Source: Reichenbachiella agarivorans (GTDB lineage: Bacteria; Bacteroidota; Bacteroidia; Cytophagales; Cyclobacteriaceae). Taken from it: a stretch of 64,000 nt of DNA. Position numbers and translations under genes: made by a program. The notes beneath the pieces were generated by a model. That model made no database searches. It worked only from the letters and a program-made list of their open reading frames with translations, and had not been told where the DNA came from. The stretch is taken from positions 4,061,501-4,125,500 of the forward strand of contig NZ_CP106679.1 of assembly GCF_025502585.1 (NCBI RefSeq), written 5' to 3'. Shown in pieces: positions 1-64,000 of this stretch (position 1 is its first letter; the number at the start of each line of letters is the position of its first letter).

Positions 1-180
1 ATGAAACTGACCTTTGTAGTTAGAGATGGCATCCAGCTGCCCATCATGACTGATGTGGGCGTAACTGATCGCTTCCAGCTGTGCATCTATTATTCGGAAG
101 CTCGTTAGACTTGATTGAGCGGCAGCACTCCATGTATGGACAATGAGTAATATTAGCAGGCTGATTTGGTTGGTTTTCAT
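1..180 (-). CDS. Secreted protein with CarboxypepD_reg-like domain (5' part only)
   Basis: The gene starts at 180 and runs off the left edge, so only the first 60 residues are visible. Residues 1-21 form a Sec signal peptide (KTN basic start, LLILLIV core, AAAQ end). The following segment has the pattern of a carboxypeptidase-regulatory-like beta-sandwich: a strand with LEAISYAHI, a turn with DGQLDAISN and a YKGQF strand. In Bacteroidota this domain commonly sits at the N terminus of outer-membrane or cell-surface proteins. It lies 93 bp downstream of the thioredoxin-like lipoprotein on the same strand and may be cotranscribed. The full protein class cannot be told from this fragment. Confidence 0.7.
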   Translation of the reverse strand, partial: MKTNQISLLILLIVHTWSAAAQSSLTSFRIIDAQLEAISYAHISHDGQLDAISNYKGQFH

Positions 181-273
181 AGAGGGAAAATAAAACTAAT
201 TTTGATTAATCTCCTAACATGAAAACCCTCTGCCTGCATTATCAAAATCTTGTTCTAAAAACGAAGCGAATCA

Positions 274-1203
274 TCACTGAGACCCACGGAGTATTTGATC
301 TGGGTTGACGTGGATCTTTTCGATTTGTCCTTGTTCATCAAATAATATCCCTTCAGCATAAGCATACAGATCAAATGCTCCGAAAAAGTCAGCATCTTCA
401 GGAACTATTGCATGTTCATCAATCCCAAACCTGCTCAAAAATTGACGATTCCTTTCCACGGGAAGCCTTTGACCATGAGCCACAAATCTTACAGCCACAT
501 CACCGCAAGATTCATTCAATTCTTTCAGTTTAGGAATCGCCTTTATACATGGTCGGCAAGTATTGGAATAGTGATAGATATAAGTCTTCTTTCCCGTGAC
601 GACCAAGTCATTTCCTTCTATGATACTTTGTGTAAAGGTGTCTTTGAAGGTATATCTAGAAATATCAAATGAGAAGTCTATCACATCAACCAAAGTTGAT
701 GGATCATCTACTGGGGTGACCTCTACTTCGAGACCATCTTCAGAGATTGCGGACAATCTAAAGACGCGCCCATCTACATTGACAGATATATCATTGCCCA
801 TCATTCGTTCCAACCCAGTTATAATCGTCAGCAAGGAATCTGTATTCTGTGGGACAATAAATAATCTATCAACATCTACATCAGTGTATTTGCCATTGTT
901 ATTGTAATCCAATAATGCAATCTTGAAATTAACTCCATACGGATTTTCAAATATACCACCCCGAAAACCCATGACATTCACCTTTGGCCTCTCTCCGTCT
1001 ATCAAGCCATTCATTTCAAAACTCAAGGTCTGACAATCCGACATAATCGAATCACTATCCCACCTGATACCAGCAGCCAACATAAAACTAGGCTTGAGTG
1101 TAATGTTTTTTAAACACTCATCCATCTCGACCTTGTACACTTCAGAGCGATCACAAGCAGTCATCGCAAAGACAATAAATAGTCCCAGAATTTTACACTT
1201 CAT
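274..1203 (-). CDS. TlpA-like thioredoxin-fold lipoprotein
   Basis: This 309-residue protein begins with a lipoprotein signal peptide; the lipobox MTAC puts the lipidated Cys near residue 17. The C-terminal third carries a thioredoxin fold with the redox motif CRPC preceded by YHYSNT, as in TlpA/ResA-type periplasmic thiol-disulfide proteins. The N-terminal half is not a family I recognise; it contains a DYNNNGKYTD loop that resembles a calcium-binding loop. The protein probably faces the periplasm and reduces or forms disulfides. The gene lies just downstream of the IS3 element, and without that insertion its start would lie about 20 bp after the stop of the double-glycine peptide gene. A role in redox handling of that cysteine-containing peptide is therefore possible, but this is inference. 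Confidence 0.8.
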   Translation of the reverse strand: MKCKILGLFIVFAMTACDRSEVYKVEMDECLKNITLKPSFMLAAGIRWDSDSIMSDCQTLSFEMNGLIDGERPKVNVMGFRGGIFENPYGVNFKIALLDYNNNGKYTDVDVDRLFIVPQNTDSLLTIITGLERMMGNDISVNVDGRVFRLSAISEDGLEVEVTPVDDPSTLVDVIDFSFDISRYTFKDTFTQSIIEGNDLVVTGKKTYIYHYSNTCRPCIKAIPKLKELNESCGDVAVRFVAHGQRLPVERNRQFLSRFGIDEHAIVPEDADFFGAFDLYAYAEGILFDEQGQIEKIHVNPDQILRGSQ

Positions 1204-1218
1204 ATTCAGTATTACTAT

Positions 1219-1235
1219 TTAGTGTGAGGGTAGAT
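1219..1235 (+). repeat. IS3 inverted repeat, orfB-side end
   Basis: The sequence TTAGTGTGAGGGTAGAT is the reverse complement of 2502-2518. A further imperfect match (CTTGCAACA here, CTTGCTACA at the other end) continues inward after a short gap. Confidence 0.85.
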
Positions 1236-1264
1236 GGACTTGCAACAAAAAAGTGGACAAATAG

Positions 1265-2125
1265 TTAAGCGCATTTTGAATAATTATCTTCCCCAAATTC
1301 ATCGGGTGTTTTATAGCCTAGATAGGCATGTTTCCTTTTTCTATTGTACCAAACTTCAATGAATTCAAATATTTGAGTTTTAGCTTGAAGGATACTGTAG
1401 TAATTGACATGGCTGACCATTTCAGACTTGAGTATTTTGAAAAAGCTTTCAGCAACAGCATTGTCCCAACAATTCCCTTTTCTGCTCATGCTCTGCTTGA
1501 CTCCCTCTCGCTTGAGATGATCAGAAAAAGCATACGCAGCATATTGCACGCCTCGATCTGAATGAAATAACAAGGCTTTAGTAATAGGTCTGTTTTTGAT
1601 TGCCATTTTCCATGCAGCTAATACAGTAGCCTGTGTGGTCATCGTCGTGCTTAGTGACCAACCCACGATCTTTCGGTCGTACAAATCCATGACAATAGTG
1701 AGGTACAACCATCCTTGCTTTGTGGGAATGTAGGTGATGTCAGACACCCATTTTTGCCCTGGGCCTTCCGCATGAAAATCCCTATTCAAGTGGTTTTCAG
1801 CTAATGGGAATGAATGTTTAGAATCAGTAGTAACACCTCTGAATTTCTTGACCACAATACTTCTAATGCCTTCTGCACGCATGATTCTTGCCACTCTCTG
1901 CCTGGAAACTTTCCATCCCATATCCTGCAGGTCATCTGTGACTTTAGGGCTTCCATACCTTTGTTTACTGCTAAGATGAACCTTTTTGATGTCCTCCATG
2001 AGCTGTTTCCTTTGTTTATACCTTTTGGAAGGCTTGTGATGTAACCAACGATAGTAGCCGCTCCGACTTACCTTGAATACTCGACACATCTTCTCAACGG
2101 AATGTTTATCGTGGTTTGCCTTCAT
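1265..2125 (-). CDS. IS3-family transposase OrfB (DDE integrase domain)
   Basis: This 286-residue protein has an N-terminal HTH_21-like region (SRSGYYRWL) followed by an rve integrase core. The catalytic triad is visible as the Asp of WVSDITYI, the Asp of FHSDRGVQY and the Glu of NAVAESFFK. The length and the YNRKRKHAYLGYKTP tail are typical of full-length IS3 OrfB. The annotated ATG overlaps the orfA stop as ATGA. In this family the functional product is usually an OrfAB fusion made by a -1 frameshift, and the orfB frame stays open upstream to the slippery site, which supports that here. Confidence 0.93.
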   Translation of the reverse strand: MKANHDKHSVEKMCRVFKVSRSGYYRWLHHKPSKRYKQRKQLMEDIKKVHLSSKQRYGSPKVTDDLQDMGWKVSRQRVARIMRAEGIRSIVVKKFRGVTTDSKHSFPLAENHLNRDFHAEGPGQKWVSDITYIPTKQGWLYLTIVMDLYDRKIVGWSLSTTMTTQATVLAAWKMAIKNRPITKALLFHSDRGVQYAAYAFSDHLKREGVKQSMSRKGNCWDNAVAESFFKILKSEMVSHVNYYSILQAKTQIFEFIEVWYNRKRKHAYLGYKTPDEFGEDNYSKCA

Positions 2126-2442
2126 GAAGAAGAAAACTTCCCGTCGTTCTTGGAGAAGATGCTCACCGCCTTTTTTAGGATATCCCTTTCTTCCTGGGCA
2201 TCTAGGAGCGCTTTGCGTAGTCTGGCTATCTCTTTTTGTTCATCAGTCATATTTGTGTTTCCCTGTCCAGAAAAACTCCCTTCCTGATATTGTTCATGTT
2301 CTCGTCTCCACCGTCTGACTAGGTCTGGTTTGATCCCCAGCTCCTCGGCTACTTCTTTGGTAGGCTTTCCTGATGAAACCAGGTTAACTACCATCATTTT
2401 AAACTCCTTATCGAAGTTCCTCCTTTCTCTTTTCATATGCAA
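2122..2442 (-). CDS. IS3-family transposase OrfA (HTH protein)
   Basis: This 106-residue protein has a homeodomain-like HTH_Tnp_1 region (residues about 5-50, KEVAEELGIKPDLVRRW) followed by a leucine-zipper-like coiled coil (EIARLRKALLDAQEERDILKKA). It binds the IS ends and dimerises, and acts as regulator and DNA-binding part of the transposase. Translation probably starts at one of two close Met codons (MHMKRERR). It ends in frame after the slippery site, overlapping orfB by 4 nt. Confidence 0.92.
   Translation of the reverse strand: MHMKRERRNFDKEFKMMVVNLVSSGKPTKEVAEELGIKPDLVRRWRREHEQYQEGSFSGQGNTNMTDEQKEIARLRKALLDAQEERDILKKAVSIFSKNDGKFSSS
2170..2176 (-). other. Programmed -1 frameshift site of the IS3 element
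   Basis: On the minus strand the sequence reads A AAA AAG in the orfA frame (codons CTA AAA AAG), the canonical IS3 slippery heptamer. After a -1 slip the frame runs through without a stop into orfB, giving an OrfAB fusion. Confidence 0.8.
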
Positions 2443-2501
2443 TAAATTTAACTCCTACGAGCTTAACTTACTGTCTCTTCAAATGTAGCAAGTTCAAGAA
2501 A

Positions 2502-2518
2502 ATCTACCCTCACACTAA
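2502..2518 (-). repeat. IS3 inverted repeat, orfA-side end
   Basis: This 17-bp arm is the partner of 1219-1235. It ends only 1 bp from the TAA stop codon of the double-glycine peptide gene (2520-2522). Confidence 0.85.
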
Positions 2519-2519
2519 C

Positions 2520-2681
2520 TTAACATTCATTTCCAATACTCGTGTAGCATGCACCCGTTTCGGAGTTCCACCAAACCATACCACAAACATCATCCCATAT
2601 TTTGGCAAAATATCCTCCCTGAGTTTTTGTCATTTCATCTTGTCTCATCTCTATAAGACCCAATTCATTTAAATTTTCCAT
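2520..2681 (-). CDS. Double-glycine leader peptide (bacteriocin/natural-product precursor candidate)
   Basis: This 53-codon frame (ATG 2681-2679, TAA 2522-2520) reads as a 23-residue leader, rich in Leu, Glu and Met and ending TKTQGG, followed by a 30-residue core. The leader pattern (NLNELGL, then an EM pair before GG) matches double-glycine leaders cleaved by C39-peptidase ABC exporters, including the Bacteroidota GG precursor type. The core contains Cys at 33, 45 and 53 and Trp at 29, 37 and 38. It lies 61 bp downstream of the HTH gene, in the same direction as a complete C39-ABC/HlyD export pair, which is strong context. The IS3 inverted repeat begins 1 bp after the stop. I cannot exclude that the insertion altered the C terminus; the final Cys immediately before the stop is notable. 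The activity (bacteriocin, signal or other) is unknown. Confidence 0.75.
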   Translation of the reverse strand: MENLNELGLIEMRQDEMTKTQGGYFAKIWDDVCGMVWWNSETGACYTSIGNEC

Positions 2682-2742
2682 TTTGTATTAAAATTTAAGT
2701 TAGACCTGCTCTTAGTTTGGGTGGCAGGAGACACCTTTTATG

Positions 2743-3075
2743 CTAGCATAGCCCTAAGGTAATCCCGCTCCGTCCAGAAAAAAGTACGGAAGGAAAAACC
2801 TGCCTACCTCCGTATAATTTTTCACTTTCATCTTCTCTAAGCACACGCAAGGAAAACTCAATTTCCAAAGCTTCTTGTCTTTCGAATCGAAAACTTCTCG
2901 CAGTCCTGTCATAAACAACATTCAGCCCCCAGACCTTCATCATATCTATCATTTCGTAGAGTTTGCTACGGCTTACTCCCAGACGATTTGCTAGTTCATC
3001 AGGCGAACCTGTTCTTTCCTGAAGGATGAGTTTGTTGATCAGTTGTAGATTTTCTATCTGTTTGATGAAATTCAT
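2743..3075 (-). CDS. Small HTH protein of the peptide-export operon
   Basis: This 110-residue protein has an N-terminal winged-helix domain of the HTH_11/DeoR-like type: SPDELANRLGVSRSKLYEMIDMM is a clear helix-turn-helix, followed by a wing around VVYDRTARSFRFE. Similar short HTH proteins are common beside leader-peptide and C39 transporter genes in Bacteroidota. Its ATG overlaps the transporter stop (ATGA, 3075-3072), so it is translationally coupled to export and is likely the local regulator. The C-terminal 25 residues do not look like part of the HTH fold. The protein has no sensor domain. Confidence 0.8.
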   Translation of the reverse strand: MNFIKQIENLQLINKLILQERTGSPDELANRLGVSRSKLYEMIDMMKVWGLNVVYDRTARSFRFERQEALEIEFSLRVLREDESEKLYGGRQVFPSVLFSGRSGITLGLC

Positions 3076-5255
3076 GAGGGTTGATTTAGGTAAGACTCTG
3101 TATTGATATTCTCCTGTTGCCCCATCAATTGCTGATAGGGTTGATTGGATCGTAAAAGTTCTTCATGGCTGCCGTTGGCGATGACTCGTCCACTCTCTAG
3201 TAGCACGATCTGGTCTGCCATCGTCACGGCATTGAGGCGATGTGAGATCGAGATGACGATCTTGCCCTGATCTCTGAGTCTCAGCATAGTTTTGAGTACA
3301 AATGCTTCAGACTTCTTGTCCAAAGCGGAAGTTGCTTCATCAAAAATCACTACCTCAGGATCGGCATACAATGTCCTGAGTATTGCCAATCGCTGACGCT
3401 GACCAATGGAGAGATTTGTTCCGTTTTCTCCTAAATAGGCAGAAAAACCTCCCTGCAATTCGTTGATAAAATCTAAAACACCCAACTCATGAGCCAGTTG
3501 CACGATTCTTTGGGTATCTGGCTGAAACTCACCCAAGGCGATATTTTCGATCACTGTGCCAGCAAAGAGATCGATCTCCTGTGGCACAATTCCAACCAGG
3601 GCGTTGAGACTGTCTTCATGGATAGCATTGATTTCATAATTACCGATCAGTATCTGACCGCTGTCTATTTTGTAAAGCCTTTTCAGCAAAGAAGCGATGG
3701 TAGATTTGCCCGAGCCGCTCTCTCCTAAAATCAGCATCAGCTTTCCTTTCGGGATCAAAAGGTCTAAATTTTCGAAGACTGTCTTTCTAGTTCCATACCT
3801 GAAATTAACTTTTTCGAAACGAATATCTCCAACCTCTGATGGGAGTATTTCCAATTTATCTTTGTTAGAATCCGTCTCCAAATCCATGATCTCAAACAAG
3901 CGATCCGCTGCTATCATAGCATTTTGATAAGATCTATTCGCTCCTATCAAACTACTGACCGGCCCTGTGAAATATCCTATAATGGCATAAAACGACATGA
4001 GTTCCCCAGGAGAAATATGCTGATCCATCACAAAGCCAGCCCCTACCCAAAGTAAAATAATGGTAAACAAACGAGAGACGGTCAAGGAAGCATTGGTAGA
4101 AAATATAGCATTTTTACCCGATTGGTAAACAGAGCCCAAAAGGTTCACAAAACGAATTTCGGTCTTTAGATTAGCATGAAATCTCATTCCAAACATTTTG
4201 ATTGTTTTGGCGGAGTTGACCGACTCGACCAACTGAGATTCTAACTCAGCAGAATGTTCCATCACTTTCCTCTCCACCTTTTTATTGAATCGATTGGTCA
4301 TCCAGTAGATCAACAGATATACTGGTATTACCAATAACATTACGACGGCAAGTTTCCAATAATAGGTGAACATGAGTACAAATGAAAAAGCGATCACGAA
4401 CAGGTTGATGATTACATCAATGGCTATTTCATTGATAAATGCCCTGATCTTGACCGCATCATTGATCCTGCTAATGATCTCGCCCGTACGCATGGTGTCA
4501 AAAAACCGCTGTGGCAGGGTCAGTAAATGTTTGTAATAGCCCAAGATCAATTTGACATCTATCTGCTGTCCTGTTTTCAACACAAACAAGGATTTCAATG
4601 AATTGATCACAATCTGAACAGCCAGTAGGCACAGCATTGCTACTCCTAAGAGATTCAGTAAGTTCTGATTTTGGCTCGGCAGCACATGATCTACAATTTT
4701 TTGCACATAAATAGCGGTAGTCAACCCAATCAAAGTAAAAACAGCAGCTCCTACGATTGACTGAATAATGATGGAACGATGAGGTCTTATCAAAAACCAA
4801 AACCTACAACCCACTGACACTTTAGTATTAGCGGACTGGAAAGATTCATTGGGCATCATCAATATCAAAACACCAGACCATATTTTGATAAATTCATCTT
4901 TGGAGTAGGTCTCCATTTTGCCTGTTCCAGGATCCATCACCATCACCGTATCTTTGGTTACTTTATAGATCACCACATAGTGATGCAATACTTCTTTGAC
5001 CACTACATGAGCGATAGTCGGCACTGGTATTTTGTCCAGCGCATCTGCTCCTCCTTTGGCACCTTTGGCCGAAAAGCCGAGCTTCTCAGCTGCTTCCACC
5101 ATACCCAAAGCATTTGTACCTTTTTTATCCGTACCGGCTATTTGTCTGATTTTCGAAACGGGTAATTTCAAATCGTAGTGGGCTGCAATAGACGCCAGAC
5201 ATGCTGCACCACAATCTGTAATATCACGCTGTTTTACGAGTGCATCCTTTTTCAT
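3072..5255 (-). CDS. Peptidase C39-containing ABC exporter (SunT/ComA/LagD type)
   Basis: This 727-residue protein has the full architecture of a peptidase-containing ABC transporter. The N-terminal C39 cysteine peptidase (residues 1 to about 130) shows Gln9, Cys15 (DITDCGAACL), His92 and Asp108 in the expected places. A six-helix transmembrane domain spans roughly 155-430. The nucleotide-binding domain follows, with Walker A GESGSGKST, signature LSIGQRQRL and Walker B VVIFDEATSALD. Such proteins cleave leaders after Gly-Gly and export the core across the inner membrane. It overlaps the adaptor gene upstream and the HTH gene downstream by 4 nt each. The obvious substrate is the peptide encoded at 2520-2681. 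Confidence 0.95.
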   Translation of the reverse strand: MKKDALVKQRDITDCGAACLASIAAHYDLKLPVSKIRQIAGTDKKGTNALGMVEAAEKLGFSAKGAKGGADALDKIPVPTIAHVVVKEVLHHYVVIYKVTKDTVMVMDPGTGKMETYSKDEFIKIWSGVLILMMPNESFQSANTKVSVGCRFWFLIRPHRSIIIQSIVGAAVFTLIGLTTAIYVQKIVDHVLPSQNQNLLNLLGVAMLCLLAVQIVINSLKSLFVLKTGQQIDVKLILGYYKHLLTLPQRFFDTMRTGEIISRINDAVKIRAFINEIAIDVIINLFVIAFSFVLMFTYYWKLAVVMLLVIPVYLLIYWMTNRFNKKVERKVMEHSAELESQLVESVNSAKTIKMFGMRFHANLKTEIRFVNLLGSVYQSGKNAIFSTNASLTVSRLFTIILLWVGAGFVMDQHISPGELMSFYAIIGYFTGPVSSLIGANRSYQNAMIAADRLFEIMDLETDSNKDKLEILPSEVGDIRFEKVNFRYGTRKTVFENLDLLIPKGKLMLILGESGSGKSTIASLLKRLYKIDSGQILIGNYEINAIHEDSLNALVGIVPQEIDLFAGTVIENIALGEFQPDTQRIVQLAHELGVLDFINELQGGFSAYLGENGTNLSIGQRQRLAILRTLYADPEVVIFDEATSALDKKSEAFVLKTMLRLRDQGKIVISISHRLNAVTMADQIVLLESGRVIANGSHEELLRSNQPYQQLMGQQENINTESYLNQPS

Positions 5256-6424
5256 TTGGCTGATAGTTGGTTGGTTCTTACTTGGGGATTGACCAGATTA
5301 TCTGCTTTGTCATAAAGCAATTGAAACAAGGTTCTCTCCGTTAAATAGAAATTACTTTGAAAGGTCATTCCCTTTTTTACTTTCCCAACCACGCCATTGG
5401 CTAAAGAAAGGGTTTGCTCATGAAGCTTACTTTTTACAATGAAATAGGCTTGTCCATCCTCAGAAAAGTACACATCATCTGATATTTCGATAATTTGTCC
5501 CTTCAGTCCTCCCCATTCGTTGAAATTGAAAGCGTCAATTCTAAAATAACCTTCTTGTCCCAATTGAAGCATTCCTATATCACTAGGAGACACAAAACAT
5601 GATGCCACTAACTCATCATCAGGGGATATCTCGCCCAATTCTGACCCAGCATGCAAGTATTGCCCTATTTGGAGCGGAGTAATATTTTGCAAATTGCCTG
5701 ACGTACTAGATAATATGGAATAATTGACAAGCTGATCTTTTAGCTGTGACAACTGGATATTTAATTGTCTGCTCTCTTCTTTAAAATTGATGATTTGCTG
5801 TTGCCATTCTGTTTTCTTACCATCCTGATACAACCTTGAGTCCATTACCGCTTGATCCAATTCAGTCTGAATCTCATCAAATTCTTTTTGTGATATAATA
5901 CCTTTTTCGTACAACGCTTTTTGTATGTCAAATCTCTTTTGTGTACTACCTAATAGACTATTGGACTTTTCAGTCTGCCCTATAAACTCAACATATTCTA
6001 GTTGGTAACGGTCACTTCTTATTAATCGACTGGCACTTGTCTGATCAGACAACAATGCTAAATCTTGGATATATTGATCAAGTTGAGACTTTCTAGTGCC
6101 TATTCTATCGACTTCAGAGATGATCACCCTGTCATCAAATCTCACCAAGGTATCGCCCTTTTTCACATTGAGATTCTCTTCTAAGCTCGAAAAGACCACT
6201 CTTGCGGTCACAGGTGCTTGTATCGAATACTTTTTACCCATAGAAGTAATTCTTCCTGACACAGACTCTATGACATCCACAGATACCAATGGTAAAATCA
6301 CGAGAAATATGAGTAGGCAACTGAGTAGGACAATGTATATCCTGTTGGTGGGGCGGTTAATTTTGAAAGTATAATTTTCTACACTCGCTTGGATAAACTC
6401 CTCTGGGAATAGTTCTTTTTTCAT
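5252..6424 (-). CDS. HlyD-family membrane fusion protein of the peptide exporter
   Basis: This 390-residue protein has one N-terminal transmembrane helix (about residues 24-46), then a lipoyl/biotinyl-like beta segment (ITSMGKKYSIQAPV). A long alpha-helical hairpin rich in Gln, Glu and Leu and a beta-barrel half follow. It is the periplasmic adaptor that links the C39 ABC exporter to an outer-membrane channel, which is not encoded here. I chose ATG 6424-6422 (MKKELF); a TTG five codons upstream is possible but less likely. It is the first gene of the operon, and its stop overlaps the exporter start. Confidence 0.9.
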   Translation of the reverse strand: MKKELFPEEFIQASVENYTFKINRPTNRIYIVLLSCLLIFLVILPLVSVDVIESVSGRITSMGKKYSIQAPVTARVVFSSLEENLNVKKGDTLVRFDDRVIISEVDRIGTRKSQLDQYIQDLALLSDQTSASRLIRSDRYQLEYVEFIGQTEKSNSLLGSTQKRFDIQKALYEKGIISQKEFDEIQTELDQAVMDSRLYQDGKKTEWQQQIINFKEESRQLNIQLSQLKDQLVNYSILSSTSGNLQNITPLQIGQYLHAGSELGEISPDDELVASCFVSPSDIGMLQLGQEGYFRIDAFNFNEWGGLKGQIIEISDDVYFSEDGQAYFIVKSKLHEQTLSLANGVVGKVKKGMTFQSNFYLTERTLFQLLYDKADNLVNPQVRTNQLSAK

Positions 6425-6763
6425 GGCTGGTTGGTTCAACGACTATTGCTAATGAGATAAGAATCAAAATTCTTTATCTACCATTTTTGCTTTTAACAGT
6501 TTGATTGTTGGTACCCACAATATTTATATAAAAATGAACTTTTCAAAATATTAATTCGCCTTTTAAACATATACCTACACCTAATTTGGCGTAAAATTCA
6601 TGATATATAAAACAACCCACTCTTCAACTTCTCTAAAGTCGAACCACGATCATAGAATTCTCAATCCATAACCAACACCTCAAATCTGATTTTTTAAATC
6701 CAAAAACAGGTTTAGCCTGTTGTCTCATCCCACAATTTAATACTTTAGCGAAAAAATCGCTGC
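6425..6763. other. Divergent intergenic region between the peptide-export operon and rsmE
   Basis: This AT-rich stretch must hold the promoters of both divergent units. Two small inverted repeats lie near the rsmE start: AACAGG/CCTGTT around 6705-6722, and AGCGA/TCGCT at 6747-6761 only 2 bp before the rsmE ATG. No further leader-peptide frame was found on the minus strand here. I see nothing else I can support. Confidence 0.5.
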
Positions 6764-7468
6764 ATGAACTACTACTACCATCCTGATCCAGAATCCAAAC
6801 CCGTGCTCAACGGAGAGGAATCAATGCATGCTGTCAAGGTGTTGCGAAAAAAGGAAGGGGATGAGATTCTCATCATGGATGGAAAAGGTGGAAAGTACAA
6901 AGCAGAAATCACCGATGCGAACTTTAGAAAATGCAGCTTCAAAATCACACAAAAGAAGCTGATTGACAAACGACCGCACACCATTCATCTGGCCATTGCC
7001 CCTACCAAAAACATAGATCGTCTGGAGTGGTTCGTGGAGAAAGCCTGCGAACTGGGAGTCGATCAGATCACCATCCTGCTCACCAAACGCACCGAAAGAA
7101 AAAAAATCAACCTAGAGAGAATCGAAAAGAAAGCGATCTCAGCGATGAAGCAATCCAAGAACTTTTGGAAATGCCAAATCAATGACCTCATTGCCTTTGA
7201 TCAGTTTGTATCTTCACCCGCTACCAATACACAACAAAGCTACATAGCCTATGCAGAGACAGGTCACGAGTCCTCTCTCCACCAATTGCTGCAGCCCAAC
7301 AAAGAGACCCTCATCATGATAGGCCCAGAGGGGGATTTCACCTCAGAAGAAGTCCAACTGGCCGTCAAGCACGGCTCGGTGGCGGTCAACCTTGGTGCGA
7401 GCATCCTCAGGACAGAGACCGCTGGTGTGATTGCCGTCCATACTTTCAACTTGGTCAATGGCTTTTGA
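6764..7468 (+). CDS. rsmE: 16S rRNA (uracil-1498-N3)-methyltransferase RsmE
   Basis: This 234-residue protein is typical of RsmE. It has an N-terminal PUA-like RNA-binding domain (HAVKVLRKKEGDEI) and a C-terminal SPOUT methyltransferase knot. The signature segments are LIMIGPEGDFTSEE and LGASILRTETA, which form the SAM-binding knot. RsmE methylates U1498 of 16S rRNA in the cytoplasm. The gene is monocistronic or leads a short plus-strand group with the cyclophilin gene 169 bp downstream. Confidence 0.96.
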   Translation: MNYYYHPDPESKPVLNGEESMHAVKVLRKKEGDEILIMDGKGGKYKAEITDANFRKCSFKITQKKLIDKRPHTIHLAIAPTKNIDRLEWFVEKACELGVDQITILLTKRTERKKINLERIEKKAISAMKQSKNFWKCQINDLIAFDQFVSSPATNTQQSYIAYAETGHESSLHQLLQPNKETLIMIGPEGDFTSEEVQLAVKHGSVAVNLGASILRTETAGVIAVHTFNLVNGF

Positions 7469-7637
7469 GAATAGTTGATTGCAAATGGTTAATAGAAAAT
7501 AGTTGAGTCGTTAATAGTATTTGCATGCGCCATTAAATTCGTTGTTCACTATGGACTATTGACTAATCACTGTCATCAAAATTCCTGTTTTAGCAAAAAG
7601 CACTTAGCTTTGCTCCTCAATTTATTTAAAGAACAAG
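7469..7637. repeat. AT-rich intergenic repeat of GTTAATAG/ACTATTGACTA type
   Basis: Between rsmE and the cyclophilin gene lie several copies of GTTAATAG-like and ACTATGGACTATTGACTA-like words, a simple inverted and direct repeat style often seen between Bacteroidota genes. There is no coding potential. Confidence 0.4.
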
Positions 7638-8072
7638 ATGAAAGCAGAAATCCACACTTCAAAAGGTGTCATGAAGATTGAATTCTTCGAAAAAGATGCA
7701 CCCAAAGCAGTTAAAAACTTCACTGACTTAGCTAAAAAAGGATATTACGACGGCCTTACTTTTCATAGAGTGATCCCTAATTTCATGGTGCAAGGTGGAT
7801 GTCCTGACGGCACTGGTGCTGGTGGGCCAGGTTACACCATCGATTGTGAATTGACTGGCGACAATCAGTATCATGATAGAGGCGTGTTATCAATGGCTCA
7901 TGCAGGTAGAAATACTGGTGGTTCACAATTTTTCATCTGCCACAACAGAGAAAACACTTCTCACTTAGATCGAAACCATACAGTATTTGGCAAAGTGGTA
8001 GAAGGGGTTGATTTGGTAGATGGCATCAGACAAGGTGATGTGATGACCAAGGTAGTCGTGACAGAAGATTAA
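7638..8072 (+). CDS. Cyclophilin-type peptidyl-prolyl cis-trans isomerase
   Basis: This 144-residue protein is a minimal single-domain cyclophilin. Characteristic segments are FHRVIPNFMVQGGCPDGTG, which includes the catalytic Arg (FHRV), then LSMAHAGRNTGGSQFFI and LDRNHTVFGKVVEG. It catalyses prolyl isomerisation during protein folding. No signal peptide is present, so it is cytoplasmic, like bacterial PpiB. A strong terminator follows at 8097. Confidence 0.95.
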   Translation: MKAEIHTSKGVMKIEFFEKDAPKAVKNFTDLAKKGYYDGLTFHRVIPNFMVQGGCPDGTGAGGPGYTIDCELTGDNQYHDRGVLSMAHAGRNTGGSQFFICHNRENTSHLDRNHTVFGKVVEGVDLVDGIRQGDVMTKVVVTED

Positions 8073-8096
8073 TCTTTACATAGATACAAGATACGA

Positions 8097-8139
8097 GAGC
8101 CAAGTGTCAAGATACCCGTCTTGATTCTTGGCTCTTTTT
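8097..8139 (+). terminator. Rho-independent terminator after the cyclophilin gene
   Basis: Arms GAGCCAAG (8097-8104) and CTTGGCTC (8127-8134), with an inner TCAAGA/TCTTGA pairing, are followed by TTTTT. Confidence 0.85.
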
Positions 8140-8243
8140 CTATCTTGACTCTAGATGCTCTAGAATACTACTTAATTATCCCGTTCTCAATTGATTAATT
8201 CGAGTTCAGCCTTAACTTAGTCCTCTCAATCAAAACTATATCT

Positions 8244-9134
8244 ATGAAACATCTAAAGATTCTTACAATCATGCTGATAGGCTTTGCATGTCAGCCAAAG
8301 CCTCAAACAGAAACTACTGCAGAAACTACCGAAGACAGTCCTACCATAGGCTTGGTCAAGCTATGGGCATCTGATTCTAGTCTTACTACCAATGAGTCCA
8401 TCATATATCATCCGGGTATGGACGTGTTGTTTGTCTCATGTATAGGAAGCGTGCCTCCAGACAGCATGGACAATGATGGATTCATCGCGCAAGTGTCTCC
8501 AGCCAATGGAGAAGTAATCAACCTCAAATGGGTAGACGGCATATCTGCCCCCAAAGGCATGGGAATCGTGGGCAATAGCTTATTCGTAACCAACATCAAT
8601 GAGGTATTGGAGATAGATATCGAAAAGGCCGAAATCATCAAAAGCTATCCTATCGAAGGTGCAGGATTTCTCAATGATATCTCAGTAGGAGCAGACAGTA
8701 CGGTCTATATCTCAGACACAGGCACCAACAAAATCCACCAAATCAAAAATCAGGAATTAGGTCTTTTTCTTGAATCGGCAGATTTCAAAGGGCCAAATGG
8801 TCTGTTGGTCAAAGGCAATGATCTATTCGTTGCTTCATACCGTGGCAGTGAGGGTAATTTCATAAAGGTAGACATGTCAACCAAAGAATTGACAGTGGTA
8901 GCCGACTCCATTGTCGGTGGTGATGGCATTGTATCTTTGGGAGAGGATTTTATCGTATCTACATGGCCTGGCGAAGTGTATTTAGTCGCAGCAGATGGCA
9001 CCAAAAGTCTCTTGCAAGATACACGTGAGGCAAAAATCAATGCTGCCGACATCTGGTTCATCTCAGACATAAGCATGTTACTCATACCTACTTTCTTCGA
9101 CAATCGAATCGTAGCGTACGGCATAGCAGAGTAA
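8244..9134 (+). CDS. SMP-30/NHL-like beta-propeller lipoprotein
   Basis: This 296-residue protein starts with a lipoprotein signal (lipobox IGFAC, Cys near residue 16) and a short acidic, Thr-rich linker. The rest is a chain of propeller-blade repeats (GAGFLNDISVGADSTVYISDTGTNKIHQI, shortened: FLNDISV, YISDTGTNKI, FKGPNGLLV) typical of SMP-30/gluconolactonase-like or NHL proteins. It probably resides in the outer membrane or periplasm; the ligand or activity is unknown. It stands alone between terminators, so it is not obviously tied to the locus that follows. Confidence 0.75.
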   Translation: MKHLKILTIMLIGFACQPKPQTETTAETTEDSPTIGLVKLWASDSSLTTNESIIYHPGMDVLFVSCIGSVPPDSMDNDGFIAQVSPANGEVINLKWVDGISAPKGMGIVGNSLFVTNINEVLEIDIEKAEIIKSYPIEGAGFLNDISVGADSTVYISDTGTNKIHQIKNQELGLFLESADFKGPNGLLVKGNDLFVASYRGSEGNFIKVDMSTKELTVVADSIVGGDGIVSLGEDFIVSTWPGEVYLVAADGTKSLLQDTREAKINAADIWFISDISMLLIPTFFDNRIVAYGIAE

Positions 9135-9157
9135 ATGGGTGGATAGAAACAAGATTC

Positions 9158-9235
9158 AAGAACCAAGATCCAAGATTATATTGACAGACTGATTTACTAG
9201 TGGGCTAGTTCAATTGCAAAATAGTCTTGGTTCTT
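9158..9235 (+). terminator. Inverted repeat, possible terminator after the propeller lipoprotein
   Basis: Arms AAGAACCAAGA (9158-9168) and TCTTGGTTCTT (9225-9235) are complementary and followed by a T-rich run. The loop is long (56 nt), so termination is less certain than for the other hairpins. Confidence 0.45.
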
Positions 9236-9812
9236 CTATTTTCGACACTTTTCTGATTTGACAGTAAAAATCAAGCATATGAGTTAATTGAGGCTGATTT
9301 CGGTTCAAGACTGCATTTCTCAGAAGATTTTCATTCTTCTACGAATGTTCGACAGGAAGAAGAAAATAAGAGCAGTCTTATCTGCGTGTAGGTATATATA
9401 AAAGCACAGGTAAATATAGAGTCAGGAAAACCATTGGGTCGAGTGCTGATCCTGAAGAAGTTACCGTCTAGTGCACCAAGGGGATAAATGGATTGAAGCA
9501 TATAAAGAGACCTTAAATTTAGATCTAAAGTGATCCTTAGGTCGCGAAACACCAATTTCACCAACACTTGATTGGTATCTGAGGGAGTAATCTAAGCGAC
9601 TCTAGCATTCTGATCGGCAAATACACTTCACTCTCTCATATGTTGGAATGGTGCGTCAAACTTTACTCAAATACCTAAACCTAGGCATTTCACTCCTATA
9701 CATCCATGCGGCACATTCCCTACTTGCGGAAGCCAAAAAAACATGGCTTTTCTCTTGTCAGAACTTTCTAGAATTACCAAAAAATGTGTTTTTCAGCCTT
9801 TCGAAATGAAAA
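9236..9812. other. Non-coding stretch, no supported gene
   Basis: About 0.58 kb with only short open frames. A 78-codon minus-strand frame (9331-9567) has no recognisable motif, no start context and biased composition. The stretch may be a decayed gene, but I cannot name its origin. Confidence 0.5.
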
Positions 9813-9841
9813 GTATCAGTCAGAACCTTTCTGACTGATAC
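9813..9841 (-). terminator. Strong terminator of the AraC-family gene
   Basis: A 13-bp perfect stem, GTATCAGTCAGAA against TTCTGACTGATAC, with a 3-nt loop. On the minus strand it is followed by TTTTC. It lies 20 bp past the stop of the AraC gene. Confidence 0.85.
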
Positions 9842-9861
9842 CAAATAGATTGCCCCACCTA

Positions 9862-10734
9862 TTAATGCCGCCAGATATCCTTGCGGTAGCGGGCGGGACT
9901 GGTGCCGGTGATTTTACTAAATAGCCGAGAGAAGTAGGACAGGTTGGGCAACCCCACTCTATGCGAGATTTCGATCAATGAATAATTGGTGGTAGTCAAT
10001 AACAACTGCGCCCGCTGTATCCTTTTTTGCTGGATGTACTGTATAGGGCGCTGCCCAAACACCTCTACGAATATTTTGGAATAATAATCGACATGCAGGT
10101 GACACTGATCGGCCAGTAGTTCAACATTCAACAGATCTGGTAGATGCTGATCGATATACCGAGCCGAGCGAGCGACGAGCTCGTGCGTCTGGCTACCTTT
10201 ACTAGACTCATAGTTCTCATTGAGGATGAAGCGAGAAAACAGGCTGAGCAAGATGCCTCTAGACTCAAGAATCACCGATGCGGAAAGCTGTTCATTTTTT
10301 TGCAAAAAACTCATGAGCACCGGCTGATTGTCATACACTTTAGGATTGTCATCCACATAGGATCGACCAGGGTTGAGCGCAATATATCGCTGTATCAGTT
10401 GAAGATCCTGATCAGTAGCCTCCACCTCATATACAAACCTATTGATCTGATAAATGGACTGCCCCTCTCCCACTTCCTCCAAAAAACTGAGATAGTACTG
10501 TCCCATGCTGTCGGGACAGCGGTACCTACTGTAAGTGAAACTCGGGATCAAATACATGTGACCAGGCTTGAGTTGCCACTGCTGGTCATGATGGTAAATA
10601 TAGCCTTCTCCCTGATCCACATAATACATCCGACTGAATGGACTAATCACATGGTCGTAGTTCCATCGGCGATCGAGGGATGCATAGCCCGCATTGAGCA
10701 GAGACAAACGAAGCGATTGTAAGGTTTTGTACAT
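9862..10734 (-). CDS. AraC-family transcriptional regulator, divergent from the cytochrome module
   Basis: The 290-residue protein (from MYKTLQ) has an N-terminal cupin-like ligand-binding half (FSRMYYVDQGEGYIYH, LKPGHMYLIPSFTYSRY) and a C-terminal pair of AraC helix-turn-helix motifs ending in the family signature (SYFSRLFSKITGTSPARYRK). I prefer the ATG at 10734; an upstream Met adds 12 hydrophobic residues that do not fit the fold. It faces the plus-strand run beginning at 10891, and the gap between them holds direct repeats at 10792-10824. It is the likely local activator of that run, probably responding to a sugar or sulfated sugar. Confidence 0.9.
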   Translation of the reverse strand: MYKTLQSLRLSLLNAGYASLDRRWNYDHVISPFSRMYYVDQGEGYIYHHDQQWQLKPGHMYLIPSFTYSRYRCPDSMGQYYLSFLEEVGEGQSIYQINRFVYEVEATDQDLQLIQRYIALNPGRSYVDDNPKVYDNQPVLMSFLQKNEQLSASVILESRGILLSLFSRFILNENYESSKGSQTHELVARSARYIDQHLPDLLNVELLADQCHLHVDYYSKIFVEVFGQRPIQYIQQKRIQRAQLLLTTTNYSLIEISHRVGLPNLSYFSRLFSKITGTSPARYRKDIWRH

Positions 10735-10791
10735 AAGGCAAATTAAATATACAAACACAAATTGGCTCATTTAAATATTAGAATACAAAAA

Positions 10792-10824
10792 ATCGGATAT
10801 GTACATTTTTTAGTCGGATTAGTC
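10792..10824. promoter_or_regulatory. Candidate AraC operator: direct repeats 21 bp apart
   Basis: Two related half-sites, ATCGGATATGTAC starting at 10792 and GTCGGATTAGTCC starting at 10813, share TCGGAT exactly and are offset by 21 bp, two helical turns, as expected for AraC dimers. They lie in the divergent gap between the AraC gene and the cytochrome-type gene. Confidence 0.5.
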
Positions 10825-10890
10825 CTATAAGAAATTTAGCCCTACTACTACTTTTGGATTATTCGAAAAACCATCAAACAAAGAGTGATT

Positions 10891-13800
10891 ATGATAAGAC
10901 GCTGGATGGCTATGATAGCCCTGGTCTGTAGCTATGCATGTGCGCCAGATCTGCCGGAGGAAGTAAAAGTGCAACTGAACCAGTTGCCTGCAGAGTTGGA
11001 TTTCAATGTACATGTCAAGCCCATCCTCTCAGACAAATGTTTTGCCTGCCACGGACCAGACAAAGCCAAACAACAGGCTGGCCTCAGACTGGATTTGGCA
11101 GAAGCCGCCTATAATGAACTCCCCGAGTCGCCCGGCAAATACGCCATCGTACCTGGCGACCTGAGCAGCTCAGAGGTGTTTCAACGCATCATCACCGACG
11201 ATCATGAGTACATCATGCCTACTCCTAAGTCCAATCTCAAATTAAGCGCAAGAGAAAAGGCCATCCTGGTCAAATGGATCGACGATGGAGCAGAGTACAA
11301 AGATCACTGGGCCTTCCTCCCTCCACAAAAACCAGCAATCCCTGAGGTATCCGCCGATGCACCCATCAACAACTCCATCGATCAGTTCGTCCAAGCTGAG
11401 CTGCAACGAAAAAACCTCAGTCCAGCACCAACCGCTGACAAAGAAACTTTGCTCAGAAGACTATCTCTTGATCTCACAGGACTACCTCCGACCGTAGCAG
11501 AAATAGATGCCTTCCTGGCTGACCATAGTCCCAATGCCTATGAGCAGCAAGTAGACAGACTGCTGGCCTCAGCGCACTACGGCGAGCGTATGGCGGCTGA
11601 CTGGCTCGACCTGGCACGCTATGCCGATACCCATGGCTATACCGTAGATCGCTACCGCAACATGAGTCCCTGGCGCGACTGGGTCATCGAATCGTTCAAT
11701 GACAACTTGCCCTACGATCAATTCCTGACTTGGCAGCTCGCTGGAGATCTGCTACCCAATCCTACCAGAGAGCAGATCCTCGCCACAGGCTTCAACCGCC
11801 TGCATCCCCAAAACATGGAAGGTGGTATTGTCAACGAAGAATTCCGCGTGGAGTATGTCGCCGATCGTACCTCGGTACTCGGACAGGGTGTCATGGCCAT
11901 GACGCTCGCCTGTGCCAGATGTCACGACCACAAGTACGACCCGATTTCTCAAAAGAACTTCTTCGAACTCTACAGTTTTTTCAATAGCATCAATGAGAGT
12001 GGACAAATTTCCTGGGACGAAAAAGACATGCCTGTACCGACTCTCATGCTCACCACCGAGCAGCAGCAGGAGGTGCTTGATTATATAGATAGAGAGTTAA
12101 CGACGCAAAGCCAGCGTCTGACTAAGATTGAGAAAAGTACAGAAACTGATTTTCAAAAATGGCTGGATGCAAAAGCCTATCAAAAGCTCGACCTGACCGC
12201 CAATCGCCACCTAGTAGCTCACTTCGACCTCAATGGTCAGCTCAAAAACAAAGCAGGCAGTGGCATGGGCAAGATGGATCGCAAGTTTAGCAAAGGCGAG
12301 ACGGCCAATTTTGTCCCAGGTCATAGTGGCCAAGGCCTGCTGCTTGATGGAGACGCCTGGCTGGATATGTATCCGCAGGGTATCTACTCGCGCAGTGACC
12401 GATTCAGTATTTCACTCTGGGTCAAATTTCCAGAAGACCTGAAAGAAGGCGTGATCTTCCACAAAAACATCGGCAGCCGCCTCCACAACTTCAAAGGCTA
12501 CCAACTCTACTTCACCGAAGGAAAGCTACAAGTCATGCTGGCCCACACCTGGCCAGACAATGCCATCTCCAAGTGGACAAAACAGGAGGTAAAACGAAAC
12601 GAATGGATGCATCTGACCATGACCTACGACGGTAGCAGCACCGCCGACGGTCTGCAGCTGTACATCGACGGAGCGAGTCAGTATATGGAGGTAGAAATAG
12701 ACAATCTCTACAAAGACATCATATACAGCGACAGCCGTACAGCCAAAGCCACCAATGACCAAGAGCCAGGTATAAAAGTCGGCGCAAGATGGCGTGGACA
12801 AGGGGTAGGTAACACCACCGTGGACGACATCATGATATTCGACGAATGTCTCTCCTTTATAGAAGTCCTCGCTCTGGCTCAACCTACCACTGCACAGCAG
12901 TTTTTGGCACAAAACCCCACACAACTCAGCAGTGAAGACAAAAAGCACCTGCATAAGTATTATCTCCAATACCTGAGCAAAGATTACCAGCAGACACGTA
13001 GTGTCATCGCTCAACTACAACAGCAAAAGACCGACTCGATGCAGCGTGTACAAGAAGTCATGGTCATGAAAGAGATGAATGAGCCTCGGCAGTCTTACCT
13101 GCTGGAGCGCGGACTCTACGACGCTCATGGCGAGAAAGTATATCCAAATACGCCAGAGGCTATCCTACCCATGGCAGATACCCTTCCCAAAAACCGCCTG
13201 GGTCTGGCACAGTGGATCACCTCTCCTCAAAATCCGCTCACCGCACGCGTAGCAGTCAACCGCTACTGGCAGATGTTTTTGGGTAGCGGGATCGTCAAGA
13301 CCACCGAGGACTTTGGCAACCAAGGATCACTCCCTACCCACCCTGAACTGCTCGATTGGATGGCTGTCACATTCGTAGAGTCTGGGTGGGATGTCAAAGC
13401 ACTGGTACGGCAGATAGTCCTCTCCAAGACCTACATGCAGTCATCGATGGCTAGCCAAGAACTGAAGGAAATCGATCCTGACAACTCTTGGCTGGCTCGT
13501 GGCCCACAGGCACGACTGTCTGGCGAGATGCTTCGAGACAATGCACTCAAAGCCAGCGGCATACTTTATGACAAGATTGGAGGTGAAAGCGTGTATCCCT
13601 ATCAGCCCGATGATCTCTGGTCGATGAACAGTGCCATCTACCAGCAAGACACTGGCAGAAACCTCTACCGCCGATCGCTCTACACGATCTGGAAGAGAAC
13701 CGTACCCCATCCGACGCTCTCTACCTTCGACCAACCCGATCGCAACGAATGTACCGTCCGCCGACAAAAAACCAATACCCCCCTACAGGCACTCGTCTTG

Positions 13801-14118
13801 CTCAACGACCCCACCTATGTAGAGGCCGCTCGCATCATCGGCGAAAAAATCACTCAGTACGATAGCACACAAGAGGGTATCCGATGGGCATTCAGAAGCC
13901 TGACAGGAAGAAAACCTTCTGATCAGGAATTGGCTCTGCTTTTGGACATGAGCGAAAACGAATATGAAATCATACAGGAAAATCCTAAAATGGCTACAGG
14001 CTGGCTGCACGAAGGACAACACCGTATAGCTACAGACCTCAACCCCCAGCGAGTGGCCGCCAACACACTGGTAGCCAGTACCATCATCAACTCAGACGCC
14101 AGCATCACCAAAAGATAA
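10891..14118 (+). CDS. PSCyt1-DUF1549-LamG-DUF1553 cytochrome-like lipoprotein
   Basis: This 1075-residue protein begins with a lipoprotein signal (SYAC). Near residue 45 is a planctomycete-type cytochrome c domain with the haem motif CFACH, followed by KAKQQAGLRLD. Next comes a DUF1549 (PSCyt2) domain, which has a second CxxCH (CARCHDHKYDPI). A LamG/concanavalin-like domain sits at about 440-600, and a C-terminal DUF1553 (PSD1) domain (NPLTARVAVNRYWQMFLG) completes it. The family is abundant in planctomycetes and Verrucomicrobia and is usually paired with DUF1501, as here 6 bp downstream. Its biochemical role is unknown; haem binding and an extracytoplasmic location are the safe statements. 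I use ATG 10891; a GTG two codons earlier is possible. Confidence 0.88.
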   Translation: MIRRWMAMIALVCSYACAPDLPEEVKVQLNQLPAELDFNVHVKPILSDKCFACHGPDKAKQQAGLRLDLAEAAYNELPESPGKYAIVPGDLSSSEVFQRIITDDHEYIMPTPKSNLKLSAREKAILVKWIDDGAEYKDHWAFLPPQKPAIPEVSADAPINNSIDQFVQAELQRKNLSPAPTADKETLLRRLSLDLTGLPPTVAEIDAFLADHSPNAYEQQVDRLLASAHYGERMAADWLDLARYADTHGYTVDRYRNMSPWRDWVIESFNDNLPYDQFLTWQLAGDLLPNPTREQILATGFNRLHPQNMEGGIVNEEFRVEYVADRTSVLGQGVMAMTLACARCHDHKYDPISQKNFFELYSFFNSINESGQISWDEKDMPVPTLMLTTEQQQEVLDYIDRELTTQSQRLTKIEKSTETDFQKWLDAKAYQKLDLTANRHLVAHFDLNGQLKNKAGSGMGKMDRKFSKGETANFVPGHSGQGLLLDGDAWLDMYPQGIYSRSDRFSISLWVKFPEDLKEGVIFHKNIGSRLHNFKGYQLYFTEGKLQVMLAHTWPDNAISKWTKQEVKRNEWMHLTMTYDGSSTADGLQLYIDGASQYMEVEIDNLYKDIIYSDSRTAKATNDQEPGIKVGARWRGQGVGNTTVDDIMIFDECLSFIEVLALAQPTTAQQFLAQNPTQLSSEDKKHLHKYYLQYLSKDYQQTRSVIAQLQQQKTDSMQRVQEVMVMKEMNEPRQSYLLERGLYDAHGEKVYPNTPEAILPMADTLPKNRLGLAQWITSPQNPLTARVAVNRYWQMFLGSGIVKTTEDFGNQGSLPTHPELLDWMAVTFVESGWDVKALVRQIVLSKTYMQSSMASQELKEIDPDNSWLARGPQARLSGEMLRDNALKASGILYDKIGGESVYPYQPDDLWSMNSAIYQQDTGRNLYRRSLYTIWKRTVPHPTLSTFDQPDRNECTVRRQKTNTPLQALVLLNDPTYVEAARIIGEKITQYDSTQEGIRWAFRSLTGRKPSDQELALLLDMSENEYEIIQENPKMATGWLHEGQHRIATDLNPQRVAANTLVASTIINSDASITKR

Positions 14119-14124
14119 AATACT

Positions 14125-15618
14125 ATGTGCCACAATCATGATATACTCCGATCCAATCACCAAGATCTCAAGAAAATAGAAAAACAGATGGACAGGCGAC
14201 AGTTCCTGACCAAAACCTCACTTGGACTTGGTGCGCTTGCGCTCGGTTCTTTGTTTGGAGCAGAAAAACTGTTAGCCTCCTCACCCGACAATGCCATATC
14301 AGGCCCACATGGCATTCCAGGTCTTCCGCACCACCTACCCAAGGCCAAGCGCATCGTTTATCTCTTCCAGAGCGGAGGCCCTTCGCAGTTCGAGACCTTC
14401 GACTACAAGCCCAAGCTCACGGATATGTTTGGACAGGAGCTGCCAGCCTCAGTGCGTGGCAGCCAGCGCCTCACGGGCATGAGTGCCCAGCAGAGTTCCC
14501 TGCCGATTGCGCCCTCGATGTACAAGTTCGACCAGTACGGCGAGAGTCGCGCTTGGGTCAGCGAACTGATGCCACATACCGCTGAGATCGTCGATGACCT
14601 GTGTTTTGTCAAGTCCATGTATACCGAGCAAATCAACCACGACCCAGCCATTACCTTTTTCCAGACAGGACACCAGCTACCCGGTCGCCCGTCGATAGGT
14701 GCTTGGGTCAGCTACGGACTTGGCTCAGACAACCAAAACCTGCCGACCTTCATCACACTCGTGTCTAAAAACTCCGGCGGACAACCGCTCTACTCTCGCC
14801 TCTGGGGCAACGGCTTCCTACCGACCGAGCACCAGGGCGTACAGTTTCGCTCTGGCAAAGACCCTGTTCTCTATCTCAACAATCCAGAGCACTACGATGG
14901 CGAAGACAGGAAACGCATGCTGGACTATCTCAGCCAACTCAATCAGATGCAAAACGACACCTATGGCGATCCAGAGATAGATGCACGCATCAGCCAGTAC
15001 GAGATGGCCTACCGTATGCAGACCTCCGTGCCCGAGGTGACCGATATGAGCGATGAGCCAGACCACATCTTCGATATGTACGGAGCAGACAGCCGCAATC
15101 CAGGCACCTATGCCGCCAACTGCCTGATGGCGCGTCGATTGCTCGAAAAAGATGTCAAGTTCGTGCAGCTCTACCATAGAGGCTGGGATCAGCACACCTA
15201 CTTGCCTGGCGGGATCAAAAATCAATGCAAAGCTACCGATCAGGCCACCGCAGCGCTGGTCAAAGATCTCAAGCAAAGAGGTCTGCTCGAAGACACATTG
15301 GTGATCTGGGGTGGGGAATTTGGACGTACCGTCTACTCACAAGGCAAACTGACAGAAACCAACTATGGTCGAGACCACCACCCACGTTGCTTCACCATGT
15401 GGATGGCTGGTGCAGGTGTCAAACCTGGCTTCACCTATGGCGAGACGGACGACTTCAGCTACAACATCACCAAAGACCCCGTGCATGTACACGATTTTCA
15501 TGCGACACTGCTACACCTACTCGGTGTAGATCACGAAAAACTTACCTACAAGGCACAAGGACGGCGCTTTAGACTGACCGACGTTCATGGCCATGTAGTC
15601 AAAGATATTTTGAGTTAG
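14125..15618 (+). CDS. DUF1501 protein, Tat-type signal
   Basis: This 497-residue protein opens with the MCHNHD start typical of the family, then a twin-arginine-like signal ([19 protein letters not shown]). The body is the DUF1501 domain, a sulfatase/alkaline-phosphatase-like fold without an obvious formylglycine motif ([42 protein letters not shown]). It is the partner of the DUF1549/DUF1553 gene, which ends 6 bp upstream; this pair recurs in planctomycete-like genomes. Tat export suggests that it folds, possibly with a cofactor, before crossing the membrane. Its function is not known. Confidence 0.88.
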
Positions 15619-15630
15619 ATAGAAACTAGA

Positions 15631-15922
15631 AACCCTTGGAGGGTTGCTGGTGCATACAAATATCGCCCTCTCAAGGTTTTCCGCAGGAGACCTTGAGGAT
15701 GATACAGAAAGCGCAAGGTCATCAGAGATAGACCTTGCTGAGAAGAACAAAAAAATGAAAGATATGCTATGACTTCCCCCTCTGTATCTCCCCAAGGGGA
15801 GAAGAGTGATTGTGCCAGCAAATTACGTCAGCGTATAAAATGATACTTCTGAGGTTAAATCAATCCTCAGCTGAAAAAGAAAGCACGAACTTTCTCCCCC
15901 TCATTGAGAGGGTAAGGGGGGA
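15631..15922. repeat. Palindrome cassette, copy A
   Basis: A string of hairpins in a gap with no gene: AACCCT/AGGGTT (15631-15645), CTCAAGGT/ACCTTGAG (15670-15697), GCAAGGTC/GACCTTGC (15713-15738), TCTCCCC/GGGGAGA (15787-15802), and a C-run/G-run pair near 15895-15921. A diverged second copy of the same series occurs at 17068-17386, on the other side of the NHL gene. The first hairpin follows the DUF1501 stop and could terminate. Confidence 0.7.
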
Positions 15923-15949
15923 AGCAAACAACCACAAAAAACTACTAAA

Positions 15950-17059
15950 ATGAACGCAAGAAGAGACTTCATCAAAAAAAGCACACTGGCTGCAGGTGCA
16001 CTGGGTACCAGTCAAGCATTTGGATCCAATATTATCACCTCCAAAAAAGCAACGAGAGAACGTATCCTTGGACATGGCGACTATCAGTACCGGTTGGTCG
16101 AAGACTGGGCACAGATGTGGAATTCCAATCTGCCCATACTCAACTGCCACGAGATGGTCATGGACAGCAAGGGTCGACTCATCATGCTCGGTGATCACTT
16201 CGCCAACAACATTCTTATCTTTGACAAATCCGGCAAGGTCATCGACTCATGGGGGCATTCATTCCCTGGAGGGCATGGATTGACTTTATCCAAAGAAGGC
16301 AGTGAGGACTTCCTCTTCATCGCCGACAGTGGCTGGCAGATGAACAACGACGGCTCCTACACCCACCACAGCGGCCGAGTAGCCAAGACCACCATCGATG
16401 GCAAAATCCTCTTCGACATAGGACATCCCGCCACGATCGGGGTGTATGAACCAGGGGAGACTTTCAGCCCTACCGAGACGGCCGTGGCACCCAATGGCGA
16501 CATCTATGTAGCCGACGGCTATGGCAAAGACATCATCCTGCACTACGATCAGTACGGCCGCTATATCCGACACTGGGGAGGGCACGACAACAGCGACCCC
16601 AACTACAACCTCAGCAATGCCCATGGCGTGACGCTCGATACGCGTGACCCTGACAAGCCTATGCTGGTGGTGAGCTCACGCGGAGAGCAAAGTTTTAAGT
16701 TTTTTACCCTTGACGGAAAGTATATCAAAACGCTACACCTACCCAACATGTGGGTATGCCGCGCGGTGATCGACGAGCAAAACCTATACGCTGGCGTATG
16801 CTGGAGCCAACGACGCGACGAAGCATTCGACTGGAAGCAGCCTACTGGATTCGTGACCGTGCTGGAAGGCGACACGGTCGTGTCTTGTCCTGGTGCCGAA
16901 GCACCAGTCTACAAAAAAGGCCAACTACAGCCTACCTACCAGTTGCCTGAGAGACCTATATTTCACGGTCATGATGTCTGTGTAGACAAGGACAAAAACC
17001 TCTACGTCTGCCAGTGGAAAGCCATGCGTACCGCGCCTTTCAAATTGGAGCGGGTGTAG
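15950..17059 (+). CDS. NHL-repeat/six-bladed propeller protein with Tat-like signal
   Basis: This 369-residue protein starts with NARRDFIKKSTLAAGALG, a twin-arginine-like signal. The rest is a beta-propeller of NHL-like blades (HEMVMDSKGRLIMLGDH, DIYVADGYGKDIILHYD, HDVCVDKDKNLYVCQWK). Related proteins are often annotated as 6-bladed beta-propeller or peptidyl-amidating-lyase-like, but no catalytic role can be shown. It lies between the DUF1501 gene and the DUF2231-cytochrome gene and is flanked on both sides by copies of the same palindrome cassette. It may therefore have its own transcript. Confidence 0.75.
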   Translation: MNARRDFIKKSTLAAGALGTSQAFGSNIITSKKATRERILGHGDYQYRLVEDWAQMWNSNLPILNCHEMVMDSKGRLIMLGDHFANNILIFDKSGKVIDSWGHSFPGGHGLTLSKEGSEDFLFIADSGWQMNNDGSYTHHSGRVAKTTIDGKILFDIGHPATIGVYEPGETFSPTETAVAPNGDIYVADGYGKDIILHYDQYGRYIRHWGGHDNSDPNYNLSNAHGVTLDTRDPDKPMLVVSSRGEQSFKFFTLDGKYIKTLHLPNMWVCRAVIDEQNLYAGVCWSQRRDEAFDWKQPTGFVTVLEGDTVVSCPGAEAPVYKKGQLQPTYQLPERPIFHGHDVCVDKDKNLYVCQWKAMRTAPFKLERV

Positions 17060-17067
17060 CTGAGAAA

Positions 17068-17386
17068 AGCCCTCCAAGGGTTTAGAACCCTTGGAGGGCT
17101 GGTTGTATGGGTGAAGTAAGCAGGCCTACCGTACCCTCAAGGTCTTCTGAAAGAGACCTTGAGGGTAGCAAGCAGGGATGCAAGGTTATCAGAGAACCTT
17201 GCTGAGACTTAGCTGGAGTGGTGTAAAAAGATGACAAAAGTCCCCCTCTGCATCTCCCCCAGGGGAGAAGAGAAAGCGTGCTAGCAGATGCGTGAGAGCG
17301 TAAATGACACTTTTGAGGTTAAATTATTTCCTCAATTGGTCATACAAGCACAGACTTCTCCCCCTCATTGAGGGGGCTGGGGGGAG
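17068..17386. repeat. Palindrome cassette, copy B
   Basis: A second, diverged copy of the series at 15631-15922, in the same order. It opens with a perfect 13-bp hairpin AGCCCTCCAAGGG/CCCTTGGAGGGCT (17068-17100) just 8 bp after the NHL stop, which probably terminates transcription. CCCTCAAGGT/ACCTTGAGGG, GCAAGGTT/AACCTTGC, TCTCCCC/GGGGAGA and a CTCCCCC/GGGGG pair follow. The linker TTTGAGGTTAAAT is also shared (CTGAGGTTAAAT in copy A). Confidence 0.7.
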
Positions 17387-17449
17387 GAAAATAAAAACGA
17401 AGGTTATCCAGAGATAAACCTTGCTGATACGAAATATAAAAACGGAACA

Positions 17450-17480
17450 GACCTGACAGGTTTTAAAAACCTGTCAGGTC
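17450..17480. repeat. Perfect 31-bp palindrome
   Basis: GACCTGACAGGTTTT and AAAACCTGTCAGGTC pair over 15 bp around one central base. It lies 15 bp before the start of the DUF2231 gene. Similar GACCTGACAGG palindromes are common between Bacteroidota genes. Its position could make it an mRNA 5' hairpin or a regulatory site. Confidence 0.75.
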
Positions 17481-17495
17481 TAACGAATAGGAAAA

Positions 17496-18866
17496 ATGGA
17501 AGAATCAAACTTAATACTCTTTTTTGGGCGGTTTCACCCGCTGATCGTACACCTGCCGATTGGTTTCTTGATGATCGCAGCACTGATGGAGATCGCCGAG
17601 CGACTCAGCTGGCTGTCCAACGTCCGCCCCGCCATCATATTCTCCCTGCTGCTCGGGGTAGCCAGTGCGGTAGCGGCCAGTGTGCTGGGCTACATGCTCG
17701 GCACGAGCGGCGACTATGCACCCGATATGCTCGACGCACACATGTGGGCGGGGATCATCACTACGGTGGTTGCTGCAGCGGCACTGCTGCTCAAGACGCG
17801 TTGGGTGGATTTTACCAAAGTGCAGACTCAGCTCTACCTCGGCCTGCTGGCGGTGATGATGATCGCCATGAGTGCCACCGGGCATCTGGGCGGAAACATG
17901 ACCCACGGCTCGGACTATCTGACCAAATATGCGCCTTTCATCCCTAAGCCAGTAGATCCACTGGCCAGACCGAAGGTGACCGACATCCAACAAGCACAAA
18001 TTTTTGGTGATGTAGTGCATCCAATCATACGGGATCGTTGCATGAGTTGCCACAGCAGCGAAAAGCAGAAGGGCAAACTTTCTTTTTCCTCCATAGAGGA
18101 ATACCTAAAAGGCGGAGAAAGCGGTGACTTGATAGTAGCAGGAGATGCCTCAGCCAGCGAGCTGTTCAGGCGGATCAGCCTGCCTGCGGGTCATGACGAC
18201 ATCATGCCGCCAGAGGGCAAAGAGCCCTTGACCGAGGAGCAACAGCTATTGATCAAATTTTGGATCGATGGAGCAGGAGGGAGTTTTGATACCCTGATCT
18301 CACAGGTCGAAGTACCAGAGGAGGTGATGACGGCTGCCAGTCACTACCTGGGCTTATCGGGTGATGGGGAACAAATGTTGGCTTTGGATTCCATTGCGCC
18401 CAAGGATTTGGAGCAGCTGCGCTTGATGGGGTTTGAGGTGCGCGAACTGGCGGCTGGTAGTTATGCGCTAGATGTGACTTTGCCTGCTGGTACGGCCGAT
18501 GGCGAAAACATCGAAGGCTATCTCAATGTCCTCGACAAGGTGAAAGACAACATCCTCTGGCTCTCGCTGATGGACAATGGATTGGGCGATGAGCAGATGA
18601 CTCAGCTGGCGACCTATACCCAACTGCAGCAACTCAAGCTCAGCAAAAATGCGCTGACCGATGCAGGCATCCAACAGCTCAAAGGACTGACTCAGCTCCA
18701 AAGTATCAACTTGTATGGTACGGGCATCACCGAGGCGAGTTTGATTACATTGGTTACACTGCCCAATCTCCAATCGGTCTACATCTGGAGTACGTCCATA
18801 GATGAAACTCAGATATTGGACTTGCAAGCAAAGTATAGCAAAATCAGGCTGGTAGCGGGGAGTTGA
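17496..18866 (+). CDS. DUF2231 membrane domain - PSCyt1 cytochrome - leucine-rich repeat fusion
   Basis: This 456-residue protein joins three parts. Residues 1-135 are a DUF2231 membrane domain with about four helices and a HPLIVHLPIG motif. Residues 165-260 are a planctomycete-type cytochrome c domain with the haem site CMSCH and a distal GHDDIMPP segment. The last 130 residues are short leucine-rich repeats (LWLSLMDNGLGDEQM, LKLSKNALTDAGIQQL). It would be an inner-membrane haem protein with a periplasmic LRR. In this setting it could pass electrons between the membrane and the lipoprotein cytochromes nearby; that is inference. A perfect palindrome lies just upstream. Confidence 0.82.
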   Translation: MEESNLILFFGRFHPLIVHLPIGFLMIAALMEIAERLSWLSNVRPAIIFSLLLGVASAVAASVLGYMLGTSGDYAPDMLDAHMWAGIITTVVAAAALLLKTRWVDFTKVQTQLYLGLLAVMMIAMSATGHLGGNMTHGSDYLTKYAPFIPKPVDPLARPKVTDIQQAQIFGDVVHPIIRDRCMSCHSSEKQKGKLSFSSIEEYLKGGESGDLIVAGDASASELFRRISLPAGHDDIMPPEGKEPLTEEQQLLIKFWIDGAGGSFDTLISQVEVPEEVMTAASHYLGLSGDGEQMLALDSIAPKDLEQLRLMGFEVRELAAGSYALDVTLPAGTADGENIEGYLNVLDKVKDNILWLSLMDNGLGDEQMTQLATYTQLQQLKLSKNALTDAGIQQLKGLTQLQSINLYGTGITEASLITLVTLPNLQSVYIWSTSIDETQILDLQAKYSKIRLVAGS

Positions 18867-18884
18867 GATCACCAACGAATAAGA

Positions 18885-18917
18885 GACCCCCGTATTTTAT
18901 CGAGAATATACCCCCTA
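18885..18917 (+). promoter_or_regulatory. Paired C-run element upstream of the CSVAR sulfatase
   Basis: GACCCCCG (C-run 18887-18891) and TACCCCCTACTTATT (C-run 18911-18915) are offset by 24 bp and lie 35-65 bp before the sulfatase ATG. The second matches the C-run elements before SusC and before the other units listed in the findings. Confidence 0.4.
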
Positions 18918-18949
18918 CTTATTATTGATCTTAGGCCTAAGTTTGAGTC

Positions 18950-20821
18950 ATGAAAATGTTTCAAACTTTCGTCCTGATCATACTTGCTGTAGTCGTGCTT
19001 TTATCCTGTAGTCCAAACGACTCAGAATTACCCAAGCCTCCGCCAAACATTGTCTGGATAGTGTCCGAAGACAACTCTAAACACTATATGCGACTGTTCG
19101 ACGAAAACGGGATAGAAACACCTCACATCGAACAATTGGCTGGCCGTGGGATACGCTTCGACCGTGCCTTCTCCAATGGCGCAGTATGTAGCGTAGCACG
19201 ATCTGCCATCATCTCTGGGTGCTACGGTCCACGAACTCTCACCAACTACCATCGCAACATTGCACCAGCAGCCATGCCTGTTTCGCTACAAATGTTCCCA
19301 GCCTATTTGCGCAAAGCTGGCTACTACACAGTCAACAATGCCAAGGAAGACTACAACTTCATCAAAGGAGAAGACGTCTGGGATGAGTCATCCCCAAAAG
19401 CGAGCTGGAAAAATCGACAGAATGACCAACCTTTCTTCTATGTGCACAACATCGGTACTACGCATGAATCTAGTCTGCATTTTTCCGCCAAGGAGATGCA
19501 AGCTCACAAGACACAAACGAACCCCACTGACTATCCTGTACAGCCCAATCACCCAAATGATAGTGTATTTCGCTATACCAATGCCTACTACCGTGACAAG
19601 ATTCAGCAGATGGATCAGCAGGTGGGAGCAGTCATCGCTGAGCTCGAAAAGGACAGTTTGCTCGACCACACGATCATATTCTACTATGGCGATCACGGCG
19701 GGGTGTTGCCAGGCAGCAAAGGCTACGTCTATGAGACAGGCCTACATGTACCAATGGTAGCCTACGTCCCTCCTGCCTACAAACACTTGAGTGTGTGGGA
19801 GGCTGGCGATGCTACAGAGGCCTTCGTAAGTTTTGTAGATCTAGCACCTACAGTACTGCGACTGGCGGGACTACCAGTACCCAGTCAGATGGATGGGCAA
19901 GCCTTCATGGGCAAAGGACTGACGAAAGAGGTGTTGGAAAAACGTCAAACGACTTTCGGCTATGCCGATCGCTTCGATGAAAAATACGATCGGGTGCGGT
20001 CTGTGCGAGTGGGGAGATACAAGTACATCCGCAGTTACGAACCCTACAACTACGACGGCCTGCTCAACAACTATCGCTACAAGCAACTCGCCTACCAAGA
20101 CTGGCGCTCCAAGTATCTTGAGCACGAACTCAACGAAACTCAGAAAGCCTTCTTTCAATCGCGTCCTGCCGAGATGCTCTTCGATGTAGCAGCAGATCCC
20201 TACGAAACCCACAACCTAGCCAGTGACACGTCGCATGCAGCAATCTTGTCTCAGCTCCGACAAAAACTCAACGGTTGGGTGACTGATATGCCAGATTTGT
20301 CTTTCTATCCTGAGTATTATCTTTTGGATCAGGCCATCGACAATCCAGTGGCTTTCGGACAAGCACATCTGTCAGACATCGCACACTATGCGGAGATAGC
20401 TGACCTTGCGCTCGTGCCTGTCACTGAGGGCAAAGCACAACTCATTGCCGCTCTGACTTCACCCGATCCCTGGACTAGATACACCGCACTCATGACCTGT
20501 AGCAGCTTGGGATCAGAGGCTCTGCCGCTTCAAGATTATATCATACCAATCATGAGCAGTGACAGCCTGCTGATCAACCAGGTGAAAGCCGCCGAATTTT
20601 TGGGTTTGACGCAAAGTGCCGACCCTGCCGACATACTCGTCCGTTGTCTCTACAAAAGCAAGAATCCAACTGAGGCACTACTGATCCTCAACTCCATCGC
20701 GCTTCTAGCGTCTACATCTTACCACTACCATTTTGATATTAAGGTCGACGAGCTGCACCTTGATGTGCGTCAAGACAAAATGGTGAAGTGGAGACTCACA
20801 GGACTCGGCCTGAGGATCTAG
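18950..20821 (+). CDS. Sulfatase-family lipoprotein with CSVAR in place of CxPxR/CxAxR
   Basis: This 623-residue protein has a lipoprotein signal (VLLSC) and an alkaline-phosphatase-superfamily sulfatase domain: metal-site segments NIVWIVSEDNS and YYGDHGG, and C-terminal GRYKYIRSYEPYNYDG. The formylglycine site at residues 80-84 reads CSVAR, with Val where the consensus has Pro or Ala. About 140 C-terminal residues form HEAT-like helical repeats (DPWTRYTALMTCSSLG), similar to sulfatases linked to planctomycete gene sets. It probably hydrolyses a sulfate ester on the polysaccharide, provided that the Cys is still matured. It follows the DUF2231 gene and precedes GH16. Confidence 0.85.
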   Translation: MKMFQTFVLIILAVVVLLSCSPNDSELPKPPPNIVWIVSEDNSKHYMRLFDENGIETPHIEQLAGRGIRFDRAFSNGAVCSVARSAIISGCYGPRTLTNYHRNIAPAAMPVSLQMFPAYLRKAGYYTVNNAKEDYNFIKGEDVWDESSPKASWKNRQNDQPFFYVHNIGTTHESSLHFSAKEMQAHKTQTNPTDYPVQPNHPNDSVFRYTNAYYRDKIQQMDQQVGAVIAELEKDSLLDHTIIFYYGDHGGVLPGSKGYVYETGLHVPMVAYVPPAYKHLSVWEAGDATEAFVSFVDLAPTVLRLAGLPVPSQMDGQAFMGKGLTKEVLEKRQTTFGYADRFDEKYDRVRSVRVGRYKYIRSYEPYNYDGLLNNYRYKQLAYQDWRSKYLEHELNETQKAFFQSRPAEMLFDVAADPYETHNLASDTSHAAILSQLRQKLNGWVTDMPDLSFYPEYYLLDQAIDNPVAFGQAHLSDIAHYAEIADLALVPVTEGKAQLIAALTSPDPWTRYTALMTCSSLGSEALPLQDYIIPIMSSDSLLINQVKAAEFLGLTQSADPADILVRCLYKSKNPTEALLILNSIALLASTSYHYHFDIKVDELHLDVRQDKMVKWRLTGLGLRI

Positions 20822-20954
20822 CAATCCACATTGTCAATGGACAAATCCTGATCAATAGCGAAGATTAGGATTTGCCCCCCTTTTCGGGCACTATCTCTCT
20901 CCAGACTATCAGTTTATCCATGCTAGTTTTAAGTTTTCAATGTATGAGCACACT

Positions 20955-21818
20955 ATGAACTACCGCTGTTTTACACTTTTCCTCTTTCTCTTTCTTCCTT
21001 TTGTCTCCATTGCCCAGCCTACCTTCCTGCCGGGTGAAGACCCAAAACCGCCAAGCAGTCGATGGGTCAAAGTAAAATTGCTCTCCGACGAGTTTGAGAA
21101 GAAAAAGGTCGACACCAAAAAATGGCAGATCGAGCCCCGCGCCAATGGCTGGGAGTGGATCGGCCGTCCTCCAGGGCTGTTTCGTGAAGAGAATGTAAAA
21201 GCACATGATGGCAAGCTGGCCGTGACAGTAGGCGTACTCGACTCCACAATGGCCATCGATGGCAAAGATTTTACCTATCAGGGAGGTATCGTGCGCTCCA
21301 TCGCGCCCGCACAGGTTGGCTGGTACTACGAGTGCAAGATGAAAGCCAACGCTACCGAGATGTCGTCTACCTTTTGGCTGATGTCCCGCTACGACTGTGA
21401 GAAAAAACTAGAACTCGACATACAAGAGTGCGTAGGCAAGATGTCTGACCAGGCAGAAGAATGGGCCAAAGACTGGGATCAAATCTACCACTCCAACGCC
21501 ATCCACCGCCCTACCGAATGTGTCGAGCGACTCCAACTCCAAAAGTCCATCAAAACAGATGTAAAAAACCATGAGCGCTACTTCGTATATGCCGCTTGGT
21601 GGAAGTCCCCCAAAGAGATTCAATTTTTCCTTGACGGAAAATACGTGTACTCCATCCACCCCAAGGTGGTCTGGGACATGCCGGCCTTCCTGCACATGGC
21701 CATCGAGACCTACAGCTGGAATCCTGTACCCGAGGACGGCGGCATGGTCCGACGTGGCAGTTGGGAGGAGCGCACCACCCAGTACGAATGGGTGCGTACC
21801 TGGCAATTGAAAGAATGA
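20955..21818 (+). CDS. GH16-family endo-glycanase (agarase/porphyranase/carrageenase-like)
   Basis: This 287-residue protein has a Sec signal (FTLFLFLFLPFVSIAQ) followed by a single beta-jelly-roll catalytic domain. The GH16 active-site motif ExDxxE is present as ELDIQE (nucleophile, assisting Asp and acid/base). AWWKSPKEIQFFLDGK and FLHMAIETYSWNP match the rest of the fold in the sulfated-galactan-degrading branches. It would cut the polysaccharide backbone outside the cell. I start at ATG 20955; an ATG five codons earlier is in frame. The GH2 gene follows 41 bp downstream. The exact subfamily and substrate cannot be fixed by eye. Confidence 0.85.
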   Translation: MNYRCFTLFLFLFLPFVSIAQPTFLPGEDPKPPSSRWVKVKLLSDEFEKKKVDTKKWQIEPRANGWEWIGRPPGLFREENVKAHDGKLAVTVGVLDSTMAIDGKDFTYQGGIVRSIAPAQVGWYYECKMKANATEMSSTFWLMSRYDCEKKLELDIQECVGKMSDQAEEWAKDWDQIYHSNAIHRPTECVERLQLQKSIKTDVKNHERYFVYAAWWKSPKEIQFFLDGKYVYSIHPKVVWDMPAFLHMAIETYSWNPVPEDGGMVRRGSWEERTTQYEWVRTWQLKE

Positions 21819-21859
21819 AGCATTAGCATTTAGAGTAAACCAATAAACACAATAGAAAA

Positions 21860-24319
21860 GTGAGGAAATACCATCTATTATTATGTTTGACAGTGATCCT
21901 GACTTATGGGCTCAGCCTGCAGGCTCAGGATCAAAATTTTGACGCCAATTGGCTGTTTTTCAATGACAAGGCAGCTGGAGCAGAAACATCCGATTTTGAC
22001 GACAGTCAGTGGCGCGAGCTCGACCTGCCCCACGACTGGGCCATCGAGGGTCCCTTCGATATCAAGTACAACGCCCGGGCGGGTGGTCTGCCCTTTCATG
22101 GCACAGGCTGGTACCGCAAGCACTTTGCCATGCCGCAGCGTGCCGAGGGCAAGGTGGTGCGCATCGAATTCGAAGGAGCCATGTACAACGCCCACATCTG
22201 GGTCAACGGCCAGCAAGTCGGTCACCGTCCCTATGGCTACATCGGGTTCGAATTTGACATCAGTCAATACCTCCGCTACGATGGATCGGACAACGTGATC
22301 GCTGTGCGCCTGACCCCCGAGCCTCTTTCCTCGCGCTGGTATCCGGGAGCGGGCATCTACCGTCATGTGTGGCTCAAAGTAGACGAACCCGTGCACGTAG
22401 CGCAGTGGGGTACCTACATCACTACGCCTACCGTCACAGACGCCAAAGCCGTCGTGCAAAACGAAACCCAGGTCGTCAACAAAAGCGACCAAGGTAAGAC
22501 CGTCACCGTACGACAGCAGTACTTTGATCCGCAAGGCAGAGAAGTCGCCAGCATCGAAGAGCAGATCGTGATCGCCGCTCAATCCACCGCCACGGCGGCC
22601 TCTTATGTCAATGTAGCCAACCCACAACGCTGGGATCTGGACACGCCACACCTCTACACGGCGACCACTACTGTACTCGATGGCGATCAGGTGCTCGACC
22701 GCTACGAGTCCCGCTTTGGTATCCGCAGCATCCGCTTCGACACAGAGGGCTTCTACCTCAACGAGCGCAAAGTACGCTTCGACGGAGTCTGCCTGCACCA
22801 CGACAATGGCGCGCTGGGTACTGCAGTCTATCGTCGCGCGATCGAGCGCAAACTACAGATCATGCAAGACATGGGTATCAATGCCATCCGTACCAGTCAC
22901 AACCCGCCCTCACGTGAGTTACTTGAGCTATGCGACGAAATGGGACTGCTCGTGCTCGACGAAGCCTTCGACGTATGGAAGCTTGCCAAGGTGGAAAATG
23001 GCTACAACAAATTCTTCGACGAATGGGGCGAGATCGACCTGCGCGATATGATCCTGCGCGACCGCAACCATCCCTCTATCGTGATGTGGAGTATCGGCAA
23101 TGAGATCATCGAGCAGAGCGACACTCAAAAGGGATGGACAGTCGCCAAAAAACTCAACGACGTGTGCAAGACCACCGATCCTACCCGCCCAAGTACGGCA
23201 GGCTTCAACTGGTACCCTGCACCCTACGACAACAACATGGCGCAGCAAGTAGATATCACGGGTATCAACTACAAGCCAACCAAGTACAGCGAAGTGCGCA
23301 GCAACTATCCGCGGCTACCGATCTACGGCTCAGAGACCTCCAGCTGCACGAGCAGCCGTGGTGTCTATCACCTGCCTATCGAAAAATACCAAACGCACGA
23401 GTCGCTACAGGTGACCAGCTACGACCTCATCGGCCCGCCGTGGGCTTACCCTCCGGACGTAGAGTTTTACTATCAGGCGCAAAACCCTTACGTGATGGGC
23501 GAGTTTATCTGGACGGGATTTGACTATCTGGGAGAGCCGACGCCTTACGGAGGCAAAGACAACTCCACCAACGGCCGATGGAACAGCGACTGGCCGTCAC
23601 GCAGCTCCTACTTTGGCGCAGTAGACCTCTGTGGCTTCCCCAAGGATCGCTTCTACCTCTACCAAAGCCAGTGGACAGACGAGCCTATGATTCACCTGCT
23701 ACCGCACTGGGATTGGCAAGGTATGGAAGGCCAAAATATCCCCGTCTACTGCTACACCAACTGCGACGAGGCAGAGCTATTCGTCAACGGTCAATCCATG
23801 GGGCGCAAGGTCAAAGGCCAGAACAAGACCACCCTGATCGTGGACTTCCTCCGCTACGAACCCAAGACCTTCGACTCCCCTTACCGACTGAGCTGGGACG
23901 TACCCTACCAAGCAGGTAGCATCCGGGTAGTCGGCTACAAAGACGGCAAGGCCGTACAAGAAAAAGAAATCCGTACCGCTGGTACTCCTGCCAAGATCAG
24001 CCTGTCGGTCGATCGAGCAGAGATCAGCGCCGATGGTCGCGACCTGGCCTATGTGACGGTGCGCATCGAAGACAAAGACGGTAACCTCTGCCCCAATGCG
24101 GACAATTTGGTCAACTTCGATGTGAAAGGTGCCGGGAAACTGATCGCCGTAGACAATGGCAATGCCGCCTCTACAGAGTCTTTTCAAGCCCCCTACCGCA
24201 AAGCCTTCAGCGGCATGGCGCTGGCCATACTCCGATCCGACAAGCAAGCGGGTAGGATCAAACTCAAAGCCACCGGCGAGGGATTGAAAAGCACTAGTGT
24301 GACAGTGATTACGAAATAA
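21860..24319 (+). CDS. GH2-family beta-galactosidase-like enzyme
   Basis: This 819-residue protein starts at a GTG codon and has a Sec signal (LLLCLTVILTYGLSLQAQ). A sugar-binding jelly roll comes first (FDDSQWRELDLPHDWAIEG), then an immunoglobulin-like domain and the TIM barrel. The acid/base Glu is in WSIGNE and the nucleophile Glu in YGSETSS. DUF4982 and GH2 C5-type beta domains follow, ending at about 819. The canonical active site suggests a working exo-beta-galactosidase or related beta-glycosidase on oligomers from the GH16 or lyase. A 14-bp stem terminator follows, closing this part of the plus-strand run. Confidence 0.92.
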   Translation: MRKYHLLLCLTVILTYGLSLQAQDQNFDANWLFFNDKAAGAETSDFDDSQWRELDLPHDWAIEGPFDIKYNARAGGLPFHGTGWYRKHFAMPQRAEGKVVRIEFEGAMYNAHIWVNGQQVGHRPYGYIGFEFDISQYLRYDGSDNVIAVRLTPEPLSSRWYPGAGIYRHVWLKVDEPVHVAQWGTYITTPTVTDAKAVVQNETQVVNKSDQGKTVTVRQQYFDPQGREVASIEEQIVIAAQSTATAASYVNVANPQRWDLDTPHLYTATTTVLDGDQVLDRYESRFGIRSIRFDTEGFYLNERKVRFDGVCLHHDNGALGTAVYRRAIERKLQIMQDMGINAIRTSHNPPSRELLELCDEMGLLVLDEAFDVWKLAKVENGYNKFFDEWGEIDLRDMILRDRNHPSIVMWSIGNEIIEQSDTQKGWTVAKKLNDVCKTTDPTRPSTAGFNWYPAPYDNNMAQQVDITGINYKPTKYSEVRSNYPRLPIYGSETSSCTSSRGVYHLPIEKYQTHESLQVTSYDLIGPPWAYPPDVEFYYQAQNPYVMGEFIWTGFDYLGEPTPYGGKDNSTNGRWNSDWPSRSSYFGAVDLCGFPKDRFYLYQSQWTDEPMIHLLPHWDWQGMEGQNIPVYCYTNCDEAELFVNGQSMGRKVKGQNKTTLIVDFLRYEPKTFDSPYRLSWDVPYQAGSIRVVGYKDGKAVQEKEIRTAGTPAKISLSVDRAEISADGRDLAYVTVRIEDKDGNLCPNADNLVNFDVKGAGKLIAVDNGNAASTESFQAPYRKAFSGMALAILRSDKQAGRIKLKATGEGLKSTSVTVITK

Positions 24320-24340
24320 ACAAAGCGCTACAGCAACACG

Positions 24341-24379
24341 ATCAGAGGCGAAGCTGACATGCTTCGCCTCTGATATTTT
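24341..24379 (+). terminator. Rho-independent terminator after GH2
   Basis: ATCAGAGGCGAAGC (24341-24354) and GCTTCGCCTCTGAT (24361-24374) form a perfect 14-bp stem with a 6-nt loop, followed by ATTTTA. Confidence 0.85.
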
Positions 24380-24540
24380 ATACCAGACAGCGTTGAACTT
24401 GAATTATGATACAGCTTCCTATTGGCATGAAATGAGCATAAACTTGACGTCCCTAATTTTACCTCCCTATAACTATCGGGACGAGGGATGAATATGTTTA
24501 TAGCGAATTACATGTGGCCAATGGAGATAAACTTATACAC

Positions 24541-25842
24541 ATGAAAAAAAACTACTTAATACTCTGCGTACTCTTGTGCGTGTCCTTCATCAGCAAAGCA
24601 CAAAACAAGATCAATACCATCACCGATGCTGGTGCCTGGTGCTGGTTTTCTGACCCGAGAGCCATATACCTACATGGCGATCGATCTGGGGTACTCACTG
24701 GCTGGGTCAAGTCGGACGGCAGCATCGAAGCGGCCCTCATCAACCCTAAGACAGGGGATTGGCAAAGCCAAATACTCTATCCCCAACTGGAGAAAGACGA
24801 TCATGACAACCCTGCCTTTGTGGAGCTACCCGACCAAAACTACATGGCCTTCTATGCCAAACACGTCAAACAACACCTCTACTATCAGCACGCTAGCACA
24901 GCGGACTCCAGTCTTTTCGACGATCCGATCACCTACGATCCCATCGACCCCAAAGTACTCGCACGATACCCACGAGGAGGCGTCACCTACACCAATCCCT
25001 ATGTGCTCAGCAAAGAAGACAACCGCATCTACTGTATGGGACGCTGGACAGGCTTCAAACCCAACATCATGTGGTCGGACGATCTGGGTCAGAGTTTCAC
25101 CAAATCCAAGGTGTTTATCGCCGAGGAAGGTTTTGAACCAAGCAACAGACCTTATGTCAAGTACTACTCCGATGGCAAATCCCGCATTCACATCATCTTC
25201 ACCGATGGCCACCCACGCAATGAATCACTCAACTCGGTCTATTATGCCTACTATGAAGCAGGGGCATTTTGGAAAGCTGATGGGAGCAAAATCTGCAACA
25301 TCGACCAAATTCCATTTGCACCCGAGCAAGCCACCGTGGTCTATCAAGCCACTACAGATAGTGGACGCGCCTGGGTCTATGACATAGTCGCCGACAAAAA
25401 AGGCCGCCCGACCATCCTGTACGCCCGCTACCCTAGCGAGGAGGAGCATCTCTATTACTATGCCCAATACGATGGCAAACAATGGCACGACAGCTTCATT
25501 TGTAACTCGGGGCAGTGGTTTCCTCAGACGGTCGATGGCCAGACCGAAAAAGAACCTCACTACTCTGCCGGAATGGTGCTGCACCCCAGAGACCCGAATA
25601 CCGTCTATTTGTCCCGATCCGTCGCAGGAGTCTTTGAGATAGAAAAATGGACTACCCAAAACCAGGGCAAAGATTGGTCATCGACAGCCATGACCTCTGG
25701 ATCGTCAAAAGATAACGTCCGACCTTACATCCCGAGAAATATGCAGCGAAAAGATCAACCCATGCTATTGTGGATGGAAAACGATCATTATGTGCATTAC
25801 ACCAATTATAAAAGTGCCATCAAATACGTCACTATCCCATGA
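24541..25842 (+). CDS. BNR_4-domain secreted beta-propeller, candidate polysaccharide lyase
   Basis: This 433-residue protein has a Sec signal (NYLILCVLLCVSFISKAQ). The body is a BNR_4-type seven-bladed propeller: WCWFSDPRAIYL at the start, then DDHDNPAFVELPD, GGVTYTNPYVLS, ARYPSEEEHLYYY and HYSAGMVLHP. BNR_4 propellers occur in ulvan lyase families and in proteins of unknown activity. Its stop overlaps the ATG of the GH105 gene by 4 nt. GH105 removes the unsaturated uronate left by lyases, so lyase activity is a reasonable inference, but no family-defining residue is proven. ATG 24541 is chosen over an upstream GTG because it begins the signal peptide directly. Confidence 0.75.
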   Translation: MKKNYLILCVLLCVSFISKAQNKINTITDAGAWCWFSDPRAIYLHGDRSGVLTGWVKSDGSIEAALINPKTGDWQSQILYPQLEKDDHDNPAFVELPDQNYMAFYAKHVKQHLYYQHASTADSSLFDDPITYDPIDPKVLARYPRGGVTYTNPYVLSKEDNRIYCMGRWTGFKPNIMWSDDLGQSFTKSKVFIAEEGFEPSNRPYVKYYSDGKSRIHIIFTDGHPRNESLNSVYYAYYEAGAFWKADGSKICNIDQIPFAPEQATVVYQATTDSGRAWVYDIVADKKGRPTILYARYPSEEEHLYYYAQYDGKQWHDSFICNSGQWFPQTVDGQTEKEPHYSAGMVLHPRDPNTVYLSRSVAGVFEIEKWTTQNQGKDWSSTAMTSGSSKDNVRPYIPRNMQRKDQPMLLWMENDHYVHYTNYKSAIKYVTIP

Positions 25843-26981
25843 TTCAAGACAAGAAAAACCATTTCAGATTGATCCAATGTTTTTTGCTCGTAGGAGCCAT
25901 CGGAATCTTCCATTTCACCCCTTTGCATGCGCAAAAAATCAAGCCAAAGCAAGTACTCAAGGAAATGGAAGCGGTGGCCGATTGGCAAATTGAGCATTTT
26001 AGAGACACTTTTAGCATCGACGGAAAAAAGCCACACCACATCGCAGACTGGACCAATGGCGCACTCTACGTCGGCATGGTCAAGTGGGCAGCACTCGCCC
26101 AAGACGACAGGTATTACGAATGGCTCAAATCTGTAGGCAATGAGCAAGACTGGCAACTACACTGGCGAAAGTACCACGCCGACGACCATGCCATAGGACA
26201 GATGTATATCGAGCTGTTTAGAAAATACAGCGACTCCACCATGATCCTCCCCACAATCCAAGGCATGGACTATATCATCGACCATCCAAGCGAGGAGCCC
26301 ATCACGCTGGACAATTACCAACACCTAGAGCGATGGACCTGGTGCGATGCACTCTTCATGGCGCCACCGGTACTGGCCAAGCTCGCCAATATCACAGGCG
26401 ATGAGCGCTATACCGACTTTATGATGCGTGAGTATCAGGCTACAACTGATCACCTCTTCGATCCGACAGAAAAGCTCTACTACCGCGACAACTCCTACAT
26501 CGGCAAGCTCGATCATGGTCACAAAATTTTTTGGTCGAGAGGCAATGGATGGGTATTTGGCGGACTCACGCTGATCATGGACGAATACCCCGTCGGGTCG
26601 GAAGAGTACAACTACTTCCTCGATATCTACAAGCAGATGGCCGCTAAGCTGATCACCATCCAAACGCCTGAAGGACACTGGGCGATGAGCCTGCTGGCGC
26701 AAGACCTCTACCCTACACCCGAAGCGAGCGGCACAGCATTCTTCACCTTCGGGCTGGCTTGGGGGATCAACCACGGTGTGCTCGATCGCGCCACCTACGA
26801 GCCCACCGTACGCAAGGCCTGGCAGGCGCTGACCAGCTACATCACCAAAGATGGCATGCTCGGCTATGTACAGCCCATCGGCGCAGCCCCCGGCAGTGCC
26901 TGGCCCGACAAGACGGAGGTGTACGGCACGGGCGCATTCCTCGCCGCTGGGTCTGAGGTGTATCAGCTCTACAAAAAATAA
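25839..26981 (+). CDS. GH105-family unsaturated uronyl hydrolase
   Basis: This 380-residue protein has a Sec-type N terminus and an (alpha/alpha)6 barrel typical of GH105/GH88. Visible family segments are WTNGALYVGMVKWA, WTWCDALFMAPP (with the catalytic-type Asp), LYYRDNSY, WSRGNGWVFGGL and YGTGAFLAAGSEVYQL. Such enzymes hydrate and release the 4,5-unsaturated uronic acid from lyase products such as rhamnogalacturonan or ulvan oligosaccharides. Its start overlaps the BNR_4 gene stop (ATGA), so the pair is translationally coupled. It ends the plus-strand run; a bidirectional terminator follows. Confidence 0.92.
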   Translation: MIQDKKNHFRLIQCFLLVGAIGIFHFTPLHAQKIKPKQVLKEMEAVADWQIEHFRDTFSIDGKKPHHIADWTNGALYVGMVKWAALAQDDRYYEWLKSVGNEQDWQLHWRKYHADDHAIGQMYIELFRKYSDSTMILPTIQGMDYIIDHPSEEPITLDNYQHLERWTWCDALFMAPPVLAKLANITGDERYTDFMMREYQATTDHLFDPTEKLYYRDNSYIGKLDHGHKIFWSRGNGWVFGGLTLIMDEYPVGSEEYNYFLDIYKQMAAKLITIQTPEGHWAMSLLAQDLYPTPEASGTAFFTFGLAWGINHGVLDRATYEPTVRKAWQALTSYITKDGMLGYVQPIGAAPGSAWPDKTEVYGTGAFLAAGSEVYQLYKK

Positions 26982-27140
26982 GGACGCTGCAATGGTCAAA
27001 TGCTGCGCAAGCAGGCTGCTGACCTGCTTGTATCGACAAACTAATACATCCGACCCATAACATCATCTACCGATGTGCAATTCACCGAAAATCAAAAAGA
27101 CTCTTGGTGGAATACCATGACTCGCACTGCGTAATACAGC

Positions 27141-27173
27141 AAAGCTCCAAAGGTTCTGCACCCTTGGAGCTTT
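27141..27173. terminator. Bidirectional terminator between convergent genes
   Basis: AAAGCTCCAA (27141-27150) pairs with TTGGAGCTTT (27164-27173), with an inner GGT/ACC. It lies between the GH105 stop and the convergent haem-protein stop at 27180 and has A/T tails on both sides. Confidence 0.7.
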
Positions 27174-27179
27174 GTACAC

Positions 27180-29393
27180 TTACTTATTGAGATACAATGC
27201 CTCTAGTGTCCAGAAGCCGTCTTTGCCTTTGGATTGATTTCTGGCATTTTGGACCTGCCATGGGGTGACTGGATCCATACCATTGAGCTCGGTACGAACA
27301 TAGGTGAGTACATCAGCAATCCACTCATTGTCCTGTTCTTTCATGGCGATCATGACACCCGTGTAATTTTTTCCGTCTACAGGACCTTGCAGTCCATTGA
27401 GCACGATCTTGGCCAGCGATACTGGTTGTCCTTTGACACGTGGTGATCCTTTGAGCGGTGGAGCGATGTCTCCCAAGCCTTCGCCCTGCTTGCCATGACA
27501 GTCGGCACAGAGTCCCTGATAGGTATAGTAGCCCTTGACCAGCGAGCGCTTGCGTCCACCAGGGAGCAGTTTGTGTTTTTCCATAAGTTGCTTCTCGATC
27601 GGCGGTTCTTCCTTGAGTCCCTCCTCTCCTGTATAGGCCAGTACCATGTTGTGGCGGTCGTTTCTCATTAGCTGATAAATAACGTTCTTCGCCTCTGGCG
27701 ACTTGCTCCATCGCATAGACAGTCCAAGCTGTATCTGTACGTCTTTGCTCGGGTCTTCGATCCGTTCGCTGAGCAGCTGTAGCATGGCCTCATCGCCCTG
27801 TGCCAGATAAGGCTCTGTATTGCGAATAGCAGCAGCTCTCACACGGGCATCATCATCGTCGAGCAGCTCTACAAGCAGCTGGCGATCCAGTGCATCCATG
27901 CCTTCGAGCGTCCAGAGTGCGTGGAGTCGCTGCAGATCATAGTCTTTGTCATCTCCACCCAGCCAGGGCTTGGTCTCAAGCGCTTTCGCTTGTAGCTCGG
28001 ACACGATACCCTCCTCCCTTCGGAGTATGATGAGTTTTTGCGCCTGCATACGATACCAGCCGCTAGGATGTCCGAGGTAGGACAACAACTCTTCGGTTGA
28101 CTTATCCATCAATTTTTCTCTGTTAGCTGGCGGCATATCTTCATGTACAATACGATAGATGCGTCCCTTGCCAATGTTTTTGTCGAGTTTCTTGCGCTCC
28201 ACAACAGGGCGTAGATAACTACCCTTGCGCACCCAGTTGCCCTCCTGTATGATGCCACGGTACATATCGACGATGTAGAGGCAGCCATCCGGCCCCACCT
28301 TGGTATCGACCGGACGGAAATTGGCATCCGTAGCGGCTAGAAATTCTGTTTCCTCGTAGGCGTTGCTGAGGATGATTTGCCCGTCACGATTTTCTACCTT
28401 GGCACGACGTACGAGACGACCGACTGGTTCAGGGATGAATAGATCACCATAGGCATCAAGTCTGTCTCCGAGAAACAAAGTCTGTCCACACGAAGCGGTG
28501 AAGTGGTTGAGCGTGCCTTCTTCCCTCAGCCTCCAGGAGCCACCTTGTACATCGGGCGTACCGACCACAGGCCATACTTTTTCAAACCCCTCTTCCCACT
28601 TGCCTTTCATCTCCAGATCGCCATAAACAGGGTGAATCTGAAATCCAAGTGCTGGTACTTCCCCTCCTGCTGAGGAGTAGTACATACGACCTGTTTCGTC
28701 TTGTGTCAAACCCCATTGCCCATTGGGCGGGCTACGCATGGTATCCACCTCCAGCGTGCCTGAGGTGTAGCGGTAGCGCAGGTTGCCTTTGGAGAGGTAG
28801 AGCCAGTTGTCGATGTTCCAGATCATGCTGCCCGGTTGGTGTTCCAGATTGCTGCGATCCATTGTTTGGTCTTCGAGCAGTAGTTTTTTTTCGTCGGCCT
28901 TGCCATCCCCATCCGTATCACGATAGAGCCAAAAATGTCGGTAGTAGGTCTCCTGCACGATCAGTCCATCATCTACTGGCTGGATCACTCGTGGTAGCAC
29001 CAGACTATCCACGAATACCGTGCTTTTGTCCATCTTGCCATCACCATCTTCATCGTCGAGCAGCATGATTTTGCTCCAAGGCATCCCTTGGTCATTGCCA
29101 TCAATGTCTTGCATGTAAGTATCCATCTGCGCTACATAGAGTCGACCATTGGCATCCCATGCGATGGCCACAGGTTCGTTGATCATCGGCTCGCTGGCCA
29201 CTAGTTCGGCTCGATAGCCTTCAGGCATGTAGAAGGAAGCGATGGTTTCTTCTGGAGAGAGGAAATCTACCACCGGATCGGGATCGATCTCTGGACGTGT
29301 ATATGCAGCTTGTCGGGGTTTTTCCTCGCTGCAGGCCACCAGACATAGGATAGACAATAGTAGAAATAGGAATCGATTTTTAGTATCAATCAT
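27180..29393 (-). CDS. PVC-type haem-binding lipoprotein with propeller, HEAT and cytochrome c domains
   Basis: This 737-residue protein has a lipoprotein signal (CLVAC). The N-terminal two-thirds is a membrane-bound-dehydrogenase-like (DUF7133) propeller: MPEGYRAELVASEPMINEP, DANGRLYVAQMDTYMQD and NFRPVDTKVGPDGCLYIVD. A HEAT-like stretch follows (ARVRAAAIRNTEPYL), then a C-terminal cytochrome c domain with CADCH and a distal Met region (YTGVMIAMKEQ). This architecture is frequent in planctomycetes and Verrucomicrobia and in some Bacteroidota. The substrate is unknown; sugar oxidation is a common guess. It is encoded alone, convergent with the plus-strand run. A third type of extracytoplasmic haem protein in one polysaccharide locus is unusual. 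Confidence 0.85.
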   Translation of the reverse strand: MIDTKNRFLFLLLSILCLVACSEEKPRQAAYTRPEIDPDPVVDFLSPEETIASFYMPEGYRAELVASEPMINEPVAIAWDANGRLYVAQMDTYMQDIDGNDQGMPWSKIMLLDDEDGDGKMDKSTVFVDSLVLPRVIQPVDDGLIVQETYYRHFWLYRDTDGDGKADEKKLLLEDQTMDRSNLEHQPGSMIWNIDNWLYLSKGNLRYRYTSGTLEVDTMRSPPNGQWGLTQDETGRMYYSSAGGEVPALGFQIHPVYGDLEMKGKWEEGFEKVWPVVGTPDVQGGSWRLREEGTLNHFTASCGQTLFLGDRLDAYGDLFIPEPVGRLVRRAKVENRDGQIILSNAYEETEFLAATDANFRPVDTKVGPDGCLYIVDMYRGIIQEGNWVRKGSYLRPVVERKKLDKNIGKGRIYRIVHEDMPPANREKLMDKSTEELLSYLGHPSGWYRMQAQKLIILRREEGIVSELQAKALETKPWLGGDDKDYDLQRLHALWTLEGMDALDRQLLVELLDDDDARVRAAAIRNTEPYLAQGDEAMLQLLSERIEDPSKDVQIQLGLSMRWSKSPEAKNVIYQLMRNDRHNMVLAYTGEEGLKEEPPIEKQLMEKHKLLPGGRKRSLVKGYYTYQGLCADCHGKQGEGLGDIAPPLKGSPRVKGQPVSLAKIVLNGLQGPVDGKNYTGVMIAMKEQDNEWIADVLTYVRTELNGMDPVTPWQVQNARNQSKGKDGFWTLEALYLNK

Positions 29394-29480
29394 GCTTTGC
29401 TTTAATTATTTCAAACGAAGATTTTTCTTCTCATTCAAAATTGTACAAAACAACAATCATCTGAAACAGTCTAAAAAATT

Positions 29481-29625
29481 GTCCCCGAAACAGACACCAA
29501 TCTCCCCCCTCTGGAGTATCTAAAATGTCAGAACGGAAAGGAAAGTTTCAATTCTTATTTACATCCAACTGCCCAAATAATCACATGATTAGATCACCCC
29601 TCTATCCAATGGGTATTTGCCCCAG
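29481..29625 (+). promoter_or_regulatory. Two pairs of phased C-runs upstream of a sulfatase
   Basis: C-runs start at 29483, 29504, 29597 and 29620, i.e. pairs offset by 21 and 23 bp. The second (TCTCCCCCCTCT) closely resembles TCTCCCCCTCTTTT, the minus-strand reading of the element before the AraC gene at 47535. The region lies between the divergent haem-protein start and the sulfatase start and has no gene. Confidence 0.45.
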
Positions 29626-29681
29626 TACTCTTTCCCTTATTATCCATACCCTTGTATATCGATTTTTATACAGTACACCTC

Positions 29682-31160
29682 ATGAAAAACTATATTATCT
29701 ACGCGCTTACCCTATTATTAGCGATGGGCAACACCGTCTATGCCCAATCCCCCAATGTGATCGTGATTCTGGCCGACGATATCGGTACGGGCGACATCTC
29801 CCATTACCAGCGGCATTTTGATCAACAAGTAGTCGTCGAAACCCCGCACATCGACCGACTGGCCAGCGAGGGCATGTATTTCACTGATGCGCACTCGCCT
29901 GCGGCACTTTGCGCTCCGTCACGCTATGCGATCATCACGGGCAACAGTACTTTTCGCAGTTATGCACCCTGGGGTGTATGGGGCGCCTATCAGCCATCGC
30001 CCATCGAAGACGAAGACCTGACGCTCGGCGAATTGATGCAAGGTGCAGGCTATCGTACGGGCTTCTTTGGTAAGTGGCACATGGGTGGAGACTGGAGACG
30101 CAAGAGCAACCCAGACGAAATCTACCGCGCGCCCAGAAATGAACCAGAAATGGACATAGACCTCACCGAACGCATCGCAGGCGGCCCTATGCAAAACGGG
30201 TTTGACTATGCCTTTACTTTCCCTTCTGGCATACAGGATGTGCCCTATGCGGTATTTGAAAACAACCGCTGGTATCCGCTGACAGACAGCTCCGAACTGA
30301 CTCTAATCACCCAGCAGAAAATGAACAAGCTTGACGTAAAGCTGGACAAGGACGAAGGTCTGGGTGACTCGGCCTGGGATCCTCACGATATGGGGCCTTT
30401 GCTGGCACAAAAGGCGGTCAACTTCATAGCGCAAAACAGCGCAGAACCTTTCTTCATGTACTATTGCTCAGAGGCCGTGCACCTGCCGCATACCCCACCT
30501 GCCACGCTCAATGGTGAATCTATCGCTGGCACCTATCCCGTACCACACATGGACATGATCAAAGAACTCGACGAGCAGATAGGTATGATGATCGCAGCAC
30601 TCAAAGCGCAAGGCGTGTATGAAAATACCCTGATCGTCATCACCAGCGACAATGGTGGATTGGGCTTCAGAGAAACACTCGCGACAGGCCACCAACCTAG
30701 CAGCATCTACAGCGGTCACAAAAACAGCATACTAGAAGGCGGCCATCGTGTCCCCTTGATCGCCTCATGGCCAGGACAAATCCAGCCAGGCAGCTCCTCT
30801 GATGCTGCCGTACAAGGACTCGACATCCACGCCACACTGGCCGATATCCTCAGTCAAAAAGTAGGCAAGCAGCAAGCCGTCGACTCCCGCAGCATGCTAC
30901 CCTTACTGCAAGGCAAGGACAAAGCCATCCGGAAACAAATGATCATACAAGGTGGTACGAGCCGTGAGATGGCCTACTATGAAGGAGACTGGAAGTTGAT
31001 CGTACAGTTCGACCAAAAAGACAATAGCAACAAAACCCGCACGCCTAAAGCACTCTACAATCTAAAAGAGGATATAAAAGAAAAAAACAACTTGCTACAG
31101 TCAGAAAACAGACGAGTCCAAAAGATGTTTGTCAGGTTCAATGAGATGAGGGATTCGTAA
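29682..31160 (+). CDS. Secreted sulfatase (canonical CAPSR)
   Basis: This 492-residue protein starts with a Sec signal (YALTLLLAMGNTVYAQ). It is a type I sulfatase: the metal-binding NVIVILADDIG comes first, then the formylglycine motif CAPSR at residues 77-81. GFFGKWHMGGDW, TPPATLNG and ITSDNGG with the C-terminal GDWKLIVQFD complete the fold. It should cleave a sulfate ester from the polysaccharide or its oligomers in the periplasm or outside. I use ATG 29682 rather than a TTG ten codons earlier. The SnoaL-like gene follows 49 bp downstream. Confidence 0.92.
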   Translation: MKNYIIYALTLLLAMGNTVYAQSPNVIVILADDIGTGDISHYQRHFDQQVVVETPHIDRLASEGMYFTDAHSPAALCAPSRYAIITGNSTFRSYAPWGVWGAYQPSPIEDEDLTLGELMQGAGYRTGFFGKWHMGGDWRRKSNPDEIYRAPRNEPEMDIDLTERIAGGPMQNGFDYAFTFPSGIQDVPYAVFENNRWYPLTDSSELTLITQQKMNKLDVKLDKDEGLGDSAWDPHDMGPLLAQKAVNFIAQNSAEPFFMYYCSEAVHLPHTPPATLNGESIAGTYPVPHMDMIKELDEQIGMMIAALKAQGVYENTLIVITSDNGGLGFRETLATGHQPSSIYSGHKNSILEGGHRVPLIASWPGQIQPGSSSDAAVQGLDIHATLADILSQKVGKQQAVDSRSMLPLLQGKDKAIRKQMIIQGGTSREMAYYEGDWKLIVQFDQKDNSNKTRTPKALYNLKEDIKEKNNLLQSENRRVQKMFVRFNEMRDS

Positions 31161-31209
31161 CTATACCTGCCCCGATCGTCTAAGCTTTTGTATCAAACTC
31201 AAGCACCGC

Positions 31210-31587
31210 ATGTCTCTTGAAAAAAACAAAGCCAACGCCATTGCCTTTTATCGAATGGCCTACGAAGGCAAACCCAGCGAAGCAATAGCACGATTTGTAG
31301 GCAGTCAATACATACAACACAATCCGCATGTAGCTGATGGAACTGACGGTTTCATCAGCTACTTTGAGCGGATGCAAGCCGAGTACCCCGAAAAATCCAT
31401 TGAATTTATGCGCTGCATCCCAGAAGAGGATCTGGTCGCACTCCACACGCACCAAACTTGGCCCGACGATGACCAGTATGTAACCATGGACTTTTTTCGC
31501 TTCGACGAAAACGGCAAAATATGCGAACACTGGGACGCCATCCAACAAATCCCCAAAGCATCAAAAAACCCGAACACGATGTATTGA
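31210..31587 (+). CDS. SnoaL/NTF2-like small protein
   Basis: This 125-residue cytoplasmic protein has the SnoaL-like fold pattern: an N-terminal helix pair (NAIAFYRMAYEGKP), then YIQHNPHVADG, then strands VALHTHQTWPDDDQY and FFRFDENGKICEHWDAIQQ. The HNP and EHWD motifs are typical of the COG4922 group of predicted SnoaL-like enzymes. The role is unknown, and a sugar-metabolism side reaction is possible. It sits between a sulfatase and a convergent GH29 gene, with only 6 bp to the latter's stop. Confidence 0.8.
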   Translation: MSLEKNKANAIAFYRMAYEGKPSEAIARFVGSQYIQHNPHVADGTDGFISYFERMQAEYPEKSIEFMRCIPEEDLVALHTHQTWPDDDQYVTMDFFRFDENGKICEHWDAIQQIPKASKNPNTMY

Positions 31588-31593
31588 TGGGTT

Positions 31594-33081
31594 CTACTCC
31601 ACCTTAAAAACAAAAGCATGCTTCCCAACGGGCTGCTTAGGCAAGGATATCTCTAGCCCTTCGGCTGTTTGTGCCCATTCGACCGTGCCGTCATAGCCGA
31701 GCAGCTGCACCTGATTGATGGCTTTGTCTAGCAGTTGCTGATCCGTACCCAAGGAGCGAATCATCAGCTTGCCGCTCTCTGGCCAGGCCAGTGCAATGGC
31801 GTAGAGTGTATCGCCCTTAGTGGTAAAGCGGATGTCTTCAGCCACTGCATCGGGATTTTTGTTTTCGCTCAGGTGGCCTTCTACGATTTCCTGAGGTCCT
31901 TCACCATAGATCTTCCACGGACGTGTGCCGTAGATCGCCTCGCCGTTGATCGACAGCCATTCGCCCATTTCTAGCAGTCGGTCACGTACCTCCTGCTCGA
32001 TCACACCATCAGCTGTCGGTGGTATATTGAGTAGTACGGCACCATTTTTACTTACTACATCGACCAAGAAATCAATCAATCGATTGGTCGATTTGTACTT
32101 AGGATTGGCGATGTGCGACCAGGCCTTCCAGTCCATCGAGTCGTCTGTCAACCAGGGAAAATCCTTCTTTTCACTCATGCGGGCACGCTCTAGATCGAGC
32201 ACAGCAGAGCCCTCTGCCATATCGGTAAACTTGTAGGTGCATACCACCTCTTGCCCCCATTCTTCAGCTTTGTTGTAGTAGTTGGCGAGAAACCGCTGGC
32301 GATACTCCTCGCCGATGATGTCCATCTTGTTGTCAAACCAGATCATATCCGGCTGGTACTTGTCCATCAATTCGTCGAGCCTGTCGAGCCACTCCTGATT
32401 GAAAGCCGCATCAGGCAGCGGATCCGTCGGCTTGTCAGCCATCACGAAAGTCCCTTCAGGCACTTTAGGCCCGTACAAACCTTTGTACTGAGGATCACCT
32501 GCGTCTACGCGCACATCCCAAGTCGTGTACCAGGCGTACATCCAGTGACGGTGATAAGTCGCCACGAATTTCATCCCCTGCTTTCTAATCGCTTTGGCCA
32601 TCTCCCCTACGATATCACGCTTGGGCCCCATATCGACCGCATCCCAGGTGGTGAGATCACTATCCCACATCGCAAACCCATCGGCGTGCTCCGCCACTGG
32701 CCCGGCAAACTGCGCACCCGATTGCTTAAACAACTCCGCCCATTCATCCGCATCGAACTGCGTGGCTTTGAACATCGGTATAAAATCCTTGTAGCCAAAC
32801 TGATCGAGCGACCCGTAAGTCTCTTCGTGGTGCTTGCGAACGGGATGTCCCTCCTCATACATCCAATGCGAATACCACTCTGTCTGGTAAGCGGGCACCG
32901 AATAAGGACCCCAGTGAAAGTAAATCCCAAACTTTGCATCCAGAAACCAGTCTGGCGTCTGGTGCTGCTTGAGCGATTGCCAATCGGGCTGATAGGTCTG
33001 CTCCTTCCTTTTTGGTGTATTATCGCATCCCCAAAGCAGCAACACTGCTATCAATAAGTTTATCAAACTCTTAGTTTTCAT
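31594..33081 (-). CDS. GH29-family alpha-L-fucosidase-like lipoprotein (copy 1)
   Basis: This 495-residue protein has a lipoprotein signal (LLLWGC) and a GH29 TIM barrel: WFLDAKFGIYFHWGPYSVPA, YGYKDFIPMF-like YKDFIPMFKATQFDADEW, AEHADGFAMWDS, and DMIWFDNKM with the probable nucleophile Asp. A C-terminal beta domain follows. GH29 enzymes release alpha-L-fucose, and some act on alpha-L-galactose in porphyran-type galactans. It is the last gene of a minus-strand unit and begins 6 bp after the GH2 stop. It is a clear paralogue of the GH29 at 45977-47542. Confidence 0.92.
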   Translation of the reverse strand: MKTKSLINLLIAVLLLWGCDNTPKRKEQTYQPDWQSLKQHQTPDWFLDAKFGIYFHWGPYSVPAYQTEWYSHWMYEEGHPVRKHHEETYGSLDQFGYKDFIPMFKATQFDADEWAELFKQSGAQFAGPVAEHADGFAMWDSDLTTWDAVDMGPKRDIVGEMAKAIRKQGMKFVATYHRHWMYAWYTTWDVRVDAGDPQYKGLYGPKVPEGTFVMADKPTDPLPDAAFNQEWLDRLDELMDKYQPDMIWFDNKMDIIGEEYRQRFLANYYNKAEEWGQEVVCTYKFTDMAEGSAVLDLERARMSEKKDFPWLTDDSMDWKAWSHIANPKYKSTNRLIDFLVDVVSKNGAVLLNIPPTADGVIEQEVRDRLLEMGEWLSINGEAIYGTRPWKIYGEGPQEIVEGHLSENKNPDAVAEDIRFTTKGDTLYAIALAWPESGKLMIRSLGTDQQLLDKAINQVQLLGYDGTVEWAQTAEGLEISLPKQPVGKHAFVFKVE

Positions 33082-33087
33082 CTCTAT

Positions 33088-36012
33088 TTACTTTTTCCAT
33101 TCGCTCAGTTCCAGGGCATTGAGCCAAATACCTTTTCCTTCGGCACCATTGAAATTGATCACCAAAGGCGACTGGCCATCGGACACAAAAACGACGGTAG
33201 AAGTACCCGGCTCGTCATACTGCATGCTCTTGCCTTCGGTTACTGCCACACTCACTTCACCAGCATCCATTGCGGCCGATTTTTCCGTCAAGGTCTTCTC
33301 ATATGGCAGTTGGTGGATCGTCAGCGACTTGAGCTTTTCCTTGTTGGGATCCATCTGGTCTGAGTTGCTGCGTGGCGCGTGGTGCCAGGTCTTGAGTCGG
33401 TAGGTGCCAGCAGGCAGTCCATCGAAGATCAGGTCGAGTCCATCGTCATCTACGCCGATCACGCCATCGCCATAGGCATAGCCGTATTTTCCGATCACGT
33501 TCATCTCTCCGAGCCAGCGGATCACTCCCTCGTCGGATGCCGTAGCTACCTTCACGGTCGCCTGGTCGAAGTTTTTGAAAGCATAGCTAGAAGAGGCATT
33601 GTCCTGGCCATACCAGTAGTTCCAGCCAAACTGCACCAGCTGATCCAGCGCGCCCAGGTCTACCCGTTCGCTCTGGAAGTCGTAGATCGCCTCGGCATTT
33701 TCGACGATCATGTCGGTCCGATTAGGCACCAACTCTACGGTGGCCTTTCCTGTTCTCAGTCCTTTCGCTTTCGCGTAAATGGTGATTTGGCCAGGTGTGG
33801 TACCCGCTTCGATCAGTGCAGGTGCTACACCGTACTCGGTAAACATCGGATTGGCATTGATATCCGCGTCATCGCCGATCACGGTCGCGTCTCCTTTGAC
33901 CGAAAAAGTAATCTTGTCGTCGGTACCAGACACCACTGTGCCGTTTTTGTCAACGACCACTGCATAGACCATCAGGATATCCGATCCGTCGGCGGTGAAG
34001 TCACGGCCGACAGTATCCACTTGCAGGCGGATGGCTTTGGCCGCCTCAGGTGTCTTTTTGGAGGTCTCTAGCGCAGCACCATCGGCGAAGTAGGCCTTTA
34101 CACTGAGCTCACCGTCGCGGTAGTCGATTTCACGAAAGTGGAAGGGTGCATGATCCAGTCCGTCGTAGATCGTATCGGTGCTGGCCTTGCTTTTGCCCAG
34201 GGATTTTCCGTTGAGGAAAAGCTCCACCTCGTCGGCATTGCTGTAGACCGTGACCTCCTCTGTACCCGCCACCCAATCTTCGTGGATGTAGACGAAAGGC
34301 TCGTCTCGAAGCTCAGCCTTGTACCACTCGGTCTCAGGTCTGGCGTAGCGGAAGATCGTCATTGCACCGCTGCGGGTGCGGTCGATCGGGTCGTTGGCCT
34401 TGTCGTGACTGGGATGAAAAGTGTAGTAGGCATGGGCAGTCCAGGCGATGAGGCCAGTCATGAGCACGTCTGCTTTGTAGGGAGCCACAGCGGCGGGTCC
34501 TCTCCTGCCTTCCATGGCAAAAATCGGCTCAGAGCGATCCCATCCAAATGGCCCGTAGAGCATGTTGGCATTGATATCGGTGAGGCCCGAGGCCTGCCAG
34601 CCCGTCCAGCGGGCACCCTGTGAGGCAGTGAGCCTGACAGGGTCTTCCTGCTTGATGGTGTTGTGCACGCGAGGCACATAGCCGCGGTGGTTGATCCCGC
34701 CGCCCCACATCACTACTGAGGGGTGATTGCGGTGGTTGCGGACCATCTCACGAGCGGCTTGATCAAAATTTTGCCACCACTGCTCTTCGGTACTTATAGA
34801 AATCCAAGAAGGCGCCTCCTCGTACACCAATATGCCCAGCTCGTCGCAGGCATCGATCAAGGCATCATCCTGCGGATAGTGCGCGGTGCGCATGATGTTG
34901 AAGCCAAATGCTTTGAACTGCAACATGTCTTTGTAATGCAGCGAATTGGGCACGGCGTCCCCGATATAGGGATACTGCTGGTGACGGTTGAAGCCCAGCA
35001 ACTCGATAGGCTCACCATTGAGCACAAAACCACGTACAGGGTCGAGCTCAAACTTGCGCAGGCCTATTTTGTTTTCCACAAAATCGAGGGTTTGACCATC
35101 GACCTCTACGACTGAGTTGACACGGTAGAGGTAGGGGTTGTCGATGTCCCAAAGCTGGACATTGTCCTCCAGGCTACCGATTTGGTCAAACTGGTATTCG
35201 GCACCCAGCGCTACCTGGGCAACATCCGTCAGCTTCATCACCACCAGGCCGTCTGCGTCGATCACGCGGGTGATGAGTTGGATTTCTTTTGATTCCGCAC
35301 CTTCGTTGCGCACGGCCGTCTTGATGTTGATGGTCGCGTTTTTGTTGACTGGGTCGATGGTCGGCGTGGTGATGTACACACCTGAGTGCAGCGACTCCCA
35401 GTTGAAAGTGACATGCACCGGGTCGGTCTGCACGAGGTACACATCGCGATACAGTCCGCTGAACTTCACATAATCGAAAGGCCCCGGGTCTGGCGGCACG
35501 AGTTCGTTGCGGCGATTGTCGGCCAGTACGGTGATCTGATTGGCCTGGCCTTTGTCTACATAGTCCGTGATATCGAAGTGAAACGGCGTGTAGCCTCCGG
35601 TACTGTGCTTGCCTACGAGCTGACCATTGACCCACAGCGTCGCGACCTGATGCACGCCTTCGAACTCCAAAAACACCTTTTGATCTCCCGCAGGCACCTC
35701 GATATCGCGTCGGTACCAACCCACCTCACGGTGAAAAACCAACTGTGTCTTTTCATCTTGCAGACCATCGAGTGTCAGAGAAGTCAGTGCCAGGGTATGC
35801 GGCACATTGACCGTCTCCCAAGAGCTGTCGTCCAGGTCTCTTTGGTAATACTCCGCTTCGGCATCCCCGACGTGAAACTTCCAGTCTTGGTTGATGTTTT
35901 CTTTGCTGCGCTCTGTGTCAGGAAAGCCATAGGGCAAGTCCTGAGCGATAGCAGTCGGTCCGTAGAGTGATGCCCATATCAGGGTGATCAGTAGGATGTG
36001 TTTCGTATTCAT
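33088..36012 (-). CDS. Large GH2-family protein lacking the usual acid/base glutamate
   Basis: This 974-residue protein has a Sec signal, a GH2 jelly-roll (EFEGVHQVATLWVNGQLVGK), an Ig-like domain and a TIM barrel (GFNIMRTAHYPQDDALID). DUF4982-like, C5-like and C-terminal malectin/CBM-like domains follow. The segment that should read WxxGNE reads WGGGINH (residues about 436-442), so the acid/base Glu is absent. The nucleophile region keeps a Glu (FAMEGRRG). It may therefore be inactive, use another residue, or act on a substrate that supplies acid catalysis. I use ATG 36012; a GTG two codons upstream is in frame. It is cotranscribed with the GH29 gene downstream. Confidence 0.88.
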   Translation of the reverse strand: MNTKHILLITLIWASLYGPTAIAQDLPYGFPDTERSKENINQDWKFHVGDAEAEYYQRDLDDSSWETVNVPHTLALTSLTLDGLQDEKTQLVFHREVGWYRRDIEVPAGDQKVFLEFEGVHQVATLWVNGQLVGKHSTGGYTPFHFDITDYVDKGQANQITVLADNRRNELVPPDPGPFDYVKFSGLYRDVYLVQTDPVHVTFNWESLHSGVYITTPTIDPVNKNATINIKTAVRNEGAESKEIQLITRVIDADGLVVMKLTDVAQVALGAEYQFDQIGSLEDNVQLWDIDNPYLYRVNSVVEVDGQTLDFVENKIGLRKFELDPVRGFVLNGEPIELLGFNRHQQYPYIGDAVPNSLHYKDMLQFKAFGFNIMRTAHYPQDDALIDACDELGILVYEEAPSWISISTEEQWWQNFDQAAREMVRNHRNHPSVVMWGGGINHRGYVPRVHNTIKQEDPVRLTASQGARWTGWQASGLTDINANMLYGPFGWDRSEPIFAMEGRRGPAAVAPYKADVLMTGLIAWTAHAYYTFHPSHDKANDPIDRTRSGAMTIFRYARPETEWYKAELRDEPFVYIHEDWVAGTEEVTVYSNADEVELFLNGKSLGKSKASTDTIYDGLDHAPFHFREIDYRDGELSVKAYFADGAALETSKKTPEAAKAIRLQVDTVGRDFTADGSDILMVYAVVVDKNGTVVSGTDDKITFSVKGDATVIGDDADINANPMFTEYGVAPALIEAGTTPGQITIYAKAKGLRTGKATVELVPNRTDMIVENAEAIYDFQSERVDLGALDQLVQFGWNYWYGQDNASSSYAFKNFDQATVKVATASDEGVIRWLGEMNVIGKYGYAYGDGVIGVDDDGLDLIFDGLPAGTYRLKTWHHAPRSNSDQMDPNKEKLKSLTIHQLPYEKTLTEKSAAMDAGEVSVAVTEGKSMQYDEPGTSTVVFVSDGQSPLVINFNGAEGKGIWLNALELSEWKK

Positions 36013-36163
36013 GCTCACTTATTTATAAATTCTCATTTTCGAGAATCGAATTAAAGGTTGAAATTCATCATTTTTTCTTCACCAGTTTGAGCTGGTCTTT
36101 CTTTCATATTGCTCAGCCTGTGTTATCTATTACCTCGGTAGTCGTCCTTACTCTCCAACATTT

Positions 36164-36206
36164 GTCATCTCTCCGCTTCGGCGGACCACCTCTGGTCGAG
36201 GTGACA
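36164..36206. repeat. Tandem hairpins between sulfatase and GH2 genes
   Basis: TCCGC/GCGGA around a TTCG loop (36172-36185) and CACCTC/GAGGTG (36187-36203) stand next to each other, framed by GTCA and TGAC. This is probably an intergenic repeat or weak terminator after the sulfatase gene on the minus strand. The rest of the 36013-36224 gap shows nothing I can name. Confidence 0.5.
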
Positions 36207-36224
36207 ATAGCACATTACTTTCCC

Positions 36225-37790
36225 TCACTCATAATAGTCCCAATAGTCGAACTGCGTTGAGACGCTTTCTTTGCTATCTCCCAGTTCGATGGCTTTTTCT
36301 TTTAGTCGCTTTCTCATCACAGCTACCCGCTCGCGATGCTCGGGGAAAGGTGACAAATCCTGCATCTCCCAGGGATCCTGCACAACATTGAAGAGCTGCG
36401 TGACACGCGATCCCGCTTCGAAAACACCCTCCTTTTTCGTCTCGTCTGGTGCTCGCACGTATTCGATCAGCTTGTAGTCTCCCTCGCGATAAGCGCGCTG
36501 ATGCTGACGGTACGCGTGATAGGTATAGTCCCGTATTTGTGCTGTATCGCCAGCGATCACTGGCGCCATGCTTTGCCCATTGGCAGAAGCCGGCTGGTCG
36601 ATCCCCACCAGATCGCAGATCGTGGGGAAGATATCGTGTGTATAGCACAGCGCATCGGTACGCTTTCCTTTTTGCGATATCGCTCCACCTGAGAAGATCA
36701 GCGGGATATGCACCCCATCTTCGTCGTAAATATTTTGTTTGCCCAGCAGACCGTGGTTGCCTACGCCCAGCCCACTATCGCCTGCCAGTACGATGAGCGT
36801 ATTGTTATACTGACCACTCTCCTTGAGTGCCTGGATCACTCGGCCAATCTGTGTATCGAGGTGCGTGATGATGGCGTAGTAGTCCGCCAACTGCTGGCGG
36901 GCGATCGTCTCGGTCCTCGGCCAGGGTGCCAAGGCTTCGTCGCGGAGAAAAATATGCCCATTGTCGAAAGGGTGCTGCGGCATGTACGAAGGCGTCAAGG
37001 CCACCGTCTCTGGAGGGTACATGTCACGGTACGCCTTAGGCGCCTGGCGGGGATCATGCGGCGCATGAAAGGCCAGGTACATCATCCAGGGCTTGCGCGA
37101 GCGGCGGCTTGCTATATACTTGACCGCCTCACGGGCAAATATCTCTGAAGTATGTGGACCGTCGGCTTCTGTCCCAGTGGGACACTTTTTGTCGTCTTTG
37201 GTGAGGGGTCGGCGAATCTCCTGACCTGCTTCATCATAAGTGAGCAGGTAGGCATTATCGCGCGTGTAGTTGCCGTCGGGCTGCCAGTCCCATAACGGCA
37301 TGCGAAAGTGATCGGTCAGGTAGACACCACGCCCCATCACGGTAGCACCCCCATCGAACGAACGCGCCAACGAGGCATTGTCCTGGTGCCACTTGCCGAC
37401 CATGTAGGTCTCATATCCAGCCTCTCCAAAGGTCTGCCCCATGGTCGTGTGCGACTCAGGGATCTCATGTCCTTGTCCCTGAAGGGTAAAAAGCTGTCGG
37501 CCGGTAAGCAACATAGCGCGACTCGGTACACAAGTCGCCCCGCTGAATGCACCCATCAGGTAGGCCCGATCAAAAACCACCCCTTCGTGAGCCAGCTGAT
37601 CCATGTGTGGCGTCTGCACCGCCATACCTCCCAGCGCATGCACGCCAGAGTAGCGGTGGTCATCGGTGTAGATGACCAGTACATTGGGCTCTTTCTGTTG
37701 GCTTGCGTGCTTGTCTCCATTGGCCACCGCCAACATCGAATGACACGCCACCAATAAGCTAATAGACAGTATGATACTTTTTCCCTTCAT
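36225..37790 (-). CDS. Secreted sulfatase (canonical CVPSR)
   Basis: This 521-residue protein starts with a Sec-type signal (SIILSISLLVACHSMLAVA). The formylglycine site is CVPSR at residues 87-91, with metal-site segments NVLVIYTDDHR and VLAGDSGLGVGNHGLLGKQ. YMVGKWHQDN and EGDYKLIEYV are typical family segments. It should remove sulfate from the target glycan. ATG 37790 lies 4 bp after the GH28 stop at 37795, and an upstream start would overlap that gene by 29 bp, so the shorter start is chosen. It is the last gene of the tightly packed unit beginning at 45893. Confidence 0.92.
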   Translation of the reverse strand: MKGKSIILSISLLVACHSMLAVANGDKHASQQKEPNVLVIYTDDHRYSGVHALGGMAVQTPHMDQLAHEGVVFDRAYLMGAFSGATCVPSRAMLLTGRQLFTLQGQGHEIPESHTTMGQTFGEAGYETYMVGKWHQDNASLARSFDGGATVMGRGVYLTDHFRMPLWDWQPDGNYTRDNAYLLTYDEAGQEIRRPLTKDDKKCPTGTEADGPHTSEIFAREAVKYIASRRSRKPWMMYLAFHAPHDPRQAPKAYRDMYPPETVALTPSYMPQHPFDNGHIFLRDEALAPWPRTETIARQQLADYYAIITHLDTQIGRVIQALKESGQYNNTLIVLAGDSGLGVGNHGLLGKQNIYDEDGVHIPLIFSGGAISQKGKRTDALCYTHDIFPTICDLVGIDQPASANGQSMAPVIAGDTAQIRDYTYHAYRQHQRAYREGDYKLIEYVRAPDETKKEGVFEAGSRVTQLFNVVQDPWEMQDLSPFPEHRERVAVMRKRLKEKAIELGDSKESVSTQFDYWDYYE

Positions 37791-37794
37791 GCTT

Positions 37795-39198
37795 CTATTT
37801 CGATGCTTGTGATATAAATTCATGTTGATCTACCTCCTGCGTTCTGATCGGTGGCCGTTGGTCTCCTTCTTCGACGACAAACTCAAATCCGGTCAGGGTC
37901 AGGTTTTCTATATGTCTAGCGTACATGCCATAGGCCGGCAGTACGCCGAAGAAGCTAAACTCTGGGTAGTGCTCCGGCATCTCTTCCAGTATGAACGCAG
38001 CATGCTCCTCGGCACCACCCCCTGGCAACTGTATTTTGATATTCTCCAGTGTGACATGACCGATTTTGTGATCTTGCGTACCCGTGAGGAAAATCCCACT
38101 TGGCGGATTGACGCGTGACGAATCTAAACTGCGGGTCGTCGCATTGACATTGCTAATCGTGACAGAGTCGATACTGCCCACCGACTGCTGAGACGCATCC
38201 CGATAGGTGTGTCGCCTTTCGCCCAAGCGAACGAATATGGGCATCTCGGTAGCCGTCATCTCGATGCTATCGATACGGATATGGTGAATGTTGGCACCGT
38301 CTACGCTGAGTATCTTGATGCCGCCGCCTTTGGTGTTGTCAATCAGGCATTGGCTGATGTAGATATGATGCATGTCGCCCATAGACTCTGTACCAAACTT
38401 GATCGCACCCCAGTCACTTTTGAGGCGGCAGTCTCGCACAGTCATGTTGTAGGTCGGCTCAGGGCTGGTCGTCTTGAAGCAGATCGCATCGTCACCCGCA
38501 TCGATGTTGCTCTTGCGGATGATCGCGTCGTGGCTGGAGTCCAGGTCTATGCCGTCGTTGTTTTGATGGGCGTGGCTGTAGATGTCTATGCCATCGACTA
38601 GGATTTCAGAGGACTGAAAAAAGTGGCATGTCCATGCGGCGGGCTGTCGGAGATGAATGTCCCTGAGTTCGATCCCAGCAGATCGAACGAAGCGCAGCAA
38701 AAAAGGCCGATTGCCTAACAGCTCCTTGACTTGCTGCTCGCTCAAGCCCTGATTGGCCAGCAGTGTTTTGACTGGTCCGTGATGAAACGCCTTGCCTTGC
38801 CCATCTATCGTCCCCTGTCCTGTGATCTTCACATTTTCCACCTCCAGTGCACCAATGAGGCACTTGCCCCGCACCTGACCTGTCGCATCGGTAAAGGCAT
38901 CAATGCTTTGGTAATCTCTGGGATCAGGGCTACCGATCAGGGTGGCTCCTTTGGCTACCTTGAGTGTCACATGGCTCTTGAGCAAGAGCGTGCCAGACAC
39001 GTAAATACCATCAGCGATGAGCACTTCGCCTCCGCCCGCGTCGTGGCAGGCATCGATGGCCGCCTGGATGGCCTGCGTGTTGAGGGTCTTGCCGTCGCCT
39101 TGGGCTCCAAAGTCCTGTACAGGGTAAACGCTGGATGACTGACAGCTATACAGCCACAGGGTCGCTAGCAAAAGATGTATGCTATACAATTTTCTCAT
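37795..39198 (-). CDS. GH28-family beta-helix lipoprotein (copy 1), variant active site
   Basis: This 467-residue protein has a lipoprotein signal (LWLYSC), then the pectate-lyase-3-like entry VQDFGAQGDGKTLNTQAIQ and a right-handed beta-helix. Catalytic Asp positions of GH28 are visible in NNDGID and AGDDAIC. The usual GHG is replaced by GTES, and RIK by GGIKI. GH28 enzymes hydrolyse galacturonan or rhamnogalacturonan linkages; such variants are common in Bacteroidota loci but their substrates are mostly untested. It overlaps the paralogous GH28 gene upstream by 4 nt. It shares the tail pattern DQRPP with that gene, suggesting duplication. Confidence 0.88.
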   Translation of the reverse strand: MRKLYSIHLLLATLWLYSCQSSSVYPVQDFGAQGDGKTLNTQAIQAAIDACHDAGGGEVLIADGIYVSGTLLLKSHVTLKVAKGATLIGSPDPRDYQSIDAFTDATGQVRGKCLIGALEVENVKITGQGTIDGQGKAFHHGPVKTLLANQGLSEQQVKELLGNRPFLLRFVRSAGIELRDIHLRQPAAWTCHFFQSSEILVDGIDIYSHAHQNNDGIDLDSSHDAIIRKSNIDAGDDAICFKTTSPEPTYNMTVRDCRLKSDWGAIKFGTESMGDMHHIYISQCLIDNTKGGGIKILSVDGANIHHIRIDSIEMTATEMPIFVRLGERRHTYRDASQQSVGSIDSVTISNVNATTRSLDSSRVNPPSGIFLTGTQDHKIGHVTLENIKIQLPGGGAEEHAAFILEEMPEHYPEFSFFGVLPAYGMYARHIENLTLTGFEFVVEEGDQRPPIRTQEVDQHEFISQASK

Positions 39199-40589
39199 TT
39201 TCTTCTTTCTACTGCTTTAGGTTTGACCAGTGAGTAGTTGGACAAGATTGTGCCGAGCAGCACATGCTCTACATCCTCCAGTACGACAGGTGGTCGCTGG
39301 TCTTCGCTGGTGGAGATCACCTCGAAGTTGTCGATCTTCACGCCATCGACATGCCGTAAGTACATACCGTAGGCGGGCAAGGTGCCCACGAGATGAAACT
39401 CCGGCCACCAGCCATCGAGTACATCCAGCGTGTATTCGGGGAGGTTTTCTCTATCCGCATCCGCTTGACTCCCGCCTCCTGACACAGTAAATAGTACATT
39501 GCTGATCGAAATATTGGCAATCGGATGATCTGGCATACCGGTGATAAAGAAGGCGGAGTTTTTGTCCAGCTCCCGGTTGTCGGCGATGATATTGTCGAAC
39601 AGGAAACCATGCATGGCCTTCATCGGGTACATCTCCTCAGGGGCGTCCACACAAGCACGCTGCTGCGCAAAAGTCATGAACACCGGACGCGGTACATTTT
39701 TCATCACCAAATTGGAGAAAACCATGTTTTTCATCTCGCCGCCTTCGTTTAGCTGGATTTTCAATCCTGAGTCCTGAATGTCCCGGAAGGTGCAATTGCT
39801 GACGGTAACCGACTCAAAATCGCCCCGCGACAAGAGTCCAATGCGCATGCCCGCCCACTTGGAGGTAAAAGTACAATTGGTCACTACCACATTTTGGCAA
39901 GGCTTGTCCTGACGAGAAGCTTGCAGGCAAATCGAATCATCGCTGGTGTCGAAGCTGCTGTTGGACACGCGCACGTCCGTGCAGCCATCAAAGTCGAGCC
40001 CGTCACCGTTGTGGTTGCTGCGGCTGTGGATACGAATGCCATCCACTACAATATCATCGCAGTAGAGCCAGGCAGATGTCCAAGCGGCTGGATTGATCAG
40101 ACTGACATCTCTCAAGCGGATGCCACTACAGTCGATGAAACGCAGCAGCATCGGACGGCCTGTCTCCTTGGTGAAGTAGCGCGTGTGTCCATTGCCATCG
40201 ATGGTGCCGTGTCCCTCGATGGCAAAAGACTGCGCCTCTCTGGCAAAAATGAGGCAGCGGTCCATGTGCGGCTCATTTTTGTACATATTTTTGTGCGTAT
40301 CGACGCTGTAGTCAGCTATATCAGGGCTGCCCTGAAGCACGGACCCATTTTCCAAATACAAGGTCACTTGGTCTTTGAGGTAAATGGTGCCAATCACCAC
40401 CGTTTTGCCTCCAGGTATGATCACTCGTCCGCCACCAGCTGCCGTGCAAGCGTCTATCGCCGCCTGCACTGCCTGGGTATCTTTGGTGCTGCCATCGGCT
40501 AATGCACCATAGTCTTCGACTTGGTAATCTTTGGCCATTGGGGTTGCTCCACAAGCCAAAAAAATGATCATTAGGCATACGCTTCTCAT
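39195..40589 (-). CDS. GH28-family beta-helix protein (copy 2), variant active site
   Basis: This 464-residue protein has a short Sec or lipoprotein-like signal (IIFLACGA), then VEDYGALADGSTKDTQAVQ and the beta-helix. Catalytic-type Asp residues are in NGDGLD and TSDDSIC. The GHG motif is missing (IGLLSRGD), and the RIK region reads GLKIQ. It is a paralogue of the next gene, with the same domain order and a DQRPP segment near the end. Its start overlaps the stop of the beta-helix/T9SS gene (ATGA), and its stop overlaps the start of GH28 copy 1, so expression is coupled. Confidence 0.88.
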   Translation of the reverse strand: MRSVCLMIIFLACGATPMAKDYQVEDYGALADGSTKDTQAVQAAIDACTAAGGGRVIIPGGKTVVIGTIYLKDQVTLYLENGSVLQGSPDIADYSVDTHKNMYKNEPHMDRCLIFAREAQSFAIEGHGTIDGNGHTRYFTKETGRPMLLRFIDCSGIRLRDVSLINPAAWTSAWLYCDDIVVDGIRIHSRSNHNGDGLDFDGCTDVRVSNSSFDTSDDSICLQASRQDKPCQNVVVTNCTFTSKWAGMRIGLLSRGDFESVTVSNCTFRDIQDSGLKIQLNEGGEMKNMVFSNLVMKNVPRPVFMTFAQQRACVDAPEEMYPMKAMHGFLFDNIIADNRELDKNSAFFITGMPDHPIANISISNVLFTVSGGGSQADADRENLPEYTLDVLDGWWPEFHLVGTLPAYGMYLRHVDGVKIDNFEVISTSEDQRPPVVLEDVEHVLLGTILSNYSLVKPKAVERRK

Positions 40590-42799
40590 ATGGCTTTATG
40601 GATCATGATTCGAGTGGTCATTACATTCTTGCCGTGGTTTTTCACTTCGAGCACATACATGCCATGAGGAAGAAAGGAAACATCTAAGGCGTTGTTGGTG
40701 GCTATGGTGGCCGTATATACTGGCTGTCCTGTCAGCGAATAGAGCCTGCAAGCCATTCCTCGACAGTTTTGATTGAAGAAAAATTGACCCTCGGACGGAT
40801 TGGGGTACAGGAGTATTCCTTTGCTTTCATCGTTTACTTTCAGCACTTCGCCAGAGCATAATCCCGTTTCTGCATCCAGTCCCGTATTTCCTCCTACACA
40901 TGTACCACATCTATCGAAATAGGCTTCACCCCCTGCATCACCGTTGCAGTCAATCGCCTCTGTCGATTGATCTACCTCCCAATCTGGACCAGGTACCCAA
41001 TACTCCGCACCTACCTCGTAGGCTCCTATATCAGGCTTAACTCCCACAAAACCATCGGTATACCCTAACAGCATGGTACCCGTATTGATCGCTCCACTGG
41101 ACTGCAACGGCGTAAAATCCTGTTTATCGATGTCCTGAAACGGTCGTGCATTACGCTGAAAAAGCAGATTGGTGCCTTTCGATGTATTGTATAAAGTGTC
41201 TTTGGTCAGTTCTGCATCGTTGGATATGTTGTTGAACAACTGCACATTGTCAAGACCATAACCATTGACCCAACGTCCCATGGCATTGCTATTGACACTG
41301 TTTTTTGCCCAGAGGGTATTGTTGTACAATAGCAGATTGGTACCTGCCCAATTGATCTGTATACCTGTCCACTCTAGATTCCAAAAGACATTGTGGTCGA
41401 CAATCACATCCTTGGTGGTGTTGTCTAGATACACGCCTGCGGCTTTGTAACTTTCATAGTTTTCGTTGCGGCTTTCTGAATCGTGGATCCAGTTGTGGTG
41501 GATGCGGGTATTGCCATAGTTGGCACAACAGAGGTAGATCGCACCGCAATCATCGTTGAGCAGGTTGGAGTGGTGAAAGTTATTGTAAGCAACCTCAGCT
41601 CCCATGCCTCCGCCATTCATCAAGTCTCTGCCCGTATTAAAAAATTCGTTGTAGGTGACCGTATTCTTTCCTTCGAGCCTGATCGGCGCATCGTAACTGG
41701 CTATAAAATCGAAATTACCGATGTAGCAGTTGGTAACCGTATTGTCCGTGCCACGCAGCATGATACCAGAGCAAGCACCCCACTGGATATTCATGTGCTC
41801 GATAAGGTTGCCCGTAGACTGATTACTCAACTCCACGGAAGCGATATTGACTCTAAATGAACGCTGGCCTTCACTACCCAAGGTACCAGTGCTGTAATTA
41901 CCCCAGAGGATTTCGCCATTTTTCAGGGTGCAATTCTTCGCTCCATTGAGGGTGACATTGGCTCCCAGCACCTTGATGCCATCGATGGTGATATTTTGTC
42001 TATTGTCCAGATTGATTCCTGTGATGCGCTGTCTCACGTAGACCGTATCGTCTACCAGACTGGTCTTGTCAGGTGCCATGAAGTAGGCCTTGTTATTGGT
42101 ATTGTCCACATACCACTCACCTGGCGCATCCAGTGCCGCCAGTGTATTCATCAAGATCAACTCTCCTCCCTGCGCAGGATTGTGGCTACCGCCAAAACTC
42201 CAAGATGTAGGCAAGGTTTCATAAGCCACGTGGCTGGTAGAGTAGTCGGTAATCAGTGTACGCCAGGAGGTCCAGCGGCTTTTGCCGAGAAACCAAATAT
42301 GACCACCCTGATCCCAGTCTTGATCGGGGATGTTGTCATAGTACACACTGGTATTGTTGCCCGTGACCCATGGTGCCTCCAAGTTGAAATGGTCAAAATC
42401 TGTTTTATTGGGCCAGCGTGCGAGGATCATACCTTGCCCATCGTAGTAGACGAGGTTTTGATCATCCAAGGTCATGGGCAGGTCGGTGACATAGATATTG
42501 TCTTTGTACAATTGCCAACTATCAATCGCATCAAAACCAGAGATGGTCACATTTTCATCCGCAGCAGCTTCAAAAATTAGGTTGTCTTGAGTAGGCTTCA
42601 AAGTCTCGGTATAGACACCCGCGTGGATGACACATCGATCGCCGCTATTCATCATCTGTGCAGCTTTGGCTATTGTGAGAAAGGGAGCCTCTTCGGTGCC
42701 CAGTTGGCTATCATCACCGGATTTTGAGACATGATAATCCTTGGCTTGCAGCACAAATGTGGTCACAAACCATACTGTAGTAAGTAAATATTTCATCAT
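40586..42799 (-). CDS. Right-handed beta-helix protein with T9SS C-terminal sorting domain
   Basis: This 737-residue protein has a Sec signal (LLTTVWFVTTFVLQA), a DUF1565-like entry (YHVSKSGDDSQLGTEEAP) and a long parallel beta-helix with many N-rich coils (HHNWIHDSE, YNNTLWAKN). A Cys-rich linker (FDRCGTCVGGNTG) follows, then a T9SS type A sorting domain (LYPNPSEGQFFF, LTGQPVYTA, GMYVLEVKN). It should be exported by type IX secretion to the cell surface or medium. It could be a lyase or glycosidase (beta-helix families include both); I cannot assign one. It lies between a sulfatase 3 bp upstream and GH28 copy 2. Confidence 0.85.
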   Translation of the reverse strand: MMKYLLTTVWFVTTFVLQAKDYHVSKSGDDSQLGTEEAPFLTIAKAAQMMNSGDRCVIHAGVYTETLKPTQDNLIFEAAADENVTISGFDAIDSWQLYKDNIYVTDLPMTLDDQNLVYYDGQGMILARWPNKTDFDHFNLEAPWVTGNNTSVYYDNIPDQDWDQGGHIWFLGKSRWTSWRTLITDYSTSHVAYETLPTSWSFGGSHNPAQGGELILMNTLAALDAPGEWYVDNTNNKAYFMAPDKTSLVDDTVYVRQRITGINLDNRQNITIDGIKVLGANVTLNGAKNCTLKNGEILWGNYSTGTLGSEGQRSFRVNIASVELSNQSTGNLIEHMNIQWGACSGIMLRGTDNTVTNCYIGNFDFIASYDAPIRLEGKNTVTYNEFFNTGRDLMNGGGMGAEVAYNNFHHSNLLNDDCGAIYLCCANYGNTRIHHNWIHDSESRNENYESYKAAGVYLDNTTKDVIVDHNVFWNLEWTGIQINWAGTNLLLYNNTLWAKNSVNSNAMGRWVNGYGLDNVQLFNNISNDAELTKDTLYNTSKGTNLLFQRNARPFQDIDKQDFTPLQSSGAINTGTMLLGYTDGFVGVKPDIGAYEVGAEYWVPGPDWEVDQSTEAIDCNGDAGGEAYFDRCGTCVGGNTGLDAETGLCSGEVLKVNDESKGILLYPNPSEGQFFFNQNCRGMACRLYSLTGQPVYTATIATNNALDVSFLPHGMYVLEVKNHGKNVMTTRIMIHKAI

Positions 42800-42802
42800 T
42801 TG

Positions 42803-44221
42803 TTATCTTTTTTCTCCTGCGCTGGCCCGATCCAGCACTTCTTGTCTTTTGGTTTCTTCTTTACTCACATTGGAGGCATGGGGATCATCCCACTTAGGCA
42901 CTACGTTTTCCCTATTCCATTCCATATAGGCCGCAAGCAGCTCCTGTACTTTTTCTGGCTGCTCAGCAGACAGGTCATTGTGCTCATAAGGGTCGGACTC
43001 CAAGTCAAATAAGAAAGTTTTCTCTTTGTAAGCCGACATGACTAGCTTGTAATTATCCTTGCGCACGGCATATCCTGCCCCTCCCGAATATCGCCAGAAG
43101 AGGACCTCATGCGGCTCTTCATTTTCTACTCCATTGAGGTAAGGCAGCAAGTCCACACCGTCCAAAGACTTGGATTTTGGTGCTTGCAAATGCGCAGCAG
43201 CCAGTACAGTAGGAAACACATCCAATGCGAAGATCGGTGCTTCGTATCGTTGTCCTCCTTCTATACCTTTGGGCCAAGAGATTAAAAAGGGTACACGAAT
43301 ACCTCCTTCGAACAACATGCCTTTGTGTCCGCGATAGGGTGCACTGCTCGCGCCATGCGTATGCGCCCCATTGTCGCTGTAGAATACGATCAGCGTATTG
43401 TCATACTCACCCGTTTCTTTTAGCTTGTCTATCACACGGCCGATGCCCTGATCCATACCCACGACCATGGCCGCATAGGCCGCTCGTGCTCCTTCCTCGA
43501 TATGCGCTACCTGATCGATGTACTCCTGCGTCGCCTGGATGGGCGCATGTGGTGCATTGTAGGCCAGGTACATAAAGAAAGGGTCGTCGGACTCAGCATA
43601 GCGGTCGATGTAGCTGATCGCCTCACGGCTAAAATCATCGGTGAGGTAGGTGATCGAATCTCGCGCAACTGGCGTACCATCTCGCAGTACGCCGTGTACA
43701 GGATCTTTACCATTGAGAGCGCCCCAGTAGTCGCTGCCTCCGCCGAAGAAACCGTACCAGTCGTCGAACCCACGATGCGACGGCCAAAATTTCTCATCAT
43801 CGCCCAGATGCCACTTGCCCACAGCACAGGTACGATAGCCCTTTTGCTGCAAAAGCTCTGAGAGCAACAGCTCATCGAGCGGCAAGCCATCCTCCGGTCC
43901 GGCGGTGGTATAGGGGATGTTGCACTCGTGCCCAAAATGCTGCTGATAGCGACCCGACAGCAACCCTGCTCGACTAGGACTGCAATATGGATGCGAGGCG
44001 TATCCCGCTTCGAAACTCACGCCATCGGCTGCCAGCGCGTCGAGATTGGGTGTGGGGATATCCGTACCGCCATTGAATCCTACATCACCCCAGCCCTGAT
44101 CGTCACTTACGATGATCAGGACGTTGGGTCGATCTTTCCGTTTTTTCGATTCTCTGGCAAGAGCCAAAATCGGAACCAACAGGATCAACACACATCCCAA
44201 ACTTATTGACCGCTTAATCAT
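42803..44221 (-). CDS. Secreted sulfatase (canonical CSPSR)
   Basis: This 472-residue protein starts with a Sec signal (LGCVLILLVPILALA). The formylglycine motif is CSPSR at residues 80-84, with NVLIIVSDDQGWGD before it and AVGKWHLGDDEKFWP and FYSDNGAH after. FGGGSDYWG is typical of arylsulfatase A-like enzymes. I choose the Met that overlaps the preceding sulfatase stop by 8 nt; a Met four codons earlier is also possible. It would act on sulfated sugars released by the other enzymes. Confidence 0.92.
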   Translation of the reverse strand: MIKRSISLGCVLILLVPILALARESKKRKDRPNVLIIVSDDQGWGDVGFNGGTDIPTPNLDALAADGVSFEAGYASHPYCSPSRAGLLSGRYQQHFGHECNIPYTTAGPEDGLPLDELLLSELLQQKGYRTCAVGKWHLGDDEKFWPSHRGFDDWYGFFGGGSDYWGALNGKDPVHGVLRDGTPVARDSITYLTDDFSREAISYIDRYAESDDPFFMYLAYNAPHAPIQATQEYIDQVAHIEEGARAAYAAMVVGMDQGIGRVIDKLKETGEYDNTLIVFYSDNGAHTHGASSAPYRGHKGMLFEGGIRVPFLISWPKGIEGGQRYEAPIFALDVFPTVLAAAHLQAPKSKSLDGVDLLPYLNGVENEEPHEVLFWRYSGGAGYAVRKDNYKLVMSAYKEKTFLFDLESDPYEHNDLSAEQPEKVQELLAAYMEWNRENVVPKWDDPHASNVSKEETKRQEVLDRASAGEKR

Positions 44222-45893
44222 CCCAGTGCTCATCGATCACTTTTTGAATATGAGGATAGTTTTCATCCGTTTCGTTGAGTTGCTGACGCAGATCAGCCAG
44301 TTGGTTTTTCAGCTCAGCAATGTCTGCCGCATACGCAGGATCACCATAGCGATTATCCATCTCTTTGGGGTCTTTTTCCAAATCGTAAAACTCCCAGGCC
44401 ACCGGCGTATGACGGGTGAAGTCATTGCCCCAGCTGGCTTTATTCCATTCGGCATTGGGGTCATCGGTATCGACCCAATAGCGCCCGTAGTAGAAGATCA
44501 GCTTTTTGTCCTTGGTGCGGATGCCGAAGTGAGCCGGATTTTGGTGACGGTGCGCCATGTGCATCCAGTAGCGATAGTAGGTCGCTTGTGGCCAGTCTGC
44601 GGGCTCCTCGCCTGTTTCCAGGATGGTTTTGAAGCTACGCCCCTGCATGTACTGTGGCGTGTTGCCTCCTGCCATCTCGATCAGCGTCGGCGCAAAATCC
44701 GTATTGTTGATCATCACATCGGTGCGTGTGCCCGGCTGGATAGCCTCAGGGTATCGCACGATGAAAGGCATGCGCATGGATTCGTCGTACATCCATCGCT
44801 TGTCGATATAGTCGTGCTCCCCGAGCATAAAACCCTGATCTCCGGTATAAACGATGATGGTATTGTCCATCAATCCTTCTTCCTCAAGGTAGGTAAATAG
44901 CCGAGCGAGGTTGTCGTCGACACCCTTGACGCAGCGAAGGTATTTTTTGAGGTAGTCTTGGTAAACTTTGCTGGCATTTTTGCGTGACTCATCGTCGTAT
45001 TCCCAGGCTACATACTCATCTAGTGGGATGTCTTGCGAATTGCCATACTTGCGATTGATCGAGGAGTCTGGGTAAATGTTGTTGGCTTGGGTACGGATCA
45101 GGTTGCGCTCCGATACCGATGAACCGATGATGCGGGTCAGGGAGTCATTCTGGCCTCTGACCGCTACCGAACCATGATTGCCCCTCTCATACAGACTCTC
45201 TGGCTCGGGTATGAAGGTATCTGCCAGGTACTCGTCGTAGCGCGGGGCATTTTCGAAATCATCGTGTGGGGCTTTGTAGTGATGCATGAGAAAGAAAGGC
45301 TTGTTCTTATCCCTTTTGGTCTTGAGCCAATCCAGGGTCACATCGGTGATCACGTCCGTAGAGTGTCCCTTGGTTTGGACAGTATTGCCAGGCCAGGGCT
45401 GGTCGCCTTGCACCCGAAACAAGGGGTCGAAATAAGTGCCCTGAGACTTGAGCACTTGGTAAAAATCAAAGGCTGCAGGCTCCTTTTCGAGATGCCATTT
45501 GCCAATGATCGCCGTTTGGTAGCCCAGTTTTTTCATCTCTTTGGGCAGATATTGTCGGTCTTCGTCGATATGTCCTTCCAAGTCAAGTACGCCATTGGTT
45601 TGGCTGTACTGACCCGTGATGATACAGGCGCGACTGGGTGTACAGATGGAGTTGGTCACGTAGCAATTGTCAAACACGATACCTTCACTCGCCAGCTTAT
45701 CCAGTGTAGGTGTCGGATTGAGTCCAGCCAACCGACTACCATACACACCCACTCCTTGGGTAGTGTGGTCATCAGACATGATAAAAATGATATTGGGTCT
45801 CCCTGCCTCTTTTTGCTCCTGACCACAGGCAGACAAAATCAAAAAGGCCAAAAGCCACAAACAACAATAGCTTCCTAGTTTGTATCTATTCAT
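44214..45893 (-). CDS. Sulfatase lipoprotein (canonical CTPSR)
   Basis: This 559-residue protein has a lipoprotein signal (LILSACG). The formylglycine motif is CTPSR at residues 84-88; NIIFIMSDDHTTQGVG and VYTGDQGFMLGEHDYIDKRWM supply metal-site residues. FDNCYVTNSI and PTLIEMAGGNTPQYMQGRSF match the fold. Its C-terminal part is long and Asp/Asn-rich. It is the first gene of the overlapping unit 45893-36225; the 83-bp gap to the upstream GH29 gene may hold a promoter or allow readthrough. Confidence 0.92.
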   Translation of the reverse strand: MNRYKLGSYCCLWLLAFLILSACGQEQKEAGRPNIIFIMSDDHTTQGVGVYGSRLAGLNPTPTLDKLASEGIVFDNCYVTNSICTPSRACIITGQYSQTNGVLDLEGHIDEDRQYLPKEMKKLGYQTAIIGKWHLEKEPAAFDFYQVLKSQGTYFDPLFRVQGDQPWPGNTVQTKGHSTDVITDVTLDWLKTKRDKNKPFFLMHHYKAPHDDFENAPRYDEYLADTFIPEPESLYERGNHGSVAVRGQNDSLTRIIGSSVSERNLIRTQANNIYPDSSINRKYGNSQDIPLDEYVAWEYDDESRKNASKVYQDYLKKYLRCVKGVDDNLARLFTYLEEEGLMDNTIIVYTGDQGFMLGEHDYIDKRWMYDESMRMPFIVRYPEAIQPGTRTDVMINNTDFAPTLIEMAGGNTPQYMQGRSFKTILETGEEPADWPQATYYRYWMHMAHRHQNPAHFGIRTKDKKLIFYYGRYWVDTDDPNAEWNKASWGNDFTRHTPVAWEFYDLEKDPKEMDNRYGDPAYAADIAELKNQLADLRQQLNETDENYPHIQKVIDEHWDD

Positions 45894-45976
45894 AATAATG
45901 TAAAAACCAACTGGACGAGAAGAATCTCGTCCAGTTTTTGAATCAAAACTTATTCAGATAATCCTTCAGCAAAAAA

Positions 45977-47542
45977 TCATATAGAAATTGCCAGTGTATG
46001 CGCAAAGTCCCCTACTTTCTGTGCTGGCAGTTTCACGATTAGTCCTTCATTGGTTTGCTCCCAGCTCAGCTCTTCGTCACTACCCAGTAGACGAATGTCA
46101 CCTAGTTTATCAGGTGCAAACTCAGCTCCTTTGGCCAGGCTCTTGATTACAATCTGTCCATTTTCAGGCCAATCCATCGCGATGGCATAGAGTTTTCCTT
46201 CTTTGGTAGTAAAACGAATATCTTCTGCCGACATCCCTTTGTTGTTGCCTTCTGAGTGATGCCCCTTAGCAACCTCAGTGGGTCCTTCGCCGAAGGTATC
46301 CCAATACTTGGTCTCATAGATCGCTTCACCATTTACTTTGAGCCATTCTCCTATTTCTAACAAGATGTTCTTTTGATCCTCAGGGATCGTACCATCAGAC
46401 TTTGGACCTACATTGAGCAGTAGGTTACCGTTTTTGCTCACAATATCTACCAAGTCATCTACAAGCTCATTGGTAGTCTTAGATTCCCAATTGGTCACGT
46501 AGCTCCATGAATTTTTGCCGATCGAGGTATCTGTCTGCCAAGGTAGATTGCGGATACCTGGCAACTTACCTCTCTCCAAGTCATAAATCACTGTACCTTC
46601 TGGGAATGCCTCGTGACTAAAGTTCTTGTCTTGCAGCACGACTTCTTTGTCCCATTCTATGCCTTTGTTGTAGTAGTAAGCGGCGAGTTTTGGTCTCATC
46701 TCTGCAAAATCTGGAATATCAACATAGAAGTCTAGCCAAAAGATGTCTGGCTGATAATTGTCGATCACATCTTTGGTACGCTCCCACCATCTCTGTTTAA
46801 ACTTATCAGAAACTGGTTCTTCCAAATCTTGGCCTTTGGAGCTGTACAAGTCTGCATACTCAGGATCTACGGTATCGAATTTATCCTTTTTGTTGTAGAA
46901 TGACCAGTTGAACGCAAAGTGAGACGAAGCACCCATGATCATGTCTTTGGCACGTCCTGCTGTGAACAGCTCACCCAAAACGTCTCGCTTGGGTCCCATG
47001 TCGTAGGCATTCCATCGGGTAGTATTGGACTTGTACATCGCAAAACCATCGTGGTGATCAGCCACAGGGATCACATAGCGTGCTCCAGCAGATTTGAATA
47101 AATCGATCCATTCGTCAGCATTGAAATTCTCTCCTTTGAACATTGGGATGAAATCCTTGTAACCGAACTCTTTCTGATCCCCCCACGTCTCCTTGTGATG
47201 CAGATATACTTTGTTTGGGCCTTGTTCACCAGGATTGAGTTGGGCACTGAATGTAGCTGTATCCATATACATCAGACGAGGATACCACTCCGACCCAAAG
47301 GCAGGCACGCTATAAGCACCCCAGTGGATGAATATACCAAATTTCTGATCGTTGAACCATTCAGGATCTTTGTAATTCGCTTTGATCGATTCCCAATTGG
47401 GCTCAAATACCTTGAGAGTGGTCTCCTTTTCTGCTAGCTCCTTGCTCTGGGTGGTACATGCCACCATACTCAAAGCCACGAGCCCCAATTTCATACTGGC
47501 CATCAGGCCTGATTTCCTTTTCATTGATTTGATTTTATGCAT
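45977..47542 (-). CDS. GH29-family alpha-L-fucosidase-like lipoprotein (copy 2)
   Basis: This 521-residue protein has a lipoprotein signal (ALSMVACTT). The GH29 barrel shows FNDQKFGIFIHWGAYSVPAF (shortened: KFGIFIHWGAYS), ADHHDGFAMYKS, MGPKRDVLGE and DIFWLDFYVD with the probable nucleophile Asp. It shares the domain order of copy 1, including a C-terminal beta domain, but has a longer N-terminal insertion. Its start overlaps the stop of the AraC gene by 8 nt, so regulator and fucosidase are translationally coupled; a Met six codons in is an alternative. The substrate could be fucose or L-galactose. Confidence 0.92.
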   Translation of the reverse strand: MHKIKSMKRKSGLMASMKLGLVALSMVACTTQSKELAEKETTLKVFEPNWESIKANYKDPEWFNDQKFGIFIHWGAYSVPAFGSEWYPRLMYMDTATFSAQLNPGEQGPNKVYLHHKETWGDQKEFGYKDFIPMFKGENFNADEWIDLFKSAGARYVIPVADHHDGFAMYKSNTTRWNAYDMGPKRDVLGELFTAGRAKDMIMGASSHFAFNWSFYNKKDKFDTVDPEYADLYSSKGQDLEEPVSDKFKQRWWERTKDVIDNYQPDIFWLDFYVDIPDFAEMRPKLAAYYYNKGIEWDKEVVLQDKNFSHEAFPEGTVIYDLERGKLPGIRNLPWQTDTSIGKNSWSYVTNWESKTTNELVDDLVDIVSKNGNLLLNVGPKSDGTIPEDQKNILLEIGEWLKVNGEAIYETKYWDTFGEGPTEVAKGHHSEGNNKGMSAEDIRFTTKEGKLYAIAMDWPENGQIVIKSLAKGAEFAPDKLGDIRLLGSDEELSWEQTNEGLIVKLPAQKVGDFAHTLAISI

Positions 47543-48299
47543 TGATATAATGTCTATTTTTTGTTGGGTTGCCTTTAAACTCTGAACTGATCCTAATGGC
47601 AGCCGTTGTATTGATACTCTTCAGATATTCGCTTGGTAGGTAGCCGTATATTTTTTTGAAACAGCGGGTGAAATACGAGGCAGAATTGAAGCCTGCCCTA
47701 AAGCGCACCTCCTTGACAGAACACTGACCCGACCTGAGCATGGCTACTGCATGTCTGAGCCTGATGATCCTGATAAATTCACTAGTTGATAAGCCAGTCA
47801 GTTCCTTGAGTTTGCAGTAGAGTACACTCCGGCTCATGCCGCTTCCCCTCACCAGACTTTGGACATTAAACTCTGTATTAGCAATATTCTGCTCTATGAT
47901 AGCGGTGACTCTATCTAGCCACGAGGTAGCTAAATCTGCGGCGTCTTCTACTCCCAAGAAGCTAAGTTGGCGTTGACGCATGGCTGATTGATACTTGGCA
48001 TGAAGCAACTCAGGTGAGATTTGCTCTGGCACTACATCTATAATGCCCTGCTGCAAAAGCTCCACCTGCAACTCAATATCCAGTTCATCACTTAGGACAA
48101 AAACAGTCGTTTCTTCCAGAACAAACCATCTAGGATATTTGTGGTTAAACTCATCCCATGAAGCGTAGTGTACTAACACCACGTCTGCCGTCAGAATAGC
48201 ATGATCTGTACCCAACCATTCAAATCTGGAGGAAAACCTATCGTACTCATTCCCTACCCAATGGTTTGATTCATATATCGTAATTGTAGTTTGCTTCAT
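47535..48299 (-). CDS. AraC-family regulator with receiver-like N-terminal domain
   Basis: This 254-residue protein has an N-terminal half that reads like a degenerate receiver fold (ADVVLVHYASWDEF, TVFVLSDELD, LLQQGIIDVVPEQ), with no clear phosphorylation Asp. The C-terminal half is a standard AraC double HTH (VLYCKLKELTGLSTSEFI, VRFRAGFNSASYFTRCFKKIYG). The layout resembles the C-terminal output part of a hybrid two-component protein without its sensor. It heads the minus-strand unit with GH29 copy 2. Three G-runs spaced 20-23 bp upstream (48385-48433) could be its own operator. Confidence 0.88.
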   Translation of the reverse strand: MKQTTITIYESNHWVGNEYDRFSSRFEWLGTDHAILTADVVLVHYASWDEFNHKYPRWFVLEETTVFVLSDELDIELQVELLQQGIIDVVPEQISPELLHAKYQSAMRQRQLSFLGVEDAADLATSWLDRVTAIIEQNIANTEFNVQSLVRGSGMSRSVLYCKLKELTGLSTSEFIRIIRLRHAVAMLRSGQCSVKEVRFRAGFNSASYFTRCFKKIYGYLPSEYLKSINTTAAIRISSEFKGNPTKNRHYINA

Positions 48300-48748
48300 A
48301 AATATTAAAAACTGCTGATACCTTATCTATCTCAAAGGTAGGTGCTAGTCAAGGCTTGGAGGCAAAAGAATTAAACACTAAAGCAGGGGCATTTTATCAA
48401 TGACAGGGGGAGATATGCATCTAAAAGAGGGGGAGAATATCAGATTTTGGCTTCCATCAGTGGCAAATGTCCATTCCTCGCAGCTAGAGATTCTTTTCAA
48501 GTTTTAACAAAGCACCCATTAAGAGCCCGTAATGACATTTTTTCTTTCAAAACCGAATGTAAAGCACTACCAGTGATGATCAATACTGAACTTGCAAAGT
48601 CGGTATCATACTTCGCCAATAGTAGGTAACCTTGGTGATCATAGTGCTTACAAGGATTAGCTAAATCTACAACCTTTGTTCATGTTTCTAACTTTGCGTC
48701 GAACTCAGATTATCTATAACCTGCACTACTGTATGAAAGTTATATATA
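48300..48748. other. Intergenic region upstream of the AraC/GH29 unit
   Basis: About 0.45 kb without a supported gene. It holds the phased G-run element at 48383-48437. A 60-codon plus-strand frame at 48447-48629 has no motif and no start context. Confidence 0.5.
48383..48437 (-). promoter_or_regulatory. Three phased G-runs (C-runs on minus strand) before the AraC gene
   Basis: AGGGGC at 48385, AGGGGGAGA at 48405 and AGGGGGAGA at 48428 are offset by 20 and 23 bp. They begin about 85 bp upstream of the AraC start. On the minus strand they read as TCTCCCCCT boxes, like those before other units of the locus. Confidence 0.5.
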
Positions 48749-48780
48749 AAAAAGGCAGCCCGAGAGCTGCCCTTTTTATT
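48749..48780 (-). terminator. Terminator of the SusC/SusD operon
   Basis: GGCAGC (48754-48759) pairs with GCTGCC (48766-48771), with A-run and T-run flanks on both sides. On the minus strand the stem is followed by TTTTTT. It lies 18 bp past the stop of the DUF1735-type gene. Confidence 0.85.
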
Positions 48781-48798
48781 ACATGAAATACTAAACTT

Positions 48799-49680
48799 TT
48801 ATTCCCATTTTTCGAACTTGATACCATTGTCTCTAAAGATCAAAGAATCTGACACATAGTGTCTCGCATCAAGAGTAAGGGGATTGTTGTCCTCATCATA
48901 GACATAAGAATAGCTGTAAGTGATCGTATTGGCAGTAACGCTTCCTGACAACCAACTGATCGACAGCTGAGGATTAGGCTCTGACAAATCACCACTAACG
49001 GTCATCAAGTCTTCGTCAATCGTAAGTTCAAGCTTATCATCAAAAGCCGTCGCTTTACCAATAGCTGGCAATAGCAGCTTGTTTTTACCCATTGTACTTA
49101 AATCCACCGTTTCGTTGTAGATCAAAGTATCCGTACTGTAGCGGATTACATTGTCTACATCCACAGAATCTGAGCCCATGCGGTAGTAAGTACCATGATG
49201 GTCATTGATATACTTGATCATAAGCAAAGTATAGTGTTTGCCATAGAGTACCGAATCCGTGGTGAATTGGATCAGTTTCAACGGTAGAATGTAATGATTC
49301 TGATAGGACATATCATCGTCGTAAAAGGCATCCGTCAACAGTAGCTCAAACTCTCCCTGAAAAGACCCTGAAGGAATCTCAATCAAAGAATCTTCGTCTA
49401 CCTTCATTTTGTAGTGCGTATCAGGCAATACCTCAAATCTGCTGTCATTTAGCAAAGAATTATCCTTGCTGAAATAAGCAAATTCATTGACGGTATTGTC
49501 TCGCTTCCCTCCAAGTACGATACCCACCTCTATCACAGAGTCTTCAAACGTGACTGTACGCATAGGTTGTTGATGAGGAAAATACACTGCTGTGTATTCA
49601 AAGGGTTGTTCGTAATCTTCGTAGCAAGCAGTGGCAAAAACCACTACTGCTATCAACATCATATATATTGTCTTTTTCAT
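48799..49680 (-). CDS. DUF1735-type lipoprotein, candidate surface glycan-binding protein
   Basis: This 293-residue protein begins with a lipoprotein signal (IAVVVFATAC), so I start at 49680 (MKKTIYMM) rather than 14 codons upstream. The N-terminal domain (VYFPHQQPMRTVTFEDS, VGIVLGGKRDNTVNEFAYF) matches the DUF1735 (BT_3987-like) beta domain common at the third position after SusC/SusD. The C-terminal half has beta-rich segments with no catalytic motif. Such lipoproteins are thought to bind glycan at the cell surface. It ends the operon. Confidence 0.78.
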   Translation of the reverse strand: MKKTIYMMLIAVVVFATACYEDYEQPFEYTAVYFPHQQPMRTVTFEDSVIEVGIVLGGKRDNTVNEFAYFSKDNSLLNDSRFEVLPDTHYKMKVDEDSLIEIPSGSFQGEFELLLTDAFYDDDMSYQNHYILPLKLIQFTTDSVLYGKHYTLLMIKYINDHHGTYYRMGSDSVDVDNVIRYSTDTLIYNETVDLSTMGKNKLLLPAIGKATAFDDKLELTIDEDLMTVSGDLSEPNPQLSISWLSGSVTANTITYSYSYVYDEDNNPLTLDARHYVSDSLIFRDNGIKFEKWE

Positions 49681-49715
49681 CTGTCTAATTTGTTTTCCAA
49701 TGGTCAGATTATCAA

Positions 49716-51449
49716 TTACCAACCTGTGTTTTGAGTAATGCTTGGGGTCTTGATTGCCTCAAAATAAGGCATAGGCCCAAAGTACATGTAATCTTTGTAT
49801 GTAGGAGTAAACAAGGTCTCTACAGCATAATCAGGCAAACCAAATTGATCGATTTCAATGGTCACTATTTCCACTGGCTCGTTCAAATCTTCTTTCCATC
49901 TTCTCAAGTCATAGAAATAGTGTCCCTCGAAACACAATTCAATTCTACGTTCATTTCGGATGAGCTCTCTCATTGCATCCTGATCCGTACTAACCATATT
50001 CAGATAAGTATCTGGCTGGGCAATACCTGCTCTTCTTCTTACCTCTCTGATAGCATCTACTGCTGTCATACCTATACCATAAGGATCTGCATTGGGGCCG
50101 AAGGCCTCATTGGCAGCCTCTGCATAATTAAGAAACACCTCTCCTTTTCTAAAAACAGAAAAATAGTGGTAGGCATTGGTATTATTTGCAGGATTTTTGT
50201 CTACAAAAGTGCTCAACCATTTTCTGAGGTAATACCCCGTCCGTGTGGAATTTTCCGTATTGGCGGCCCCACCAGCCCCACCTGGATAGTCTTTCCCTCC
50301 TACACTAGTGTTTACCGTCTGATCTTTAAAACTTGCACCATTGTAAAGTACCGTCATATAAAATCGTGGGTCACGATTAGCATAAGGGAAATCTGGGTCA
50401 TAAGAGCTACTCGCGTGATCAATAGGAAATCCGTCAGCAGTCGGGAAGGCATCCACCAAGTTTTGAGTAGGATTTGTACGTCCATTGCCAAAGTAGCTAG
50501 GAGGAAAATTGGCTCCTTCTATCCCATTGTTGTTGCCACCGAGCCTGCGCATAATTAGCTCATCCGAGTCTCCATTGTTAAAATAGTTGTCGAAACCAGT
50601 GCTATTTCCTGCGTTGATATAGACATCAGGAAGCGTCTTGCCCATCAGTGCAAATGCTTCCCCAGCGGCACGTACCGATGCTACATTCATATCCTGTGCA
50701 TCATCCAATCCATAGAGTTCACTACCTGCATAGAGCATCACTCTGGATTTCAGCGTATAACAAGCAACAGATGTCGCTCTTCCCAACTGATTCTGTCCTG
50801 TGATCTCACTAGTACCACTATATTTTACAGGAAGAAAATTGACCGCATAGTCCAAGTCATCCACGATCTGCTCCAGCACTTCTCTGAAAGTCGCTCTCGG
50901 CAACTCAGGTACACTATTGGCATCCAGCTGCTTCGTGATCAGTGGCACCCCCATGAGTTCTCCAGATGCATCTTGGCCAGCAAATCGTTTGAGCAAATCG
51001 AAATAAAAGTAAGCTCTAAGAAAGTAAGCTTCCCCTTCAAATCGCTTAGTGAGTTCCGCGTTGGTCTGTTCATTTCCTTTCCAAAAAGTAACATCCGCTC
51101 TCAAGCCAAACTCGATAAAACGATTAATAGACTGGATAGCTTGGTAACTATTCTTCCAGTTGTCCAATGGATTGGTCAATGCCTGCCACTCTTCAGCCGA
51201 AGTCTTATTCAGCTGATTATTAGGTAAATTGATCACCGCATTTTGCGTCGCACAATCCAAAAACCCACCATAACTGTCCTGTCCGTTTGGTAAGGCATTG
51301 TAAGCTTTAAGCAAGAAGCCCTGCACTACTTGCGGATCGTTCAGTGCCTCCTCCTGATCCAACTCATTGGCATACTTCGGCTCCATGAAGTCTTCATCAC
51401 AAGCAGTCAGGCCTACCAACATGGCCAGTGTATATATTAATTTCTTCAT
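49716..51449 (-). CDS. SusD/RagB-family lipoprotein (second pair)
   Basis: This 577-residue protein has a lipoprotein signal (GLTACDED). It shows the SusD alpha-helical TPR-like fold: NSYQAIQSINRFIEFG, EGEAYFLRAYFYFDLLKRFAG, GVPLITKQLD, ECFEGHYFYDLRRW-like LCFEGHYFYDLRRWKED, and a C-terminal ITQNTGW. SusD binds glycan on the outer face and acts as lid of the SusC pore. Its partner is the SusC-like gene at 51468, which ends 18 bp upstream. Sequence is clearly diverged from the first SusD, so the two pairs may take different oligomers. Confidence 0.93.
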   Translation of the reverse strand: MKKLIYTLAMLVGLTACDEDFMEPKYANELDQEEALNDPQVVQGFLLKAYNALPNGQDSYGGFLDCATQNAVINLPNNQLNKTSAEEWQALTNPLDNWKNSYQAIQSINRFIEFGLRADVTFWKGNEQTNAELTKRFEGEAYFLRAYFYFDLLKRFAGQDASGELMGVPLITKQLDANSVPELPRATFREVLEQIVDDLDYAVNFLPVKYSGTSEITGQNQLGRATSVACYTLKSRVMLYAGSELYGLDDAQDMNVASVRAAGEAFALMGKTLPDVYINAGNSTGFDNYFNNGDSDELIMRRLGGNNNGIEGANFPPSYFGNGRTNPTQNLVDAFPTADGFPIDHASSSYDPDFPYANRDPRFYMTVLYNGASFKDQTVNTSVGGKDYPGGAGGAANTENSTRTGYYLRKWLSTFVDKNPANNTNAYHYFSVFRKGEVFLNYAEAANEAFGPNADPYGIGMTAVDAIREVRRRAGIAQPDTYLNMVSTDQDAMRELIRNERRIELCFEGHYFYDLRRWKEDLNEPVEIVTIEIDQFGLPDYAVETLFTPTYKDYMYFGPMPYFEAIKTPSITQNTGW

Positions 51450-51467
51450 TCTTTTCTTATTTAGAGA

Positions 51468-54281
51468 TTAGTAAGAAAGATTAAATCCTAGTGAAAACGT
51501 TTTCATCAAGAAACCGCTTGTAAGCCCAGATGCTGCATTGTCCGAATTGAAATCTGGATGAGCGGAAAAGCTCAACAGATCAGTCCCTCTAGCGAACACC
51601 CTAAGCTCAGATGCACGAAGGGCACCTCTGATTTTCTCAGGAAACACATAACTTAATTCAATGTTTCGAATTGTAAAGTAAGAAGCATCCTGCAACCAGT
51701 ATGAGGAAGCCTGATAACTATGTGAACCACCTACAGTAGTCAATCTCGGATGACTGGCGTCCATATTATCTGGTGACCATCTATTCATAGCATTAGCGGC
51801 ATATTTACCTTGTCCTACCCCATTGTAAGCTGTATTCCAACTCATCATGCGATCGTGTCCTGCAGCCCCTTGCCCTAACACAAATAAGCTAAATCCCTTG
51901 TAACCAATGTTGAAATTCAAAGAGTACTGGTATCTCGGTGTAGAGTTACCAATATTTTTTTGATCTTCTGTGGTGATCAATCCATCTTCGGTAATATCTG
52001 CGTACCTTAAATCACCAGCAATCACATCTCCTCCCAAAGTACTCTGCACATCTACTTCTGTATCACTCTCATAAAACCCTTCGGCATTATACCCCCACAT
52101 CAAGTCCAAGGGTTTGCCATTTCTGTTGAGATGAGGAAAAGGAGTTAAATCACCCGTCTTTTCATACACTGCTTTCGAATAAGTCACATATCCACCCAAT
52201 CCATAGCTGATATCCCCTACCTGACTGCTGTAGTTTAATCCGAGTTCAATTCCCTGATTGCTCACTTCGCCATAATTGACATAGGGGATGTTGTCCCCAA
52301 AGTAGTCGGGATACAAACTGGATACCTGCATAGGTATATCTGACCTGTACTCATTGTAGTAATTGACCTCTACAGACAGTCGCTTCAGCAACAACGCTTC
52401 TAGGCCAATATTATACTCGGTAGCAACCTCAAAACCGATTGCTGGATTACCTGTACGAGTAAGTGTATAGGCACTAGCACCGTTGCTATTTTGTGAACCA
52501 AACTGCACCCAACCTTGTGGACCATACGCATCTCTATACCAAAAATGCTGGAGAGAGCGGTCATAGCCCATTTGACCATAGCTCGCTTTCAACTTGAGAT
52601 AGTCCAAGGCATCGACAGACTGCAAGAAGTCTTCTTCGCTGAGCACCCAGCCTAGACCTACGGATGGAAATAACTGATAGCGGCTTCCTTCTTCCAACTT
52701 ATTAGATCCCATATAGGCGAGATCTACCTCAGCAATGTATTTGTTGGCAAAGGCATAATTGAGACGGAAACCATAAGTCACATTTTTATATGGTTGTGCA
52801 GTCCCTTGATACTCTCTATTTTGAGCAATCGCATTCAAATGAGAAGTAATTGCATGGTTACCAAATGTACGGTCATAGGCCATGGTAGATATCATACCGA
52901 TGTTTCGGTAAGCATTATCGTCAAACTTGCTAATACCTGAGGCTTGTACATCATCGCCTACTTTAGTACCATCAGCCTGGTATCTAGCATAATCATCTTT
53001 CTTTCGAGTCACCAAAAAATTGTAAGTATCAAATGACACGTAATTTTTCCAAGATAATCCTGCTATACCCCATTGAGCAAAGTCCATGTCCAAGCCAATG
53101 TTGGACTGGGACTGACGTATCAACTCATCCCTGTATCCAGCGCGGAGAAGTTCTCCCTCTATGTTAGTACTCTTGGCAGCTCCCCAGCCCAGTAAACCAG
53201 CAGATTCATTGTCTGGTGCCTGGTGGTAGATCGGGTACTCATTGGGTCTGTGAGAGCTAAGCGTACTAAACAAACCTTGAACAACTACATCATCACCCAA
53301 ATTGCCTGGGGTACCGTCATAGTTGTTGTATGTCATCTGATTGGTAGACGTTGATTCCAATCTAGCTGCCACATCTACTTGAACACTAAATATGTCATTA
53401 ATCTTATAGTCCAGATTACCACGAATATTCATGCTGTTGTACTTGGTCTGCTCGCCTATCGCCTCCAGACCACCTTCTCCTGCATATCCAGCAGTAAAGT
53501 AGAAGGCTGTCTTCTCATCCGAATTTGTATAGGTGCCGTAGATGCGCTGATAGTTGGTAAATGCCTTCAAGTAGCGATCATAGTAATCTACATTCGGCAA
53601 TTCATCATTGATACCAGCACGCTCATAAGCCGCTATATCCGCTGTAGAATACTGAGGTGTCAAACCATCATTTTCAAGTGCTTCGTTGTACAGTTGTGCA
53701 TAGTCGGCAGAATTGAGAAAATCAGGCAAATGAGTTGGTTTTCTAACCCCAAACTCGGCATTGATACTAGCCTTCTTCACTCCTACTTCACCTCTCTTGG
53801 TGGTGACCAAGATCACACCATTGGCCGCCTGAGCACCGTAAAGCGACTTTGCAGTCACATCTTTGAGTACAGTGATAGACTCTATTTCATAAAAATTGAG
53901 CGACTCTAGTGAGCGGTTACTTACCCCATCTACTACTACCAAAGGGTCGCTGTTACCTAGCGTATGGAGACCTCTTACATTGAGCCAGGAATTATCCATC
54001 CCTGGACCAGCCGAATTTTTAAACACATTGAGTCCCATGGCCTTTCCTATCATGGCAGACTCTACATCTAAATCCGTGGTAGCGATCTGGTCTTGCGTGA
54101 TGAGGCTTGTCGCTCCAACCACACGGTTTTTGTCCATGTCGCCAAAAGGCAAATGCACTTTTTGCTTTTTACTGTTCCCCAGTGTATCCTGGAGTACTAC
54201 CTCTTCTATCTGTTGGGCTTGTACATGGACAAAACCACACAGCACAGTTACAAGGGCTATTATATATTTTATATACTTCAT
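51468..54281 (-). CDS. SusC/RagA-family TonB-dependent transporter (second pair), no CarboxypepD_reg domain
   Basis: This 937-residue protein has a Sec signal (ALVTVLCGFVHVQAQ) and then goes almost directly into the plug: LNVRGLHTLGNSDPLVVVDG, IESITVLKDVTAKSLYGAQAANGVILVTTKRG (given in parts as VLKDVTAKSLYG and ANGVILVTTK). A 22-strand barrel follows, ending FSLGFNLSY. The usual carboxypeptidase-like regulatory domain found in the first SusC is absent, and a short EEVVLQDT stretch takes its place. It imports oligosaccharides with its SusD partner. It is 25 bp downstream of the first SusD. Confidence 0.93.
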   Translation of the reverse strand: MKYIKYIIALVTVLCGFVHVQAQQIEEVVLQDTLGNSKKQKVHLPFGDMDKNRVVGATSLITQDQIATTDLDVESAMIGKAMGLNVFKNSAGPGMDNSWLNVRGLHTLGNSDPLVVVDGVSNRSLESLNFYEIESITVLKDVTAKSLYGAQAANGVILVTTKRGEVGVKKASINAEFGVRKPTHLPDFLNSADYAQLYNEALENDGLTPQYSTADIAAYERAGINDELPNVDYYDRYLKAFTNYQRIYGTYTNSDEKTAFYFTAGYAGEGGLEAIGEQTKYNSMNIRGNLDYKINDIFSVQVDVAARLESTSTNQMTYNNYDGTPGNLGDDVVVQGLFSTLSSHRPNEYPIYHQAPDNESAGLLGWGAAKSTNIEGELLRAGYRDELIRQSQSNIGLDMDFAQWGIAGLSWKNYVSFDTYNFLVTRKKDDYARYQADGTKVGDDVQASGISKFDDNAYRNIGMISTMAYDRTFGNHAITSHLNAIAQNREYQGTAQPYKNVTYGFRLNYAFANKYIAEVDLAYMGSNKLEEGSRYQLFPSVGLGWVLSEEDFLQSVDALDYLKLKASYGQMGYDRSLQHFWYRDAYGPQGWVQFGSQNSNGASAYTLTRTGNPAIGFEVATEYNIGLEALLLKRLSVEVNYYNEYRSDIPMQVSSLYPDYFGDNIPYVNYGEVSNQGIELGLNYSSQVGDISYGLGGYVTYSKAVYEKTGDLTPFPHLNRNGKPLDLMWGYNAEGFYESDTEVDVQSTLGGDVIAGDLRYADITEDGLITTEDQKNIGNSTPRYQYSLNFNIGYKGFSLFVLGQGAAGHDRMMSWNTAYNGVGQGKYAANAMNRWSPDNMDASHPRLTTVGGSHSYQASSYWLQDASYFTIRNIELSYVFPEKIRGALRASELRVFARGTDLLSFSAHPDFNSDNAASGLTSGFLMKTFSLGFNLSY

Positions 54282-54306
54282 TTCGATTCTTTTTGTGGTT
54301 TAAAAA

Positions 54307-56109
54307 TTACCATCCTGGATTTTGAGTAAAGTTTTCCACTTGTCTCATTTCGCTATTTGGAAATGGATACCAGTAGTGCCTTTCTTCGAATACCCTTGCA
54401 CCCTCTATCTCTTCTTTATTATAGATGATGGTACTACCAGACTTAAGAATATCTGCACGGTAGATTTCTTTCAAGACTTCATCCGCAATCCTCCATCTTC
54501 TCAGGTCGTGCCATCTGTGCATCTCCTGATAAAGTTCTACAAAACGCTCATTGCGGATTCTTTCTCTCAAGGCTTCTTTCGACCCAGTGTACATAGGATC
54601 TACATCTGGCATGCCTACGCGGCTCCTCACCACATTGAGTGCCTGCACAGCAGTCATGGTTTTGCCTCCAGCACTGATAGCTGTCGTCGGCCCTACTGCT
54701 TCATTGGCTGCTTCAGCAAAATCCAAGTAGACCTGAGCATATCGAATCAGAGGAAAAATCCTCTTCACTCCTGCCACGTTATCCACGTTATTGGCTCCAT
54801 CCCATCGGTGTTTTCTATGGAGATAACCTGTCCATAGTCCTACAGTTTTGGCTTGCAAGTCATGGTATCCTCCATTCCATGCCTCTAGAGTGGCGGGTTT
54901 GTTGGACGGAGAAGATATATACATATTGTCTCCATTTTTATAAACAAACATGTCAAGTCGAGGATCTCTATTTATAAATGGGTCCTGAGGATTGTAGACT
55001 GGATCATCTTCTATGGCCAGTCCATTGACTGTCTCGAACTTGTCCACGGCGTTTTGAGTAGGGCCACTCCAGACAGCCCATCCACCGTCCCAGTGAGGAT
55101 TGTACCAGCCATTACCAGCTGAAGTAGCTGTGGGGGCATTCGCATTGGACTGGGGTGGACCCCATAATGCTTCGTATGAGATACCTGAAGTCGCGCTGCA
55201 CCAATTTTGCTTATACTCCGCCAATGGAAGCATTCGGTAGTAAGCGGAATTTTCTGCTGCTGCAAGTGTTTCAAGTGCTGCCTCGGCAGCCTCCTGAGCA
55301 CGAGTCAAATTATAAGCATTGGCACCTCCATCAAACATATTCATATTGGGACTAGCTGCATATAACAAGGCCATGCTTTTGATTGCCTTGGCAGTAGTCA
55401 CAGTAGCACGCCCTTCAAAATTGACAGGCCAATTCTTTGGCAATAGTTCAGCTGCTTTGTCCAGATCAGAAATTAACCAATCAGTGCATTCTTGATAACT
55501 TCGACGTGTAGAATCTACCAAATCTGTACTTTCGAAGGATCTATTCATAAAAAAGATTCCTCCATATCTCTGGATGATCTGGAAATAGTGCCATGCACGA
55601 ATGAGACGCGCTTCACCTTCGAGGTGTCTTTTCATCTCTTCAGGAGTAAAATTGGCCAAGTCTGGAAAATTCTCCAGTTTGTCCAGATTTTCAAGGGCTA
55701 GATTGACCATGCGGATTCCCACTACCGCCTCTCCAGCTGGTTGCTTTCTGAGTTTGCGCTCTGGATCACCTTCGCTCCAATTGTAATCAAAACCAAACTC
55801 GATCCAATCAAAATCTTGCCATAATCCTTGATTGGCCACATTGGCTATCGGCTTACTATTGGTACTGAGATGCTGTGCCTCATCACTGAGAGTACCGATC
55901 TCCGAGTCCCAATCATGGGGATCATAGGCATAATTATGCAATGTCCAATAGGCATGTGCGATAACCCCTTGGAATGTCTCGTAGTTAGAGTACACTTCCT
56001 CATCATCAAGTCCCAAGTCTGGACTCACATCCAGATAGTCTTCGCAGGCAGGTATGGAAAAGATTCCAACCATAATCGCTAGGTATATATAAATAATTTT
56101 CAGTTTCAT
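54307..56109 (-). CDS. SusD/RagB-family lipoprotein (first pair)
   Basis: This 600-residue protein has a lipoprotein signal (VGIFSIPACED). SusD features include GIRMVNLALENLDKL, LEGEARLIRAWHYFQIIQRYG, LLYAASPNMN, RNERFVELYQEMHRWHDLRRW (in parts) and the C-terminal NFTQNPGW. ATG 56109 is preferred over a GTG three codons earlier. The gene follows its SusC partner by about 11 bp. It should bind the polysaccharide or long oligomers at the surface. Confidence 0.93.
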   Translation of the reverse strand: MKLKIIYIYLAIMVGIFSIPACEDYLDVSPDLGLDDEEVYSNYETFQGVIAHAYWTLHNYAYDPHDWDSEIGTLSDEAQHLSTNSKPIANVANQGLWQDFDWIEFGFDYNWSEGDPERKLRKQPAGEAVVGIRMVNLALENLDKLENFPDLANFTPEEMKRHLEGEARLIRAWHYFQIIQRYGGIFFMNRSFESTDLVDSTRRSYQECTDWLISDLDKAAELLPKNWPVNFEGRATVTTAKAIKSMALLYAASPNMNMFDGGANAYNLTRAQEAAEAALETLAAAENSAYYRMLPLAEYKQNWCSATSGISYEALWGPPQSNANAPTATSAGNGWYNPHWDGGWAVWSGPTQNAVDKFETVNGLAIEDDPVYNPQDPFINRDPRLDMFVYKNGDNMYISSPSNKPATLEAWNGGYHDLQAKTVGLWTGYLHRKHRWDGANNVDNVAGVKRIFPLIRYAQVYLDFAEAANEAVGPTTAISAGGKTMTAVQALNVVRSRVGMPDVDPMYTGSKEALRERIRNERFVELYQEMHRWHDLRRWRIADEVLKEIYRADILKSGSTIIYNKEEIEGARVFEERHYWYPFPNSEMRQVENFTQNPGW

Positions 56110-56120
56110 ATTTCTCACTT

Positions 56121-59100
56121 TTAGAATGTCACCCTAAATCCAACATTGTATCTCCTCGAAATCGGATATACATCAAGACTAATGGCCTCTGGATCAAATT
56201 CGTCAGGTAACTGACTCCAAGTCCACAGGTTGTTTCCGTTGACATAAATTTCGAAATTATTGATCAAATTCACTTTTTGCATCGGTAGCTTATAGGACAC
56301 CTCTGCCATTTGCAACTTCAAATAATCTGCTCTTCTGATCGTGTGTGTATTGGTCTGTCTGTTGTGTGTATTAGAGAGGTGCAGTACTGGATGCGACGCA
56401 TCTAGATTGTCCTCTGACCAATAGTCAAGTTGCTCATTATTGTTGAGTTGGAAACCAAGGATACTTCTGGTCTCATACTCCCACAGATAGCTTGGAGACA
56501 TGTACTTAGCCATATTAAACACCCCTGTAAAACGAGCAGTCAGGGTTATCCCTTTGAAAGTGACACCACCAGAAAAGGCATAAGCATTGGCTGCATAATT
56601 TGGCTGCTTGATGACTACATTGTCTTCAGTATCAATAATTCCATCGGCATTGTAATCCACATATTGGAAATCTCCTGGGATCAAATCGTAGGCTCCCCAT
56701 GAAGACTCCGTGGTATTGTACACCTCGTCCCAACTGTCCAGGTAGCTATCAATCATCAATCCTCTCCAAGAGCCAATTGGCTTCCCTGCTTCCTTCTGAT
56801 ATTCAGGTGCATACTTCTGGTCATCCTTAAAAATGACCCTGTTTTCTGCCAAACTGAGGTTAGCTTTGAGGAAGTATGAAAAGTCGGTAGAGACTATTTC
56901 TCTCCATTGCATGTCGAATTCAATACCGTGAGATTCGGTACTACCGACGTTGGCTTGGACCTGCCCAGGAAAACCAGAGAAAATACTCACTGACTTTCTA
57001 TTCAAGAATATATTCTCGCGCTTTTCATCATATAAATCCACATTCAAGGTCAGGCGACTATCAAAGAAACCTAGCTCAACCCCGAGATTCTGCTTGGTAC
57101 TTTCCTCCCAGGTAGCACCAGGGTTAGGTACTTTACCCTCCTTGTAAACTGGGATTTTCTCCTTATTTTGACCAAAGTAGGGTGAACGGTTGGCATTGTC
57201 ATCCTGTGAATAGGTAGAGACATAAGCAAAACGTGCAGCGGACTTTTCAGCACCTACTACGCCATAAGAGTATCGAATTTTGAAATGATCCAACCAATTC
57301 TTGGTTCCTTGCATAAAACTCTCGTTGGACACCATCCAGCCAACTGCACCTGATGGAAAGAAACCGAAACGGTGACCAGGGGCAAATTTTTCAGATCCAT
57401 TGTATGCACCATTTACTTCAACAAAATAACGTTCATCGTAGTTATAAGTCACACGACCAATCCAACTTTCGAGTACTGCCTTGAACTCCACTTTGTTTTG
57501 GTCTTCTTGACGATAAAACAATCCCAAAGCAGAGACAGAATGTGCTCCAAAAGTATTTGCATAGTCAAAGCCTCCTTCGTAGTACAGGCTCCTGTTGTAA
57601 GCATCTAATACTTCGGCTTGCAAGACTGGTGGTTTTTGTACATCCTGCGTATTGCTACCGTACTGTACCAAATTCACTTCTGTCTGATCAGTACCAGACA
57701 CTGGCTCACTATAGTACTGAATGGCATTGTGGGTAGTTTCTTGCTTGTATTGAAAGTAAGAACTGTAGGCTACCTTGCCTCGGAGCTTCAGCCCATCTAC
57801 CAAAGAACTTAAATCCTGCTCTAACCCAAAGTCCGTCCAAAGCTTGTTGGACTTTTTCTGCACAGAACCATTGTGTTGCATTCTCACCAGGTAATTGGGG
57901 TTTTCAGCGACCCCCTGTTCTATTCCATACTCGCCAGTAGAAAACACTGGAGGAGCTCCTACCATAGGCCAGTTATAAAACTGCTGGAGGTAAAGGTTTC
58001 GGCCAGCATCAGATCCCTGAGAAAAACCTGTACCACCGCCTGCTGCAGTCACAAAGTTTCCGTTCCAGTTGGTAATCTCACCTGCCAACTTCATTTTGAC
58101 TGTCGTGCTCTTAGTCAAATTTACGTCCACATTGGCTCTGTAATTGTAGCGTTTTTGCCAGGTACGAGGGTCATAATCTGGTTGATCTTCGAGATCAAAA
58201 ATATCCCCATCATTGTTGTGACCAAAAGAGGTGAAGTATTTGACAAATTCATTGCCTCCAGAGATGTTCAAGTTATAGCTTTGGTTGTAGCCATTGCCTA
58301 GCATCTCATCTACCCAGTCTGTATAGGTGTACAAATCTGGATTTCTATTGGGGTCTTCCCAAGCAGCAATCGTCTGCTCAGGCACCATCGAGCCAAACTG
58401 ACGGTCGTTCATAGCGGCAATATTCATGTGCCTGAGGTTGGTAGGCATATCAGTCATATAATCCGTATCTATTGTCGGCTGCTTCATACCAAAATTGGCG
58501 CTGAAGTTTACGTTGACTTTACCCGTAGTACCCGTTTTGGTTGTCACGATGATGGCACCATTACCCGCCCGAGCACCAAATACCGCAGTGGCAGAAGCGT
58601 CTTTGAGTACTGTGATTGATTCGATCTCGTTTGGATCGATATTGTTCATATCGCGCTCCACACCATCAACCAGTACCAGAGGTGAGTTATTGTTCCATGA
58701 GGATTTGCCTCTGATGAGGATTTCTGCTTGTGATGCGCCTGGAATACCAGCATTTTGCTGGGTAGTCACCCCTGGCATCAAACCTGCTAGAGCCTCACTG
58801 ACAGTAGTCACTCCTCCGGATTTCACCACTTCATCTCCAGTAGTAGTCACGATAGAACCCACTACACTCTCCTTTTTTTGCTCGGCAAAGCCCACAACGA
58901 CGACCTCTTCGAGTGACTCAATATCGAGCTCCATGCCTACATCTATGACAGATTGGTTAGACAAGGGTACCTCTTTAGATATGTAGCCAATGAAGGAAAA
59001 AGTAAGAATTGCCCCTTCTGGAGCACTGAGAGCAAAATTGCCATCCAAATCGGTGATCGTACCTATGGACGAATCTTTAATCACTACGTTGACCCCAGGT

Positions 59101-59255
59101 AGTGGGTCTCCGTTTTCGTCTGTAATCTTTCCTGATACCTTTTGGCCACCTTGAGCAAAGGAGTCCTGAACAAAGGCCGAAAAGAACAGCAGCAATATCA
59201 TACAACAAGCTGCCCTTCCTGGGAAGCTAGAAAGTAGTATAGTCTTTTCACGCAT
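56121..59255 (-). CDS. SusC/RagA-family TonB-dependent transporter (first pair)
   Basis: This 1044-residue protein has a Sec-type signal, then a complete CarboxypepD_reg-like domain (GKITDENGDPLPGVNVVIKD, TDLDGNFALSA). A TonB-box-like EEVVVVGFAEQ follows, then the plug (LIRGKSSWNNNSPLVLVDG, VLKDASATAVFGARAGNGAII) and barrel ending YNVGFRVTF. It is the outer-membrane importer of the locus and the first gene of the operon. Upstream lie a shared 22-bp element and three phased C-runs, so its promoter region is the likely main control point of the locus. Confidence 0.95.
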   Translation of the reverse strand: MREKTILLSSFPGRAACCMILLLFFSAFVQDSFAQGGQKVSGKITDENGDPLPGVNVVIKDSSIGTITDLDGNFALSAPEGAILTFSFIGYISKEVPLSNQSVIDVGMELDIESLEEVVVVGFAEQKKESVVGSIVTTTGDEVVKSGGVTTVSEALAGLMPGVTTQQNAGIPGASQAEILIRGKSSWNNNSPLVLVDGVERDMNNIDPNEIESITVLKDASATAVFGARAGNGAIIVTTKTGTTGKVNVNFSANFGMKQPTIDTDYMTDMPTNLRHMNIAAMNDRQFGSMVPEQTIAAWEDPNRNPDLYTYTDWVDEMLGNGYNQSYNLNISGGNEFVKYFTSFGHNNDGDIFDLEDQPDYDPRTWQKRYNYRANVDVNLTKSTTVKMKLAGEITNWNGNFVTAAGGGTGFSQGSDAGRNLYLQQFYNWPMVGAPPVFSTGEYGIEQGVAENPNYLVRMQHNGSVQKKSNKLWTDFGLEQDLSSLVDGLKLRGKVAYSSYFQYKQETTHNAIQYYSEPVSGTDQTEVNLVQYGSNTQDVQKPPVLQAEVLDAYNRSLYYEGGFDYANTFGAHSVSALGLFYRQEDQNKVEFKAVLESWIGRVTYNYDERYFVEVNGAYNGSEKFAPGHRFGFFPSGAVGWMVSNESFMQGTKNWLDHFKIRYSYGVVGAEKSAARFAYVSTYSQDDNANRSPYFGQNKEKIPVYKEGKVPNPGATWEESTKQNLGVELGFFDSRLTLNVDLYDEKRENIFLNRKSVSIFSGFPGQVQANVGSTESHGIEFDMQWREIVSTDFSYFLKANLSLAENRVIFKDDQKYAPEYQKEAGKPIGSWRGLMIDSYLDSWDEVYNTTESSWGAYDLIPGDFQYVDYNADGIIDTEDNVVIKQPNYAANAYAFSGGVTFKGITLTARFTGVFNMAKYMSPSYLWEYETRSILGFQLNNNEQLDYWSEDNLDASHPVLHLSNTHNRQTNTHTIRRADYLKLQMAEVSYKLPMQKVNLINNFEIYVNGNNLWTWSQLPDEFDPEAISLDVYPISRRYNVGFRVTF

Positions 59256-59317
59256 TTAGTTATGTTTAAAATAATTTAACATTCATTCATGCTGATGGAA
59301 TGTTATTTCTGTCCGCC

Positions 59318-59339
59318 GTCTTGGTTAAAAAAGTGAATC
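59318..59339 (-). promoter_or_regulatory. 22-bp element shared with the PKD/sensor intergenic region
   Basis: On the minus strand it reads GATTCAC, six T, AACCAAGAC. The same word with seven T occurs at 62952-62974 on the plus strand. It lies 62 bp before the SusC start. Confidence 0.5.
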
Positions 59340-59435
59340 GTTGATTAAAATTCTCAGCGCACAGAAAATGTACCAATCAACTCTAACAAATTTAGGCAGG
59401 ACTTCTATTGCCATCGCAAAAGTATGGTCTCGGAA

Positions 59436-59492
59436 TAAGGGGGTGAATTGGTAAATGGAAGGGGTAAATATAATAAATAAAGGGGGGGAGGT
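59436..59492 (-). promoter_or_regulatory. Three phased C-runs upstream of SusC
   Basis: On the plus strand AGGGGG (59438), AGGGGT (59460) and AGGGGGGG (59481) are offset by 22 and 21 bp. On the SusC strand they read CCCCCTTATT, CCCCTTCC and CCCCCCCTTTATT. They lie about 180-235 bp before the SusC start, in a 317-bp gap that otherwise holds the 22-bp element and a terminator. Confidence 0.5.
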
Positions 59493-59520
59493 AGGATTTA
59501 TCAGCTTACTCTTGCCCAAC

Positions 59521-59551
59521 AAAAAAGGCCTTCGAGTGATCGAAGGCCCTT
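59521..59551 (-). terminator. Terminator of the PKD lipoprotein unit
   Basis: GGCCTTCGA (59527-59535) pairs with TCGAAGGCC (59540-59548). On the minus strand it is followed by TTTTTT. It isolates the PKD genes from the SusC promoter. Confidence 0.88.
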
Positions 59552-59572
59552 TCATGTCTATTTTACTACTGG

Positions 59573-60994
59573 CTAGTTTCTAACAACCGCTACATTGTCA
59601 AATCTCCATCTAGCCGCTCCATTATACACCTTGAATGCAATATTGTATTTGCCTGGAGGCAAGGTTTTAATCACATTGGCTCTGTACCATTGATCCTTCA
59701 TTCCAGCTGGTGCCTGCCATGATTTATACAGTTCTGTATTACCAGAGTGGTTAGATATCAAGCTAACTTCTACAACCATTGGATTCCCTCCTGTAGCAGG
59801 CAAGGTTTCGGCATACAAGTCAGCAGAGAATGTATAATCACCTTGTGCCTTCACCTCAAATTGCTGAGAATAAAACTGTACTACGGGTGCTCCATTACCA
59901 TCAAATTCAAATATAATCGCACCTGACCCATCTTTTCCTAATGTAGGAGAGTAGCTTAACTTAGGCATTCTATCAATCACTGAACCAGAAGTCCCTGCAA
60001 CCCATTCTGAGATGTCTTCACTTTCCAAATCAAAATTTCCACATGCCAATAAATTAGGAGAAGCTGTACAAAGCTGATCTTCAGCCCTCACATAAACCAC
60101 CAAAGTATCGATCTCATCGTAGTTTTCAGGTCTGGAAGCTTTATAGGTTTTCAAGTACACATTATACCACCCAGAATTATTGTATTTAACACTTGGATTC
60201 TTGCTAGTTGATGTAGTTGGTACCCCTCCTTCAAATTGCCATTCAAACACATCTGGCGACCCAAGTGATTTACTTGTGAAGGCAATAGATTCGCCTGGTG
60301 CCAGGATTTTCTTGTCCACCTCAAAATTCGCAACCACTGGAATAATTGAATTGACGTGGATCAACTCACTCATTACCACCATTTCAGTAGAGCCATCGGG
60401 ATTGTTTCTAGTGGTTTTGAGTGTCACATCATAATCCCCTAATGTATTATAAGTGATGGATGGATTTTGCTCTGTAGAACTTAAAGGAGTTGCTCCTTCA
60501 AAAATCCACTCCCACTGATCTGGTTCTCCAATGCTCTGATCCAAAAATTTCACTTCGTCACCTATAGAGATATGAAAACCAGAATCAGATTCAAGCAAAT
60601 CCAACCCTATCCTAGGTTCTAGATCAGGCAATACCTTGATGGGGAACACTACCAGTTCTGATAGACCTGATTCGTATTCCAGCGTCAAACTGGCCTTGTA
60701 TTCTCCAGCATTTTCATACATCACTTCTACATTTGGATCCGTTGATTGCTTGGGATTTCCTCCCTCAAAATTCCAAATCCTTTTGACGGTTTGTCCCGAC
60801 TCATCTATAAACTCGGCACTCTGTCCATTGACCAGCAAGGTCTCACTTACCGATGCACTTGCTTGCCCCTTTTCAGGTGGCGCATTGTTTGCGGCTTCTT
60901 CTTCGCATCCCCAGAGCAATATGCCACACATGGCCACAACTCCTATGTATCTATTTATTGATTTCTTTTTCATAAGAATCTTTCGTTCTTTCAT
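59573..60994 (-). CDS. PKD-domain lipoprotein with C-terminal carbohydrate-binding-like domain (three PKD)
   Basis: This 473-residue protein has a lipoprotein signal (GILLWGCEEE). Three PKD-type repeats follow (WNFEGGNPKQST, WIFEGATPLSST, WQFEGGVPTTST). The C-terminal domain of about 150 residues has YTFSADLYAETL, SWQAPAGMKDQWY and WRFDNVAVVRN, and closely matches the C terminus of the upstream PKD gene. The layout fits a surface glycan-binding protein, with PKD arms holding a binding head away from the membrane. Its ATG overlaps the previous stop as TAATG, so the two are translationally coupled. Confidence 0.82.
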   Translation of the reverse strand: MKERKILMKKKSINRYIGVVAMCGILLWGCEEEAANNAPPEKGQASASVSETLLVNGQSAEFIDESGQTVKRIWNFEGGNPKQSTDPNVEVMYENAGEYKASLTLEYESGLSELVVFPIKVLPDLEPRIGLDLLESDSGFHISIGDEVKFLDQSIGEPDQWEWIFEGATPLSSTEQNPSITYNTLGDYDVTLKTTRNNPDGSTEMVVMSELIHVNSIIPVVANFEVDKKILAPGESIAFTSKSLGSPDVFEWQFEGGVPTTSTSKNPSVKYNNSGWYNVYLKTYKASRPENYDEIDTLVVYVRAEDQLCTASPNLLACGNFDLESEDISEWVAGTSGSVIDRMPKLSYSPTLGKDGSGAIIFEFDGNGAPVVQFYSQQFEVKAQGDYTFSADLYAETLPATGGNPMVVEVSLISNHSGNTELYKSWQAPAGMKDQWYRANVIKTLPPGKYNIAFKVYNGAARWRFDNVAVVRN

Positions 60995-62928
60995 TAGTTT
61001 TTCACCACTTTCAGATTGTCAAAGTGCCACTTGGAATGGCCTCCATACAAGCGATAGCCTACTACATACGTGCCCACTGGCAATATCTTGTTCATAGACT
61101 TCGTTGACCACTTATCTTTCATATCAGCAGGTGCCTGCCATGCTCGATAAAGATTAGAATCATTTGTACCTTTTGGTATGATAGCCAACTCTACCACCAT
61201 GTTGCCAGAGGTCGTACCAAGTGTCTCCGCATAAATATCTGTAGTAAAAGTATAACTTGACTCTACATCTACTGTAAATTCACTTCCGACAAAGATAACT
61301 AAGCCATTGCTTTCGATCATCTCGTAGGTAACACTACCAATTCCTCCATTTACTGTCGTAGAAGAAATTCCCAAGTGATCCATTTGATTAAATATCAAAT
61401 CAGTATTTGTAAAAGTAGCTCCTCTAGCCGCGCGCCACCCAGAAAGATCATCAGACTCTCCATCATAGTTGCCACAAGCGATCAAATTAGCTGGTGAATC
61501 GTCGCACACACTACCATTAGAGGATACGACTACATGATTTGTGAGAGTCTTGGTATCACTGCCAAGATCATTGGTAGCAGTCAGTTTCACATCATAGGTA
61601 CCTGCAGTATTGTAAGTCACCGTAGGATTGGCATCCGTGGAAGTAGCAGGCGTACCTCCTTCGAATTCCCACAGATAACTCGTCGCATCGTTGAGAGATT
61701 CGTCCGTATATGCAATGACGCCTCCTGCTAAAAACACCAATGTATTGTTATAATCAGAAGTAAAATCAGCGACTGGAGGCAGGGGATCTGTCACGGTCAT
61801 GTAGTCCGTTTTGGTTACTACAGTTTCACGATCAGGCTCTGTTCCCGTCACGGTTAGCTTCACGTCATATACCCCTATAGTAGAATAAGTGACAGTAGGT
61901 TTTTTCTCAGTAGATGTCGCTGGCGTACCTCCTTCAAACTCCCAAAACCACCCGTCGGCATTGTCAGAAGATGTCTGGGTAAATGTGACCTGTGAGCCAA
62001 AAGGGGTCAAAGTGACATTGGCACTGAAATCAGCAGTAATTTCTGGCGCCAAACCTACTGTGATGTCACTCACCAAAGTCTCGTCGCGTTCTGGCTCTGT
62101 CCTGGTCATTCGAAGTGTCACTTCAAAATTCCCAGCACTCGTAAAAAGAACTCTGGGATTGGCTTCTGTAGAAGTAGCTGGTTGTCCACCTTCAAACTCC
62201 CAATAGTAGGTCTCCGCCCCACCTTCAGTAAGGTCGGTAAACTGTACATACTCATACTCTATTGGGGCAACTTTATCTACCTCATATTCAGGCACCAACG
62301 CAGGAGCCAATACAACCTCTATGTAATCACTAACCAAAACAGTATCCATATTGGTCGCTTCACCGTTTTGTTTTACGATCAGCTTGACGTCATACATCCC
62401 GACATTTTTGTAGTGCACCATAGGCTGTCGATCAGTTGAGGTCGCAGGCTCGCCACCTTCGAACTCCCAAATCCATTCGTCAGCCGTACCAATGGTAGTA
62501 TCAGAAAATTGCACATAGCTGTACTCAATCACCGAGTCCTGATCTACAGAAAAACCTGCTGTCAGACCATCTACCACTCTGATGGTGACTTCTTCCAGTT
62601 CTGTTTCACCGTTGGTATAAGTCACCCTTAGTGATGCCTTGAACAAACCTGCAGAATCATACTGTACTGTGACTGTTGCATCAGTGGAGGTTTCTGGTTT
62701 GCCACCAGCAAACAGCCACTCTCTTTGTGATACCTTGGTGGAAGAATCAGCAAATAAAACCGTTCCTCCTCGCATAATACCTTTTTGTGATGCTCGTATT
62801 TCTATGAGACCACTCTCTTCACCTGTACCTTCGTCTTCTTTTTCACAAGACGAAAGGAAGGCAATCAGACCTGCAACCAGGCACCAACAGCCCAGTGAGA
62901 TCCATTTCTTTCGAACATTATTCAACAT
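60994..62928 (-). CDS. PKD-array lipoprotein with C-terminal carbohydrate-binding-like domain (five PKD)
   Basis: This 644-residue protein has a lipoprotein signal (LIAFLSSCEKE) when started at ATG 62928; the longer open frame to 63078 lacks a sensible signal. Five PKD repeats follow, each with a WEFEGGxPATST-like core (FAGGKPETST in the first). The C-terminal head has YTFTTDIYAETL, AWQAPADMKDKWS and WHFDNLKVVKN, homologous to the next gene. It is probably a longer-armed surface glycan-binding protein. It diverges from the sensor gene at 63223. Confidence 0.85.
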   Translation of the reverse strand: MLNNVRKKWISLGCWCLVAGLIAFLSSCEKEDEGTGEESGLIEIRASQKGIMRGGTVLFADSSTKVSQREWLFAGGKPETSTDATVTVQYDSAGLFKASLRVTYTNGETELEEVTIRVVDGLTAGFSVDQDSVIEYSYVQFSDTTIGTADEWIWEFEGGEPATSTDRQPMVHYKNVGMYDVKLIVKQNGEATNMDTVLVSDYIEVVLAPALVPEYEVDKVAPIEYEYVQFTDLTEGGAETYYWEFEGGQPATSTEANPRVLFTSAGNFEVTLRMTRTEPERDETLVSDITVGLAPEITADFSANVTLTPFGSQVTFTQTSSDNADGWFWEFEGGTPATSTEKKPTVTYSTIGVYDVKLTVTGTEPDRETVVTKTDYMTVTDPLPPVADFTSDYNNTLVFLAGGVIAYTDESLNDATSYLWEFEGGTPATSTDANPTVTYNTAGTYDVKLTATNDLGSDTKTLTNHVVVSSNGSVCDDSPANLIACGNYDGESDDLSGWRAARGATFTNTDLIFNQMDHLGISSTTVNGGIGSVTYEMIESNGLVIFVGSEFTVDVESSYTFTTDIYAETLGTTSGNMVVELAIIPKGTNDSNLYRAWQAPADMKDKWSTKSMNKILPVGTYVVGYRLYGGHSKWHFDNLKVVKN

Positions 62929-62951
62929 ACTAGAAAATAAGTTTAAATAAT

Positions 62952-62974
62952 GATTCACTTTTTTTAACCAAGAC
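62952..62974 (+). promoter_or_regulatory. Second copy of the 22-23-bp shared element
   Basis: GATTCAC, seven T, AACCAAGAC on the plus strand. It is the counterpart of 59318-59339 and begins 24 bp before the PKD gene start. Confidence 0.5.
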
Positions 62975-62986
62975 CAATTTATATGA

Positions 62987-63071
62987 GACCCCAAATACCT
63001 AAACATGGTATTTTCGCTTTTTTCGCCCACGCATGCAATTCCCCATCTAATTCCTATCAATATCCCCCCTA
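62987..63071 (+). promoter_or_regulatory. C-runs in the PKD/sensor divergent gap
   Basis: C-runs start at 62989, 63041 and 63064; the last two are offset by 23 bp and read TTCCCCATC and ATCCCCCCTAAG. Orientation relative to the sensor gene is the same as for the C-runs before other units. The rest of the gap shows no gene. Confidence 0.35.
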
Positions 63072-63222
63072 AGCACACAAAACAACTCCTCTTCTAAATA
63101 TTTAATATTGCACAAGGTCATATTAAGCAAAATATCCCAACTTTAGGACTATTAAAAGAGTGAGGATGACACCCTCGACGAAGTATGATGACCGTATATT
63201 GAATAAGGCAAGGAGAAAGATT

Positions 63223-64000
63223 ATGAAGAACATATTTACTATTCAATCCATTTTGATGTGGTTGACTTTTTTGACAGTACTGACCCCATCCTATTCCCAA
63301 TCTCTGTACAACGATTTCATACACTACAGCACACGAAATGGCCTGAGTCAAAATGATGTCCGCTGTATCTATCAGGATCGCTATGGCTACATCTGGATCG
63401 GTACACACGACGGGCTCAACCGATTCGATGGATACGAGTTCAAAACCTTTAGCACTAACATCCATGGGACGAATTCCATCGCCAGCAACCTAGTAAGTGA
63501 CATAGCAGAAGATAGGTTTGGAAACATATGGATTAGTACAGATGACAATGGCCTATCCATGTACAATAGAACAAATGAAAAAATCTTTGGTGTCAATAAT
63601 GAAAACAATGCATACTCACTTACGAGCAATAGAATTGGAAAAGTACTAATCGATCAAAATGGAGCTATCTGGGCGGGGTCTAGTGAGGGCTTGAATAAAA
63701 TTGAATTCAACTACTCAAACATGACAAGCGTCGTTAGCACCTATGTGCATGACAAGTTACAGCCCGAATCCATCTCCAATGATTTTGTAACAGCTCTGCT
63801 TGAGGATAGATTAGGCAATATTTGGATTGGAACAAAAGAAGGACTGAACAGACACGTCTCTAATCAACAAGGACAAGACGTATTTTTCAAGCACCTCAAC
63901 AAACAAGGCATAACCGATATAAAGGAAACAGCTACTGGACTGCTCGTTTGCGCTGGTCAACTTTACTTTATGAGTTTTGAGAGTTTATATAACGGCGAGC
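63223..64000 (+). CDS. Hybrid two-component-type sensor, propeller N terminus (3' end outside window)
   Basis: The open frame starts at ATG 63223 and runs off the right edge; 259 residues are visible. A Sec signal (LMWLTFLTVLTPSYSQ) is followed by two-component-regulator propeller repeats: YNDFIHYSTRNGLSQNDV, IYQDRYGYIWIGTHDGLNRF, IAEDRFGNIWISTDDNG, LLEDRLGNIWIGTKEGLNR. This is the periplasmic sensor of SusCD-linked hybrid histidine kinases, which continue into a Y_Y_Y domain, kinase, receiver and AraC HTH; those parts are not visible here. It diverges from the PKD genes and probably controls the locus. Confidence 0.92.
   Translation, partial: MKNIFTIQSILMWLTFLTVLTPSYSQSLYNDFIHYSTRNGLSQNDVRCIYQDRYGYIWIGTHDGLNRFDGYEFKTFSTNIHGTNSIASNLVSDIAEDRFGNIWISTDDNGLSMYNRTNEKIFGVNNENNAYSLTSNRIGKVLIDQNGAIWAGSSEGLNKIEFNYSNMTSVVSTYVHDKLQPESISNDFVTALLEDRLGNIWIGTKEGLNRHVSNQQGQDVFFKHLNKQGITDIKETATGLLVCAGQLYFMSFESLYNGE

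What the first reader, a model, noticed from the sequence alone, without database searches (positions are those of the whole stretch)
2520..6424. Unannotated double-glycine leader peptide beside a complete C39-ABC/HlyD export operon
Seen: a 53-codon frame with a leader ending TQGG and a 30-residue core with three Cys and three Trp, on the same strand and 61 bp after an HTH gene coupled to a C39 exporter and adaptor. Established: C39 exporters cleave after Gly-Gly. Inference: this is the exporter's substrate, possibly a bacteriocin or signalling peptide of a new core type.
Basis: partly seen in the sequence, partly recalled or inferred. Interest (0 to 1): 0.72.

Follow-up and report, generated by a model that had tools for sequence, protein, structure and literature searches.

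The report
Regulator and peptide share exporter signal
This bacterium carries a small cysteine-rich peptide next to the machine that probably cuts and exports it, and the regulator-like protein encoded beside that machine ends in the same kind of cut-here signal, which suggests that it may itself be a substrate of the exporter.

Summary
In detail: a minus-strand operon encodes HlyD, a C39-ABC exporter, an HTH protein and a 53-codon GG-leader peptide. The frame is real. A 64%-identical relative in one congener directly precedes a homologue of the window's thioredoxin-like lipoprotein; in the window an IS3-type element separates the two. Peptide, C39 exporter and thiol oxidoreductase resemble bacteroidetocin loci. 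The core matched strongly in only 2 of 390 family genomes; most other exporter loci examined carry different GG peptides, so cores appear swapped behind a constant exporter.

The HTH protein itself ends in a C39-type leader plus a short variable tail. This holds for 29 of 32 HTHs found behind the exporter and 24 of 49 further homologues, 18 of these 24 with a C39 gene in the fetched DNA. The segment scores as a leader without counting the glycines. In one genus the tail is under purifying selection, and in 7 of 9 of its genomes it is the only GG candidate found on that strand of the locus.

I infer that the regulator docks on, and is probably cut by, its own exporter. Cleavage was not tested. 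Eight paper searches showed no such description.

The parts
2520..2681 (-). 53-aa GG-leader peptide gene; leader codons 2613-2681, core (30 aa, 3 Cys, 3 Trp) 2523-2612
2682..2742 (-). 61-bp spacer between HTH stop and peptide start, conserved together with the leader DNA in G004 and in three G001 cassettes (a fourth keeps only its 3' part)
   Evidence: alignment A3
2743..3075 (-). HTH protein, 110 aa, weakly similar to several HTH families (BirA-type among them); followed by a GG leader-like segment and a 20-aa tail
2806..2859 (-). leader-like segment of the HTH protein, residues 73-90, EFSLRVLREDESEKLYGG
   Evidence: helix 81-88 in a low-confidence model
2746..2805 (-). C-terminal tail of the HTH protein after GG, residues 91-110, RQVFPSVLFSGRSGITLGLC
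3072..5255 (-). C39 peptidase-ABC exporter, 727 aa (C39 domain residues 6-137, about 4845-5240)
5252..6424 (-). HlyD-type adaptor, 390 aa from ATG 6424 (a TTG at 6439 gives 395 aa)
1235..2497 (-). IS3-type insertion element between peptide and lipoprotein, inside a hairpin-forming spacer; three other full-length copies in the genome at 100% identity. Ends good to a few bases
274..1203 (-). thioredoxin-like protein with CRPC motif and a lipoprotein-like N-terminus (by eye); its homologue in G001 follows the homologous peptide directly

Best explanation
The locus is a peptide-export operon with two proteins bearing C39 leader signals. One is the small Cys-rich peptide: after the leader is cut off behind GG the 30-residue core is exported, and a thioredoxin-like lipoprotein probably sets its disulphide bonds, as proposed for bacteroidetocins; the likely use is antagonism of related bacteria. 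The other is the HTH regulator: its DNA-binding domain is followed by a leader-like helix, GG and a short tail. The C39 domain most likely docks on that segment, cuts after GG and exports the tail, leaving a shortened regulator in the cell, so that exporter supply or activity is reported to transcription of the operon and its peptide cassettes. Shown: sequences, conservation, leader-like composition, selection on the tail in one genus, genomic linkage. Inferred: docking, cleavage, export, DNA binding and the direction of regulation.
For: Order HlyD > C39-ABC > HTH in 32 of 41 loci examined (window, the decayed G004 locus and 39 others, chosen for having HlyD), 33 with an HMM. 29 of those 32 HTHs carry GG (24) or AG (5) at the same place, then 2-34 variable residues. 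A leader profile from 51 separate GG peptides, the two Gly columns left out, ranks the HTH segment first among all windows of its own protein in 25 of 29 and in the top 2 in 29 of 29. Hydrophobic -12 and -4 sit in pockets of the C39 protease LahT, with a helix at -4 to -11, and ComA reads L-12, E-8, L-7 (PMC6363468 passages); the single-sequence model puts a helix at residues 81-88, i.e. -10 to -3 (mean pLDDT 60.8). Identity between HTH pairs drops from domain to leader segment to tail (0.92, 0.67, 0.31 in the closest bin of 17 pairs), as in leader/core precursors. In genus g48 the tail is under purifying selection (pS 0.83/pN 0.087; pS 0.77/pN 0.054), and 7 of 9 loci show no other GG-leader ORF on the operon's strand. 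Tail types recur between genera: LDG type, L056/L084 and L081/L082. GG/AG-tailed HTHs have C39 in the fetched DNA in 18 of 24, tailless ones in 6 of 25 (Fisher p = 5e-4). Peptide-lipoprotein linkage.
Against: No cleavage, export or DNA binding was tested. Position -7, important in LahT, is most often Ser or Ala in HTH segments; E-8 is dispensable in LahT. Five of 29 have AG, not GG. All 3 loci of genus g68 have an HTH that stops before the motif although exporter and GG peptides are present. One tail is 2 residues (L069) and one protein ends exactly at GG (L199), which an exported-peptide model does not explain. Tailless HTHs with a C39 gene in the fetched DNA exist (L154, L162, L167, L203, L210, L215; also L065/L066 paralogues). 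The phylum sample alone shows no significant link (12 of 16 versus 3 of 5, p = 0.60). The search model A1 contains the Gly columns, which favours finding tailed proteins. One g48 genome (G054) has a GG-leader frame elsewhere, so 'only candidate' holds for the locus, not the genome. TIGR01193 scores the exporter at 512.9, under its cut-off 523.85.
Confidence: 0.55

Rival explanations
1. Docking only: the C39 domain binds the leader-like end of the HTH protein and holds it at the membrane, but little or nothing is cut or exported. The regulator senses whether the exporter is free or busy with peptide precursors.
For: The leader segment is kept better than the tail. Tails can be 2 residues (L069) or absent after GG (L199).
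Against: Tails are translated and under purifying selection in genus g48, and tail types recur between genera and in a second family; a pure docking site needs no conserved tail. Gly at -1 is kept in 29 of 29.
Confidence: 0.22
2. The HTH domain is only an unusually large leader: the protein is a natural-product precursor of the Nif11 or nitrile-hydratase kind, the tail is the product, and DNA binding is lost or irrelevant.
For: Leaders related to protein families are known (PMC2887384, title and start of abstract seen). In genus g48 the tail is the only GG candidate found on the operon's strand in 7 of 9 loci.
Against: The HTH domain is the best conserved part (T22, G23, P25, L32, S35, L39 among the invariant columns of 14 sequences) and keeps weak helix-turn-helix profile similarity; tailless homologues exist.
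Confidence: 0.13
3. The HTH-GG end is a relic: cassette shuffling joined HTH 3' ends to leader-coding DNA, and the motif has no function in the HTH protein.
For: In G001 (L047) copies of the HTH 3' end precede some peptide cassettes; L082 and L084 have a second copy of the HTH end apart from the intact HTH gene.
Against: The motif is kept in 29 of 32 loci over many genera and in other families; selection on the tail; tails compared with 111 small GG ORFs matched at E<0.01 only HTH ends, not cores.
Confidence: 0.1
4. The 53-codon peptide is not the exporter's substrate but a chance or decayed frame.
For: The one other genome with a strong core match, G001, has no match to this exporter; G004's exporter is destroyed by a deletion.
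Against: 64% identity with silent-site bias, C39-type leader, adjacency, and conserved partner lipoprotein.
Confidence: 0.05

Closest known systems
Bacteroidetocins (PMC6671954; passages read)
   Same: Bacteroidota; small Cys-containing peptide cleaved after GG, C39-ABC exporter, thiol oxidoreductase gene next to the peptide, proposed there to form disulphides
   Different: There the mature peptide of A and B is 42 aa with 4 Cys and the leader 15-16 aa; here 30 aa with 3 Cys (31 aa with 4 in G001) and a 23-aa leader. That locus has a five-TM protein, and the words HTH and regulator do not occur in the main text (0 hits); here HlyD and an HTH-GG protein
C39/PCAT double-glycine substrates such as those of LahT and ComA (PMC6363468; passages read)
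   Same: Hydrophobic -12 and -4, E-8, GG; helix between -4 and -11
   Different: There the leader is the N-terminal part of a short precursor (recalled); in the HTH protein the leader lies behind a complete HTH domain, and -7 is often Ser/Ala
Nif11 and nitrile-hydratase-related precursors (PMC2887384; only title and start of abstract seen; rest recalled)
   Same: A protein-family-derived N-terminal part in front of a Gly-Gly site and a short variable C-terminus
   Different: Here the N-terminal part is an HTH domain, and I noticed no modifying enzyme next to the window's operon (no dedicated search)
HetC of Nostoc (PMC10986499; passages read)
   Same: A C39-ABC exporter linked to gene regulation; the authors propose that the retained N-terminal piece of a cut substrate could act on a transcriptional regulator
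   Different: The authors found no GG-leader gene near hetC; here the regulator-like protein itself carries the site
FlgM-type exported regulators (recalled, no call)
   Same: Export status would be reported to transcription through a regulator that is itself a substrate
   Different: FlgM is exported whole by a flagellar secretion system; here only a tail would leave

Membership tests
C39 double-glycine substrate (53-aa peptide) | GG leader with hydrophobic -12, E-8, hydrophobic -7, near a C39 exporter | tested here: met
   M-12, E-8, M-7, T-4 (T is the third commonest at -4 in 51 leaders), GG; one gene away from the C39-ABC
C39 double-glycine substrate (53-aa peptide) | cleavage after GG and export | not testable with these tools
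   needs protease assay or mass spectrometry
Bacteroidetocins | small peptide with N-terminal GG leader and at least two Cys | tested here: met
   53 aa, GG at 22-23, 3 Cys
Bacteroidetocins | thiol oxidoreductase near the peptide gene (in most published regions) | tested here: met
   Directly after the peptide in G001; in the window after an IS element
Bacteroidetocins | five-TM protein in the locus | tested here: inconclusive
   None recognised by eye among ORFs of window 1-10000; the published TM protein's sequence was not compared
Bacteroidetocins | sequence similarity of the peptide to bacteroidetocins | not tested
   No bacteroidetocin sequence was at hand; Pfam and NCBIfam show no family at E<=1
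C39 substrate (HTH protein) | leader-like residues before GG, beyond the glycines | tested here: met
   segment ranks 1st of all windows in 25 of 29, the window's HTH included
C39 substrate (HTH protein) | Leu/hydrophobic at -7 | tested here: not met
   Ser in the window; the commonest residues in the set of 29 are Ser (7) and Ala (5)
C39 substrate (HTH protein) | cleavage by a C39 protease | not testable with these tools
   needs purified proteins
HTH transcription regulator | HTH fold | tested here: inconclusive
   Pfam HTH matches, best E 0.0019, all below gathering scores; model shows three helices and two strands at mean pLDDT 60.8
HTH transcription regulator | specific DNA binding | not testable with these tools
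   needs a binding assay

The most novel reading that the evidence does not exclude
A widespread family of Bacteroidota regulators are themselves substrates of the peptide exporter encoded beside them: the C39 domain cuts the DNA-binding protein after GG and exports its tail, so that export feeds back on transcription, and in some genera the tail may be the operon's main secreted signal.
Probability: 0.4. Interest if true: 0.85.

Novelty: new variant of a known kind. Interest (0 to 1): 0.62.

Why it matters
How Gram-negative peptide exporters are wired to gene control is poorly known (my judgement). A regulator that carries the exporter's own cut signal would give a one-protein answer: it would make secretion status readable by transcription, and it would be testable with two purified proteins. 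It would also mean that proteins annotated only as HTH domain-containing beside C39 exporters are overlooked precursors, and it supplies a handle for finding new GG peptides and their swap cassettes in Bacteroidota.

Tried and rejected
Plain reading that the HTH is an ordinary regulator: not kept, because of the GG end.

Idea that the IS truncated the peptide: rejected. The other full-length IS copies match only window 1232/1235 to 2496/2498, and the bases between peptide stop and IS form one arm of a hairpin whose other arm lies on the far side of the IS; G001 has such a hairpin at the same place (z -2.78, 4 of 200 shuffles fold at least as well).

Idea that HTH tails are homologous to downstream cores: tails compared with 111 small GG ORFs gave E<0.01 only against HTH ends. 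Idea that the window's tail belongs to the LDG tail type: not supported (the window is not among the 16 best of 52). By eye it resembles the L051 tail (FPSVLFS).

On checking, two of the weak matches also show a core-like motif (G162, G567), and the third weak one (G054) is another GG-leader frame; the text was mended.

Genome-contig scan with the adaptor found one weak relative of no use. PADLOC hits of HTH and ABC look generic. The solved-structure search with the HTH profile gave only weak hits, BirA among them, mixed with antibody chains. The plasmid search gave three records, of Aureibacter and Persicobacter; one was read. L174 and L175 were fetched and showed no HTH or C39 hit; not analysed further. 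More distant C39-ABC-like genes of G003 and G005 (28-29% identity) were not followed. Papers: eight searches (two of them without hits) listed no title or abstract start describing an HTH protein with a C39 leader; passages of PMC10352776 and PMC8939145 mention HTH genes without such an end. The library lacks most subscription papers and all bioRxiv preprints, so absence is weak.
Full report
WHAT IS THERE. On the minus strand the window holds HlyD (ATG 6424, end 5252), a C39-ABC exporter (5255-3072), an HTH protein (3075-2743) and a 53-codon frame (2681-2520) with leader MENLNELGLIEMRQDEMTKTQGG and core YFAKIWDDVCGMVWWNSETGACYTSIGNEC. Domains are confirmed by Pfam. The exporter scores 512.9 against TIGR01193, just below its cut-off of 523.85. 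No Pfam or NCBIfam family fits the peptide at E<=1.

IS THE PEPTIDE REAL. In G001, one of 8 genus genomes searched (window included), a frame is 64% identical over the whole peptide. Changes favour silent sites: core pS 0.65 and pN 0.26, leader pS 0.46 and pN 0.15. There it sits 46 bases before a thioredoxin-like protein that is 64% identical to the one at window 274-1203. In the window an IS3-type element lies between the two. Three further full-length copies at 100% identity are in the genome. The IS interrupts a hairpin spacer: one arm follows the peptide stop, the other precedes the lipoprotein, and G001 has an intact hairpin there. So peptide and lipoprotein are an older pair, and the finding's range stopped short of it.

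HOW WIDESPREAD IS THE CORE. Of 390 family genomes searched with the two-sequence profile A2, 8 had a match at E<=0.01. The window genome and G001 match strongly over the whole length. G004, G021 and G112 match the leader only. Three are weak (E 0.005-0.009): G567 has WDSATGDCWDLLGN and G162 has YSESGKCQASLGNE, both like WNSETGACYTSIGNE of the window, so the core type may be wider; the G054 match is another GG-leader frame. Of the 41 exporter loci described below, most show other GG-leader ORFs behind the ABC gene; L063, L070, L073, L075, L078, L083, L085, L086 and L087 show no convincing separate one (L087 ends 354 bases after the ABC match). In G004 spacer and leader DNA are conserved but the core differs, and the exporter is destroyed: HlyD residues 1-144 run into ABC residues 568-727. 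In G001 four leader copies share leader DNA (three with the full spacer; one has an in-frame TAG) with different cores, and some are preceded by copies of the HTH 3' end. G001 has no HlyD match at 1e-10, and its ABC matches at 1e-60 start at residue 141 or later, i.e. without C39. The picture is a constant leader plus spacer carrying interchangeable cores, with exporter loss or decay in two congeners.

THE UNEXPECTED PART. HlyD relatives were found in 41 of 196 family genomes, at 47 places. I took 39 stretches from these plus G004; six weaker or fragmentary places were not fetched in this step. With the window that makes 41 loci. The HTH follows the ABC in 32 by tblastn, and in L082 by profile. 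L080 and L087 have an HTH with GG upstream instead. Six loci (L057, L075, L078, L083, L085, L086) have none beside the exporter at that threshold. In 29 of the 32 the HTH ends in a segment like FSLRVLREDESEKLYGG followed by 2 to 34 residues; 24 have GG and 5 AG. The three exceptions are one genus, g68, whose HTH stops before the motif.

IS THE SEGMENT LEADER-LIKE. I built a profile from 51 separate GG-peptide leaders picked by eye (itself a pattern search, so -12, -8 and -4 are favoured there), dropped the two Gly columns and slid it along each HTH; the HTH sites were placed by [GA]G near residue 90 alone. The segment ranks first in 25 of 29 and in the top two in all 29; against shuffles of its own residues it is at p<0.05 in 28 of 29. 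Residues: -12 Leu 17, Ile 9, Val 1, Phe 1, Asp 1; -8 Glu or Asp in 27 of 29; -4 mostly Ile (17). In LahT, -4, -7 and -12 fill hydrophobic pockets and E-8 is dispensable; ComA reads L-12, E-8, L-7 (PMC6363468 passages). Position -7 departs here: Ser and Ala are commonest. A single-sequence AlphaFold2 model (mean pLDDT 60.8, weak) shows three helices, two strands and a helix at residues 81-88, just before the GG at 89-90.

IS THE TAIL A PROTEIN PRODUCT. In genus g48, 10 of 11 genomes have an HTH match. Nine share the HlyD-ABC-HTH order and have related tails in three groups. Within groups the tail is under purifying selection (L176/L177 pS 0.83, pN 0.087; L181/L182 pS 0.77, pN 0.054), and between groups it changes faster than the domain (7 of the 9 were in this computation). 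Sequence after the stop codon is not conserved in L070/L073 (26 of 60 bases). In 7 of these 9 no other GG-leader ORF was found on the HTH's strand in the fetched 17-19 kb; one opposite-strand ORF in L189 met the loose pattern and looks like chance. Two genomes have a second GG peptide. G054 has a GG-leader frame elsewhere in its genome. Tail types recur between genera: an LDG type in L066, L072, L077 and L146 at shuffle p 0.0005, 0.0005, 0.0025 and 0.0005 against a profile from four members of another family, 52 tails tested, so three of the four pass a correction for that number; L056 with L084 (E 0.001) and L081 with L082 (E 1e-4). The window's own tail is not of the LDG type.

CONTROL. HTH homologues fetched: 27 from the class search (of 39 non-window matches at E<=0.001; the 12 weakest were not fetched), one from G003 and 21 new ones from the phylum search (all new matches at E<=1e-8). 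Of the first 28, 8 have GG/AG tails; of the 21, 16 do. A C39 domain is encoded in the fetched DNA in 6 of 8 versus 3 of 20 (p 0.0048) and 12 of 16 versus 3 of 5 (p 0.60); together 18 of 24 versus 6 of 25 (p 5e-4). Fetched lengths differ (4-19 kb), some contigs end early, in L151 the two genes are on opposite strands, and the search profile includes the Gly columns, so this is supportive rather than decisive. A named case: plasmid pAT7 of Aureibacter tunicatorum encodes an HTH protein ending ...MYHINGG plus 17 residues (WP_309943463.1), then TolC, HlyD and C39-ABC in a row.

HOW IT MOST LIKELY WORKS. The peptide: the precursor docks by its leader helix, is cut after GG, exported, and oxidised by the lipoprotein; antibacterial use is inferred from bacteroidetocins, where deleting the thiol oxidoreductase gene attenuates activity (PMC6671954 passages). 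The regulator: same docking and probably cutting, so that the exporter shortens or holds its own regulator; the direction (repressor or activator) is unknown. A related proposal exists for HetC, in which the retained part of a cut substrate would act on a regulator (PMC10986499 passages). Against: AG sites, very short or absent tails (L069, L199), tailless HTHs near C39 genes. The docking-only rival covers the short tails better; the export model covers the selected tails better.

NOVELTY. For the peptide: a new variant of a known kind. For the HTH-GG protein: I saw no description in eight paper searches, a limited library. It is annotated simply as HTH domain-containing protein in pAT7.

Noticed in passing
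L047 4850-12750 (G001): Array of GG-leader cassettes with shared leader DNA, different cores, copies of the HTH 3' end, and hairpin-rich repeats (GAGCATTTGTAATGCGAA..., CAAGTTGAAAACTTG) just before two of the HTH copies; two CarboxypepD_reg-type proteins and a CPBP/Rce1-like membrane protease lie among them.
   Followed up: partly
L048 8319-9207 (G004): HlyD start fused to ABC end by a deletion; HTH and a different-core GG peptide remain.
   Followed up: yes
window 2740-2749: A perfect 10-bp palindrome ATGCTAGCAT overlaps the HTH stop codon and is kept in G004 and two G001 cassettes; possible regulator site.
   Followed up: no
L082, 2715-3393 after the ABC match; L084, about 3120-3200 after it: A second copy of the HTH end with its GG tail lies apart from the intact HTH gene, before further GG peptides.
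   Followed up: partly
L199 (G885) and L069: An HTH protein that ends exactly at GG, and one with only two residues after AG.
   Followed up: no
L066, 3980-6620 after the ABC match; L065: A second, distant C39-type ABC gene (28% identity) in L066 followed by a tailless HTH homologue and a GG peptide with a long leader (MFNQKTKFVMKEL...); like leaders and tailless HTHs in L065.
   Followed up: no
L165 7110 (G003): HTH with GG tail but no C39 gene found in the fetched 15 kb.
   Followed up: no
L142 (G162) and L143 (G567): Frames with a motif like the window's core (YSESGKCQASLGNE, WDSATGDCWDLLGN) outside a clear GG-leader context; possible wider core family.
   Followed up: no
G000 C1 875640, 1635209, 2406318: Three further full-length copies of the IS3-type element at 100% identity, so it probably moved recently.
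   Followed up: yes
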